From contig CAILJQ010000119.1 in NCBI GenBank assembly GCA_903834625.1, positions 1 through 42,065 of the forward strand: DNA of 42,065 bases. The letters run 5' to 3'. Of this stretch, positions 1 through 42,065 are shown one piece after another; position 1 is the stretch's first letter; each line of letters starts with the position of its first letter. The stretch is from an uncultured Bacteroidota bacterium. GTDB taxonomy: Bacteria > Bacteroidota > Bacteroidia > UKL13-3. A program made the translations under genes and the position numbers. Below the pieces are notes generated by a model. The model was given only the letters and a program-made list of their open reading frames with translations. It was not told the origin of the DNA and searched no databases.

Positions 1-338
1 ACATAAACTTTTTAGCCATTATACCAGGAAAGGAATATAGCAGTGAACAAGTTATTAGGTTCAGAAATAAATACCAACTTAAGTCCTTAAAGTTTTTGTT
101 CGACCCGAAATATCAATTATGCGAGGCACTGGGCGCTACCATTACCCCTGAGGTTTTTGTTGTAACTAGAAACGGGCAAGGAGTTTATAGTGGCAGAATA
201 GACAATTGGGCCTATGAGTTAAGTAAAAAAAGAAAGGTAATAACTGAACACGATTTGTTGAATGTTTTGCAAAATATTCAACAAAATAAGCCATTAAAAC
301 CTTATCAAACCAAAGCCGTAGGATGTTATATCAGATAA
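1..338 (+). CDS. Redoxin (thioredoxin-fold) protein, C-terminal part, cut by window edge
   Basis: The reading frame is open from base 3 to the stop at 338, so this is the C-terminal ~111 residues of a longer protein whose start and any CxxC active site lie outside the window. The visible part has the thioredoxin-fold cis-Pro signature TPEVFVV followed by a strand and GRID, a pattern typical of AhpC/TSA-type redoxin proteins of Bacteroidota and Planctomycetota. The TTG at 96 is internal and is not a start. The last 16 bases overlap the next gene, so the two are probably translationally coupled. Known of the family: such redoxins are often found beside, or fused to, the cytochrome c/copper monooxygenase protein that follows. 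Inference: it supplies or relays reducing equivalents in the periplasm. Confidence 0.75.
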   Translation, partial: INFLAIIPGKEYSSEQVIRFRNKYQLKSLKFLFDPKYQLCEALGATITPEVFVVTRNGQGVYSGRIDNWAYELSKKRKVITEHDLLNVLQNIQQNKPLKPYQTKAVGCYIR

Positions 339-1690
339 GTAAATTTGCTCTAGTTTTCTGTTTGATTTGGGGTTGCGGAAATTCACCTAAAAACACATAC
401 CCAAAGGAGGGCGATCCGGTGTTATTTGCAGAACACATTGCCCCTATCATTCATCAAACCTGTGTAAGTTGTCATCACCCTGACGGTCCTGCGCCATTTA
501 CCTTGGTAAGCTTTCAAGACATTGCTCCCAAAGGCAAATTAATTGCACATGTAACAGCCAATCGAATTATGCCACCTTGGCCAGCCGACCCAACATACAG
601 CCATTTTGCCAATGAAACCTATTTGAATGATTCCCAAATACAGCTTATACAAAGATGGGTTGAAGGAGGTTGTTTACCAGGGGACACAGCTTCTTTGGTT
701 CAGACCGAAACCTTAAGAAAACAATGGGACCTAGGCAAGCCAGATGTAATAGTAAAGCTTCCCAAACCAATTATTGTACCTGGCAACAACAGTGATTTGT
801 TTATGGTGGTAAAGATACCTTTTGAATTACCTAAAGACACCTTTGTAAAAGCCATTGAATTTGTGCCAGGCAAAAAAAGATTGGTACACCACATGAATGC
901 ACATATCATTCAATTCAACCCAGCTAAGAAAAAAGATTTAAAGGGTGGGGCAATGTATGTTAACCAAGACCAAAGTAAGAGTCAGACCATACATAAGGAA
1001 TTGGGCTTATTAAACGACGATGGCACCTATGCACCCATGACGCCAAGTGTTTGCAATTACCTGCCAGGAGCACAGTTTAGGTTTTACCCCAAAGAGATTG
1101 GAGGTTATAAAATGGGAACCAAAAATGCTTTTTATTTAAACGATCTACATTACGGTCCAAGTGCCATAGAAGAACAAGACTCCTCTTATTTTAAGATTTA
1201 TTATGCAGCCAAAGCCCCTAAGCGACCCGTTTCTGAATTTCAAATAGGAACTTTAGGGTTAGTGCCCGTAACACCTCAGTTAATGGTTAAACCCGGAGAG
1301 GTAAAAACTTTTAATATACGCTTTCCAGTGCCTCAAGATATTTCTATTTTAACCTTGGTGCCACACATGCATTTAATTGGAAAGAAATATTTGGCTTATG
1401 CCATAAAGCCCAGTGGCGATACCATTAGGTTGATACGTATAAACAATTGGGATTTTAGGTGGCAGTATTTTTACCAACCGCCAACTTTGCTAAAAATTCC
1501 TAGAGGCTCGGTAATTTATGTAGAAGGGGTTTATGACAATACGGCCGAAAACCCAAATAATCCGTTTTATCCGCCACGTGAAATAGGCGAAAGAGAGGGT
1601 AGTATGCGCACTACCGATGAAATGTTTCAGCTCATCATTACCTATTTGCCATATCAAAAAGGCGATGAGTTGATTAAAAATGGGGAATGA
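323..1690 (+). CDS. Lipoprotein with cytochrome c domain fused to PHM-like type II copper monooxygenase
   Basis: A 455-residue protein with a short hydrophobic leader ending in a lipobox-like LIWGC (Cys18), so probably a periplasm-facing lipoprotein. A single haem c site CVSCH lies at 47-51, with MPPW at 83-86 as a likely axial-Met region. The C-terminal two thirds resembles copper type II ascorbate-dependent monooxygenases (peptidylglycine hydroxylase/dopamine hydroxylase fold). The copper ligands expected from that family are visible: HHM at 189-191, LHYG with His276, HMH at 348-350 and the Met ligand in DEM (434). Both copper sites therefore look intact. The gene overlaps the redoxin gene by 16 bp. 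Inference: a periplasmic oxygenase fed electrons through its own haem. The substrate is unknown. The start is the ATG at 323, which gives the lipoprotein leader. Confidence 0.8.
   Translation: MLYQISKFALVFCLIWGCGNSPKNTYPKEGDPVLFAEHIAPIIHQTCVSCHHPDGPAPFTLVSFQDIAPKGKLIAHVTANRIMPPWPADPTYSHFANETYLNDSQIQLIQRWVEGGCLPGDTASLVQTETLRKQWDLGKPDVIVKLPKPIIVPGNNSDLFMVVKIPFELPKDTFVKAIEFVPGKKRLVHHMNAHIIQFNPAKKKDLKGGAMYVNQDQSKSQTIHKELGLLNDDGTYAPMTPSVCNYLPGAQFRFYPKEIGGYKMGTKNAFYLNDLHYGPSAIEEQDSSYFKIYYAAKAPKRPVSEFQIGTLGLVPVTPQLMVKPGEVKTFNIRFPVPQDISILTLVPHMHLIGKKYLAYAIKPSGDTIRLIRINNWDFRWQYFYQPPTLLKIPRGSVIYVEGVYDNTAENPNNPFYPPREIGEREGSMRTTDEMFQLIITYLPYQKGDELIKNGE
697..710 (+). repeat. Dispersed 14-bp motif, exact copy
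   Basis: GGTTCAGACCGAAA, inside the cytochrome/monooxygenase gene, read there as part of LVQTET. Confidence 0.75.
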
Positions 1691-1727
1691 CCCAAATGAT
1701 TCTTATTTGGATAGAATCATTTGGGTC
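1689..1727. terminator. Long perfect hairpin between convergent genes
   Basis: A perfect 15-bp inverted repeat (1689-1703 with 1713-1727, 9-nt loop) begins at the stop codon of the monooxygenase gene and faces the end of the bacilliredoxin gene. There is no T-tract on either side, so it is not a textbook intrinsic terminator. It could act as a transcript-end stabiliser or a bidirectional terminator. A 13/14 copy of the dispersed motif overlaps its right arm at 1723-1736. Confidence 0.55.
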
Positions 1728-1736
1728 GAACCGAAA
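1723..1736 (+). repeat. Dispersed 14-bp motif, one mismatch
   Basis: GGGTCGAACCGAAA, intergenic, overlapping the right arm of the convergent hairpin. Confidence 0.6.
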
Positions 1737-1742
1737 ACTCAA

Positions 1743-2162
1743 TTAACAATATTCTTCAAATGCAGCCTTTAAATTGGATGAAATCATTTCTGCACTGCGG
1801 CCTTCAATCATGTGGCGCTCGATGAAATGAACCAAGTTACCATCTTTAAATAAAGCAATAGATGGAGAAGATGGCGGATATGGCAAGGTGAACTCACGTG
1901 CTTTTGCTACAGCTTCTGTTTCTTGTCCGGCAAATACGGTTAACAATTCAGAAGGTTTTTTGCTAGCTGAAGTAACTGCATCAATCACACCAGGACGGCA
2001 GGTACCAGCGGCACATCCGCACACACTGTTGAACACCAATAGTTGGGTTCCTTGTTTGTTATTCATGGCAGTTTCAACCTCTGGGGCATTCATCAATGAT
2101 TTGAATCCTACAGTTTCTAATTGTTGTCTCATTGGAGCAACAAGCATTTCTGGATATGGCAT
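1743..2162 (-). CDS. BrxA/BrxB family bacilliredoxin
   Basis: A 139-residue protein matching the YphP/YqiW (DUF1094) bacilliredoxin family along its full length. The active-site motif CGC is at 48-50 within NSVCGCAAGTCRPGV, with a further Cys at 55. In Firmicutes these proteins remove bacillithiol from mixed disulfides, and Bacteroidota homologues are common. The role here is inferred to be thiol-disulfide exchange with a low-molecular-weight thiol in the cytoplasm. There is no signal peptide. It is a single gene, convergent with the monooxygenase gene and divergent from the adenosylhomocysteinase gene. The start MPYPEMLV is typical of the family. Biosynthesis genes for bacillithiol are not in this window, so the thiol used is unknown. 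Confidence 0.9.
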   Translation of the reverse strand: MPYPEMLVAPMRQQLETVGFKSLMNAPEVETAMNNKQGTQLLVFNSVCGCAAGTCRPGVIDAVTSASKKPSELLTVFAGQETEAVAKAREFTLPYPPSSPSIALFKDGNLVHFIERHMIEGRSAEMISSNLKAAFEEYC

Positions 2163-2323
2163 AATTTTATGTTTTAATTTATTTGGGTGAACAAAATTGC
2201 TAAATATTTAGGGTAATTGGCAACAACTAATCCAAATCTTACAAATCTGTATAATTGTCAGGTAACAAGATAAGTGCAATAAAGTTTACGCTAATTTTAT
2301 TTTTATTATCAATTACATAGACC

Positions 2324-2331
2324 TACATTTG
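2324..2331 (+). promoter_or_regulatory. -7 box TACATTTG upstream of ahcY
   Basis: TACATTTG fits the Bacteroidota -7 consensus TAnnTTTG and lies 27 nt before the ATG at 2359. No good -33 TTTG is visible at the usual distance; the region there is T-rich. I see no SAH riboswitch-like structure in the leader. Confidence 0.5.
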
Positions 2332-2358
2332 CAGACTTAAATTTTTATAAACAACTAT

Positions 2359-3672
2359 ATGTCAGACGCAAAAACTGCCCTTCCTTACAAAGTGAAGGAC
2401 ATTACCCTAGCTGAATGGGGACGCAAAGAAATTCGCTTAGCAGAAGCCGAAATGCCAGGATTGATGACTATCCGTAAAGAATACGGTGCTGAACAACCTT
2501 TAAAAGGTGCTCGTATTGCAGGATGTCTACACATGACAATCCAAACTGCAGTATTGATTGAAACGTTAAAACACTTAGGTGCTGAAGTAACCTGGAGTTC
2601 TTGCAATATTTTCTCTACTCAAGATCATGCTGCTGCTGCTATTGCCGCTGCTGGTATTCCAGTATACGCTTGGAAAGGCCAAAACGAAGAAGAATTTGAC
2701 TGGTGTATTGAGCAAACTTTACATGCCTTTGAAGGTGGCAAGCCATTAAATATGATTTTGGATGACGGTGGAGATTTAACCAATATGGTTTTTGATCGTT
2801 ACCCTGAATTATGTAAAGACATTAAAGGTTTATCTGAAGAAACTACTACTGGTGTTCATCGCTTATATGAGCGTATGAAAAAAGGTACTTTAGTTATGCC
2901 AGCTATCAATGTAAACGATTCAGTTACCAAATCTAAATTTGATAACAAATACGGATGTAAAGAATCATTGGTAGATGCTATTCGTAGAGCTACAGATATT
3001 ATGATGGCAGGTAAAGTTGCCGTTGTTGCTGGTTACGGTGATGTAGGTAAAGGTTCTGCTGAATCATTACGTGGTGCAGGTGCACGTGTATTGGTTACAG
3101 AAATTGATCCAATTTGTGCATTACAAGCTGCCATGGACGGATTTGAAGTAGTAACTATGGAAGAAGCTTGTTCACGTGCCAATATTTTTGTTACTGCAAC
3201 TGGTAACTTAAAAATTATTGGTGAGCGCCATTTTAAAGCAATGCGTGATAAGTCTATCGTATGTAATATCGGCCACTTTGATAATGAAATTGATATGGCT
3301 TGGTTAAACAAAAACTACGGTTCAACTAAAAACACCTTAAAGCCTCAAGTTGATATCTACGATGTAGATGGAAACGAAATAATTATTTTGGCTGAAGGTC
3401 GTTTGGTTAACTTAGGTTGTGCAATGGGTCACCCAAGTTTTGTAATGAGTAATTCATTCTCGAACCAAACTTTGGCACAAATTGAATTGTGGAACCACAG
3501 TGCTAACTACGAAAACAAAGTATACGTTTTACCTAAACACTTAGATGAAAAAGTAGCTAAATTACACTTAGAGCACATTGGTGCGAAACTAACTGTATTA
3601 GACAATGAGCAGGCTGATTACATTGGCGTGAAGGTTGAAGGACCATTCAAAGCAGAAATGTACAGATACTAA
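2359..3672 (+). CDS. ahcY: S-adenosylhomocysteine hydrolase (adenosylhomocysteinase)
   Basis: A 437-residue cytoplasmic enzyme that reversibly splits S-adenosylhomocysteine into adenosine and homocysteine using tightly bound NAD, removing the inhibitory by-product of SAM-dependent methylation. The NAD-binding motif GYGDVGKG is at 225-232. The substrate-region signature [13 protein letters not shown] (about 184-196, containing the catalytic Lys/Asp pair) and the C-terminal end at Tyr with KAEMYRY are as in the family. Length is normal and the sequence is complete. It is transcribed alone from a TAnnTTTG-type promoter and ends in a strong bidirectional terminator. Codon use is smoother than in neighbouring surface-protein genes, consistent with high expression. 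Confidence 0.97.
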
Positions 3673-3690
3673 TTAGTAACCTGTTGATAC

Positions 3691-3727
3691 AAAAAAAGCG
3701 ACTGTTATAAACAGTCGCTTTTTTTTT
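3691..3727. terminator. Bidirectional intrinsic terminator
   Basis: A7, then the 9-bp stem GCGACTGTT/AACAGTCGC with a 3-nt loop, then T9. It sits between ahcY and the convergent thioredoxin-like gene and serves both strands. Confidence 0.92.
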
Positions 3728-3782
3728 GCTTTTGCCCTTCTTAAAATTATCAGGATAATAGTTTTTTTGTTACCCTCAGAAT

Positions 3783-4241
3783 TTAATTGGCATCTGCAAT
3801 AACCTTGTCTAAAATGCCTAAAAATGTGGTGGCATCATGGTATCCTGGGTCAATAAATAGAGATTTCTTTTTGGGATGAATAAAATACGTTGTAGGAAAA
3901 CCTGTATTTTCTCCTCTGGTTAACTGACCATAAAAATCGCGGGCAGAAAAGGTTTGTCCGTCTATATCGTATGTTTTTTCTCTTTGTTCAGGATTAAATT
4001 TTATGACGATAAAGTGCTTGTTGAGTTTTTTAATCACCTCTGGATTTGCATAGGTATCACGATCCATTTTTTTGCACCATCCACACCAATCTGTATAGGC
4101 GTCTACCAATATAATTTTACCCTCTTTTACAGCTATTGGATAACCTTCATTCCATTGGTACCACTTTAATTCTGCCTCTTGAGGGGATTTAAAGGAGGTG
4201 AGTAAAACAAAAGAAAACAAAAGAAGAATACTATTTTTCAT
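3783..4241 (-). CDS. Secreted thioredoxin-like protein (thioredoxin_7/DUF255 type)
   Basis: A 152-residue protein with an N-terminal signal peptide (roughly residues 1-18, hydrophobic ILLLFSFVLLTSF) and a thioredoxin fold. The redox site is WCGWC (Cys53, Cys56) followed by KKMD, and the cis-Pro is in GFPTTYF. The CGWC spacing and the TYANPEV segment place it with the DsbD-gamma/DUF255-like periplasmic thioredoxins common in Bacteroidota. It likely reduces or exchanges disulfides in the cell envelope. It is the last gene of a minus-strand run (gap of 42 nt from the hydrolase). The partner protein is not evident here. Confidence 0.85.
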   Translation of the reverse strand: MKNSILLLFSFVLLTSFKSPQEAELKWYQWNEGYPIAVKEGKIILVDAYTDWCGWCKKMDRDTYANPEVIKKLNKHFIVIKFNPEQREKTYDIDGQTFSARDFYGQLTRGENTGFPTTYFIHPKKKSLFIDPGYHDATTFLGILDKVIADAN

Positions 4242-4283
4242 GTGAAATTGAATTTGAATGTTTGAAACAATAACCAGACCAAT

Positions 4284-4976
4284 TTACTTGTTTTCAAAAA
4301 ATTTCTGCAAAACGGGAAGTAACATTTTTGTATCTATTTTTTCGAACGGATGGGCAGTACCTGGCAAAACCCATAATTGAGCCTGAGGCAACAGTTGAAA
4401 AACATTCAAAGTTTCCTTCACACTAGAGGTTGTATCTCTGTCGCCAATACCCAGAAGAATGGGATGTTTAATACTCTTTAATTCTTCTTCACTCATAACT
4501 ACCGTTTCAGATAGTTTTTTCATCATATCACTGGTGCTTTTGAGCAAGTTTTTCCAAATATTCATTCCATGTAACACCATAAGGTTATTGGCAAAGGCCG
4601 GCACTTTTTCAAACATTTTATCTGGGTCTAACATGCCAGTTTCTTTGGCTGTAGTAATTGGGTCCCAATTGAATTTTACGTTGAGGGTAAGTATTTTATT
4701 TACCCTTTCAGGATGTAAAAAAGCAAAGTACAAAGCAGCGTATCCTCCCATACTGAATCCGCACAAATTTATTTTGTCTATTTTTTGGGTGTCTAAATAT
4801 TGCAAAATATTAGCTGCAAAGGTGGGGAAAGTTAGTCCTTGAGGCGGTATAAGCTCGCCCCCATGGCCGGCCAAGTTAATGGCATGACATGAAAATTGAT
4901 CGCCCAACATTTGCATAATTGGGGTAAACTGTTGCTTTGACCCAAGGGCTCCATGCAGAAACAAAATCTTTTCCAT
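4284..4976 (-). CDS. Alpha/beta-fold hydrolase
   Basis: A 230-residue cytoplasmic alpha/beta hydrolase. The oxyanion-side LHGALGS motif is at 7-13, the nucleophile elbow GFSMGG has Ser75, the acid is Asp179 or Asp181 in GIGDRD, and the catalytic His209 is in GTAHPFE. The lid segment (about 105-160) is helical and Met-rich. It is similar in layout to BioH/MenH-type and carboxylesterase-like enzymes, but nothing fixes the substrate. It is 23 nt downstream of the lipoprotein gene and 42 nt upstream of the thioredoxin-like gene, so it is probably part of one operon. Confidence 0.85.
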   Translation of the reverse strand: MEKILFLHGALGSKQQFTPIMQMLGDQFSCHAINLAGHGGELIPPQGLTFPTFAANILQYLDTQKIDKINLCGFSMGGYAALYFAFLHPERVNKILTLNVKFNWDPITTAKETGMLDPDKMFEKVPAFANNLMVLHGMNIWKNLLKSTSDMMKKLSETVVMSEEELKSIKHPILLGIGDRDTTSSVKETLNVFQLLPQAQLWVLPGTAHPFEKIDTKMLLPVLQKFFENK

Positions 4977-4999
4977 GGTTCTAAGTTAAGCTATTGTGT

Positions 5000-5611
5000 T
5001 TACTCCTCAAAATACCCCCAATAGGTTAGAATAGCTACTTCTTTCCATTGGTTGCCCTCCTGACGTTTAAACAAACGAGTGGCCCCATTGCTTTTATCAC
5101 CAGAAACCTCCATGTAATTTATACTTGCAACCGCCCATAATTTATCTGAAGAGAAGAATGGAGGTGATACATAATAATAATCGCTAATTTGGTAATCTTG
5201 TTTCAAACAATCCCACATAGCTTCTTTTCCAATTTTGCGGCAACCACGCAGTCTGTTTTGGTCGACCCAAAGCACCTTTGAGTCAATCATACCCTTCTCA
5301 AAACTTCTGTATTCCATTAGCTTTATACTATCTTCAATATTGCCAAATACTTTTGCATTGATGCCTTTATTCGACAGATATTTACGCAATTCAACTGCAT
5401 CTCGCTTGTTCATCAGTTTATTGCGCAACTGGTCGTTTAAATGCACCTCTCTTTTTTCTTGTTTTATCCACCAATTAAAAAAAGCATGAGCTTCACGCGA
5501 GGCGGCAGGATGCACTTTTGCAGCGCCTAGATCCATTTTAGATGTTTTTTGCTTAGGTTCATCACAAGCCCCAAAAAGGAATAGGATCAAACCGAAAAGG
5601 AATATTCTCAT
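5000..5611 (-). CDS. Uncharacterised lipoprotein
   Basis: A 203-residue protein with a signal sequence MRIFLFGLILFLFGAC and lipobox LFGAC (Cys16), followed by an acidic/polar DEPKQ, so a lipoprotein. The mature part is mixed alpha/beta with a Trp-rich C-terminal end (WKEVAILTYWGYF), a pattern seen in small Bacteroidota lipoproteins of NTF2-like or immune-like folds, but I do not recognise a family. The start overlaps the stop of the upstream DUF1572 gene by 4 bp. A 13/14 copy of the dispersed motif overlaps its signal-peptide codons (5584-5597). Confidence 0.75.
   Translation of the reverse strand: MRIFLFGLILFLFGACDEPKQKTSKMDLGAAKVHPAASREAHAFFNWWIKQEKREVHLNDQLRNKLMNKRDAVELRKYLSNKGINAKVFGNIEDSIKLMEYRSFEKGMIDSKVLWVDQNRLRGCRKIGKEAMWDCLKQDYQISDYYYVSPPFFSSDKLWAVASINYMEVSGDKSNGATRLFKRQEGNQWKEVAILTYWGYFEE
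5584..5597 (+). repeat. Dispersed 14-bp motif, one mismatch
   Basis: GGATCAAACCGAAA, antisense to the signal-peptide codons of the lipoprotein. Confidence 0.6.
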
Positions 5612-6138
5612 AAATGGTTGAGGGATTTATTGAACTCTTGTGATTTGTTTTTAGGTATACTTAAACTTTGCCATTCATTGGATTTACATGCCTTTGCCAA
5701 AAATACAATTTGACCAACATGGTAACTGTAGTGGGCAATTTGGCGATTGATGGCCTCCAACACTGAATGGGCTTCGCCCCTTATGGTAACAATTTCTCCC
5801 ATTTGCGCATCTGTCAATCCATTTAATGTTTGATGTAAAACATTCCAACCCGCATCATACAATTGGATAATATCTTTAGCCGTAAGGGTATCTTCTTCAA
5901 ACTCTTGGTCTCTATTGCGCCAAAGTTTTTCACCATCAGTAGTTAAAAAATCGGTCCAACGGCTGCGCATATTGCCGTGCAAATGTTTCACAATTAAATA
6001 CACAGAATTACTTTCGGGCTCAGGTTTCCAATGGAATTGAGCATCTTCCAATTGACTCATGGCATCGTTTCCTAATTTTTGGTATTGGACAAAAATTCTC
6101 CTGGCAGCATCTAAGAAACTTGTTCCTGTTTTTGACAT
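5608..6138 (-). CDS. DUF1572/DinB-family protein
   Basis: A 176-residue four-helix DinB/YfiT-like protein of the DUF1572 group. The family has a three-His metal site. Candidates here are His52 or His54 (KHLHGN) with His136 and His140 (AHYSYHVGQ). DinB-fold proteins include thiol-dependent transferases using bacillithiol or mycothiol, but many have no known activity. It is the first gene of the minus-strand operon, with a 4-bp ATGA overlap into the lipoprotein gene. The presence of a bacilliredoxin 3.4 kb away is suggestive of low-molecular-weight thiol chemistry but is not proof of a link. Confidence 0.85.
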   Translation of the reverse strand: MSKTGTSFLDAARRIFVQYQKLGNDAMSQLEDAQFHWKPEPESNSVYLIVKHLHGNMRSRWTDFLTTDGEKLWRNRDQEFEEDTLTAKDIIQLYDAGWNVLHQTLNGLTDAQMGEIVTIRGEAHSVLEAINRQIAHYSYHVGQIVFLAKACKSNEWQSLSIPKNKSQEFNKSLNHL

Positions 6139-6211
6139 ACTTGGCTAAATTTTCTCAAGTTTACAATTATTCTGAGAAAGGGAAAAATTTAGATGCCAAT
6201 CACAAAATCCC

Positions 6212-6219
6212 TATTTTCG
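6212..6219 (+). promoter_or_regulatory. -7-like box TATTTTCG upstream of the E1 gene
   Basis: TATTTTCG differs from TAnnTTTG by one base and lies 16 nt before the ATG at 6236. The same octamer precedes the genes at 12285 and 37284, which supports it as a real -7 variant in this genome. No clear -33 is seen. Confidence 0.45.
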
Positions 6220-6235
6220 TAGCTCAATTTGCCTT

Positions 6236-8257
6236 ATGTTAATATACAACCGAAAAAACTTCAGCAATGAATTGCTGATTTCCCTATATGAAGCCTTGAT
6301 TAAGCCAAGAATGATTGAAGAAAAAATGTTGATTCTTCTTCGTCAAGGAAAAGTAAGTAAATGGTTCAGTGGTATTGGACAGGAAGCCATTAGTGTTGGG
6401 CTTGTAAAAGCCTTAGAGAAGGATGAGTATATTCTACCCTTGCACAGAAATTTGGGTGTATTCACAGGAAGGGATATTCCTTTTGCCAAATTATTCTCTC
6501 AATGGCAAGGTAAAATGAATGGTTTTTCAAAAGGAAGAGAGCGTTCTTTTCATTTTGGAACAAACGAATACCATATTGTTGGAATGATTTCTCATTTAGG
6601 TGCCATGTTAGGAGTAGCAGATGGCATTGCCTTGGCTAACCTATTGCGTGATGAGAAAAAAGTAACGGTTGTTTTTAGTGGAGATGGGGGAGCAAGTGAA
6701 GGTGACTTTCATGAGGCATTAAATACTGCAGCTGTATGGAGTTTGCCTGTTATTTTCTTGATAGAAAACAATGGCTACGGTTTATCTACACCATCTAACG
6801 AACAATTCAAATTCAAAAGCTTTACCGATAAAGGTATTGGTTATGGCATGGAGGCCTATCAAATAGATGGTAATAACATTTTAGAAACTTATGAGACCAT
6901 TAAGAACTTAAGTGAATCTATTAGAAGTAAACCCCGCCCTGTTATTTTAGAATGTATGACATTCCGCATGCGTGGACATGAAGAAGCCTCAGGTACCAAA
7001 TATGTTCCTCAAGAATTGTTTGAAATGTGGGGTAAAAAAGACCCTGTAAGTAATTTTGAAAACTACCTTATACAAGAGGGAATTTTGAGTGATGAGCACC
7101 GTAACGTAATCAAAGCTAAATTCAAAAAAGAAATTGATGAAGGTGTAGAGGAAGTATTAAATGAGGCTGATATCATACCTGATACACGTTTAGAGTTGGC
7201 AGATATATATATGGAAAGCAATGTGCCTGCCCCATTGGCACTATACAAGGGCCTTCAACATGTTACCCATAAACCTACTACTGAAAATAAAACGCGCAAA
7301 CGTTATGTAGATGCCATTAGCGATGGTTTGCGTCAAGCAATGGAGAAACATGACAACCTAGTATTGATGGGACAAGATATCGCAGATTATGGTGGTGTTT
7401 TTAAAATCACCCAAGGTTTTGTAGAGCAGTTCGGAAAAGGTCGCGTAAGAAATACCCCATTATGTGAAAGTGCCATTATTGGTGCAGGTTACGGCCTAGC
7501 TATTAAAGGCATGAAAGCCATGGTTGAAATGCAGTTTGCAGATTTTGTGAGTGTAGGTTTTAACCAAATTGTCAATAATTTAGCCAAAAGTCATTACCGT
7601 TGGGGACAAAACGCCGATGTGGTAGTTCGTATGCCAACTGGCGCAGGAGTAGGCGCAGGACCGTTTCACTCACAAAGCAATGAAGCTTGGTTTTTTCATG
7701 TGCCTGGTTTAAAGATTGTGTATCCTTCAACGCCATCTGATGCTAAAGGTTTGTTAACCGCGGCCATCAATGATCCAAATCCGGTATTATTTTTTGAACA
7801 CAAAGTATTGTATAGGTCAACTGAATTGGAAGAGGAAGTGTATGATGATTATTATATGCTTGATTTAACCAAAGCACGCACGGTAAGAAATGGTGATGAA
7901 ATAAGTATTATTACTTACGGGGCAGGCGTTCATTGGGCAAGTGCTTATGTTAAAGAGGCAGGCTTAGATGCAGACATTATTGACTTGCGCTGCTTGTTGC
8001 CTTGGGACAAAGAAACCGTTGAAAACAGTGTAAGAAAAACTGGCAAAGTTATCATTTTACATGAAGACACGTTAACAGGTGGTATTGGTTCAGAGATAGC
8101 AGCACATATTTCTGAGCATTGTTTCACCTTTCTTGATGCACCAGTTAAACGTGTAGGAAGTTTGGATACGCCTGTTCCTTTTAACATGGATTTGGAGCAA
8201 AACTTTTTACCCAAAGAACGCTTTAAAGAAGCGATAATGGAATTAATGAACTATTAA
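6236..8257 (+). CDS. Fused alpha/beta E1 subunit of a 2-oxoacid dehydrogenase complex
   Basis: A 673-residue thiamine-diphosphate enzyme carrying both E1 subunits in one chain. The alpha part (about 10-320) holds the ThDP/Mg motif from GDGG at 149 to ENN at 177-179. The beta part (about 348-670) starts at RKRYVDAISDGL and contains the GQDIADYGG, GAGVGAGPFHS and C-terminal DLRCLLPWD segments. The fused form is common in Bacteroidota and is usually annotated as branched-chain 2-oxoacid (2-oxoisovalerate) or general 2-oxoacid dehydrogenase E1. The exact substrate cannot be told from the sequence by eye. It catalyses oxidative decarboxylation and transfers the acyl group to lipoyl-E2, which is not in this window. 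It is a single transcription unit ending in a hairpin shared with the convergent OmpA-type gene. Confidence 0.93.
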   Translation: MLIYNRKNFSNELLISLYEALIKPRMIEEKMLILLRQGKVSKWFSGIGQEAISVGLVKALEKDEYILPLHRNLGVFTGRDIPFAKLFSQWQGKMNGFSKGRERSFHFGTNEYHIVGMISHLGAMLGVADGIALANLLRDEKKVTVVFSGDGGASEGDFHEALNTAAVWSLPVIFLIENNGYGLSTPSNEQFKFKSFTDKGIGYGMEAYQIDGNNILETYETIKNLSESIRSKPRPVILECMTFRMRGHEEASGTKYVPQELFEMWGKKDPVSNFENYLIQEGILSDEHRNVIKAKFKKEIDEGVEEVLNEADIIPDTRLELADIYMESNVPAPLALYKGLQHVTHKPTTENKTRKRYVDAISDGLRQAMEKHDNLVLMGQDIADYGGVFKITQGFVEQFGKGRVRNTPLCESAIIGAGYGLAIKGMKAMVEMQFADFVSVGFNQIVNNLAKSHYRWGQNADVVVRMPTGAGVGAGPFHSQSNEAWFFHVPGLKIVYPSTPSDAKGLLTAAINDPNPVLFFEHKVLYRSTELEEEVYDDYYMLDLTKARTVRNGDEISIITYGAGVHWASAYVKEAGLDADIIDLRCLLPWDKETVENSVRKTGKVIILHEDTLTGGIGSEIAAHISEHCFTFLDAPVKRVGSLDTPVPFNMDLEQNFLPKERFKEAIMELMNY

Positions 8258-8267
8258 TAACAAGAAA

Positions 8268-8298
8268 GGAAACCAATTACAAACAGTAATTGGTTTCC
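8268..8298. terminator. Hairpin between convergent genes
   Basis: A perfect 13-bp stem (8268-8280 with 8286-8298) and 5-nt loop, lying between the stops of the E1 gene and the OmpA-type gene. A T-run is weak on both sides, so it may need Rho or serve mainly as a 3' end protector. Confidence 0.65.
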
Positions 8299-8313
8299 CA
8301 ATGTTTTATAGTA

Positions 8314-10356
8314 CTATATATCCGCTAATTTATTTCGAATCTCATAGATGCTGCAAGGCTTGGGAGCAGCAACAAGAATTTCATCTCCTTTGACGTGTAT
8401 GTCTTTTGACTCAAAGAGAGGTTCTCCATTTTTTGAAAATCCTAACACCACCATTGTCACCATTTTTCCTTTGGGCAAACGGAGGTTATACCCTTTTAAC
8501 TTATCATGGTAAGCATAGATATAACTATTGATTTCAGGAACAAAAAATGAGATACGCGCGGTACCAGGATAATCAATTTTAATATCGGCCATCAGACGTT
8601 GGGGCACCTCACTAAATCGATCGCAATTGTAGGTGCCAAATTGTGAAAGGCTAGCAGAATAAACCATTTCCACAGCCTTCTGGTCTAGCAAACCTAACTT
8701 CTCACGCTCTTGTAAAATTTTCATTTGTGCATCGCTTAACATATCTGCCAAGGCTGTATTGTTCTGAACCTCTGAAAGAGCAAATTGGTTGGTATTGAAA
8801 TAATAATTATTAAGTGCTACAGCATTCGACCATTTCCCATCTAAAGAAATTACTCCACGTTTATTACCATACCTCTGCAGAGATTGCACCATGCTTAGTT
8901 TATTCAATTCTTCAATGATGCGCAATGCTTGTTCTAATTTGTTTAGCCACGAGAATTGGGCCCTATTGGCTTTACTTAAACTAACAAGTTGGGAAGCAGG
9001 ATTGATAGAGGTTAATTTTTCTTGGTCGCTTATTTCTGCGAGTTTATCTATGCCTTTGTTAAAATTGGTCATTTCTACTTCTCTTTTATAGACATCAATT
9101 TCTTCCTTCTTTTGAATTAACCAAGCTTTAAATGCAGCCAACTCGGTGGTTTCAAAGGCGGCAGAATCTGCCAAATATTTAGCTAAGTTTGTTTCATAGC
9201 GCTCACATTTTGCCTCATATGTCATTTTGTTTTTGTCGTTCAACCTGGTACGTCGAGCATTTTCTTCTTCAACAGCCTTTTGAATAGTAGCCTTGGAAAT
9301 AAAAATACGCTCGTACCACTCGAGCACTTCGTATTTTGTAGCCATTGGGTATTTCCTTGGCCTAAGAGGTTTTGATGGTTTTTTAGGATAAACAACTGCT
9401 TTGTATTGCAGGCTTAGTTGTTGGGCATTGGCTTTAGGCACCTCAACTTTTTGTTCTTTCAGCACCTTGGTATCAACTTTTACGAAAGGCAAAGGAATTT
9501 GTTTTTTGGGTTTGGCTTCAAACGGAGCGCTGGTATTTTTCCATTCTGTGATACCCATTTCATTCACTTGGGGAACAAAAACCTGCATGTCTTTTTTGAT
9601 ATTCACGGTTGGAATTTCTACCTGAATATTTTTCCCTTCTTGAACCTTTACCTCTTTGTTCTTTTGCAAAATTTTCACACTAAACATACCACCACTTTCA
9701 AGGAGTTTCCCCTCTGCCATGGTGCTGAGCTGTTGGGTGGCTGCGTCTTTGGGCTTTAAAAACTCTTCAACTACAAGAGAAAGCTCTCCACTCTTAATAA
9801 CTTTGCCATCGGCGCCAATTAAGCTCCCTGCTGGTATTTTAATGATTAAACCATTTTTAGCAACAATGGTATTGTCTTTATTGGCCTGAAAGGTGAATTT
9901 TTGTTGAGTTTCACCTCCAATAACTTTAAGGAAATCTGTTAGGTTGTTGTAAGTATAAAATTGCAAAAGAACATCTACCCTTCTATTTTCTGCTTTACCT
10001 ATTTCGGTAACATTGCTCTTAACAGGGTTGGCTTCGCCAAATGCATACTCTGAAATACGTTGTTTACCTAAGCCTTTTTGCTGCAGGTAATCACTTACAG
10101 ATTGGGCACGTTTTTTAGAAAGCTGCACGTTGTAATTGGCATCTGCATCTTGATCTGTGTGTGCCTTTAATACCAGCTCAGAATACCCTTGAGCCAACAT
10201 TTCTTCATACACCTTGTCTAGTAGTTTGCGGTCATTGTTGTCGAGCACATATTCATCTGAATTGAAATGAATGCGGAACAACTTCTCTGCACTTTGTGCG
10301 TGGGTAAAGCCAACGATTCCCATTAGCAATACCAATAGTAAATTTCTGATTAACAT
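8314..10356 (-). CDS. OmpA-domain envelope protein with N-terminal peptidoglycan-binding domain
   Basis: A 680-residue secreted protein with signal peptide at 1-20 (cleavage near THAQ). The OmpA-like peptidoglycan-binding domain lies at about 26-132, shown by the AHTDQDADANYN...LSKKRAQSV pattern and ENRRVDV. This is unusual because OmpA domains normally sit at the C-terminus. A beta-rich region (about 150-290) with KNGLIIKIPAGSL resembles ZU5-like or lipoprotein surface domains. A charged Lys/Glu helical stretch follows (about 345-440), probably coiled coil, then a further globular C-terminal part. It probably links the outer membrane to the cell wall or holds a surface structure. It is monocistronic, with tRNA-Pro upstream on the same strand and 145 bases between them in which I see no gene. 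Confidence 0.8.
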   Translation of the reverse strand: MLIRNLLLVLLMGIVGFTHAQSAEKLFRIHFNSDEYVLDNNDRKLLDKVYEEMLAQGYSELVLKAHTDQDADANYNVQLSKKRAQSVSDYLQQKGLGKQRISEYAFGEANPVKSNVTEIGKAENRRVDVLLQFYTYNNLTDFLKVIGGETQQKFTFQANKDNTIVAKNGLIIKIPAGSLIGADGKVIKSGELSLVVEEFLKPKDAATQQLSTMAEGKLLESGGMFSVKILQKNKEVKVQEGKNIQVEIPTVNIKKDMQVFVPQVNEMGITEWKNTSAPFEAKPKKQIPLPFVKVDTKVLKEQKVEVPKANAQQLSLQYKAVVYPKKPSKPLRPRKYPMATKYEVLEWYERIFISKATIQKAVEEENARRTRLNDKNKMTYEAKCERYETNLAKYLADSAAFETTELAAFKAWLIQKKEEIDVYKREVEMTNFNKGIDKLAEISDQEKLTSINPASQLVSLSKANRAQFSWLNKLEQALRIIEELNKLSMVQSLQRYGNKRGVISLDGKWSNAVALNNYYFNTNQFALSEVQNNTALADMLSDAQMKILQEREKLGLLDQKAVEMVYSASLSQFGTYNCDRFSEVPQRLMADIKIDYPGTARISFFVPEINSYIYAYHDKLKGYNLRLPKGKMVTMVVLGFSKNGEPLFESKDIHVKGDEILVAAPKPCSIYEIRNKLADI

Positions 10357-10501
10357 ATTGTTTGTGTTTAATGGAAATAAAACGGCACTGAAAGAGGGAT
10401 TGTTACATTCCTATCACTTTAATTTTTTTTAAGAAATAAACTTGCTACCTATACGTTATAAATGCTTTTGCAAAAAGTAAAAGCCAACTGCCGGAAAATT
10501 G

Positions 10502-10575
10502 TCGGAATGGCGAGATTCGAACTCGCGACCCCTTGCACCCCATGCAAGTACGCTACCAGGCTGCGCTACATCCCG
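10502..10575 (-). tRNA. tRNA-Pro (anticodon GGG)
   Basis: The minus strand folds as a cloverleaf of 74 nt. The acceptor stem is CGGGATG/CATTCCG with discriminator A, the D-arm is GCGC...GCGT, and the anticodon stem CTTGC/GCAAG encloses loop ATGGGGT (anticodon GGG). The T-arm is GCGAG/CTCGC with loop TTCGAAT. CCA is not encoded. Just upstream on the minus strand are TTTG (10609-10612) and, 21 nt on, TAGTTTTC (10580-10587), a plausible -33/-7 pair only a few bases before the mature 5' end. The flanking 10357-10501 and 10576-10674 hold no gene that I can see. Confidence 0.95.
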
Positions 10576-10674
10576 AGGAGAAAACTAAGTTTCAAGGCAC
10601 AATATTAACAAATTGACTTTGGTTCGTCAACTCCCAAAATAAAATCCCTTATAATTGTTTTCAAATTTTGCATC

Positions 10675-11349
10675 ATGAAGAAAATCTACTTAAAAGTATT
10701 GACCTTGTTCTGCTTTTGGTCGGTGCTTTTTTCCTGCGCTACCACTCGTTTGGTGAAGCCCTTGGAGAAAGGACAACAAGTGGTAGGAGGTAATTTCGGT
10801 GGGCCGTTAATTAGCTTTGGTGGCGTGCCAATGACCATTCCTTATACCAGTGCATTTTATGCCAAAGGATTAAACAACAAAACTTCTGGATTTGGTTCAG
10901 TACACCTTACTTCTTTAGCCTTTGGAGTTTTCCAAACAGATATTGGTATATGCAGGGAATTGTATTACACACCTAAATACAAAATGGGTATAAGTATCAA
11001 TCCTGCAGTAAACTTTGCCATTGATCGTTGGGAGTGGAAAGCTCGTTTGTGGCCGCAAGTTGACATGAACATTTACAAAAATTTTGGCGACAACAAATTC
11101 TTTTATGCCGGCTTAAGTAATTGGTTCGAAACGAACCCAAACAGACCGCATGGTGAAACGCAAGTAAAATATTGGTTTGCCAGTCCGCAAGTTGGTTTTA
11201 TGTATACCAAAAATAAATGGACATATGGTTTAGAGACTAAATGGGTAGCACCAGGTGTTCCTAATCAACCGAATGTTGCAGATTATATTGGTCCAAACCA
11301 TATGGGTGCCATTGGTATTTATTTCCAACTTAATAGAAGATTGAGATGA
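10675..11349 (+). CDS. Outer-membrane lipoprotein of unknown function
   Basis: A 224-residue protein with a lipoprotein signal (VLFSCATTR, lipobox Cys21). The mature part has alternating aromatic/Gly-rich strands such as FGSVHLTSLAFGVFQTDIG and GAIGIYFQL, as expected of a small beta-barrel or beta-sandwich of the outer membrane. I do not recognise a named family. The 3' end overlaps the next gene by 4 bp (ATGA), so the two lipoproteins are probably co-translated. A sequence AAATTTTG just before the start is a one-mismatch -7 box. A 12/14 copy of the dispersed motif lies inside the gene at 11123-11136. Confidence 0.7.
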   Translation: MKKIYLKVLTLFCFWSVLFSCATTRLVKPLEKGQQVVGGNFGGPLISFGGVPMTIPYTSAFYAKGLNNKTSGFGSVHLTSLAFGVFQTDIGICRELYYTPKYKMGISINPAVNFAIDRWEWKARLWPQVDMNIYKNFGDNKFFYAGLSNWFETNPNRPHGETQVKYWFASPQVGFMYTKNKWTYGLETKWVAPGVPNQPNVADYIGPNHMGAIGIYFQLNRRLR

Positions 11350-12236
11350 AACAATTAAGCAGTTTACTTTTACTTGTCGTACTGTCGTCGTGTTTGAGAT
11401 TAGACAGCAACCTTTATAATTTAGAAGATAAAATTACCGAGTACAAATTAGATGGCAATGCAGGTTTGCAAGATTTTGTATTAGATGCGAGTTACGCTGT
11501 TCAGGATAGCATGAAACATTTATTTACTTTAGATTCTAAAGGAAGTGGTGATGATAAATCATATAAAATTTATGCATTATATATTGGTGAAATTGAAAAA
11601 ATAAAAACCGATACCGTAATACTGTATTGCCACGGAAACAAATGGCACATGGATTTTTATTGGCAGCGAGCCAAATTACTAGCCCATACAGGTGGCAAGC
11701 ACAGATATGGGGTAATGATGATGGATTATAGAGGGTATGGATTAAGTGAGGGAAATCCAACAGAAGAAGGACTATTTGCCGATGTGGATGCATGTATGGC
11801 ATGGTTAAAAAGCAAAGGAATGAATAATAGCAGATTGGTGATATATGGCTTTAGTATGGGCTCTGCGCCAGCTACCAAATTGTGCGCCTCACCGCGCAGT
11901 CTTACTCCAAATAAATTGTTGTTAGAAGCTCCTTTTGCAAGTGCAGATGTATTGGCAGCAGATGGCGCCGGTTTAAATGTGCCGGGTTCTTATGTAACAA
12001 ATTTGAAATTGAACAATGGTGAATTGATTAAAGAGGTAAAGCAGGATTTCTTCTGGATACATGGTACCGTTGATAATTTCTTAAACATGAAAACCCATGG
12101 TGAAATAATTTATAAAAACCACGGAGGTAACTACAAAGAAGCACATAGAATTGAAGGTGCCGATCATGGCACAGTTCCCGCCACTTATGGCTTTAAGGAC
12201 TATTTGGCATCTATAGAGGCATTTATGATTCGCTAA
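11346..12236 (+). CDS. Lipoprotein alpha/beta hydrolase
   Basis: A 296-residue alpha/beta hydrolase with a lipoprotein leader (VVLSSC, Cys16), so envelope-anchored. The CHGN oxyanion segment is at 95-98, MDYRGYGLSEG follows strand 4, the nucleophile elbow GFSMGS has Ser170, the acid is probably Asp243 (HGTVDNFL), and His274 (GADHGTV) completes the triad. This layout is that of the BAAT/ABHD13-like 'alpha/beta hydrolase with DYRGYG' group, which are mostly esterases or peptidases of unknown substrate. It is translationally coupled to the upstream outer-membrane lipoprotein. A likely joint role at the cell surface is inferred only from that coupling. Confidence 0.85.
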   Translation: MKQLSSLLLLVVLSSCLRLDSNLYNLEDKITEYKLDGNAGLQDFVLDASYAVQDSMKHLFTLDSKGSGDDKSYKIYALYIGEIEKIKTDTVILYCHGNKWHMDFYWQRAKLLAHTGGKHRYGVMMMDYRGYGLSEGNPTEEGLFADVDACMAWLKSKGMNNSRLVIYGFSMGSAPATKLCASPRSLTPNKLLLEAPFASADVLAADGAGLNVPGSYVTNLKLNNGELIKEVKQDFFWIHGTVDNFLNMKTHGEIIYKNHGGNYKEAHRIEGADHGTVPATYGFKDYLASIEAFMIR

Positions 12237-12239
12237 GAC

Positions 12240-12270
12240 TTGTCAATTAGGGTGTTTCAACCTATTTTCG
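12240..12270 (+). promoter_or_regulatory. Promoter of the TPR histidine kinase gene
   Basis: TTG at 12240-12242, a 20-nt spacer, then TATTTTCG at 12263-12270, followed 14 nt later by the ATG at 12285. This argues that the in-frame TTG at 12240 is a -33 element and not a start codon. Confidence 0.55.
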
Positions 12271-12284
12271 CTACAAATGTGCGT

Positions 12285-14225
12285 ATGAGAGTATTTTGTT
12301 TGATTATTTTGTTTTTTGTTACTTCATTTAGTTATGGCCAATCTGAGTCGTTCGACTTTTCTAAGCTATTGAAATTTGAAACCAATAATGAAGTAAACTT
12401 AAAACGACCTCCGCACAACGATAGCATAGGGAATTACCTAGGTAACTTGTTAATATTAGCAAGGAATTCAAATATTTTATTGAGTGATTTAGATGTATTA
12501 ATTCAAGAATCGGATAAAGTGATTCATGAAACCGAAGGATTGGAAAAGTATGATTATTTGATCCATATCATCGAAGCCATCAAACTGAAAAATGAAGGAA
12601 GAAACGACTTATTTCAAGAAACCATCTTTAAAATCAAAGAAAAGTTGGTTAAGGAAGGCAGGCAAAATGATATCATTCGTGTAAATGTTGAAGTGGCACA
12701 TTACTTGGGCGAAGTAGGAAAAAGTGATGAGGGTAATAATTATTTATATGAAAATGAAGCATTAGATGTTCAATATGAATTAGAAAAATTACCAGGTTAT
12801 AATCCACTTGAGCTTATTATTAGTAGCAACTCTTTCGGACTCTTTTTTGAAAAAAATGGCCAATTAGATTCAGCTATGAAATATTATAGAATAGGACTCA
12901 ACAGGGCGCTGGTGGTAAACTCGCGTGCATGGATTGGAATAATTTCTGGAAACTTGGGGAGTTTATATGTTAAGACCGGAAATCTTATTGAAGCTGAAAA
13001 GTACTTGTTAACTGACTTGGAAGTATCATACCACGATGGAGAAATAAATAGTGCTGTTTTAGCAACCCTCAGTTTAATTGATTTAAAATTACAAGCAAGA
13101 AAGTTAAATGAGGCCAAGGATTTATTAACCAAACTCCGTAAGATGGAATCTTTGTTGGCCAAAGATGACTACAATTTTGAGGGCATTTATTATGTAGAAT
13201 TGAATAAAAGATTAGGAAGGTATCATATGCTTAATGGGGAAAGCGAATTGGCTGATGCCTACCTGAATTTAGCATTCGACAGGCTTGAGAAAATAAGTAA
13301 TGGCAACAAAGACCAAGTAAATAAATTTGTCAATAAAAGATATGCCTTAGAAAATCATGTGGCTAACTTAACAACATACAAAGAGAAATCGGTTCGAACC
13401 AAATACATGTTATTCTTCATTGGAATTTTGCTTATTGGCGCCATTTTTATCGTTTTTAACCAGAGAAAGTTCAATAAAAAGCTCACAGAAAAAAACACAG
13501 AAATTGCTTTACAAGCAGACAACCTAAGTGTCTTGAACCAACAAAAAAGTATGTTATTTTCAATTGTTGCGCATGATATAAAAAGCCCACTCAACAACTT
13601 GAAGAGCTTATTAGAAATGCACAATGAAGAAGTTATTGATGAAGCAGAATTTCATGTGTATAAATCAAAAATAAATCGTTCTCTCAATGGCTTATCTAAC
13701 ATGTTGGAAAACATCTTAACCTGGTCGAGGCTATCAATACAAAACGGACTTAAAGTAAAGAAAATTGAATTGGATATTTTGCCACTAATAGAAGAATTAA
13801 AAGGGCAAACAAGCGAGATATTTGCTTCAAAAAAATTGACATGGGAAACGCAAATAAACTATAGTGGTTTGGTTTGGGGTGACAAAGAATTTGTGAGGGT
13901 AATATTGCGGAATTTAATAAACAATGCAGTTAAGTTTTCAAAGGAAGGCAGCCGCATTGAGTTGGTAGTTGAAAATAGTCAAAAAGAGGGTTTTGCCCTC
14001 CTCTCAGTTCGCGATTTTGGCATAGGTATGGATGAATTACAAATTGCACAGCTGTTTTCAAAAACCAGTAAACCTAGCACAACAAAAGGCACATCTGGTG
14101 AAACAGGAACAGGGTTGGGCTTAACTATTTGCAACGACTTTGCACAAGCAATGGGTACAACCATTTCCATCAAAAGCGAAATCAATGTTGGCAGTACCTT
14201 TAGTATGGAATTAAAAAAGGTATAA
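12285..14225 (+). CDS. TPR-containing membrane sensor histidine kinase
   Basis: 646 residues from the ATG at 12285, which gives a clean signal peptide ending SYGQ; an upstream TTG lies in the promoter. The periplasmic half is alpha-helical with TPR-like repeats (for example the pair around LDSAMKYYRIGLNRAL and GNLIEAEKYL). One transmembrane helix lies near 375-390, followed by a coiled coil and the HisKA dimerisation box with phospho-acceptor His430 in AHDIKSPL. The ATPase domain has the N-box NLINNAVKFS, G1 DFGIGM and G2 GTGLGL. It signals to an unknown response regulator, since none is adjacent. This TPR-TM-kinase layout is typical of Bacteroidota. A 12/14 motif copy lies at 13387-13400. 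Confidence 0.93.
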   Translation: MRVFCLIILFFVTSFSYGQSESFDFSKLLKFETNNEVNLKRPPHNDSIGNYLGNLLILARNSNILLSDLDVLIQESDKVIHETEGLEKYDYLIHIIEAIKLKNEGRNDLFQETIFKIKEKLVKEGRQNDIIRVNVEVAHYLGEVGKSDEGNNYLYENEALDVQYELEKLPGYNPLELIISSNSFGLFFEKNGQLDSAMKYYRIGLNRALVVNSRAWIGIISGNLGSLYVKTGNLIEAEKYLLTDLEVSYHDGEINSAVLATLSLIDLKLQARKLNEAKDLLTKLRKMESLLAKDDYNFEGIYYVELNKRLGRYHMLNGESELADAYLNLAFDRLEKISNGNKDQVNKFVNKRYALENHVANLTTYKEKSVRTKYMLFFIGILLIGAIFIVFNQRKFNKKLTEKNTEIALQADNLSVLNQQKSMLFSIVAHDIKSPLNNLKSLLEMHNEEVIDEAEFHVYKSKINRSLNGLSNMLENILTWSRLSIQNGLKVKKIELDILPLIEELKGQTSEIFASKKLTWETQINYSGLVWGDKEFVRVILRNLINNAVKFSKEGSRIELVVENSQKEGFALLSVRDFGIGMDELQIAQLFSKTSKPSTTKGTSGETGTGLGLTICNDFAQAMGTTISIKSEINVGSTFSMELKKV

Positions 14226-14281
14226 GAGGGAATTATACACACGCCTTTGCATGCGGAATAAATTCACTAAGTTAGCAGTTC

Positions 14282-14746
14282 ATGACAAATAATGATATTT
14301 TAAGACGATTGCGTTATGCATTTAACTATAACGACACCCAAATGATGGAACTTTTCTTGTTGGGAGGAATTGAAGTTAACCGAGAGCGATTAAGCAACTG
14401 GTTAAAAAAAGATGATGATCCAGAATTTAGTTCCTTGCATGATGAGTTTTTGGCCCATTACCTCAATGGTTTGATTATTTCTAAGCGAGGAAAAAAAGAT
14501 GACCAAGTTCCAATTGCCGAGAAAAAACTCAACAACAATATCATTTTAAGAAAACTAAAAATTGCGTTGAATCTCAAAGATGAAGATATTCTTGAACTCT
14601 TAGATTTGGCCGATTTTAAATTTAGCAAGCATGAATTAAGCGCTCTTTTTAGGCGCCCAGAGCAAGAGCAATACCGTGTGTGCAAAGACCAAGTATTGCG
14701 AAATTTTCTTCAAGGATTACAACTCAAAAATAGACCAACTCTTTAA
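14282..14746 (+). CDS. yehS: DUF1456 protein, YehS-like
   Basis: A 154-residue cytoplasmic protein of two tandem copies of the DUF1456 unit: ILRRLRYAFNYND...MELF at about 5-24 and ILRKLKIALNLKD...LELLD at about 86-106, each followed by a conserved 'LS' segment and an H/R-rich tail (HDEFLAHYLNGLI, KDQVLRNFLQGL). This matches the YehS family, which has no known function. It lies 56 nt after the kinase gene and 29 nt before the PqqB-like gene on the same strand, so it may share a transcript. Confidence 0.9.
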   Translation: MTNNDILRRLRYAFNYNDTQMMELFLLGGIEVNRERLSNWLKKDDDPEFSSLHDEFLAHYLNGLIISKRGKKDDQVPIAEKKLNNNIILRKLKIALNLKDEDILELLDLADFKFSKHELSALFRRPEQEQYRVCKDQVLRNFLQGLQLKNRPTL

Positions 14747-14775
14747 CCTTACCCATTCTCCATAAAAAGCCAATT

Positions 14776-15720
14776 ATGTTTAACCCTATTTTACTAATTC
14801 TTTGGCTTTGGTTTACCCAAGTATTTTTTCTGCCAAATGCCCTTCACCAAAAAAAGGGCGTACACTTTTTGGTATTGGGTACGGCACAAGATGCTGGGTC
14901 GCCGCAAATAGGGTGTGAAAAAAGATGTTGCAAACATTTGATTCAAAAACCTGATCCTACCAGAAAAATAAGTTCTCTTGGTTTGATAGATTATTCAAGC
15001 GAAAAAACATTTCTCATAGACGCTACCCCCGACATTATTACTCAAAATGCCCGGCTCCAAGAAAAGGCTGGATTTGGTTCAGACCGAAAACCAGATGGAA
15101 TTTTCTTAACGCATGCACATGTAGGCCATTATGCAGGCTTGATGTATTTAGGCAAGGAGTCGTGGAATACGCAGAACGTGCCTGTTTATGCAATGCCAAA
15201 AATGACCCAATTTTTGGAAAATAATGGCCCATGGAGTTTATTGGTAAAACTCAATAACATTCGAATTAATACAATAAAAGAAGGTCAATCTATAGAACTG
15301 AATAAGCAATTACACATTACACCCTTGTTGGTTCCTCATAGAGATGAATTTTCTGAAACAGTTGGTTATTTAATTGAAGGTCCAATAAAATCTATGTTAT
15401 ATATACCAGATATAGATAAATGGGAAAAGTGGAATCATTCTCTTGAAAAATGGATTAAACAAGTTGATATTGCCTTATTAGATGCCACTTTTTTTGACGG
15501 TAAAGAATTAAAAAATAGAGAGATGAAAGAGGTGCCTCATCCATGTGTTGTAGAAACCATGGAATTGCTGAAAGGTATGAGTGCAGAGCAGCGAAATAAG
15601 ATTTGGTTCACCCACCTTAACCACACCAACCCTTTGTTTAACAAAAAGAGTAATGAATATAAATCAGTTGAGGAAGTTGGAATGCATGTAGCTTTTATGG
15701 AACTTTTCATGGAATTATAA
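14776..15720 (+). CDS. Secreted PqqB-like metallo-beta-lactamase-fold hydrolase
   Basis: A 314-residue MBL-fold protein resembling PqqB: LVLGTAQDAGSPQ near the N-terminus, a Cys cluster GCEKRCC (47, 51, 52) where PqqB has its structural zinc cysteines, and C-terminal IWFTHLNHTNPL. A hydrophobic N-terminus (4-20) suggests a signal peptide or membrane anchor. The metal motif reads THAHVGHYAG (His113, His115, His118), so the Asp of the usual HxHxDH is Gly117. This substitution would weaken a two-metal site. No other pqq genes are present, so PQQ biosynthesis is unlikely, and the function is unknown. A perfect copy of the dispersed motif is at 15076-15089. Confidence 0.85.
   Translation: MFNPILLILWLWFTQVFFLPNALHQKKGVHFLVLGTAQDAGSPQIGCEKRCCKHLIQKPDPTRKISSLGLIDYSSEKTFLIDATPDIITQNARLQEKAGFGSDRKPDGIFLTHAHVGHYAGLMYLGKESWNTQNVPVYAMPKMTQFLENNGPWSLLVKLNNIRINTIKEGQSIELNKQLHITPLLVPHRDEFSETVGYLIEGPIKSMLYIPDIDKWEKWNHSLEKWIKQVDIALLDATFFDGKELKNREMKEVPHPCVVETMELLKGMSAEQRNKIWFTHLNHTNPLFNKKSNEYKSVEEVGMHVAFMELFMEL
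15076..15089 (+). repeat. Dispersed 14-bp motif, exact copy
   Basis: GGTTCAGACCGAAA, in the PqqB-like gene, read as GSDRK, a different frame from the copy at 697. Confidence 0.75.
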
Positions 15721-15773
15721 GGGTTAAACCTTACAGGTATTTACCTTAATGGTTGATTTTTCTATTTAAATAG

Positions 15774-15802
15774 TTGTTTTTACGCTATTTATATTAACTT
15801 CG
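15774..15802 (+). promoter_or_regulatory. Promoter of the PAS histidine kinase gene
   Basis: TTG at 15774-15776, an 18-nt spacer and TAACTTCG at 15795-15802, 23 nt before the ATG at 15826. It has the TAnnTTYG form seen at other starts in this window. Confidence 0.5.
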
Positions 15803-15825
15803 TTCTACCTACCTAACCTTACTCT

Positions 15826-17298
15826 ATGTCTCAAACGCCTTTTAAACTAGGAAACCTGCTGCCTAATCAGGAACTCAATGCCACAAGCTTGCCCTTGTAT
15901 GAAACGCTACTGAACAATAGTTTAATTTCTAGTAAGTCCTATTTAATCCTATTAAATAATGAAGGCACTTTGGTATCTTGTTATGTGCCTTTTGATGTAA
16001 ATTTCTTTTTGACCCCCCTTTCTGAAATTACAACTGAATGTAAGGCCGACATAAACATTAATTATTTAGGAGCCACTTATTGGTTCGAGGCAAAAAAAAT
16101 TAATCTTACAGAATACGCCTTGGTTGTTTATGTTTTGCAGGATATAAATGAAAGGAAACAGGCCGAAACAGAATTATGTAATGTATATGAAAAGTATAAA
16201 CAGGTAGTAGAGAACATTAATGATGCATTGGTAATTGATGATGTGGAAGGCAAGGTGGTATTTGCCAACAAACAGTTTGAACAATTATTTGAATTAAGTG
16301 AAAATGATTTAGCGCATTGTTACTTTGAGGATTTCATTGCCCCTGCCTATCAATTGGCCTGCAGGCAAAGGCATGAGAAAAGGGTAACAGGGGAGCAAAA
16401 TGTAGAAGATGCCTTTGAGCTATTGGGTCAAACCAAAAGTCTAAAAAAAATATGGATAGAGGTGAAAGTATCTGCCTTAAGAGAACAAGGTGAAATTATA
16501 GGAACCATCTCTGTTATCAGAAACATTCACCAAAGAAAATTAGATGAATTGGAATTGGAGAGAAGAAACAAAGAACTGATTCGCATCAATGAAGAGTTAG
16601 ATAAATTTGTGTATAGCACCTCACATGATTTGCGGGCTCCACTTATTTCGGTGTTACGTTTGGTTCAAATTTGTGAGGAAGATTTTTACCCTAACGACAA
16701 CGATTTGCATACGCTTTTAAAGCACATGAAAGAAGGTTTGAACCGAACCGACCGGGTGATTAGAAGAATATTAGAGTATTCTAAAAACAAGAGGTTTGAT
16801 ATCATTCCTGAGCCCATTGACTTATCTGTTTTAATAAAAGACCTTATGGCCGAAATGGAGTTTATACAAGCAAATGACAGGATTGAATTTAAAATGCGCA
16901 TTCCGGAGGGCTTGCATGTGGTAACAGATAAGCCAAGACTCAGCATGATATTAGACCATTTAATTACCAATGCGGTAAAATACCAAAGACCGTCTGAGCC
17001 CAATAAATTTATTTTGATACGTGCTAGTGCCAATGAGAGAGGTGTGGAGGTAATTTTAGAAGACAATGGTGAAGGCATTCCTTCAGAAATTAGACCGAAG
17101 ATATTTGACATGTTTTATAGGGGCTCACCCACTTCTAATGGATCTGGTTTGGGACTCTATATTGTAAAACAAACTTTAAAATCATTAAAGGGAGATATTC
17201 AAGTAGTTTCAACCCACGGCAAAGGCACTTTCTTCCGGTTTTTCTTACCCTACCTAACAGAAGATATGATTCTAAAAGACAAAAGAAGCCTGTATTGA
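15826..17298 (+). CDS. Soluble PAS-domain sensor histidine kinase
   Basis: A 490-residue protein without a transmembrane segment. A degenerate PAS-like region (about 20-105) is followed by a clear PAS/PAC domain (about 122-240, YKQVVENINDALVIDD...GTISVIRNIHQRK), a short coiled coil, and HisKA with His267 in STSHDLRAPL. The ATPase domain has N-box NAVKYQ, G1 EDNGEGIP and G2 GSGLGLYIV. It probably senses a cytoplasmic cue (redox, ligand or light are possible for PAS) and its regulator is not nearby. A CPD photolyase gene starts 32 nt downstream on the same strand, which raises the untested possibility of light or DNA-damage-related signalling. A 12/14 motif copy lies at 16735-16748. Confidence 0.92.
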   Translation: MSQTPFKLGNLLPNQELNATSLPLYETLLNNSLISSKSYLILLNNEGTLVSCYVPFDVNFFLTPLSEITTECKADININYLGATYWFEAKKINLTEYALVVYVLQDINERKQAETELCNVYEKYKQVVENINDALVIDDVEGKVVFANKQFEQLFELSENDLAHCYFEDFIAPAYQLACRQRHEKRVTGEQNVEDAFELLGQTKSLKKIWIEVKVSALREQGEIIGTISVIRNIHQRKLDELELERRNKELIRINEELDKFVYSTSHDLRAPLISVLRLVQICEEDFYPNDNDLHTLLKHMKEGLNRTDRVIRRILEYSKNKRFDIIPEPIDLSVLIKDLMAEMEFIQANDRIEFKMRIPEGLHVVTDKPRLSMILDHLITNAVKYQRPSEPNKFILIRASANERGVEVILEDNGEGIPSEIRPKIFDMFYRGSPTSNGSGLGLYIVKQTLKSLKGDIQVVSTHGKGTFFRFFLPYLTEDMILKDKRSLY

Positions 17299-17330
17299 AA
17301 CATTTCAGGTAAATGGTGGTTTAATTTCTC

Positions 17331-18668
17331 ATGAAGTTGCAAGTTTTTTGGTTCAGAAGAGATTTAAGGTTGCAAGACAATGCAGGATTATACCACGCAC
17401 TCAAAAGTGGCAAATCTGTATTACCCTTGTTCATTTTTGATAGCCATATTCTTTCTAAATTATCCTCCCCCACCGATGCGCGCGTGAGCTTTATTCATCA
17501 AGAAATAATGCGCTTGCAAAAAGAGTTAAAAGAATTGTCATCGGGCATTCAAGTATATTACGGAAAGCCCGAAGAAATATTTGCTAAGCTAATAGATACA
17601 TATGACATTGATAGCATTTATTGCAATCATGATTTCGAGCCTTCTGCCAGAGAAAGAGATGAAAAAATAGCTCTTATGGCAGGAACCAAAGGAGTAGGTT
17701 TTAAGAGTTATAAGGACCAATGTATTTTTGAAAAAGAGGAGGTATGCAAAGACGATGGGAAACCCTATACAGTTTTTACTCCTTATTCGAAAAAATGGAA
17801 AGCAAAGCTTGCCTCCAAAATAAGCAAGTCGCAGCCTAACATGCTCTATTATCTCAAAGCTTATCCATGTGAAGGATACTATTCACACTTCATTCAATCG
17901 TTTCGGTTTGAACCGATACCTACTTTAAATGAGATGGGGTTCCAACCAAGCGAAATCAATTTTCCTTCAAGAGAGGTTAGTCAAGATTTAATAAAGAAAT
18001 ACAGCACCCAAAGAGATTTTCCGGCCATACCAGGAACGAGCCATCTTGGCATTCACTTTAGGTTTGGAACCATTAGTATTCGTGAGAAAGCAAGGAAGGC
18101 TTTGTCCTTAAATGAGACCTTTTTAAATGAATTGATTTGGCGTGATTTTTACATGCAAATTTTGTGGTCTTTTCCCCATGTTGTGAGAGCTCCATTTAAA
18201 TCAGATTATGAAAGAATAGCTTGGCGAAACAATGAAGAAGAGTTTCATGCTTGGTGTGAAGGCAAAACAGGATACCCAATTGTAGATGCAGGCATGCGAG
18301 AATTGAACCAAACTGGCTTTATGCATAACCGAGTACGCATGATTGTAGCCAGTTTCTTATGCAAACATTTATTGATCAATTGGCAATGGGGTGAGCATTA
18401 TTTTGCGGAGAAGTTACTTGATTTTGATTTGAGTGCAAATAATGGGGGTTGGCAATGGGCTGCAGGTTGTGGAACCGACGCAGCACCGTATTTTAGGGTA
18501 TTTAATCCTGCCCTACAAACTGAAAAATTTGATAAAAATTGGGGGTACATCAAAAAATGGGTACCAGAAATTAATACTGGAAATTACCCCAAACCCATTG
18601 TAAATCATGACTTCGCACGCAAACGTTGTTTAGAAGTTTATAAAAAGGCTCTCAGTAAATCTGAATAA
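17331..18668 (+). CDS. phrB: Class I cyclobutane pyrimidine dimer photolyase
   Basis: A 445-residue member of the photolyase/cryptochrome family. It repairs UV-induced pyrimidine dimers using FADH- and a light-harvesting antenna. The N-terminal alpha/beta domain starts FWFRRDLRLQDN. The FAD domain contains IWRDFYMQI, GMRELNQTGFMHNRVRM and DFDLSANNGGWQWAAGCGTDAAPYFR, which matches the E. coli PhrB type (NNGGWQW with TDAAPYFR) rather than (6-4) or DASH types. Length is slightly short but complete. It follows the PAS kinase gene by 32 nt without an obvious promoter and may be co-transcribed. A perfect motif copy (minus strand) lies at 17901-17914. Confidence 0.93.
   Translation: MKLQVFWFRRDLRLQDNAGLYHALKSGKSVLPLFIFDSHILSKLSSPTDARVSFIHQEIMRLQKELKELSSGIQVYYGKPEEIFAKLIDTYDIDSIYCNHDFEPSARERDEKIALMAGTKGVGFKSYKDQCIFEKEEVCKDDGKPYTVFTPYSKKWKAKLASKISKSQPNMLYYLKAYPCEGYYSHFIQSFRFEPIPTLNEMGFQPSEINFPSREVSQDLIKKYSTQRDFPAIPGTSHLGIHFRFGTISIREKARKALSLNETFLNELIWRDFYMQILWSFPHVVRAPFKSDYERIAWRNNEEEFHAWCEGKTGYPIVDAGMRELNQTGFMHNRVRMIVASFLCKHLLINWQWGEHYFAEKLLDFDLSANNGGWQWAAGCGTDAAPYFRVFNPALQTEKFDKNWGYIKKWVPEINTGNYPKPIVNHDFARKRCLEVYKKALSKSE
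17901..17914 (-). repeat. Dispersed 14-bp motif, exact copy
   Basis: GGTTCAAACCGAAA on the minus strand, within the photolyase gene. Confidence 0.75.
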
Positions 18669-18804
18669 CAAGAGGAAGGTTTTGAAGAAATTTGTTATTC
18701 AGGATTAAATCCTTACTATTGTATTCCCAATCAACTCCCCCAAAGCTTTATCAGTATCTGTTGGTAACCTGCTTGCAGTTGATGGATTCATTTAAAAAAG
18801 CTAC

Positions 18805-20580
18805 ATGTTTAATCTTACTTCTTTGTCAGAAAAACTCGTTTCAGAGTTAAAAGAAATTGCAAAAAAACAGGGTCTGTCATCTACGGGACTCGACAAACAA
18901 TCACTCATATCTGCTATTTTGGAAAATCAAAACAATCCTGCCGAACCAGGCACTGAGGGCGATTCAGCCCCTAAGAAAAGAGGTCGCCCACGTGTTGCTA
19001 AGGCAACAAAATTGGAAGAAAGTGCACCTACCATTGTTCAAGAAAAAATGGAATTTGTTGCTCCTGCTCCTAAAGCAGAAGAACCAAAAGTTATTGAATC
19101 CATCATCCCGGTAGAGAACAATCAACCTGCAAAAGAAGAAAGTAAACCTACAGAAGCAGAAAATAACCGACCGCCTTTCCAAAAAAACCACGATAGAAAA
19201 GACAAGTGGCGTAATGAACGCAATGATAGAAATGAACCTCGTGGAGAAAGAAACGATAGGAACAACGACAGAAATCAACCTCGTCACCCACGAAATGAAA
19301 ATACCAATGGGAACAATGGCGGAAATAATTATAACAACCCTGATAGGCAAAATCAGCAAGAAAGAAACAATCCTCCTCAACAAGAAAGAAGTAATTTACC
19401 TGAAAGAAACAATCAACCAGAACGCCAACCCGAGCCGCGCCAAGAAAAAATAGCCTACCAAGAATTAGAGGCATTGGTAAGTGCAGAAGGTGTATTAGAG
19501 ATGATGAGTGATGGTTACGGATTCTTGCGCTCTTCAGATTATAACTACATGCCATCTCCAGATGATGTATATGTATCTCCTTCTCAAATAAAATTGTTTG
19601 GCTTAAAAACAGGCGATACTTGTCACGGAACTGTTCGTCCGCCAAAAGAGGGTGAAAAGTATTTTGCCTTGGTTAAAGTTGAATCTATCAATGGCCGAAT
19701 CCCTTCAGAGGTGCGTGATCGTGTAGCATTTGAACACCTTACTCCTTTGTTTCCAGATGAGAAATTGAGGTTAGCAGATAATTCAGTAACGTACTCAACA
19801 CGTATCATCGATTTATTAGCGCCTATTGGTAAAGGTCAACGTGGATTAATTGTGGCACAACCTAAAACAGGTAAAACCATTTTATTAAAAGACATTGCCA
19901 ATGCCATTGCTAAAAACCATCCTGAGGTTTATTTATTGATTTTATTGATAGATGAACGTCCAGAGGAGGTTACAGATATGCAACGAAGTGTGCGTGCAGA
20001 AGTTGTTGCCTCTACCTTTGATGAACCTGCAGAAAAGCACGTTAAACTAGCGAATATTGTTTTAGAAAAAGCCAAAAGATTGGTTGAATGCGGTCATGAT
20101 GTGGTGATCTTATTAGATTCAATTACCCGTATGGCGCGTGCATTTAATACGGCACAGCCGGCATCTGGAAAAATTCTTTCGGGTGGTGTTGATGCGAATG
20201 CCTTACACAAACCAAAGAGGTTTTTTGGTGCCGCACGTAAAATTGAAGATGGTGGTTCATTAACCATTATTGCCACAGCATTAACTGAAACAGGTTCGAA
20301 GATGGATGAAGTAATCTTTGAAGAGTTTAAAGGTACAGGTAATATGGAACTTCAGTTAGATAGAAAACTGGCTAATAAGCGTGTTTTCCCTGCCATAGAT
20401 ATTGTATCATCTAGTACTCGTAGAGATGATTTGTTGTTAGAAAAAACAACCCTGCAAAGAATTTGGGTACTGCGCAATCACTTAGCAGATATGAACCCAG
20501 AAGAAGCAATGGATGTGATGTTGAAAAACATGCGTTCAACAAAAAACAACGAAGAGTTTTTGGCTTCTATGAACGGTTAA
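18805..20580 (+). CDS. rho: Transcription termination factor Rho with long low-complexity insertion
   Basis: A 591-residue Rho, about 170 residues longer than E. coli Rho. Order: a Rho N-terminal SAP-like domain (about 1-43), an AT-hook-like patch KKRGRPR (57-63), an Ala/Pro/Glu-rich linker, a very Asn/Arg/Gln-rich disordered stretch (about 121-215), the RNA-binding cold-shock-like domain (from about 225, [15 protein letters not shown]), and the ATPase core with Walker A QPKTGKT at 352-358 and downstream DERPEEV and SGGVDA. It is a hexameric RNA helicase that ends transcripts. Such insertions occur in Bacteroidota and have been linked to phase separation of Rho in Bacteroides. The end overlaps the convergent stress protein by 4 bp. 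Confidence 0.96.
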
Positions 20581-21404
20581 TTTTTCACCAGAATGAGCAA
20601 AGGAATGTGCGTATGAAACGCCATTTGTTTGCTCAGGCTGCGGTGGAATAATCTGTCAAAAAAATTGCGGTTATGTTTGGCCATAACCAGCATATCCACT
20701 TGGTTTTCGTCTACATATCCATTGATAGATTGAATGATATCTCCCTTTTCTAACTCTACAAAATGGATATTTGAATAGGATATCTTTCCTTTATTTTTCT
20801 TGAAAAAGTTATTCTCTGAATTGAAATAACGATCGTGGTCTGACTTTACATGTAAAATATCGAGCGGACAATCAAACTGTTCTGCGAAATATATCAATCG
20901 CATCATAGCAGGGAATTCAGGCTCGTTGTAATCTGTAGCATATACAATACGAGTAAGGTCTTTAAACTGTGTATCTTTTGGAATAACAATTACAGGCACA
21001 GTAGTTTTTGCTACAACAGATGCCGCATTACTTCCAAACAAAACTCCCATGGCACCACTAGCGCCTGTAGTACCCATAACAATCAAATCTACTTCATGTT
21101 TTTGGGCAAAATCACATACTTCTTCTGCCACAAAACCATAACGGCTATGCATGCTATATTTTAAACCACTTCCTTTTAAAACCTCTTGCTCTAATTTGGC
21201 AAATTGTTCGGTAGTTTGGTCCTCAATTTCTTTGATAAACATTTGATAGGTTTCTGCAGGCATACTGGCATCTACCATGGCAACTTGATTGATATGCAAA
21301 ATCTGAATTTCTGCATTCAGTCGCTTTGAAAGTGCCAATGCATAATCCATGGCCTGCTTGGCAGGAGCCGAAAAATCTGTAGGGACAACTATTTTGGATA
21401 TCAT
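20577..21404 (-). CDS. Tandem universal stress protein (UspA family)
   Basis: A 275-residue protein of two Usp domains (about 1-145 and 150-275). The first has the ATP-binding signature [15 protein letters not shown] (G-2x-G-9x-GS). The second, ending [18 protein letters not shown], lacks it and is probably non-binding. Cytoplasmic; roles in stress survival are typical but unspecific. The stop codon overlaps that of rho on the opposite strand within a shared TTAA, so the two transcripts must end inside each other. A TAACTTTG -7 box lies upstream. Confidence 0.93.
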
Positions 21405-21424
21405 AATTTTGGGTATTTGTATAA

Positions 21425-21432
21425 CAAAGTTA
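21425..21432 (-). promoter_or_regulatory. -7 box TAACTTTG upstream of the universal stress gene
   Basis: Read on the minus strand the octamer is TAACTTTG, an exact TAnnTTTG, 20 nt before the start codon at 21404. Just beyond it lies an imperfect inverted repeat, CTATTTTCACGT (21436-21447) with ACGTGAGAAAATAG (21486-21499), in the divergent region shared with the permease gene. Confidence 0.5.
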
Positions 21433-21536
21433 AGCCTATTTTCACGTCATTTTACTTAAAAATATCATGTCTTTATATAAATTTAACGTGAGAAAATAGT
21501 ATTATGCGTTATTAAAAAATTATCTAAATACCTATT

Positions 21537-22976
21537 ATGAGCGTTGATTCTACTAAAACAAATTGGGGTCAGTTTATTCCTCTTGTTATTGTGTTTTTCT
21601 TTTGGGGTTTTGTTGCAGCCAGCAACGATATTTTGATCCCTGTTTTTAAACAAACCTTTAACCTTACTCAAGGTGAAAGTCAGTTGGTTTCTTTGGCATT
21701 TTATATTGCCTATACTGTAGGTTCACTCATATATATGGGAATTTCTATGGTGCTTAAACAAGATTTGGTAAATAAAATTGGGTATAAGAATGGCTTGGCT
21801 CTTGGTTTGGCAATATCTGCCCTAGGTACCCTCTTGTTTTACCCAGCAGCAAACAATGCCTCTTTTCCTTTAATGTTATCGGGTTTGTTTACCGTGGCTT
21901 TGGGCTTTTCATTGCAACAAACAGTTGCTAACCCACTTGCCATTGCCCTTGGACCAATTACTACCGGCTCACAGCGTTTAACCATGGCTGGGGGTATTAA
22001 CAATTTAGGAACTACCATTGGACCGCTTATTGTAAGTTTTGCCATTTTTGGGGCTGCCAGTTCAAGCAATACGTCGATGAGTATAGAAAGTGTTAAAATC
22101 CCTTATTTGGTGCTAGGTTTGGCATTTTTATTGGTTGCTATTTTATTGAAATTCTCTTCAATACCAGATCGTCCGGCAGCCATTGTTGAAGAAGAAGGTG
22201 ACACCAAAAACAGCAGAAGTTCTGCCCTCAAATACCCACAATTGATTTTGGGTATGATAGGCATTTTTGTTTATGTAGGTGTTGAGGTATCTACAGCCAG
22301 TAACTTGCCTGCCTATATGGAAAAGAACTTAGGCTTCCTTACCAAAGACATTGCTCCTTATATTTCTTTGTATTGGGCAAGTTTAATGATTGGTAGATGG
22401 ACTGGAGCCGTAGAAGCTTTTACTGATAATATGAGCACCCAAAAAATCTTACGCTTTGTTGCCCCTTATATTGCCTTTGGTGTTTTCTTATTTGTGAATG
22501 CTGTTGCTGAACATGATTTAACTCCCTTTTATGTTTATGCGCTTATCATTCTCGTTTTAATTGGAGCAGACATTGCCAGTAAAGGAAACCCTGCTAGAAT
22601 GTTGCTAATTTTCTCTATCCTAGGAATTTTGGCTTTGTTTGTAGGTATGACTACAACTGGTATGACAAGCGTATATGCGTTTACAAGTGTAGGTTTGTTC
22701 TGCAGTACTTTATGGCCATGTATTTTCACACTTGCTATTAGTGGCCTAGGAAAACATACCAGTCAGGGTAGTAGCTTTTTAATTATGATGATTATGGGTG
22801 GTGGTATTGTATCATGGTTACAAGGATTTGTGGCAGATGAAATAAACAATATCCAATACAGCTATATTGTAGGCGTATTGTGTTTTGCCTATTTAGCATT
22901 TTATGCTTATAAAGTTAGTGGCATTTTAAAAGACCAAGGAATTAACTTTGATAAAAAAATAAGTGGCGGACATTAA
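21537..22976 (+). CDS. FHS-family sugar permease (FucP/GluP-like MFS transporter)
   Basis: A 479-residue, about 12-helix major facilitator. The sequence FFWGFVAASNDILIPVFKQ at the start, then LQQTVANPLAIALGP...SQRLTMAGGINNLGTTIGP, matches the fucose/glucose/galactose:H+ symporter group (FucP, GluP). The paired TM segments with central loop around 220 are normal. It imports a monosaccharide; which one cannot be read from the sequence. A secreted T9SS protein follows 21 nt later and a GH53 galactanase is encoded on the opposite strand beyond it, so galactose from galactan is a fair guess for the substrate. Confidence 0.92.
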   Translation: MSVDSTKTNWGQFIPLVIVFFFWGFVAASNDILIPVFKQTFNLTQGESQLVSLAFYIAYTVGSLIYMGISMVLKQDLVNKIGYKNGLALGLAISALGTLLFYPAANNASFPLMLSGLFTVALGFSLQQTVANPLAIALGPITTGSQRLTMAGGINNLGTTIGPLIVSFAIFGAASSSNTSMSIESVKIPYLVLGLAFLLVAILLKFSSIPDRPAAIVEEEGDTKNSRSSALKYPQLILGMIGIFVYVGVEVSTASNLPAYMEKNLGFLTKDIAPYISLYWASLMIGRWTGAVEAFTDNMSTQKILRFVAPYIAFGVFLFVNAVAEHDLTPFYVYALIILVLIGADIASKGNPARMLLIFSILGILALFVGMTTTGMTSVYAFTSVGLFCSTLWPCIFTLAISGLGKHTSQGSSFLIMMIMGGGIVSWLQGFVADEINNIQYSYIVGVLCFAYLAFYAYKVSGILKDQGINFDKKISGGH

Positions 22977-22997
22977 TTCTGCGACTTATTTATAAAT

Positions 22998-23915
22998 ATG
23001 AAAACCTTATCCATTTTATTGGCTATGCTTTTTGTTGGAGCCGTATCAAGTTCTGCTCAAAAAAGAGGCATATTTCCTGTAAGAATGGATAAGGTTTTTT
23101 ATTATGATTCTATACCCAACCCAATTGTAGACAGCGGTGGCATTTGGACACATGGCTTTTCACAAAAAAGCTGGCTCAAGCCTGATACTGGAACCAAACA
23201 AGTTTGGATAACAGATACTGTTAATTTACTTACTGGAAAAAAACTATCTCACCTAGATTTTGCTTTTCCCTATCCAGAACGCCAAGCCGACAACTACCAT
23301 ATTAGCATTAAACACAAATTTGATTTCGACAGTTTGAGTGGTGGAAGCATTTTTATATCTACCGATGGAGGCGAGAAATATTATCCAATTTGGAGCGATA
23401 CAGGTTATTTTTCACCCAATTGGTGGCACCAGGGATTGTATGAAAAAAGCAACTTGTTATTCAATGGTGAAGCAGGTTTCTCAGGCAAATCAAACAATTG
23501 GGTTCAAACCGAATTAAATTTCACTTATTTCATATTGGTAAAAAAACCAGAACTAAGACCCATTGCCATACGTTTTGTATACCAAGCTTCCGATAGCTCC
23601 AAAGCACATGAAGGTTGGATGATTGAAGAAGTAAAACTGGGTAGAGAATACAGGAATGGTGCGGTATCTGATGTTATTGCAGAAAACCCATTACGTTTAT
23701 ATCCGAACCCAACTTCTACAGAGTTACATATAAATACGCCAGAAAATGGATACCTAAGGTTTATGAACCAACAAGGCGAGGTTATATGGCAGGATGCCTG
23801 TTTAGCAGGTGAACAACAACTCAATTTACCTACCCTATCCAATGGCTTATATTATGTGGAATTTGTGTCGGATAGGCACCAATTCACAAATAAAATAGTG
23901 ATTCAAAATCCCTAA
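22998..23915 (+). CDS. Secreted protein with T9SS type A C-terminal sorting domain
   Basis: A 305-residue protein with signal peptide (MKTLSILLAMLFVGAVSSSAQ) and a C-terminal type IX sorting domain from about 233 (LYPNPTSTELHI...GLYYVEFVSDRHQFTNKIVIQ). The domain in between (about 22-220) is beta-rich with WxHG, GEKYYPIW and NWWHQGLYE and may be a lectin- or jelly-roll-like fold; I do not recognise it. It is exported by the type IX system and attached to or released from the cell surface. It is 21 nt after the permease gene, probably one operon, and its stop codon is one base from that of the convergent GH53 gene. A 13/14 motif copy is at 23501-23514. Confidence 0.88.
   Translation: MKTLSILLAMLFVGAVSSSAQKRGIFPVRMDKVFYYDSIPNPIVDSGGIWTHGFSQKSWLKPDTGTKQVWITDTVNLLTGKKLSHLDFAFPYPERQADNYHISIKHKFDFDSLSGGSIFISTDGGEKYYPIWSDTGYFSPNWWHQGLYEKSNLLFNGEAGFSGKSNNWVQTELNFTYFILVKKPELRPIAIRFVYQASDSSKAHEGWMIEEVKLGREYRNGAVSDVIAENPLRLYPNPTSTELHINTPENGYLRFMNQQGEVIWQDACLAGEQQLNLPTLSNGLYYVEFVSDRHQFTNKIVIQNP
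23501..23514 (+). repeat. Dispersed 14-bp motif, one mismatch
   Basis: GGTTCAAACCGAAT in the T9SS cargo gene. Confidence 0.6.
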
Positions 23916-23916
23916 A

Positions 23917-25032
23917 TTATTGTTGTAAAATGGGCAATGTTTTGCCATCAAAATCCCATAAAGCTTGGTTCTCAAATGTGGATCCATTGGTAGCAGTTTT
24001 ACCTCTAAATGCTACCCACTCTGCACCCCAATAAACCATACCATCTGCTCCCTTTTCTTTTATCATTTGAAGCAAGTTTAATATGTATTGTTTCTGACCC
24101 AAGGGCGTGGCAGGAAATTGCGGAAGTATTTGGGTACTGTCTCCTAAAACATTGTTGGTATAATCATTCCAGCCATAAGTAAAAGGGTAAGCATACTCTG
24201 CTAACATCATTTGTTTTTGGGTAGTTAATTTTAAGGTTTGTACGGTCTGAACCAAACTATCTAAACTCTTACCATGCCACATGGGATAATAAGACAAGCC
24301 AACCACATCAAAGTCTAACGCCTTTGTCCAATTAAAATAATCAACAGCATTTCTATACCCTGCATAATGAAGTACGATTTGTGTTTTAGGTGCTTTTTCT
24401 CTAATACCTTTTGAAGCACTTTGAAAAAGCGCAAAAAACTGATTGGCATTGGCACCATTTCCCTCTGGCCATAAAAATCCATGATTGGTTTCGTTACCTA
24501 TTTGCATGTATTCAGGTTGTATTTCTTCTGCCACATGGCTGCTGTATTGATAAACGCTATCGAGCAATGCTACATATGAGACATTGGCCCAAGCTTTTGG
24601 TTTGCTTTGGTTACCAGGATCGGCCCAGGTATCTGAATAATGCACACTAAGCCAAATTTTGAAACCCATATTACGAGCTTCTAAAGCTAACTTTTTCACT
24701 TCTACAAGTCCGTGAATAGGGTCTGCAGGTTGGTGCCACACACGTAAACGAATGGTATTAAAACCTGCCTTTTTCAAAGATAAAAGCATATCTTCTTGTA
24801 CACCATTTTGGTTTTGCACTACATAATCAGAAGTGCGAATGGCAGGTAAAAAAGAAACATCTGCTCCATAAATAAAATTGGTTGCAGTAGTTGGCTCGGG
24901 CGGTGGAGGACCTTTTTTTCCGCAAGCAATAAGTGCAAAAGATAACCCAACTAGCATACACGCAAACAAGTAATTGCTGCCAAACACGCCGTTGTTAAAA
25001 CTCAAATAAAATGTTGCTTGTTTGCTATTCAT
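23917..25032 (-). CDS. GH53 arabinogalactan endo-beta-1,4-galactanase, lipoprotein
   Basis: From the ATG at 25032 the protein has 371 residues (an ORF start exists at 25098, and a shorter one at 24957 also gives a leader). A lipobox FALIAC puts the lipid-anchored Cys at 37. The catalytic domain matches glycoside hydrolase family 53: YGADVSFLP near the start of the barrel, IRLRVWHQP, IWLSVHYSDTWADPG, the acid/base Glu181 in QIGNETNHG, and the nucleophile Glu279 in LAEYAYPFTYGW. It hydrolyses beta-1,4-galactan (pectic arabinogalactan I) at the cell surface. It is the last gene of a minus-strand group and overlaps no other gene. A 12/14 motif copy is at 24240-24253. Confidence 0.93.
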   Translation of the reverse strand: MNSKQATFYLSFNNGVFGSNYLFACMLVGLSFALIACGKKGPPPPEPTTATNFIYGADVSFLPAIRTSDYVVQNQNGVQEDMLLSLKKAGFNTIRLRVWHQPADPIHGLVEVKKLALEARNMGFKIWLSVHYSDTWADPGNQSKPKAWANVSYVALLDSVYQYSSHVAEEIQPEYMQIGNETNHGFLWPEGNGANANQFFALFQSASKGIREKAPKTQIVLHYAGYRNAVDYFNWTKALDFDVVGLSYYPMWHGKSLDSLVQTVQTLKLTTQKQMMLAEYAYPFTYGWNDYTNNVLGDSTQILPQFPATPLGQKQYILNLLQMIKEKGADGMVYWGAEWVAFRGKTATNGSTFENQALWDFDGKTLPILQQ

Positions 25033-25107
25033 TCCCATCAAAAAAATACAAGATATTTCATTCAAAACAAAGTCATTTAGACCATGGTCCATGAACAATC
25101 AGCTAGT

Positions 25108-27402
25108 TTACATTTTAAAGCGCAAACCACCATAAAACATTCTCCCAAAAACGGGCCCCCAACTCAAACTTGCATCGAAGTAGGTACCAAAAGGATTAGC
25201 TGGATCTACTATGGCATTTGGTTGTTGGAAATTAAAAATATTTTCAACGCCAATGTATACATCTAATCTCTTTTTCCACTTCTTACTTATTTGTGCATTC
25301 ACCAACATATAAGGATCTGAATAGGCAGGTAATTGTAATGATTCAGGATTGGCCAAAGTAGAAGGTATTCGCTTTTCTCCCACCCTGTTTATGGTTAAGT
25401 CAAAACCCCAATTACTTTTGGTAGTATATGCCATATTTAGGAACCAACGGTTTTTGGCAATAAAGGGCAATTGCAACCAAGTGCCTGTGAAATTATTTTC
25501 TACATCAAACCAACGGTAGGCAAATCTCACATCCAATCTGCGGATAGGTTGATAATCGGCTTGAATCTGAAAACTACTGCTAAAAGAACCTCCTTTGTGC
25601 TCAGTAAAAACTAGGGTTCTGGCAAATTCACGGTTGGCAAAAACTTGATTTTCGAATTGGGTATAATAATAATCTATGCCAATATTTCCTTTGCGGTAAT
25701 TGAGTTTGAATTCGTGGGTAATGTTTACACCAAAATTCCAAGCCACTTCTGGCTTATAACCATAGGCAGCAGATGAACTATATGCGTTGTTTCCTGGCAT
25801 AAAATAAACCCTGCGTGAACTCAATAAGGAACTCATATTTTCATTAAGTAAATTGGCTGTTCTCCAACCTTTACCCGCAGATGCCCTAAATACGGTGCTC
25901 GACCAAGGAGCGTATCTTACATGTAACCTTGGAACAAACATCCAACCAACACTTGAATGATAGTCAGCGCGAGCCCCTGCCACTAGGGTAAATATTGCCA
26001 AATAACTGTAGGTATATTCACCAAATACGCCTGCCACTCTTTCATACCTATAAAATGGCCAATTCTTAGTAACTGTTTCCGATGGGGCACTGTAATAGTT
26101 TGATTGCTCATTATCTAATACTTCGCTTACACTGTCTATTTGCAAGCTCAGGCCTGTTCTAACTTTATGGTTAATATTCCCCAATATATCCTGATAGATA
26201 AAATTGCTATAAAAACTTTTTTGTCTACCTACGTACAGGTTTTTACCAAACAAATTATCAAAGCTTTGTTGTGAGGCATTTATTTGCAAGCCCACACTTC
26301 TAAATTGAGAGCCTTTAAACACATAACCTAAGCGCATAGATCCACTTAACCTTTCGGCATCTACCTGGGTACCGTATAAATGGGCCATACTAGTATCTGT
26401 ATGGTTGCGTTCATAGTCCATTTGCCCACCCGTTTTTTCATCGCGCAAGTATTGAATGGATCCTTGAAATACTAAACCCGTTTTATTGTCAACCAAAAAT
26501 CTATATAAAACATTTCCTTGCGAGCCAATAGGGTTATCCATGTACCCGTCTTTATTTCTATCCATTCTTAAGGCAAAGGTGCTTCCATGTAAAAACAAGG
26601 CATGAGAAAACATCTTAGTAGGTTGATGGGCAAAAACCACATTGGCCTCATATCTGCCTCCTTCACTTGCATAAGCATTCAGATATACTTTCTCTTTTGT
26701 AGTAGGTTTATGAAGTTCAACATTGATAAGTCCAGATACACTTTCAAAACCATTTACTACCGATCCCATTCCTTTACTTACTTGAATGGAGTTGATCCAT
26801 GTACCAGGAATATAGGTAAGTCCAAAGTTGGTGGCAATACCTCTAATTCCGGGCAATTGCTCAATACTCATTTGGGTATATTGACCACCTAAACCCAACA
26901 TTTGAATTTGCTTGGTACCTGTGAGTGCATCGCCGTATGCTACATCAACACTGGGGTTGGTTTCAAAACTTTCAGATAAATTACAACAAGCAGCTTTAAA
27001 CAATTCCTTCTCATTCATGATGGTAGTTTTCCATGGATCAATGAAAGATACTTCAGTGGTTTTGCGCTCATAACTCACCACAGCCTCTTCAAAATTACGT
27101 TTGCTAATCATCATCACCCGAAGGTTATTTCCTCCGTTAACGGTAATGGTATCTGTTTTAAACCCTATGGCTTGTACAATCAACCTATTGCTTTTCGCAT
27201 CTAATGGAACGTAAAACACACCCAAACTATCTGTAGAAACGGCTTTGTTATTGCCTAACCAATGAATGAGCGCTCCGGCAATAGGTTCAATTTTTCCATT
27301 ACTACTTGTCTCAACTACTACACCCTTAAGTGCAGCAGGAGTCTGAGCCTTTGTTTCAATAACAAAACAAAGGCTCAGAATTACACACAGATATGCTTTC
27401 AT
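25108..27402 (-). CDS. TonB-dependent receptor, HMA-associated type
   Basis: A 764-residue outer-membrane receptor. Signal peptide (ends near TKAQ), a carboxypeptidase-regulatory-like beta-sandwich (about 22-105), a plug domain with MNEKELFKAACCNLSESFETNPSVDV, then a 22-strand barrel ending FYGGLRFKM. The AACCNLSESFE segment is recurrent in receptors encoded beside heavy-metal-associated proteins in Bacteroidota. The start codon ATG overlaps the stop of the HMA gene by one base (TAATG), giving tight coupling. This suggests metal (possibly copper) complex uptake rather than sugar uptake, despite the GH53 gene 75 nt downstream. No SusD partner is present. Confidence 0.9.
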   Translation of the reverse strand: MKAYLCVILSLCFVIETKAQTPAALKGVVVETSSNGKIEPIAGALIHWLGNNKAVSTDSLGVFYVPLDAKSNRLIVQAIGFKTDTITVNGGNNLRVMMISKRNFEEAVVSYERKTTEVSFIDPWKTTIMNEKELFKAACCNLSESFETNPSVDVAYGDALTGTKQIQMLGLGGQYTQMSIEQLPGIRGIATNFGLTYIPGTWINSIQVSKGMGSVVNGFESVSGLINVELHKPTTKEKVYLNAYASEGGRYEANVVFAHQPTKMFSHALFLHGSTFALRMDRNKDGYMDNPIGSQGNVLYRFLVDNKTGLVFQGSIQYLRDEKTGGQMDYERNHTDTSMAHLYGTQVDAERLSGSMRLGYVFKGSQFRSVGLQINASQQSFDNLFGKNLYVGRQKSFYSNFIYQDILGNINHKVRTGLSLQIDSVSEVLDNEQSNYYSAPSETVTKNWPFYRYERVAGVFGEYTYSYLAIFTLVAGARADYHSSVGWMFVPRLHVRYAPWSSTVFRASAGKGWRTANLLNENMSSLLSSRRVYFMPGNNAYSSSAAYGYKPEVAWNFGVNITHEFKLNYRKGNIGIDYYYTQFENQVFANREFARTLVFTEHKGGSFSSSFQIQADYQPIRRLDVRFAYRWFDVENNFTGTWLQLPFIAKNRWFLNMAYTTKSNWGFDLTINRVGEKRIPSTLANPESLQLPAYSDPYMLVNAQISKKWKKRLDVYIGVENIFNFQQPNAIVDPANPFGTYFDASLSWGPVFGRMFYGGLRFKM

Positions 27403-27761
27403 TAGTCGTGGTGCGTATTGGGTTTCTCACGATACAAGCAGCAATCTGGCAGGTTTTTATACACTGCATCATTTGCTTTTTTCAGGTCGGTATCATGACC
27501 GCTATCTGCAATTAATTGATGAATTTGCTCTAAGGTTATTTTAGCTGGATTAAATACCACGGTCATTATTTTGGTATCTACATCCCATTCAGCCATTTTA
27601 ATACCTTTGGCATCGCAGGCAGTTTCCATGCGGCTTTTGCACATAGGACAATTGCCATAAACTTTAAAAGTTACTTTTTCTGTTTTTGCCTTTTGTGCTG
27701 AAACTTGGTTTGAGAAAAGGAACAACAGTAGGCCGATAAATACTATTTGAATTGATTTCAT
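27402..27761 (-). CDS. Periplasmic heavy-metal-associated (HMA) domain protein
   Basis: A 119-residue protein with signal peptide (1-22, ends SAQ) followed by one HMA ferredoxin-like domain. Its metal-binding loop is GNCPMCKSRME (Cys38, Cys41), in the position of the CxxC of copper chaperones and CopZ/ATPase HMA domains. A C-terminal tail carries CC (107-108) and HH near the end (HHD), which could bind metal as well. It is likely a periplasmic metal-binding partner of the TonB receptor, to which it is coupled by a one-base overlap. The gap to the upstream HYC_CC_PP gene is 64 nt. Confidence 0.9.
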   Translation of the reverse strand: MKSIQIVFIGLLLFLFSNQVSAQKAKTEKVTFKVYGNCPMCKSRMETACDAKGIKMAEWDVDTKIMTVVFNPAKITLEQIHQLIADSGHDTDLKKANDAVYKNLPDCCLYREKPNTHHD

Positions 27762-27825
27762 TTGTTTAGTTTTTATAATGATGAATAAAAAAAGAAGCTG
27801 AGTAGTAGGTAAACTACTTCAGGCC

Positions 27826-28218
27826 CTAAATTCTAAAAACACCAATAAAAGCTAAATCTGGCTGTTGTGGCGGTGCAAGGCAATAGTGCTCTAATTGGTT
27901 CCATTCTTTCTGGCCAGCAGAGGCAAAAGAAGTTTCGGTTCGAACCAAAGGATATAGGATGATGGAAAATTGCCTTGGATTGGCATTTTGATTCACCTTT
28001 TGGTGCACCAAATTTTTGGCATCGGGTGCTTGAATCACCAAATCTGTGCAGCATGCCTCTTCTCCATCCTCTGCGCAATCGCAATCTTCTGTATGGATTA
28101 ACCCATTAAAAAAATCGATGCCCGTAAGTTCGTTGCCACAGTAATGCACCTTTATCCCAGCTTGCAACACAGGCAAGGTAAAAGCAATTAACAGGGCATA
28201 GGATAAAAACTTACGCAT
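27826..28218 (-). CDS. HYC_CC_PP family envelope protein
   Basis: A 130-residue protein with signal peptide (about 1-20). It shows the features that give the family its name: HYC at 25-27, CC at 56-57 (EEACCTD) and PP at 116-117. Extra Cys at 46 and 48 (CDC) and a second HYC at 111-113 make a dense set of potential metal ligands. The family has no settled function and is regularly found with TonB receptor and HMA genes in Bacteroidota. It is the first gene of the metal operon. A GACCTTTG element sits only 4 nt before the ATG, so the transcript may have almost no leader. A perfect motif copy (minus strand) is at 27933-27946. Confidence 0.85.
   Translation of the reverse strand: MRKFLSYALLIAFTLPVLQAGIKVHYCGNELTGIDFFNGLIHTEDCDCAEDGEEACCTDLVIQAPDAKNLVHQKVNQNANPRQFSIILYPLVRTETSFASAGQKEWNQLEHYCLAPPQQPDLAFIGVFRI
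27933..27946 (-). repeat. Dispersed 14-bp motif, exact copy
   Basis: GGTTCGAACCGAAA on the minus strand, in the HYC_CC_PP gene. Confidence 0.75.
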
Positions 28219-28260
28219 GGCACAAAGGTCAGATATTTTTCACAATTCCCACACTTAATT

Positions 28261-28938
28261 TTATCTGAAAATATAATCGGGTTTGTAACACAAGCTGAAT
28301 TTAGGGAAATAAGATGCTGAAAAAACTTCATCTGTATTGCTAAATCCTGTTCCGTAATTTAATTCGGCTCTTAAACCAATATTTCTGGTAAAGTTATACT
28401 GCACAGCTGCACCAAATACAATTTGCATATGCACAAAACTCTTATTTGTTAGGCCGTTATAATCTTTTTTAAGTTCTGTTATTTCATTATCCGTAAAAAC
28501 ATCTTTATTGTTTAATGAAATGCCTCTGGTCTCAAATCCTAGGGAGTAGCCGCCCGTTAAAAAACATTGAAATGGCACATCCAATTCACCTACTAAAAAA
28601 AAGTATCGGGTATAATTCAATCGAACTAAACTGGTGTTGTAGGTTAATTTAGCCACTTTGCTTGGACCAAAAAAATTATATCTCTCTTCTTCGTCATCAA
28701 ATTTATTGCTTGAATAATCAAGTGTTAATCCAATCATTTTATGAGAGCCATTTATGATATTTGCTCCAAGGGTTATCACATTTTTGTTGAATCCAATATC
28801 ATTGGTAAAAACGCCCAACGGTGAATAACCTAGCTCTCCAACAACAATTTGTGCCTCGGCCTTTTGGTTCGAACCGAAACCCAAAAACAACAGAAGCATG
28901 AGATATAGATTAGTATAAAATTTATTGCAATTTTTCAT
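28261..28938 (-). CDS. Outer-membrane beta-barrel protein
   Basis: A 225-residue protein with a signal peptide (hydrophobic MLLLFLGFGSN, cleavage near KAEAQ) and a series of amphipathic strands with aromatic turns, for example LVRLNYTRYFFLVGEL, FVHMQIVFGAAVQYNFTRNIGLRAELNYGTGF. This fits the small porin/OMP_b-brl group. It follows the two DUF3857 genes by only 11 nt and is the third gene of that operon, and may form an outer-membrane element of the same system. No ligand can be predicted. A perfect motif copy is at 28866-28879. Confidence 0.78.
   Translation of the reverse strand: MKNCNKFYTNLYLMLLLFLGFGSNQKAEAQIVVGELGYSPLGVFTNDIGFNKNVITLGANIINGSHKMIGLTLDYSSNKFDDEEERYNFFGPSKVAKLTYNTSLVRLNYTRYFFLVGELDVPFQCFLTGGYSLGFETRGISLNNKDVFTDNEITELKKDYNGLTNKSFVHMQIVFGAAVQYNFTRNIGLRAELNYGTGFSNTDEVFSASYFPKFSLCYKPDYIFR
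28866..28879 (+). repeat. Dispersed 14-bp motif, exact copy
   Basis: GGTTCGAACCGAAA, antisense to the signal-peptide end of the barrel protein; 933 bases from the previous copy and opposite to it in orientation. Confidence 0.75.
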
Positions 28939-28949
28939 GTGTGCTGATA

Positions 28950-31145
28950 TTAGTTTTCTGAAACCAATTGAACTTTAGTTAGGGCTGAAAGCGCATCTGT
29001 TAACGCTAAATAAGCAGGCCAATCTTCCACCTTGTATTCAAATCCGGTTTGAACCAAGGTAAGCTCCCAATGCAATATTCTGCCTTGCATGCTTGCTGTT
29101 GAAACCAAATTCCCCAATTTATTTTCAAAGGAAGTATTGAGTTGATTGAGATCGCTCACCGACATATTATATGGAACTTCAATATCTAAGACCATCTTTA
29201 ACTCGCGGTTGTAATCATTATAGAAAGCTTGTTTGCGTTCTAACCTGTTGCGCATTTGGTTTATTTCTGGCAATGAACCAAGCATGGCACCTACATTTAA
29301 AATGTACCTATTATCTGCATGGGCAAGCATATCGCCAATTTTATATTCTGAATAAAATTTCAATTCACGTTTTTCAGGATCTCCACCATTGCTAAATGGG
29401 ATAATGGTATCAACTGAAAATACCAAGTATTCCTCTTTTAGGCTTTTCTTCCATCTTTCCTTGCGCTCCTTCTCACGATTTTGAAGGTATGCCAACTCTT
29501 TGCGTTCTTCTTCTTTTTTAATAAAATCAAGCGATGTTTTAGGTGCATATAATTCTCTACGCGTGAAAAACAGCAAAGGATATTTTTTATTATGATATTT
29601 TGGAATGCGCACTTGTGTGCTATAGTCATCTAACAGTTGCTTGTAATTATTTCCAAAATCTTCTAAACCATCTGCATTATATCCCCTCATAATGTTTGTT
29701 TGTTTCATTAAAAAGGTGTCTGGAAAGCTGAGTAATTTCGCTTCAATTTGAATGGTGGTAGAATTGCTGGCGGCAGAAGACGACTCCATTTTTATCTTCT
29801 CTCCCACTCTTTTTTTACGGGTATCTTTCCTAGAAAAAGCCAATACATCCATGCCTTCGTAATCTTCGGTAAACATATCTGGATGTGTATATGGACCAAA
29901 CTCTGTGATATAATAAGTGCGCTCTGGTAAAATCACTTCCAGACCTACATTAAAATCGCGTTCAAACAAAATATTTTTTAAGCCGCCCGTATATTTAGAA
30001 GGCAATAAAACAAAGCGATAAGGGATATTTCTTTTTTTCAAATGCACCACCATCATGCGCAGAAATTCTGTACCTACCTGAGAGGTTTTTTGGTTCAGGG
30101 CAATATCTGGCTTATACATGCGATCTCTGCAGAAGTAGTAATATTTAACAAAGTACTCCTCGGCTGGAAGTTTATATCCATATTCTTTTAAGAATTCGTA
30201 ATAATATTTGCTTGAAACTCCCCTATAAGGTTTGCGTGTATATTGCCTATAATACTTGGCTATTTCAGCCTCACTCAGTTCTCTAATAATAAAACCATTT
30301 TTAGTATTAAATGCTTTTCTCTTGTATATTTTGGAATCAATGGCTGTAAACCGAACAATAGGTTCAGACAGGTACCTAACAGCATTTACCTCAACCCTAC
30401 TTTTTTCTATCAAAGAATCTGTGAGTTCATAATAATATCCCCCTTTGATTCTTTTCATTTTCATTTTTGCAGCACCATTTAATGATTGGGCAATAATTTG
30501 GGTGCGTCTTTTTCCAACTGCATCTAACCTAAAATATCTTGTTGGATAAATGGCTGTGAGATAAGAGTCATAGTCTTGGTGGCGTGTGAGCGTGGCCACA
30601 TCAAGTATATCTCCAGGCTCTAGTCCAGTGAGTGGAATACGGTATTCCTGCGAAGCAAAAATGGCATTATAACCAGGCTTGTTGAATTTCAGTTCTTGCT
30701 TAAATGCATTCTTCAGATTCACTTTTTCTACCCTACCATCTGGCTTGATGATTTTTACATCTAAAAAATTATTACTTGAAAACTCTAAATAAGAGAAGGT
30801 CTCTACAGCCGCCAAATCATTCAACTTCAAACGAATTCGGGTAAAGCCATAGGGCGACTTCAATCGGTAATCATTGGAGTGACGTCTGTATAAAATAATC
30901 ACCGATTCATCTTTCCATTTTTCTGGATAGGTAACAGAGCTAGCAAAAGGATCTTTATCTGCACTCTCCCATTTTTTCAGTGCCTTTCTTACCTTATTAT
31001 AAATTTTAGAATCGGGATCGAAATCTTGTGCGTGAATAGAACTGGTTAAAAATTGGAAGAGAAATACCAAAAGGAATAACTTTGGCAGTATACGTTGAAC
31101 CTGTAAACGAAACAGGTAAACTAAAAATATTGTATAGCGTTGCAT
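28950..31145 (-). CDS. DUF3857 protein with degenerate transglutaminase domain
   Basis: A 731-residue exported protein: signal peptide with a long N-region (about 1-40, ends IHAQ), a DUF3857-like beta domain (about 65-260), a transglutaminase-like core (about 325-440), and a long C-terminal beta region. In the core, the site aligned with the catalytic Cys reads SQVGTEFLRMM (no Cys, about 355-365), the His site reads NVGLEVI and the Asp site YITEFGP. All three catalytic residues therefore seem lost. The neighbouring upstream gene encodes an intact relative. Known of the family: DUF3857 proteins often carry transglutaminase-like folds of unknown role. Inference: a structural or binding partner. 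A 12/14 motif copy lies at 29042-29055. Confidence 0.8.
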   Translation of the reverse strand: MQRYTIFLVYLFRLQVQRILPKLFLLVFLFQFLTSSIHAQDFDPDSKIYNKVRKALKKWESADKDPFASSVTYPEKWKDESVIILYRRHSNDYRLKSPYGFTRIRLKLNDLAAVETFSYLEFSSNNFLDVKIIKPDGRVEKVNLKNAFKQELKFNKPGYNAIFASQEYRIPLTGLEPGDILDVATLTRHQDYDSYLTAIYPTRYFRLDAVGKRRTQIIAQSLNGAAKMKMKRIKGGYYYELTDSLIEKSRVEVNAVRYLSEPIVRFTAIDSKIYKRKAFNTKNGFIIRELSEAEIAKYYRQYTRKPYRGVSSKYYYEFLKEYGYKLPAEEYFVKYYYFCRDRMYKPDIALNQKTSQVGTEFLRMMVVHLKKRNIPYRFVLLPSKYTGGLKNILFERDFNVGLEVILPERTYYITEFGPYTHPDMFTEDYEGMDVLAFSRKDTRKKRVGEKIKMESSSAASNSTTIQIEAKLLSFPDTFLMKQTNIMRGYNADGLEDFGNNYKQLLDDYSTQVRIPKYHNKKYPLLFFTRRELYAPKTSLDFIKKEEERKELAYLQNREKERKERWKKSLKEEYLVFSVDTIIPFSNGGDPEKRELKFYSEYKIGDMLAHADNRYILNVGAMLGSLPEINQMRNRLERKQAFYNDYNRELKMVLDIEVPYNMSVSDLNQLNTSFENKLGNLVSTASMQGRILHWELTLVQTGFEYKVEDWPAYLALTDALSALTKVQLVSEN

Positions 31146-31175
31146 GAATTTTTGACTTTAATGGGTTTGCCCTTA

Positions 31176-33338
31176 TTACATTTGAAATTGTAGGTAATGG
31201 TTATAACTGCTTTGCAATTGATACAACATATTGTTCCAAGCCAAAAAATTCGCTTTGGTAATCACCCCCTTTTTCACCTGTAATTTCTTCACATATCTCA
31301 CAATGTTTCCTTCACGTGTGTATGAAACCAATAAATAAAACTCCGGATTATTTATTTCAATTCTTGGAGGCATAAATGCTACTTGATAACCCGAGGGAAT
31401 TTGAATCATATAATTGATATCCATGTTTATTTTATGACTAAACTCTAGGTCGAATATCCGAGCAGTATCAACCTTTTTATTCTCTAATTCATAACTATAA
31501 TCTGGATTCACAAATACACTATTGCCCTTGCGTAAAACATGATTTTTTAACGTTAATTTATAATCGAGTTTAAAGTCGGCCGTACGATTAGTGATATCAC
31601 TTGCCTTAATACTATCAGGAAGTATATAATGGTAACTTTCTCTTAAATATCTGTAGTATGCTTTTTCCTTTTCTTCACCTGGCAAATTATTTACGGCCCA
31701 AATCAATTGTGTTTTTGGTTCGCCCTTTAACACTTCAGTAACCAACCCCACCAATTTATCTTGTTCTATTCTAAAGCCAGCAGTTCTGCTTACTAAATTG
31801 CGCTCTACAGGTAAGTCGGGCACTGTATCAATTAAAAAAGTACTTCCATTGGCAATAAGTACAGGCTTGCCTTGAATACGATGCGCATAATCCTCTATGC
31901 CAATATAATCTTCTGTGCCATCAAGAAAATATGTTTTGCCATCTAAAAATACCGTACATATCATGTGGTTATCTACAATAACAGAAGGGATGCGGTAATC
32001 ATAAGGTATATGTTTTGTTCCGATCCAAGTAATATGTGCATCTATACCTACTGATGTAAGCATATTCTTGAGCAAGTTAGCCATGCCTTTACAATCTCCA
32101 TAGCGGTTGGCTAAAACCTCCTGACAAGGTTCTGGTTTAAAGGCAGCCAATCCATCCTCAAAAGCAACATATCTAATATTGTCTTGAACCCAATAAAAGA
32201 CTTTCTCCATCTTTTCCTTTTTGGTTTTGCATCCAACTGTAATTTCTCTAGCTTTTTTACCTGTAATGGTTGTATCGTTTTTGGTTAAGGAAACAATTTC
32301 ATTGTACCATTGGTATAAATCATCAAGGTTTGCTACCAATGGCTTTTTATAGTTCCCTTGTTGTCTTCTTCGCTTTACTTCTACGGGGTCATTCTTACTC
32401 ACCTTTTTGGTATTTTCTTTCTTCACCTTCTTTTCCTTCATGGCATACGGCTTAGCTAATTTTTCATCTAAGTTTTTGCAGAGAATAATGATATGAGGTA
32501 AGTTATAAGCAGGACCAACTGCATTGGTTTCTTTTTTATAAGCATTCAGGTCTTTGATGGTATAGGTAACTATTTTTATTTTATCTGGCTTAACCTTCGA
32601 CTTTTCCTTTTTAGGCGCTTTGCCTTTTCCATTTACCTCCACCAAATCATCCATCACAACTTTTTTGCTCGATTTCGTGATGGCATATCCATCAAAATTC
32701 ATTTCAAGAATATCTACCGTTAACCAAGAAGGAATTTCAATGCTTATTACTTTTTCTTTTTGCGGGTATCCCTCATGAAAGTATACCGAACCTAAATATT
32801 TTACGTCCTTTATTTTTTTGCGGTATCTCAAATGAATGGGCGTTCCAACAGTTGTAGCATGGTTTTCCCAATAGGCCATTTTAGCATCTGAATAAAAAAT
32901 ACCATCGCTGCTATAATCTGTAATAAGATATAATGGGTCGTAATACTTATTGGTTTTTAAATCGCCAACTTTTGTCTTAAAAGCCTCGAACGTAACCATG
33001 TCGTTGAACATTTCCGTAAAATACACGGGTTTGTTATCTGAAAGGCATCGGTATTTTTCGTATACATTTTGAAAGGCTTTCACGGGCATTCCTTTCGACA
33101 TTTCGGCTGGGAAATAACCAAAACTGTAAATGCTCCTGCTTACTTCTGCCATTTGAGAAACCTCATCGGGATATTTCTTTTTGGAAGTTAAGGCAAGCTT
33201 TACATCTTCTTGGGTAACATTACCCTCAGATCTGTATATCTTATAATTACTCCCGTATTTAGGACGATCATCTAAGTTGATCCAACAGGAGCTGAGCATC
33301 AATGATACTCCAAGCAGGGTAAATATTCTTGATTTCAA
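31176..33338 (-). CDS. DUF3857/transglutaminase-like lipoprotein, intact triad
   Basis: About 720 residues. No ATG precedes the leader: the frame offers TTG at 33356 and at 33338. I chose 33338 because it gives a canonical lipoprotein leader beginning MKSRIF and ending MLSSC. Order: DUF3857 N-terminal beta domain, a Lys-rich linker with charged repeats (KEKK, KKEN), then a transglutaminase-like core with Cys416 in GDCKGMA, His458 in DNHMIC and Asp473 in FLDGTEDY (422, 464 and 479 from the upstream TTG). It is the first gene of the three-gene operon with the degenerate homologue (30 nt downstream) and the barrel protein. The activity could be protease, cross-linking or peptidoglycan-related and is unknown. 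Confidence 0.82.
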   Translation of the reverse strand: MKSRIFTLLGVSLMLSSCWINLDDRPKYGSNYKIYRSEGNVTQEDVKLALTSKKKYPDEVSQMAEVSRSIYSFGYFPAEMSKGMPVKAFQNVYEKYRCLSDNKPVYFTEMFNDMVTFEAFKTKVGDLKTNKYYDPLYLITDYSSDGIFYSDAKMAYWENHATTVGTPIHLRYRKKIKDVKYLGSVYFHEGYPQKEKVISIEIPSWLTVDILEMNFDGYAITKSSKKVVMDDLVEVNGKGKAPKKEKSKVKPDKIKIVTYTIKDLNAYKKETNAVGPAYNLPHIIILCKNLDEKLAKPYAMKEKKVKKENTKKVSKNDPVEVKRRRQQGNYKKPLVANLDDLYQWYNEIVSLTKNDTTITGKKAREITVGCKTKKEKMEKVFYWVQDNIRYVAFEDGLAAFKPEPCQEVLANRYGDCKGMANLLKNMLTSVGIDAHITWIGTKHIPYDYRIPSVIVDNHMICTVFLDGKTYFLDGTEDYIGIEDYAHRIQGKPVLIANGSTFLIDTVPDLPVERNLVSRTAGFRIEQDKLVGLVTEVLKGEPKTQLIWAVNNLPGEEKEKAYYRYLRESYHYILPDSIKASDITNRTADFKLDYKLTLKNHVLRKGNSVFVNPDYSYELENKKVDTARIFDLEFSHKINMDINYMIQIPSGYQVAFMPPRIEINNPEFYLLVSYTREGNIVRYVKKLQVKKGVITKANFLAWNNMLYQLQSSYNHYLQFQM

Positions 33339-33495
33339 TTCTTTAAAATTTATCAAAATATCAGAAAATTATTTTACAAGAAAAAGACTTTTCTCAGTTT
33401 ACATTAAAATAACATGGAGACAATTCTCCCAATTTGGACTAGAAAAGCTTAATTTTCCTAGTCTTTCACCTTCAATTTGAAGCCATTAAGGTTTC

Positions 33496-33530
33496 TTTGG
33501 TAAATTTATGGGGCAGAAAGCTTATCTTTG
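33496..33530 (+). promoter_or_regulatory. Promoter of typA-prfB
   Basis: TTTG at 33496-33499, a 23-nt spacer, then TATCTTTG at 33523-33530, an exact Bacteroidota -33/-7 arrangement, 19 nt before the ATG at 33550. It lies inside a longer open frame that starts at 33508, so that earlier start is not used. Confidence 0.8.
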
Positions 33531-33549
33531 CAGCCCTTTAAGGAATAAC

Positions 33550-35361
33550 ATGCAGAATATCAGAAATATAGCGATTATCGCCCACGTTGACCACGGAAAA
33601 ACTACCTTGGTAGACAAAATTATTCATCAAACACAGCTTTTCCGTGAGAATCAAGCCAAAGGAGAATTGATTCTCGACAACAACGATTTGGAACGTGAAC
33701 GCGGAATTACCATTCTTGCCAAAAATATTTCGGTAAATTACAAGGGTGTTAAAATTAACATTATTGATACGCCCGGTCACAGTGACTTTGGTGGTGAAGT
33801 AGAAAGAGTTTTGAACATGGCCGATGGTGTTTTGTTATTGGTAGATGCTTTTGAAGGACCAATGCCACAGACGCGTTTTGTATTGCAAAAAGCTTTGGCT
33901 TTAGGAAAAAAACCTATTGTAGTAATTAACAAGGTAGACAAACCAAACTGTCGTCCAGATGAAGTGCATGATTCTGTATTTGAATTATTCTTTAACTTAG
34001 AAGCAACTGAAGAGCAATTGAATTTCCATACCATGTATGGTAGTTCAAAAATGGGTTGGATGGGAAGAGATTGGAAAAATCCTACCACTGATTTCACCGC
34101 TTTATTAGACGATATTATTTCAGAAATTCCCGGACCTATTGTACCTGAAGGTTCTTTGCAAATGCAAATCACTTCTTTAGATTATTCTTCTTTTACTGGA
34201 AGGATTGCTATTGGTAGAATTTTAAGAGGTAGCTTAAAAGTAAACCAGCCAGTTAGTATTGTTAAGAGAGACGGTTCGATTCAAAAATCGCGCATCAAAG
34301 AACTTTATACTTTTGAAGGCTTAGGCAAAATGAAGGTAGAAGAAGCTGTTGGTGGCGACATTTGCGCTGTGATGGGGATTGAAGGTTTTGAAATTGGTGA
34401 CACCATTGCTGATTTTGAAAACCCTGAAGGTTTGATTCCTATTAAGATTGACGAGCCTACCATGAATATGATGTTTTGTATTAACAACTCACCATTTTTT
34501 GGTAAAGAAGGAAAGTTTGTAACCTCTCGCCACTTACGTGATCGTTTGTTCAAAGAACTTGAAAAGAACTTGGCATTAAGAGTAGAAGAAACAGATGCAG
34601 CTGATTCATATTTGGTATATGGTAGAGGTATTCTTCACTTGTCTATTCTGATTGAAACCATGCGTCGTGAAGGCTATGAATTAGCTGTTGGTCAACCACA
34701 GGTAATCGTAAAAGAAATAGATGGCCAAAAATGTGAACCAATTGAGATTTTAACAGTGAATGTACCTGAAGCATATTCAGGTAAAGTAATTGAATACGTA
34801 AGTCAGCGTAAAGGTGATATGTTGGTAATGGAGCCTAAAGGAGATTTGATTCATTTAGAATTTGAAATTCCTTCACGTGGTATCATTGGATTAAGAAATA
34901 ATATTTTAACTGCTACAGCAGGTGAGGCTATTATGGCTCACCGATTCAAAGCTTTTGAGCCTTGGAGAGGACCTATACCTAACCGTGGAAATGGTGTAAT
35001 GATTTCTGGTGAACAAGGCAAAGCAATTGCTTACTCAATTGATAAACTACAAGATAGAGGAAGTTTCTTTGTAGAAGCTGGAGAGAATATCTATATGGGT
35101 CAAATTATTGGTGAAACCAACCGTCAGGATGATCTAGTAGTAAATATTACCAAAGAGAAAAAATTAACCAATATGCGTGCATCTGGTTCTGATGACAAAA
35201 CCCGTATTGCACCAAAAATTAACTTCTCATTAGAAGAGTGTATGGAATACATTCAATCGGATGAGTTGGTTGAAATTACTCCTCAATCTTTGCGTTTGCG
35301 TAAAATTCATTTAGATGAAAACGACCGTAAACGTTTCAAGAACGCTTTAGCGAGCGCCTAA
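33550..35361 (+). CDS. typA: Translational GTPase TypA/BipA
   Basis: 603 residues from the ATG at 33550 (an upstream in-frame ATG at 33508 precedes the -7 box and is rejected). EF-G-like ribosome-binding GTPase. G1 is AHVDHGKTTL, G2 is ERERGITI, G3 is DTPGHSDF, G4 is NKVD. The C-terminal TypA-specific region (GRGILHLSILIETMRREGYE, then SRGIIGLRNN) is present. It is involved in ribosome biogenesis and growth at low temperature or under stress in other bacteria. It is followed by prfB 33 nt downstream, probably in one transcript. Confidence 0.96.
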   Translation: MQNIRNIAIIAHVDHGKTTLVDKIIHQTQLFRENQAKGELILDNNDLERERGITILAKNISVNYKGVKINIIDTPGHSDFGGEVERVLNMADGVLLLVDAFEGPMPQTRFVLQKALALGKKPIVVINKVDKPNCRPDEVHDSVFELFFNLEATEEQLNFHTMYGSSKMGWMGRDWKNPTTDFTALLDDIISEIPGPIVPEGSLQMQITSLDYSSFTGRIAIGRILRGSLKVNQPVSIVKRDGSIQKSRIKELYTFEGLGKMKVEEAVGGDICAVMGIEGFEIGDTIADFENPEGLIPIKIDEPTMNMMFCINNSPFFGKEGKFVTSRHLRDRLFKELEKNLALRVEETDAADSYLVYGRGILHLSILIETMRREGYELAVGQPQVIVKEIDGQKCEPIEILTVNVPEAYSGKVIEYVSQRKGDMLVMEPKGDLIHLEFEIPSRGIIGLRNNILTATAGEAIMAHRFKAFEPWRGPIPNRGNGVMISGEQGKAIAYSIDKLQDRGSFFVEAGENIYMGQIIGETNRQDDLVVNITKEKKLTNMRASGSDDKTRIAPKINFSLEECMEYIQSDELVEITPQSLRLRKIHLDENDRKRFKNALASA

Positions 35362-35394
35362 TTCATATTCGACTTTTAGTTTTTAAGATTCACT

Positions 35395-36481
35395 ATGACC
35401 AGCGAACAACTCAAAGATTTGAAGTTAAGGGCAGATGCCCTGAGGAGGTATCTTTGACGTCGAGAACAAACTCTTAGACATCAGAGAAGAAGAAGCCAGA
35501 AGTTTACAACCTGGCTTTTGGGATAACCCAAAGGAAGCAGAAAAATTGGTAAAGGCCACTAGGTTAAAAAAAATCTGGACCGATGCCTATGCCCATACCC
35601 AAACGGTTATTGAAGACCTTGCAGTATTATTTGAATTCTATCAAGCAGGCGAAGGCAGCGAGGAAGAAGTTGAATCTGCCTATCAACATGCCCTCTCCGT
35701 TTTAGAAGAATTGGAGTTCAAGAACATGCTCAGCAATGAGGAAGATCAAATGAACTGCATGATCAATATCAACTCAGGAGCAGGCGGAACTGAAAGTCAA
35801 GATTGGGCAGAAATGCTCATGCGTATGTACATCATGTACGCCGATAAACATGGCTTAAAGGCTGCGGTAGTAGACGAACAAGCTGGAGATGGTGCGGGAG
35901 TGAAAAGCTGTTCAATAGAGGTGAGCGGCGATTTTGCCTATGGCTTCTTAAAAGGTGAAAATGGTGTACACCGTATGGTGCGCATCTCTCCTTTTGATAG
36001 CAACGCCCGCAGACATACCTCTTTTGCCTCTGTATATGTTTACCCTCTGGTTGACGATAGCATTGAAATTGAAATCAAAGATGCGGATGTAGAATTTCAA
36101 ACCTCTCGTTCGGGTGGTGCAGGCGGTCAGAATGTAAACAAGGTGGAAACCAAAGTACAGTTAACGCATAAGCCCACAGGAATTGTGATTGTTTGTCAGG
36201 TTGAACGTTCGCAAAGTGCCAACAAAGAAAGGGCTATGCAAATGTTACGTTCACAATTGTATGAACTGGAATTACGTAAAAGAAACGAGGCAAAATCTGC
36301 TATAGAGGCTGGGAAAAAGAGGATAGAATGGGGTAGCCAGATTCGCAATTATGTTTTTCATCCTTACAAATTAGTGAAAGATTTAAGAACAGATGTAGAA
36401 ACCTCCGACACACAAAAGGTAATGGATGGTGGCTTAGATGATTTCATCAAGGCCTACCTCATGGAAAACTCACAACACTAA
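35395..36481 (+). CDS. prfB: Peptide chain release factor 2, expressed by programmed +1 frameshift
   Basis: Starts at ATG 35395 in one frame, runs 20 codons to an in-frame TGA at 35455-35457, and continues in the +1 frame from GAC at 35456 to 36481, giving about 361 residues (normal for RF2). Zero-frame start [20 protein letters not shown] matches RF2 N-termini in Bacteroidota. The body has the RF2 recognition tripeptide SPF in [15 protein letters not shown] and the catalytic GGQ in [15 protein letters not shown]. It recognises UGA and UAA. A frame-based gene finder would call only the +1 part. The RF2 level controls its own frameshift, as known in E. coli. Confidence 0.96.
35443..35458 (+). 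promoter_or_regulatory. RF2 programmed +1 frameshift signal
   Basis: An internal Shine-Dalgarno-like AGGAGG (35443-35448) precedes TAT CTT TGA C (35449-35458), the slippery CTT followed by a stop with a C after it. The spacing is that of the E. coli prfB site (AGGGGG TAT CTT TGA C). Ribosomes slip from CTT to TTT and resume at GAC. Confidence 0.95.
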
Positions 36482-36488
36482 ATTCTTT

Positions 36489-37250
36489 TTATTTCCTGTG
36501 AATGATTCCCGGCACAGGTTGGGCAGTTGGCATCACAATCATTTCGTTGATATTTACATGTGCTGGTCTACTAATAGCATAATAAATAGCATCTGCAATA
36601 TCTGAAGCTAAGAGGTTATCAAAGCCTTCATAAACTGCTTTTGCTTTGGCTTCATCTCCATGAAAACGCACAATAGAAAATTCGGTTTCTACTGCCCCCG
36701 GATAAATGCCTGTAACACGAATAGGATAAGCAGATAGTTCAATACGCATGGCTTTGTTTAAAGCATCTACCGCAAACTTGGTTGCACAATAAACATTTCC
36801 ATTGGCATAAACTTCTTTACCTGCAATACTGCTGATATTTACAACATGGCCGCTTTTTCGTTCAATCATTCCCGGTATAACCAATCTAGAGATATATAAC
36901 AAACCTTTGATATTGGTATCTATCATTTGTTCCCAATCATCTAAAGAGCCTTTATCAATAGTTGATAGACCACTTGCTAAACCAGCATTGTTTACCAAAA
37001 TATCAATATGTTTAAATGCCTCGGGAAGGGCTTCAAAGGCTAATCTTACTTCATCTTTATGCCTAATATCAAAAATTGCCGCATGTGATTCGGTTCCAAA
37101 TTCATTTTGCAACTGCTCTTGTAATACCTTGATTCTGTTGGCTCTGCGGCCATTTAAAATAAGGTTGTAACCATTGGATGCCAATAATTTGGCGGTGGCT
37201 TGACCTATTCCGGCACTTGCACCTGTAATAAAAGCAATTTTCTTGTTCAT
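36489..37250 (-). CDS. Short-chain dehydrogenase/reductase (YdfG-like SDR)
   Basis: A 253-residue classical SDR. The cofactor-binding motif ITGASAGIGQATA is at 8-20, NNAG is at about 88-91, the active site is Ser in NISSIAGK with YCATK (Tyr and Lys), and an Asn-rich GSL region follows. It oxidises or reduces a small alcohol or carbonyl with NAD(P). The likeness to YdfG (3-hydroxy acid dehydrogenases, serine/threonine type) is suggestive of hydroxy-amino acid substrates but is not proof. It is convergent with prfB (8 nt apart), and its start is 33 nt from the divergent STAS-like gene. Confidence 0.93.
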   Translation of the reverse strand: MNKKIAFITGASAGIGQATAKLLASNGYNLILNGRRANRIKVLQEQLQNEFGTESHAAIFDIRHKDEVRLAFEALPEAFKHIDILVNNAGLASGLSTIDKGSLDDWEQMIDTNIKGLLYISRLVIPGMIERKSGHVVNISSIAGKEVYANGNVYCATKFAVDALNKAMRIELSAYPIRVTGIYPGAVETEFSIVRFHGDEAKAKAVYEGFDNLLASDIADAIYYAISRPAHVNINEMIVMPTAQPVPGIIHRK

Positions 37251-37256
37251 TTTTTC

Positions 37257-37264
37257 TATTTTCG
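37257..37264 (+). promoter_or_regulatory. -7-like box TATTTTCG upstream of the STAS-like gene
   Basis: The same octamer as at 6212 and 12263, 19 nt before the ATG at 37284. It lies just outside the SDR start on the other strand, so the two promoters share the 33-bp divergent region. Confidence 0.45.
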
Positions 37265-37283
37265 AAAGCAGTTCCCAACAAAG

Positions 37284-37655
37284 ATGAAAGTTTCAATTGA
37301 GAAAACCGAACACTATACCTTATTCAGCCTAGTTAATCCTACGGTGGATGATTCTGCCATAAAAGAACTTTTAAGCCAGGCCAATGAACTGATTGAGCAA
37401 GAAGAAATTGTTTATTTTATTTTCGATGTGAACCCGATAACGGAGTTTCATCAAACACTCCTAGAGAACTTGCAAAATATTACTGAAACATTGGTTCTTA
37501 AAGGAGGCCTATTAATTCATGTGCACCAAGATCCAAATATGTTAGCAAGCTTTGAGGACCAACAATTGGTTATGGTACCAAAAGTAGAAGAGGCGATAGA
37601 GTATATTTATATGGATCAATTGGAAAAGCAATTTTTAGAAGACGGCGAAGAATAA
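37284..37655 (+). CDS. STAS-like small protein upstream of rnz
   Basis: 123 residues from the ATG at 37284 (a longer open frame starting at 37200 runs through the promoter and is rejected). The alternating beta-alpha pattern, MKVSIEKTEHYTLFSLVNP then YFIFDVNPI and GGLLIHVHQD, resembles a STAS/anti-anti-sigma fold, though the Ser/Thr phosphosite is not clear (HQTLLENL where DSSGL-like sequences usually occur). A gene of this type often precedes ribonuclease Z in Bacteroidota. It is 2 nt from rnz, so they are coupled. Function unknown. Confidence 0.75.
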   Translation: MKVSIEKTEHYTLFSLVNPTVDDSAIKELLSQANELIEQEEIVYFIFDVNPITEFHQTLLENLQNITETLVLKGGLLIHVHQDPNMLASFEDQQLVMVPKVEEAIEYIYMDQLEKQFLEDGEE

Positions 37656-37657
37656 AC

Positions 37658-38572
37658 ATGGCATTTGAGGTAACCATATTAGGCAATAGTTCTGCATCAC
37701 CCACATTGAATAGGCACCCAAGTGGACAGTATATTTCGATATGCGACCACCACATGCTTATTGATTGCGGTGAAGGCACTCAAATGCAATTGCAACGATA
37801 CAAAATCAAAAAGTCTAAACTCTCGCATATCTTTATTAGTCATGTTCATGGCGACCATATTTTAGGCTTACCTGGCTTGTTGTTATCCATGAACTTGATG
37901 AAACATGAACAACCCGTTCATGTTTATGGGCCGAAAGAATTGTTTGAAATTTTAGATACTTTTTTTAAACATTCTGAAACTGATTTTACCTTTCCATTGC
38001 ACTACATAGCTTTAGACCCAAATGCTTCTGAAATAGTGCTGGAAAACCTATATTTTAGGGTAAAGTCGTTCCCATTGTTTCATAGAGTACCTACCATTGG
38101 ATACTTATTTGAAGAAAGGTTTACTTTAAAGAAATTGAATGTAGACCAATGTCAGAAACTCAAAGTTCCATTTACTCATTTCAATGACATTAAAATGGGC
38201 AAGGACTACGTAACTCCTGAAGGAAAAACCATACGCAATGAGGAGTTAACTTTCCCTTCAACCCAACCTATATCATACGCTTATTGTTCTGATACCATTT
38301 TCGATGAAAGGGTAATTCAATCGATAGAGGATGTAGACTATTTATACCATGAAGCAACCTTCATGCACGATAAATTGGATAGAGCCATAAAAACCATGCA
38401 TACCACCGCCAAACAAGCTGGCATAGTTGCTAAAAAGGCAAAAGCAAATCAATTGATTATTGGACATTTTTCTTCGCGGTATGAAGACTTAACTTTACTA
38501 CTTGACGAAGCCAAATCTGAATTTCCATTAACACAGTTGGCAATAGAAGGAACCACCTTCATTTTAGAATAA
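37658..38572 (+). CDS. rnz: Ribonuclease Z (tRNA 3' endonuclease)
   Basis: A 304-residue MBL-fold tRNase Z of the short form. The N-terminus LGNSSASPTLNRHPSG, the metal motif HVHGDHILGLPGLL (HxHxDH type) and the C-terminal IIGHFSSRYED are typical. It trims the 3' end of tRNA precursors. This matters here because the tRNA-Pro in this window does not encode its CCA and depends on 3' trimming and CCA addition. Middle gene of a three-gene operon with the STAS-like protein and the methyltransferase. Confidence 0.95.
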   Translation: MAFEVTILGNSSASPTLNRHPSGQYISICDHHMLIDCGEGTQMQLQRYKIKKSKLSHIFISHVHGDHILGLPGLLLSMNLMKHEQPVHVYGPKELFEILDTFFKHSETDFTFPLHYIALDPNASEIVLENLYFRVKSFPLFHRVPTIGYLFEERFTLKKLNVDQCQKLKVPFTHFNDIKMGKDYVTPEGKTIRNEELTFPSTQPISYAYCSDTIFDERVIQSIEDVDYLYHEATFMHDKLDRAIKTMHTTAKQAGIVAKKAKANQLIIGHFSSRYEDLTLLLDEAKSEFPLTQLAIEGTTFILE

Positions 38573-38594
38573 TATACTCTTGAACCCAAATAAC

Positions 38595-39464
38595 ATGTTA
38601 ACTTTTACTCCTGAATATTGGAAAGACTACGAACTTTTAGATTGTGGTAATTTTGAAAAATTAGAAAGATTTGGTTCAGTCATTTTGAGAAGGCCAGAGC
38701 CACAAGCTTTATGGGATAAGGTTTGGGATGAAATAGAATGGAAAAAATTAACAGACATTACCTTTAAACAAAAAGGCAGTCATAGCGGTGAATGGATAAA
38801 CCCTAAAAAGAAACCCACCAAATGGCAAATTAGTTACGATAATCCTAATTTTAGACTTAAGTTTAATTTATCACTCACCTCATTTAAGCATGTAGGAATA
38901 TTTCCAGAGCAGGCTGCCAATTGGGACTATATTTATAATCACCTAAAAGGCATTGAGCAGGCTAAGTTCTTAAATTTGTTTGCCTACACAGGTGGTGCCA
39001 GTATTGCTGCCAAAGCTGCGGGTGCAGATGTAACACATGTTGATTCTGTAAAGCAAGTGATAGGTTGGAGCAGAGAAAATATGGAAGCTTCCAAGTTGGA
39101 CAATATTCGTTGGGTGGTGGAAGATGCAATGAAGTTTGTGAAAAGGGAATTGAAGAGAGGCAAAACATACCATGGCATTATTTTAGACCCTCCTGCTTAT
39201 GGCATTGGAGCCAATGGGGAAAGGTGGCAATTGGAAGACAGCATCAATGAGTTATTAAAAGACATTGCAGGCATTCTCGACCCAAAAGAGCATTTTCTTA
39301 TTTTAAATGTGTATTCTCTTGGATTAAGTGCTTTATTGGTTCAAAACCTGGTGCAACAAAACTTTCACCCAACCGGCGAAACTGAGAATGGTGAGTTATA
39401 TCTTCAAGCCAAATCGGGTGTTCAACTGCCCTTGGGCATTTTATCACGACATACCAAAAAGTAA
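38595..39464 (+). CDS. Class I SAM-dependent methyltransferase (RlmI/RlmK-like)
   Basis: 289 residues from the ATG at 38595 (a TTG at 38580 is an alternative). The SAM-binding motif is FLNLFAYTGGASIAA, motif II is VTHVDSVKQVIGW, the DPPAY motif is in GIILDPPAYGIG. This is the Methyltrans_SAM type seen in 23S rRNA cytosine C5- and guanine N2-methyltransferases. The N-terminus lacks an obvious PUA domain, unlike RlmI. Probably an RNA methyltransferase; target unknown. Third gene of the rnz operon, followed by a terminator. Confidence 0.88.
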   Translation: MLTFTPEYWKDYELLDCGNFEKLERFGSVILRRPEPQALWDKVWDEIEWKKLTDITFKQKGSHSGEWINPKKKPTKWQISYDNPNFRLKFNLSLTSFKHVGIFPEQAANWDYIYNHLKGIEQAKFLNLFAYTGGASIAAKAAGADVTHVDSVKQVIGWSRENMEASKLDNIRWVVEDAMKFVKRELKRGKTYHGIILDPPAYGIGANGERWQLEDSINELLKDIAGILDPKEHFLILNVYSLGLSALLVQNLVQQNFHPTGETENGELYLQAKSGVQLPLGILSRHTKK

Positions 39465-39473
39465 TTCATACTC

Positions 39474-39510
39474 AAAAAAAATCCCGATGTAAACACCGGG
39501 ATTTTTTTTT
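39474..39510. terminator. Bidirectional intrinsic terminator
   Basis: A7 followed by ATCCCGATGT and ACACCGGGAT (one mismatch) and a run of T9, ending the rnz operon and the convergent LytTR gene. Confidence 0.9.
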
Positions 39511-39516
39511 GTATTT

Positions 39517-39530
39517 GGATCAGACCGAAA
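39517..39530 (+). repeat. Dispersed 14-bp motif, one mismatch
   Basis: GGATCAGACCGAAA, intergenic, right after the terminator at 39474-39510. Confidence 0.6.
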
Positions 39531-39537
39531 TAGTCTT

Positions 39538-40284
39538 TTAAACTTTGTATTTCTTTTTGATTTGAAAGAAGTAACTGCGACTGATTTCAAAAGGCTTTTC
39601 GATTCCTTTTAAGAACAAACGACCTGTATCATTTGTCCATTTTTCTATCTTCGTTACGTTCAACAAATTTACAATGGTAGAGCGATGGATTTGTATGAAT
39701 ACATCACCAGGCAAACGGCTATCCCAATTCTTGATTGAGTTGTAGGTAATGCTCAGCTTACCATCATTCATGTAAATTTTGGTATAGTTACCAAAGGCCT
39801 CAATGTAATTGATATCTTGAATTTTAATGAAAGTTAGCTTGCTGTCAAAATTTAACAAAATAATTTGATCTGGCTTAAAGCGTTCATCTGAATCTCCAAG
39901 GACATTCATTCCAGCCTCTTCATTTAGCTCTGTAACCCTATCAATAGCCTTCTTTAAACGATCTCCACTAATTGGCTTTAAAATATAATCTACCGCATTT
40001 AGTTCAAACGCTTTAATCGCAAAATCTGGGTGGGAGGTAATGAAAATAATTTTTGGACTGCAGGTAATCTCATTTAGTAAATCGATAGATGTTAATCCAT
40101 TCAAATCAATATCTAGAAAAACCAAATCAGGTTTACATTCATTGATTACCTCACGCGCCGATTCATAATCAGAAGCCTCCCCAACAATTTCAATGTTAGG
40201 AAAACCATCCAGTACCTTTTTTAAGGTGGCACGCATCATGTCAACATCGTCAACAACTACTGATTTTATTGTATCCTTGGCCAT
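39538..40284 (-). CDS. LytTR-family response regulator, orphan
   Basis: A 248-residue two-domain regulator. The receiver domain (1-120) has the acidic pair Asp12/13, phospho-acceptor Asp58 in FLDID, Ser/Thr in FITSHPD and Lys103 in ILKPIS. The C-terminal LytTR DNA-binding domain (about 145-245) contains YIEAFGNYTKIY and FIQIHRSTIVNL, typical of AlgR/LytR regulators. The cognate kinases of such regulators are usually His_kinase/LytS type, and none is adjacent; the two kinases in this window are HisKA type. Target sites are unknown. Confidence 0.93.
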   Translation of the reverse strand: MAKDTIKSVVVDDVDMMRATLKKVLDGFPNIEIVGEASDYESAREVINECKPDLVFLDIDLNGLTSIDLLNEITCSPKIIFITSHPDFAIKAFELNAVDYILKPISGDRLKKAIDRVTELNEEAGMNVLGDSDERFKPDQIILLNFDSKLTFIKIQDINYIEAFGNYTKIYMNDGKLSITYNSIKNWDSRLPGDVFIQIHRSTIVNLLNVTKIEKWTNDTGRLFLKGIEKPFEISRSYFFQIKKKYKV

Positions 40285-40463
40285 AAATTAAATAATACTT
40301 GTAATGAGCAATTTGCTAGGCATACTCATGGGCTAAACACTCGTATTTACTGCAAAAAAATACATATCCGATAAATAAACTAACATAACTATTGAGAAAA
40401 TACCAATTATTTGATTTTCAAGCTATTAATAATTTAATTATTGCGAAAATTCATTGTAAAATG

Positions 40464-42017
40464 TTATTCCTCAATATTTTGTTCTGTTTGTTGATTCACC
40501 TCAGGTCTCATTTGAGGGAAGAACAAAACATCTTGAATAGAAACTTGATTGGTCATTAGCATACACAACCTATCAATACCAATACCTATACCAGCTGTAG
40601 GAGGCATGCCATATTCCAACGCACGTAAAAAGTCGTGGTCAATAAACATGGCCTCGTCATCTCCTCTTTCCATTAACTTCACTTGTTCTTCAAAACGCTC
40701 ACGTTGATCGAGTGGATCATTCAATTCGGTATATGCATTGGCAATTTCTTTCCCATTAACCATTAACTCAAAACGTTCTACTAAACCTTCTTTGCTACGG
40801 TGTTTTTTGGTAAGCGGACTCATTTCAACAGGGTAATCAATGATATAGGTTGGTTGAATGAAATTGCCTTCACATTTTTCACTAAAAATTTCATCAATCA
40901 ATTTGCCCTTGCCAATGGTTGGAGAAACTTCAATATGGAGTTTTTGACAAACATCCCTGAGGCCTGCCTCATCCATTTGGGCCACATCAAAACCGGTATA
41001 TTCTAAGATGGCATCATAAATAGAAATACGTTTGAATGGAGCTTTAAAATTGAGGATATTTTCTCCCATTTTCACCTCTGTGGTTCCATGTAAATCGAGG
41101 GCAACTTTTTCCAACATTTTTTCTGTGAAATCCATCATCCAGAAATAATCTTTGTAAGCAACGTAAAACTCTAAAATGGTAAACTCTGGGTTATGGGTTC
41201 TATCCATGCCTTCATTTCTAAAGTTTCTGCTAAATTCATACACCCAATCAAAACCACCTACGATTAATCTTTTGAGGTATAATTCATTGGCAATACGCAA
41301 ATAAAACGGAACATCTAAGGCATTATGGTGAGTAATAAATGGCTTTGCAGCCGCACCACCAGGTATATTTTGCAAAACGGGTGTATCAACCTCTAAAGCG
41401 CCATGATCATTTAAAAAATCGCGGATAGACTTAATCATTTTGCTTCTCAGCAAAAAGGTTTCTTTTACATGCGGATTTACAATTAAATCGGCATAACGTT
41501 GGCGATAACGAAACTCAGGGTCGGTTACAGCATCAAAGGTTTCCCCCTCCTTTTCTTTTACAATTGGAAGTGGGTGCAAGGCTTTTGACAACAAGGTAAC
41601 ACTCGCGGCATGAATAGAAATTTCACCAGTTTTAGTGGTAAACACATGACCTTTTATACCAATAATATCGCCAATGTCTAATAGTTTTTTGAATACAGTA
41701 TCGTACAAGGATTTGTCTTCTCCAGGACAAATATCATCGCGTCTAACATAAGCTTGAATACGACCTTTATCATCTTGAATAACTACAAAATTGGCTTTGC
41801 CCATATCACGCACACTCATAATCCTTCCGGCTATGCTTACCTGCTTCCATTTGTCTAGCTCTGGGTTTGCAGCAAATTCGCTCTTTATTTCTTGAGAGTT
41901 TACATTTACTTCAAACAACTCCGGTGGATAGGCATTGATGCCCAACTGGTTTAATTCAACTAATTTTTGCCTACGAATACGTTCCGGCTCACTCAAGGTA
42001 TTTTGACTTTCGATCAT
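40464..42017 (-). CDS. lysS: Lysyl-tRNA synthetase, class II
   Basis: 517 residues from the ATG at 42017; an in-frame TTG at 42026 lies inside a -7 box and is rejected. Order: an N-terminal OB-fold anticodon-binding domain (VSIAGRIMSVRDMGKANF), then the class II catalytic core with motif 2 FRNEGMDRTHNPEFT and motif 3 GIGIGIDRLCML. It attaches lysine to tRNA-Lys. It ends 179 bases upstream of the LytTR gene on the same strand, a gap with no gene. A -7 box lies 6 nt before the ATG, see the promoter entry. Confidence 0.97.
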   Translation of the reverse strand: MIESQNTLSEPERIRRQKLVELNQLGINAYPPELFEVNVNSQEIKSEFAANPELDKWKQVSIAGRIMSVRDMGKANFVVIQDDKGRIQAYVRRDDICPGEDKSLYDTVFKKLLDIGDIIGIKGHVFTTKTGEISIHAASVTLLSKALHPLPIVKEKEGETFDAVTDPEFRYRQRYADLIVNPHVKETFLLRSKMIKSIRDFLNDHGALEVDTPVLQNIPGGAAAKPFITHHNALDVPFYLRIANELYLKRLIVGGFDWVYEFSRNFRNEGMDRTHNPEFTILEFYVAYKDYFWMMDFTEKMLEKVALDLHGTTEVKMGENILNFKAPFKRISIYDAILEYTGFDVAQMDEAGLRDVCQKLHIEVSPTIGKGKLIDEIFSEKCEGNFIQPTYIIDYPVEMSPLTKKHRSKEGLVERFELMVNGKEIANAYTELNDPLDQRERFEEQVKLMERGDDEAMFIDHDFLRALEYGMPPTAGIGIGIDRLCMLMTNQVSIQDVLFFPQMRPEVNQQTEQNIEE

Positions 42018-42023
42018 AAGGCG

Positions 42024-42031
42024 CAAAAATA
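42024..42031 (-). promoter_or_regulatory. -7 box TATTTTTG immediately before lysS
   Basis: Read on the minus strand, TATTTTTG is an exact TAnnTTTG and lies 6 nt before the ATG. If used, the transcript would start at or next to the start codon. The -33 region reaches the window edge and shows no clear TTTG at the normal distance, so this is uncertain. Confidence 0.4.
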
Positions 42032-42065
42032 AGGAAACAAAAGCAGCTATAAAATTATTCTTTAT

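Follow-up and report, generated by a model that had tools for sequence, protein, structure and literature searches.

PHM and DBM, known mainly from animals, serve as models of electron sharing between two distant coppers. The bacterial protein described here, a predicted lipoprotein, shares with PHM (PF01082 and PF03712) the two-domain fold, the extracytoplasmic location and six copper ligands that follow one another in the same order, within matching motifs (HH, HY, HxH, DEM). It differs from PHM in carrying a haem c domain and a lipid anchor, in its low identity (~15-18%), and in the position of Arg240, part of the peptide carboxylate clamp of PHM, which is occupied by Asn, Val, Ala and other residues across the family. 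DBM is the closest solved structure by both fold and sequence, and also has an extra N-terminal domain before its copper core; that domain is of the DOMON type rather than a c-type cytochrome, and DBM is fed by ascorbate and has no redoxin partner, unlike the system in the window. Cellobiose dehydrogenase, whose cytochrome domain passes electrons to copper LPMOs, is an analogy only: a haem domain likewise feeds an extracellular copper monooxygenase, but the folds are unrelated and the haem is of type b and carried on a separate flavoenzyme. For the redoxin encoded alongside, the entries 2ywi, 2cvb and 3u5r have both the fold and the same C-terminal GC-I ending, and we know of no link between them and a copper oxygenase. 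ResA, a cytochrome c maturation reductase, matches in the thioredoxin core alone, the match not extending to the C-terminal Cys tail.

Each of the components (copper fold, haem motif, redoxin fold) is already known, and Pfam recognises paralogues of the protein. In the openly accessible literature, we found no paper on a bacterial haem- or redoxin-coupled PHM and no published description of haem, PHM fold and redoxin in combination.

Locus organisation and gene features

The window, the whole 42,065-bp stretch of DNA that was analysed, corresponds to one entire contig, G000:C119, from a draft genome of 3.38 Mb (97% complete). The closest named relatives are Bacteroidota metagenome assemblies, several of them derived from lakes or ponds judging by their names. 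The features at the start of the window are as follows.

1..124, no strand: assembly junction, where 124 bp exactly match the end of contig G000:C249
3..338, plus strand: redoxin gene, 3' part (111 aa), with a thioredoxin fold and a C-terminal Gly-Cys; truncated at the contig start
323..338, plus strand: 16-bp overlap of the redoxin and oxygenase genes, the start ATG lying within the GGA-TGT codons of the invariant Gly-Cys
323..1690, plus strand: lipoprotein of 455 aa, predicted N-terminal c-type haem domain followed by a PHM/DBM-type dicopper double domain
323..376, plus strand: signal peptide, predicted from the sequence, ending at lipobox Cys18 (invariant in 11/11 diverse near orthologues)
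461..475, plus strand: haem c attachment motif C47-V-S-C50-H51 (CVSCH), conserved in relatives
569..580, plus strand: M83-P-P-W86, with M83 invariant and a candidate distal haem ligand
887..892, plus strand: CuH-type ligands H189 and H190 (HHM), aligned with VHHM of DBM and VHH of PHM; conserved
1148..1150, plus strand: third CuH-type ligand H276 (LHYG), aligned with HY of DBM and PHM; conserved
1364..1372, plus strand: CuM-type ligands H348 and H350 (HMH), aligned with HTH of DBM and PHM; conserved
1622..1624, plus strand: CuM-type ligand M434 (TTDEM), the counterpart of PHM M314 in TSSDEM; conserved

The start at position 323 is the first start codon in frame, with no other Met before Cys18, and is credible because only this start yields a signal peptide. 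The 16-bp overlap reported in an earlier note on this DNA was borne out, and the part of the redoxin that lies within the window is its C-terminal part. A genome search traced the N-terminal part, which carries CPLC, to the end of C249 (L203), and the joined gene encodes an exported protein of ~183 aa with the sequence SPECPLC; the contig break inside the gene is probably an assembler break. The gene upstream of the redoxin on C249, which has an esterase-like sequence, lies on the opposite strand, so the operon contains the redoxin and the oxygenase only. Farther along the window and outside this operon are genes for a Disulph_isomer protein (bacilliredoxin-type, PF06491; 1743-2162, minus strand) and a DsbH-like thioredoxin (3783-4241, minus strand). 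Two large neighbouring ORFs lie at 28950-33356 on the minus strand; one has a transglutaminase core with DUF3858, and the other, of 731 aa, had no Pfam match.

Fold, copper ligands and substrate residues

Pfam scores for the lipoprotein fell below the cut-offs (PF03712, 19.4 bits vs 23; cytochrome c models, 12.7 vs 27) and PF01082 gave no match, while paralogue L060 passes the cut-offs for both PF03712 and PF01082. The structure prediction that the earlier note had called for was made with AlphaFold2 from 36 family sequences (pLDDT 89.2), and the model best matched DBM and PHM among PDB structures: the first 26 matches were all DBM or PHM (E = 4.9e-13 to 2.7e-8), with DBM 4zel (E = 4.9e-13) and PHM structures at the top. 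Whether the His and Met residues come together as two copper sites, the refuting condition set in the earlier note, was thereby addressed indirectly, through this fold match and the alignment of each ligand with PHM and DBM. The Foldseek TM-scores were moderate (0.33-0.47 by query, 0.35-0.65 by target), and thus the arrangement of the two domains may differ from that in DBM and PHM. A profile of 36 relatives matched dopamine beta-hydroxylase at 1e-8, the alignment pairing the HH, H and HxH ligands of the two, and a profile of the longer paralogues with a type IX secretion (T9SS) tail matched DBM at 8e-10 and PHM at 3e-6, again with the His ligands aligned. The profile of the C-terminal domain alone had no PDB match, so M434 was placed through the PHM motif instead; in PHM chain 5wm0, GGTSSDEM begins at residue 307, which gives M314, in the same [TS][TS]DEM motif as M434.

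We then considered conservation. In the first set of relatives, the haem motif was kept in 41/41 and the full copper ligand set in 40/41. The full set of six copper ligands (H189, H190, H276; H348, H350, M434) is retained by 131 of 132 distinct relatives, and CxxCH together with M83 is found in all 131 that cover that part. The haem c site (CVSCH, C47 to H51) and the copper ligands (HHM, LHYG, HMH, Met434) are therefore as they had been described from the sequence, and their conservation across relatives indicates that the motifs are not due to chance. Trp376, Trp380 and, within the DEM motif, Glu433 are likewise invariant or nearly so. Alignment, model and conservation together strongly support the product of 323-1690 as a PHM-type dicopper domain joined to a c-type haem domain.

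In PHM, Arg240, Asn316 and Tyr318 form the clamp for the substrate carboxylate. The corresponding residues in the window protein are V346, Q436 and I438, and the clamp is absent. Across the family, position 346 is most commonly Asn, Val, Ala, Phe, Trp or Ile; these six commonest residues account for 123 of the 132 rows, and Arg is not among them. PHM-like peptide binding is thus unlikely, and peptidylglycine (a peptide with C-terminal glycine) is, from these residues, probably not the substrate.

Distribution and gene contexts of the family

Matches at 1e-30 were found in 150 of the 295 sampled genomes of the class to which the window belongs, and 17 of 198 genomes in a phylum sample also had a match. 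The viral contigs searched gave no match, and the plasmids searched gave none to the window protein and one weak actinomycete match to a T9SS paralogue. Broken gene copies (internal stops, short fragments) occur in genomes of the same genus (G017:C495 and G007:C2:78873-80545).

The family comprises at least three kinds. Kind A is the lipoprotein of the window type, often with the redoxin alongside; kind C is a ~520-aa form with a type IX secretion tail. Kind B (440-450 aa) is encoded in operons with a T9SS-tailed PhoX-like protein and a MauG-type di-haem peroxidase, and the slot before its PHM gene holds a Rieske protein in L054 (with the same cluster in L053 and L068), a redoxin in L197, and neither of these in L052, L067 and L198. 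One slot in the PhoX-MauG operons is thus taken by either of two redox carriers, a redoxin as in L197 or a Rieske protein as in L054. In a further group (L185, L186 and L188), the haem/PHM gene lies beside SusC/SusD-like genes and a gene for an FG-GAP/UnbV protein; a PAP2/vanadium-haloperoxidase-like protein is encoded in two of these three loci (L185 and L188), and a redoxin also in two of the three.

The redoxin and its pairing with the oxygenase gene

The AlphaFold2 model of the redoxin (pLDDT 94) had as its top PDB matches 3u5r, 2ywi and 2cvb, an uncharacterised thioredoxin-like group, followed by ResA. In the redoxin alignment (residue numbers of the L006 homologue), C58, the cis-Pro P128, G186 and C187 are invariant where covered, and Cys61, the second Cys of the CxxC, is replaced by Ser or Ala in 9 of 62 members. 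The protein thus has the features of the thioredoxin-like group, namely the fold, the first active-site Cys, the cis-Pro and the C-terminal Gly-Cys. Pfam assigns it to Redoxin/AhpC-TSA; sequence and alignment have SPECPLC where a peroxiredoxin would have the peroxidatic motif PxxxTxxC.

We surveyed co-occurrence and natural fusions, as had been suggested as a check. Of the near orthologues, 76 had sufficient sequence upstream, and the redoxin adjoins the oxygenase gene in 49 of these; it does so in 63 of all 132 relatives, across several paralogue classes. The exact 16-bp overlap recurs in 34 of these 63 pairs, down to ~46% oxygenase identity, and the start codon is formed from the Gly-Cys codons of the redoxin, being ATG (GG[ATG]Y) in 30 of the 34. 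One natural fusion was also found, a single ORF of 599 aa (L183:7256-9055, minus strand) that runs from redoxin through c-type haem domain to PHM-like copper domains, and whose redoxin part has CPMV, with a single active-site Cys, plus the C-terminal Gly-Cys. The redoxin is, however, not universal: its presence on the tree requires 17 to 19 changes (13 counting only well-supported branches), and it is missing next to the oxygenase gene in some clades whose haem and copper sites are intact. Genomes such as G055, G121 and G133 encode an intact lipoprotein, but no close redoxin was found in them, only generic redoxins at ~1e-20, and in G048 the close redoxin is encoded at a site separate from the lipoprotein. 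The redoxin is therefore a recurrent yet optional partner. A mirror-tree comparison of the redoxin with PHM gave r = 0.76 (maximum of 1000 permutations, 0.25), but was rejected as proof of interaction because the correlation falls to 0.25 among divergent pairs.

Proposed function and alternative readings

Given the sequence and the models, we read the locus, with a probability of roughly 0.6, as encoding a membrane-anchored periplasmic dicopper monooxygenase of the PHM type with its own haem c, and a redoxin that acts as an accessory thiol reductant. By analogy with PHM and DBM, O2 would bind at CuM (H348, H350, M434), the second electron would come from CuH (H189, H190, H276), and a substrate C-H bond would be hydroxylated; the N-terminal haem c, in place of ascorbate, would pass electrons directly to the coppers. 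We infer copper loading, the O2 chemistry and the direction of electron flow. The earlier note had seen a built-in electron supply in both the haem domain and the redoxin. For the haem this is reasonable because it is universal in the family, and universal haem together with universal copper ligands suggests that electrons enter through the haem domain. For the redoxin the role is putative, given its incomplete adjacency among near orthologues and its absence from some intact clades. The redoxin would be co-made with the oxygenase by translational coupling and may serve as an accessory periplasmic thiol reductant, with Cys58 and the C-terminal Cys187 as its essential thiols, most likely supplying the haem domain with electrons or keeping the redox centres of the protein reduced.

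The redoxin could instead be a maturation factor with a single client, either acting like ResA or TlpA to hold the CxxCH thiols of the apocytochrome in the reduced state for haem attachment or aiding copper loading, and we consider this possible, if less probable. Its fold neighbours (3u5r, 2ywi, 2cvb, then ResA) fit such a role, the client has haem thiols that need reduction, and the redoxin can be dispensed with in clades for which general maturation might be enough; the ResA-like fold and the frequent loss thus favour maturation. Loss of the second CxxC Cys in the members with Ser or Ala is unlike ResA-type reductases, however, a permanent fusion would be odd for a maturation factor, and in some operons a Rieske protein stands in for the redoxin. 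The fusion, the translational coupling and the Rieske exchange in kind B operons favour redox transfer, which we place slightly ahead of maturation. A third role, as a peroxide scavenger guarding the enzyme against H2O2 from uncoupled turnover, appears improbable. PHM-type enzymes can leak H2O2 and the Pfam assignment points the same way, but SPECPLC is not a peroxidatic motif, the invariant Cys is the first of the CxxC in the thioredoxin style, and the nearest folds are thioredoxin-like proteins and ResA, with the first peroxiredoxin far down the list.

The copper domain itself might not be a monooxygenase, having retained the PHM fold as an electron-transfer or copper-binding protein or as another oxidase. 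The replacement of the PHM substrate residue R240 and the di-haem peroxidases of MauG and DHOR type that neighbour paralogues in their operons are both consistent with this. Nevertheless, the three-His and two-His-Met sites are kept almost throughout, including the Met required for PHM catalysis, and an open His2Met site would be needless for mere electron transfer; we therefore regard this reading as unlikely.

Returning to the monooxygenase reading, a tentative extension, less probable than not, is that the proteins make up a large family of bacterial copper hydroxylases, periplasmic and self-contained. In these, the covalently joined haem c would replace ascorbate and be fed by a dedicated thiol redoxin (or, in sister operons, by a Rieske protein), and the substrate class would be other than peptides or catecholamines. 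If bacteria have a version that brings its own haem donor, the entry of electrons could be tested within one polypeptide and PHM/DBM chemistry would gain a tractable bacterial system; a role would also be assigned to proteins that about half of the sampled genomes of the class encode.

The sole relative of the 132 that does not keep all six copper ligands has lost four of them (L066:7512-9104, plus strand; H190A, H276E, H348N, M434E), with the haem motif and the secretion tail intact. This paralogue lies near a DHOR di-haem oxidoreductase gene and a Rieske-like gene, and represents a natural copper-free control.
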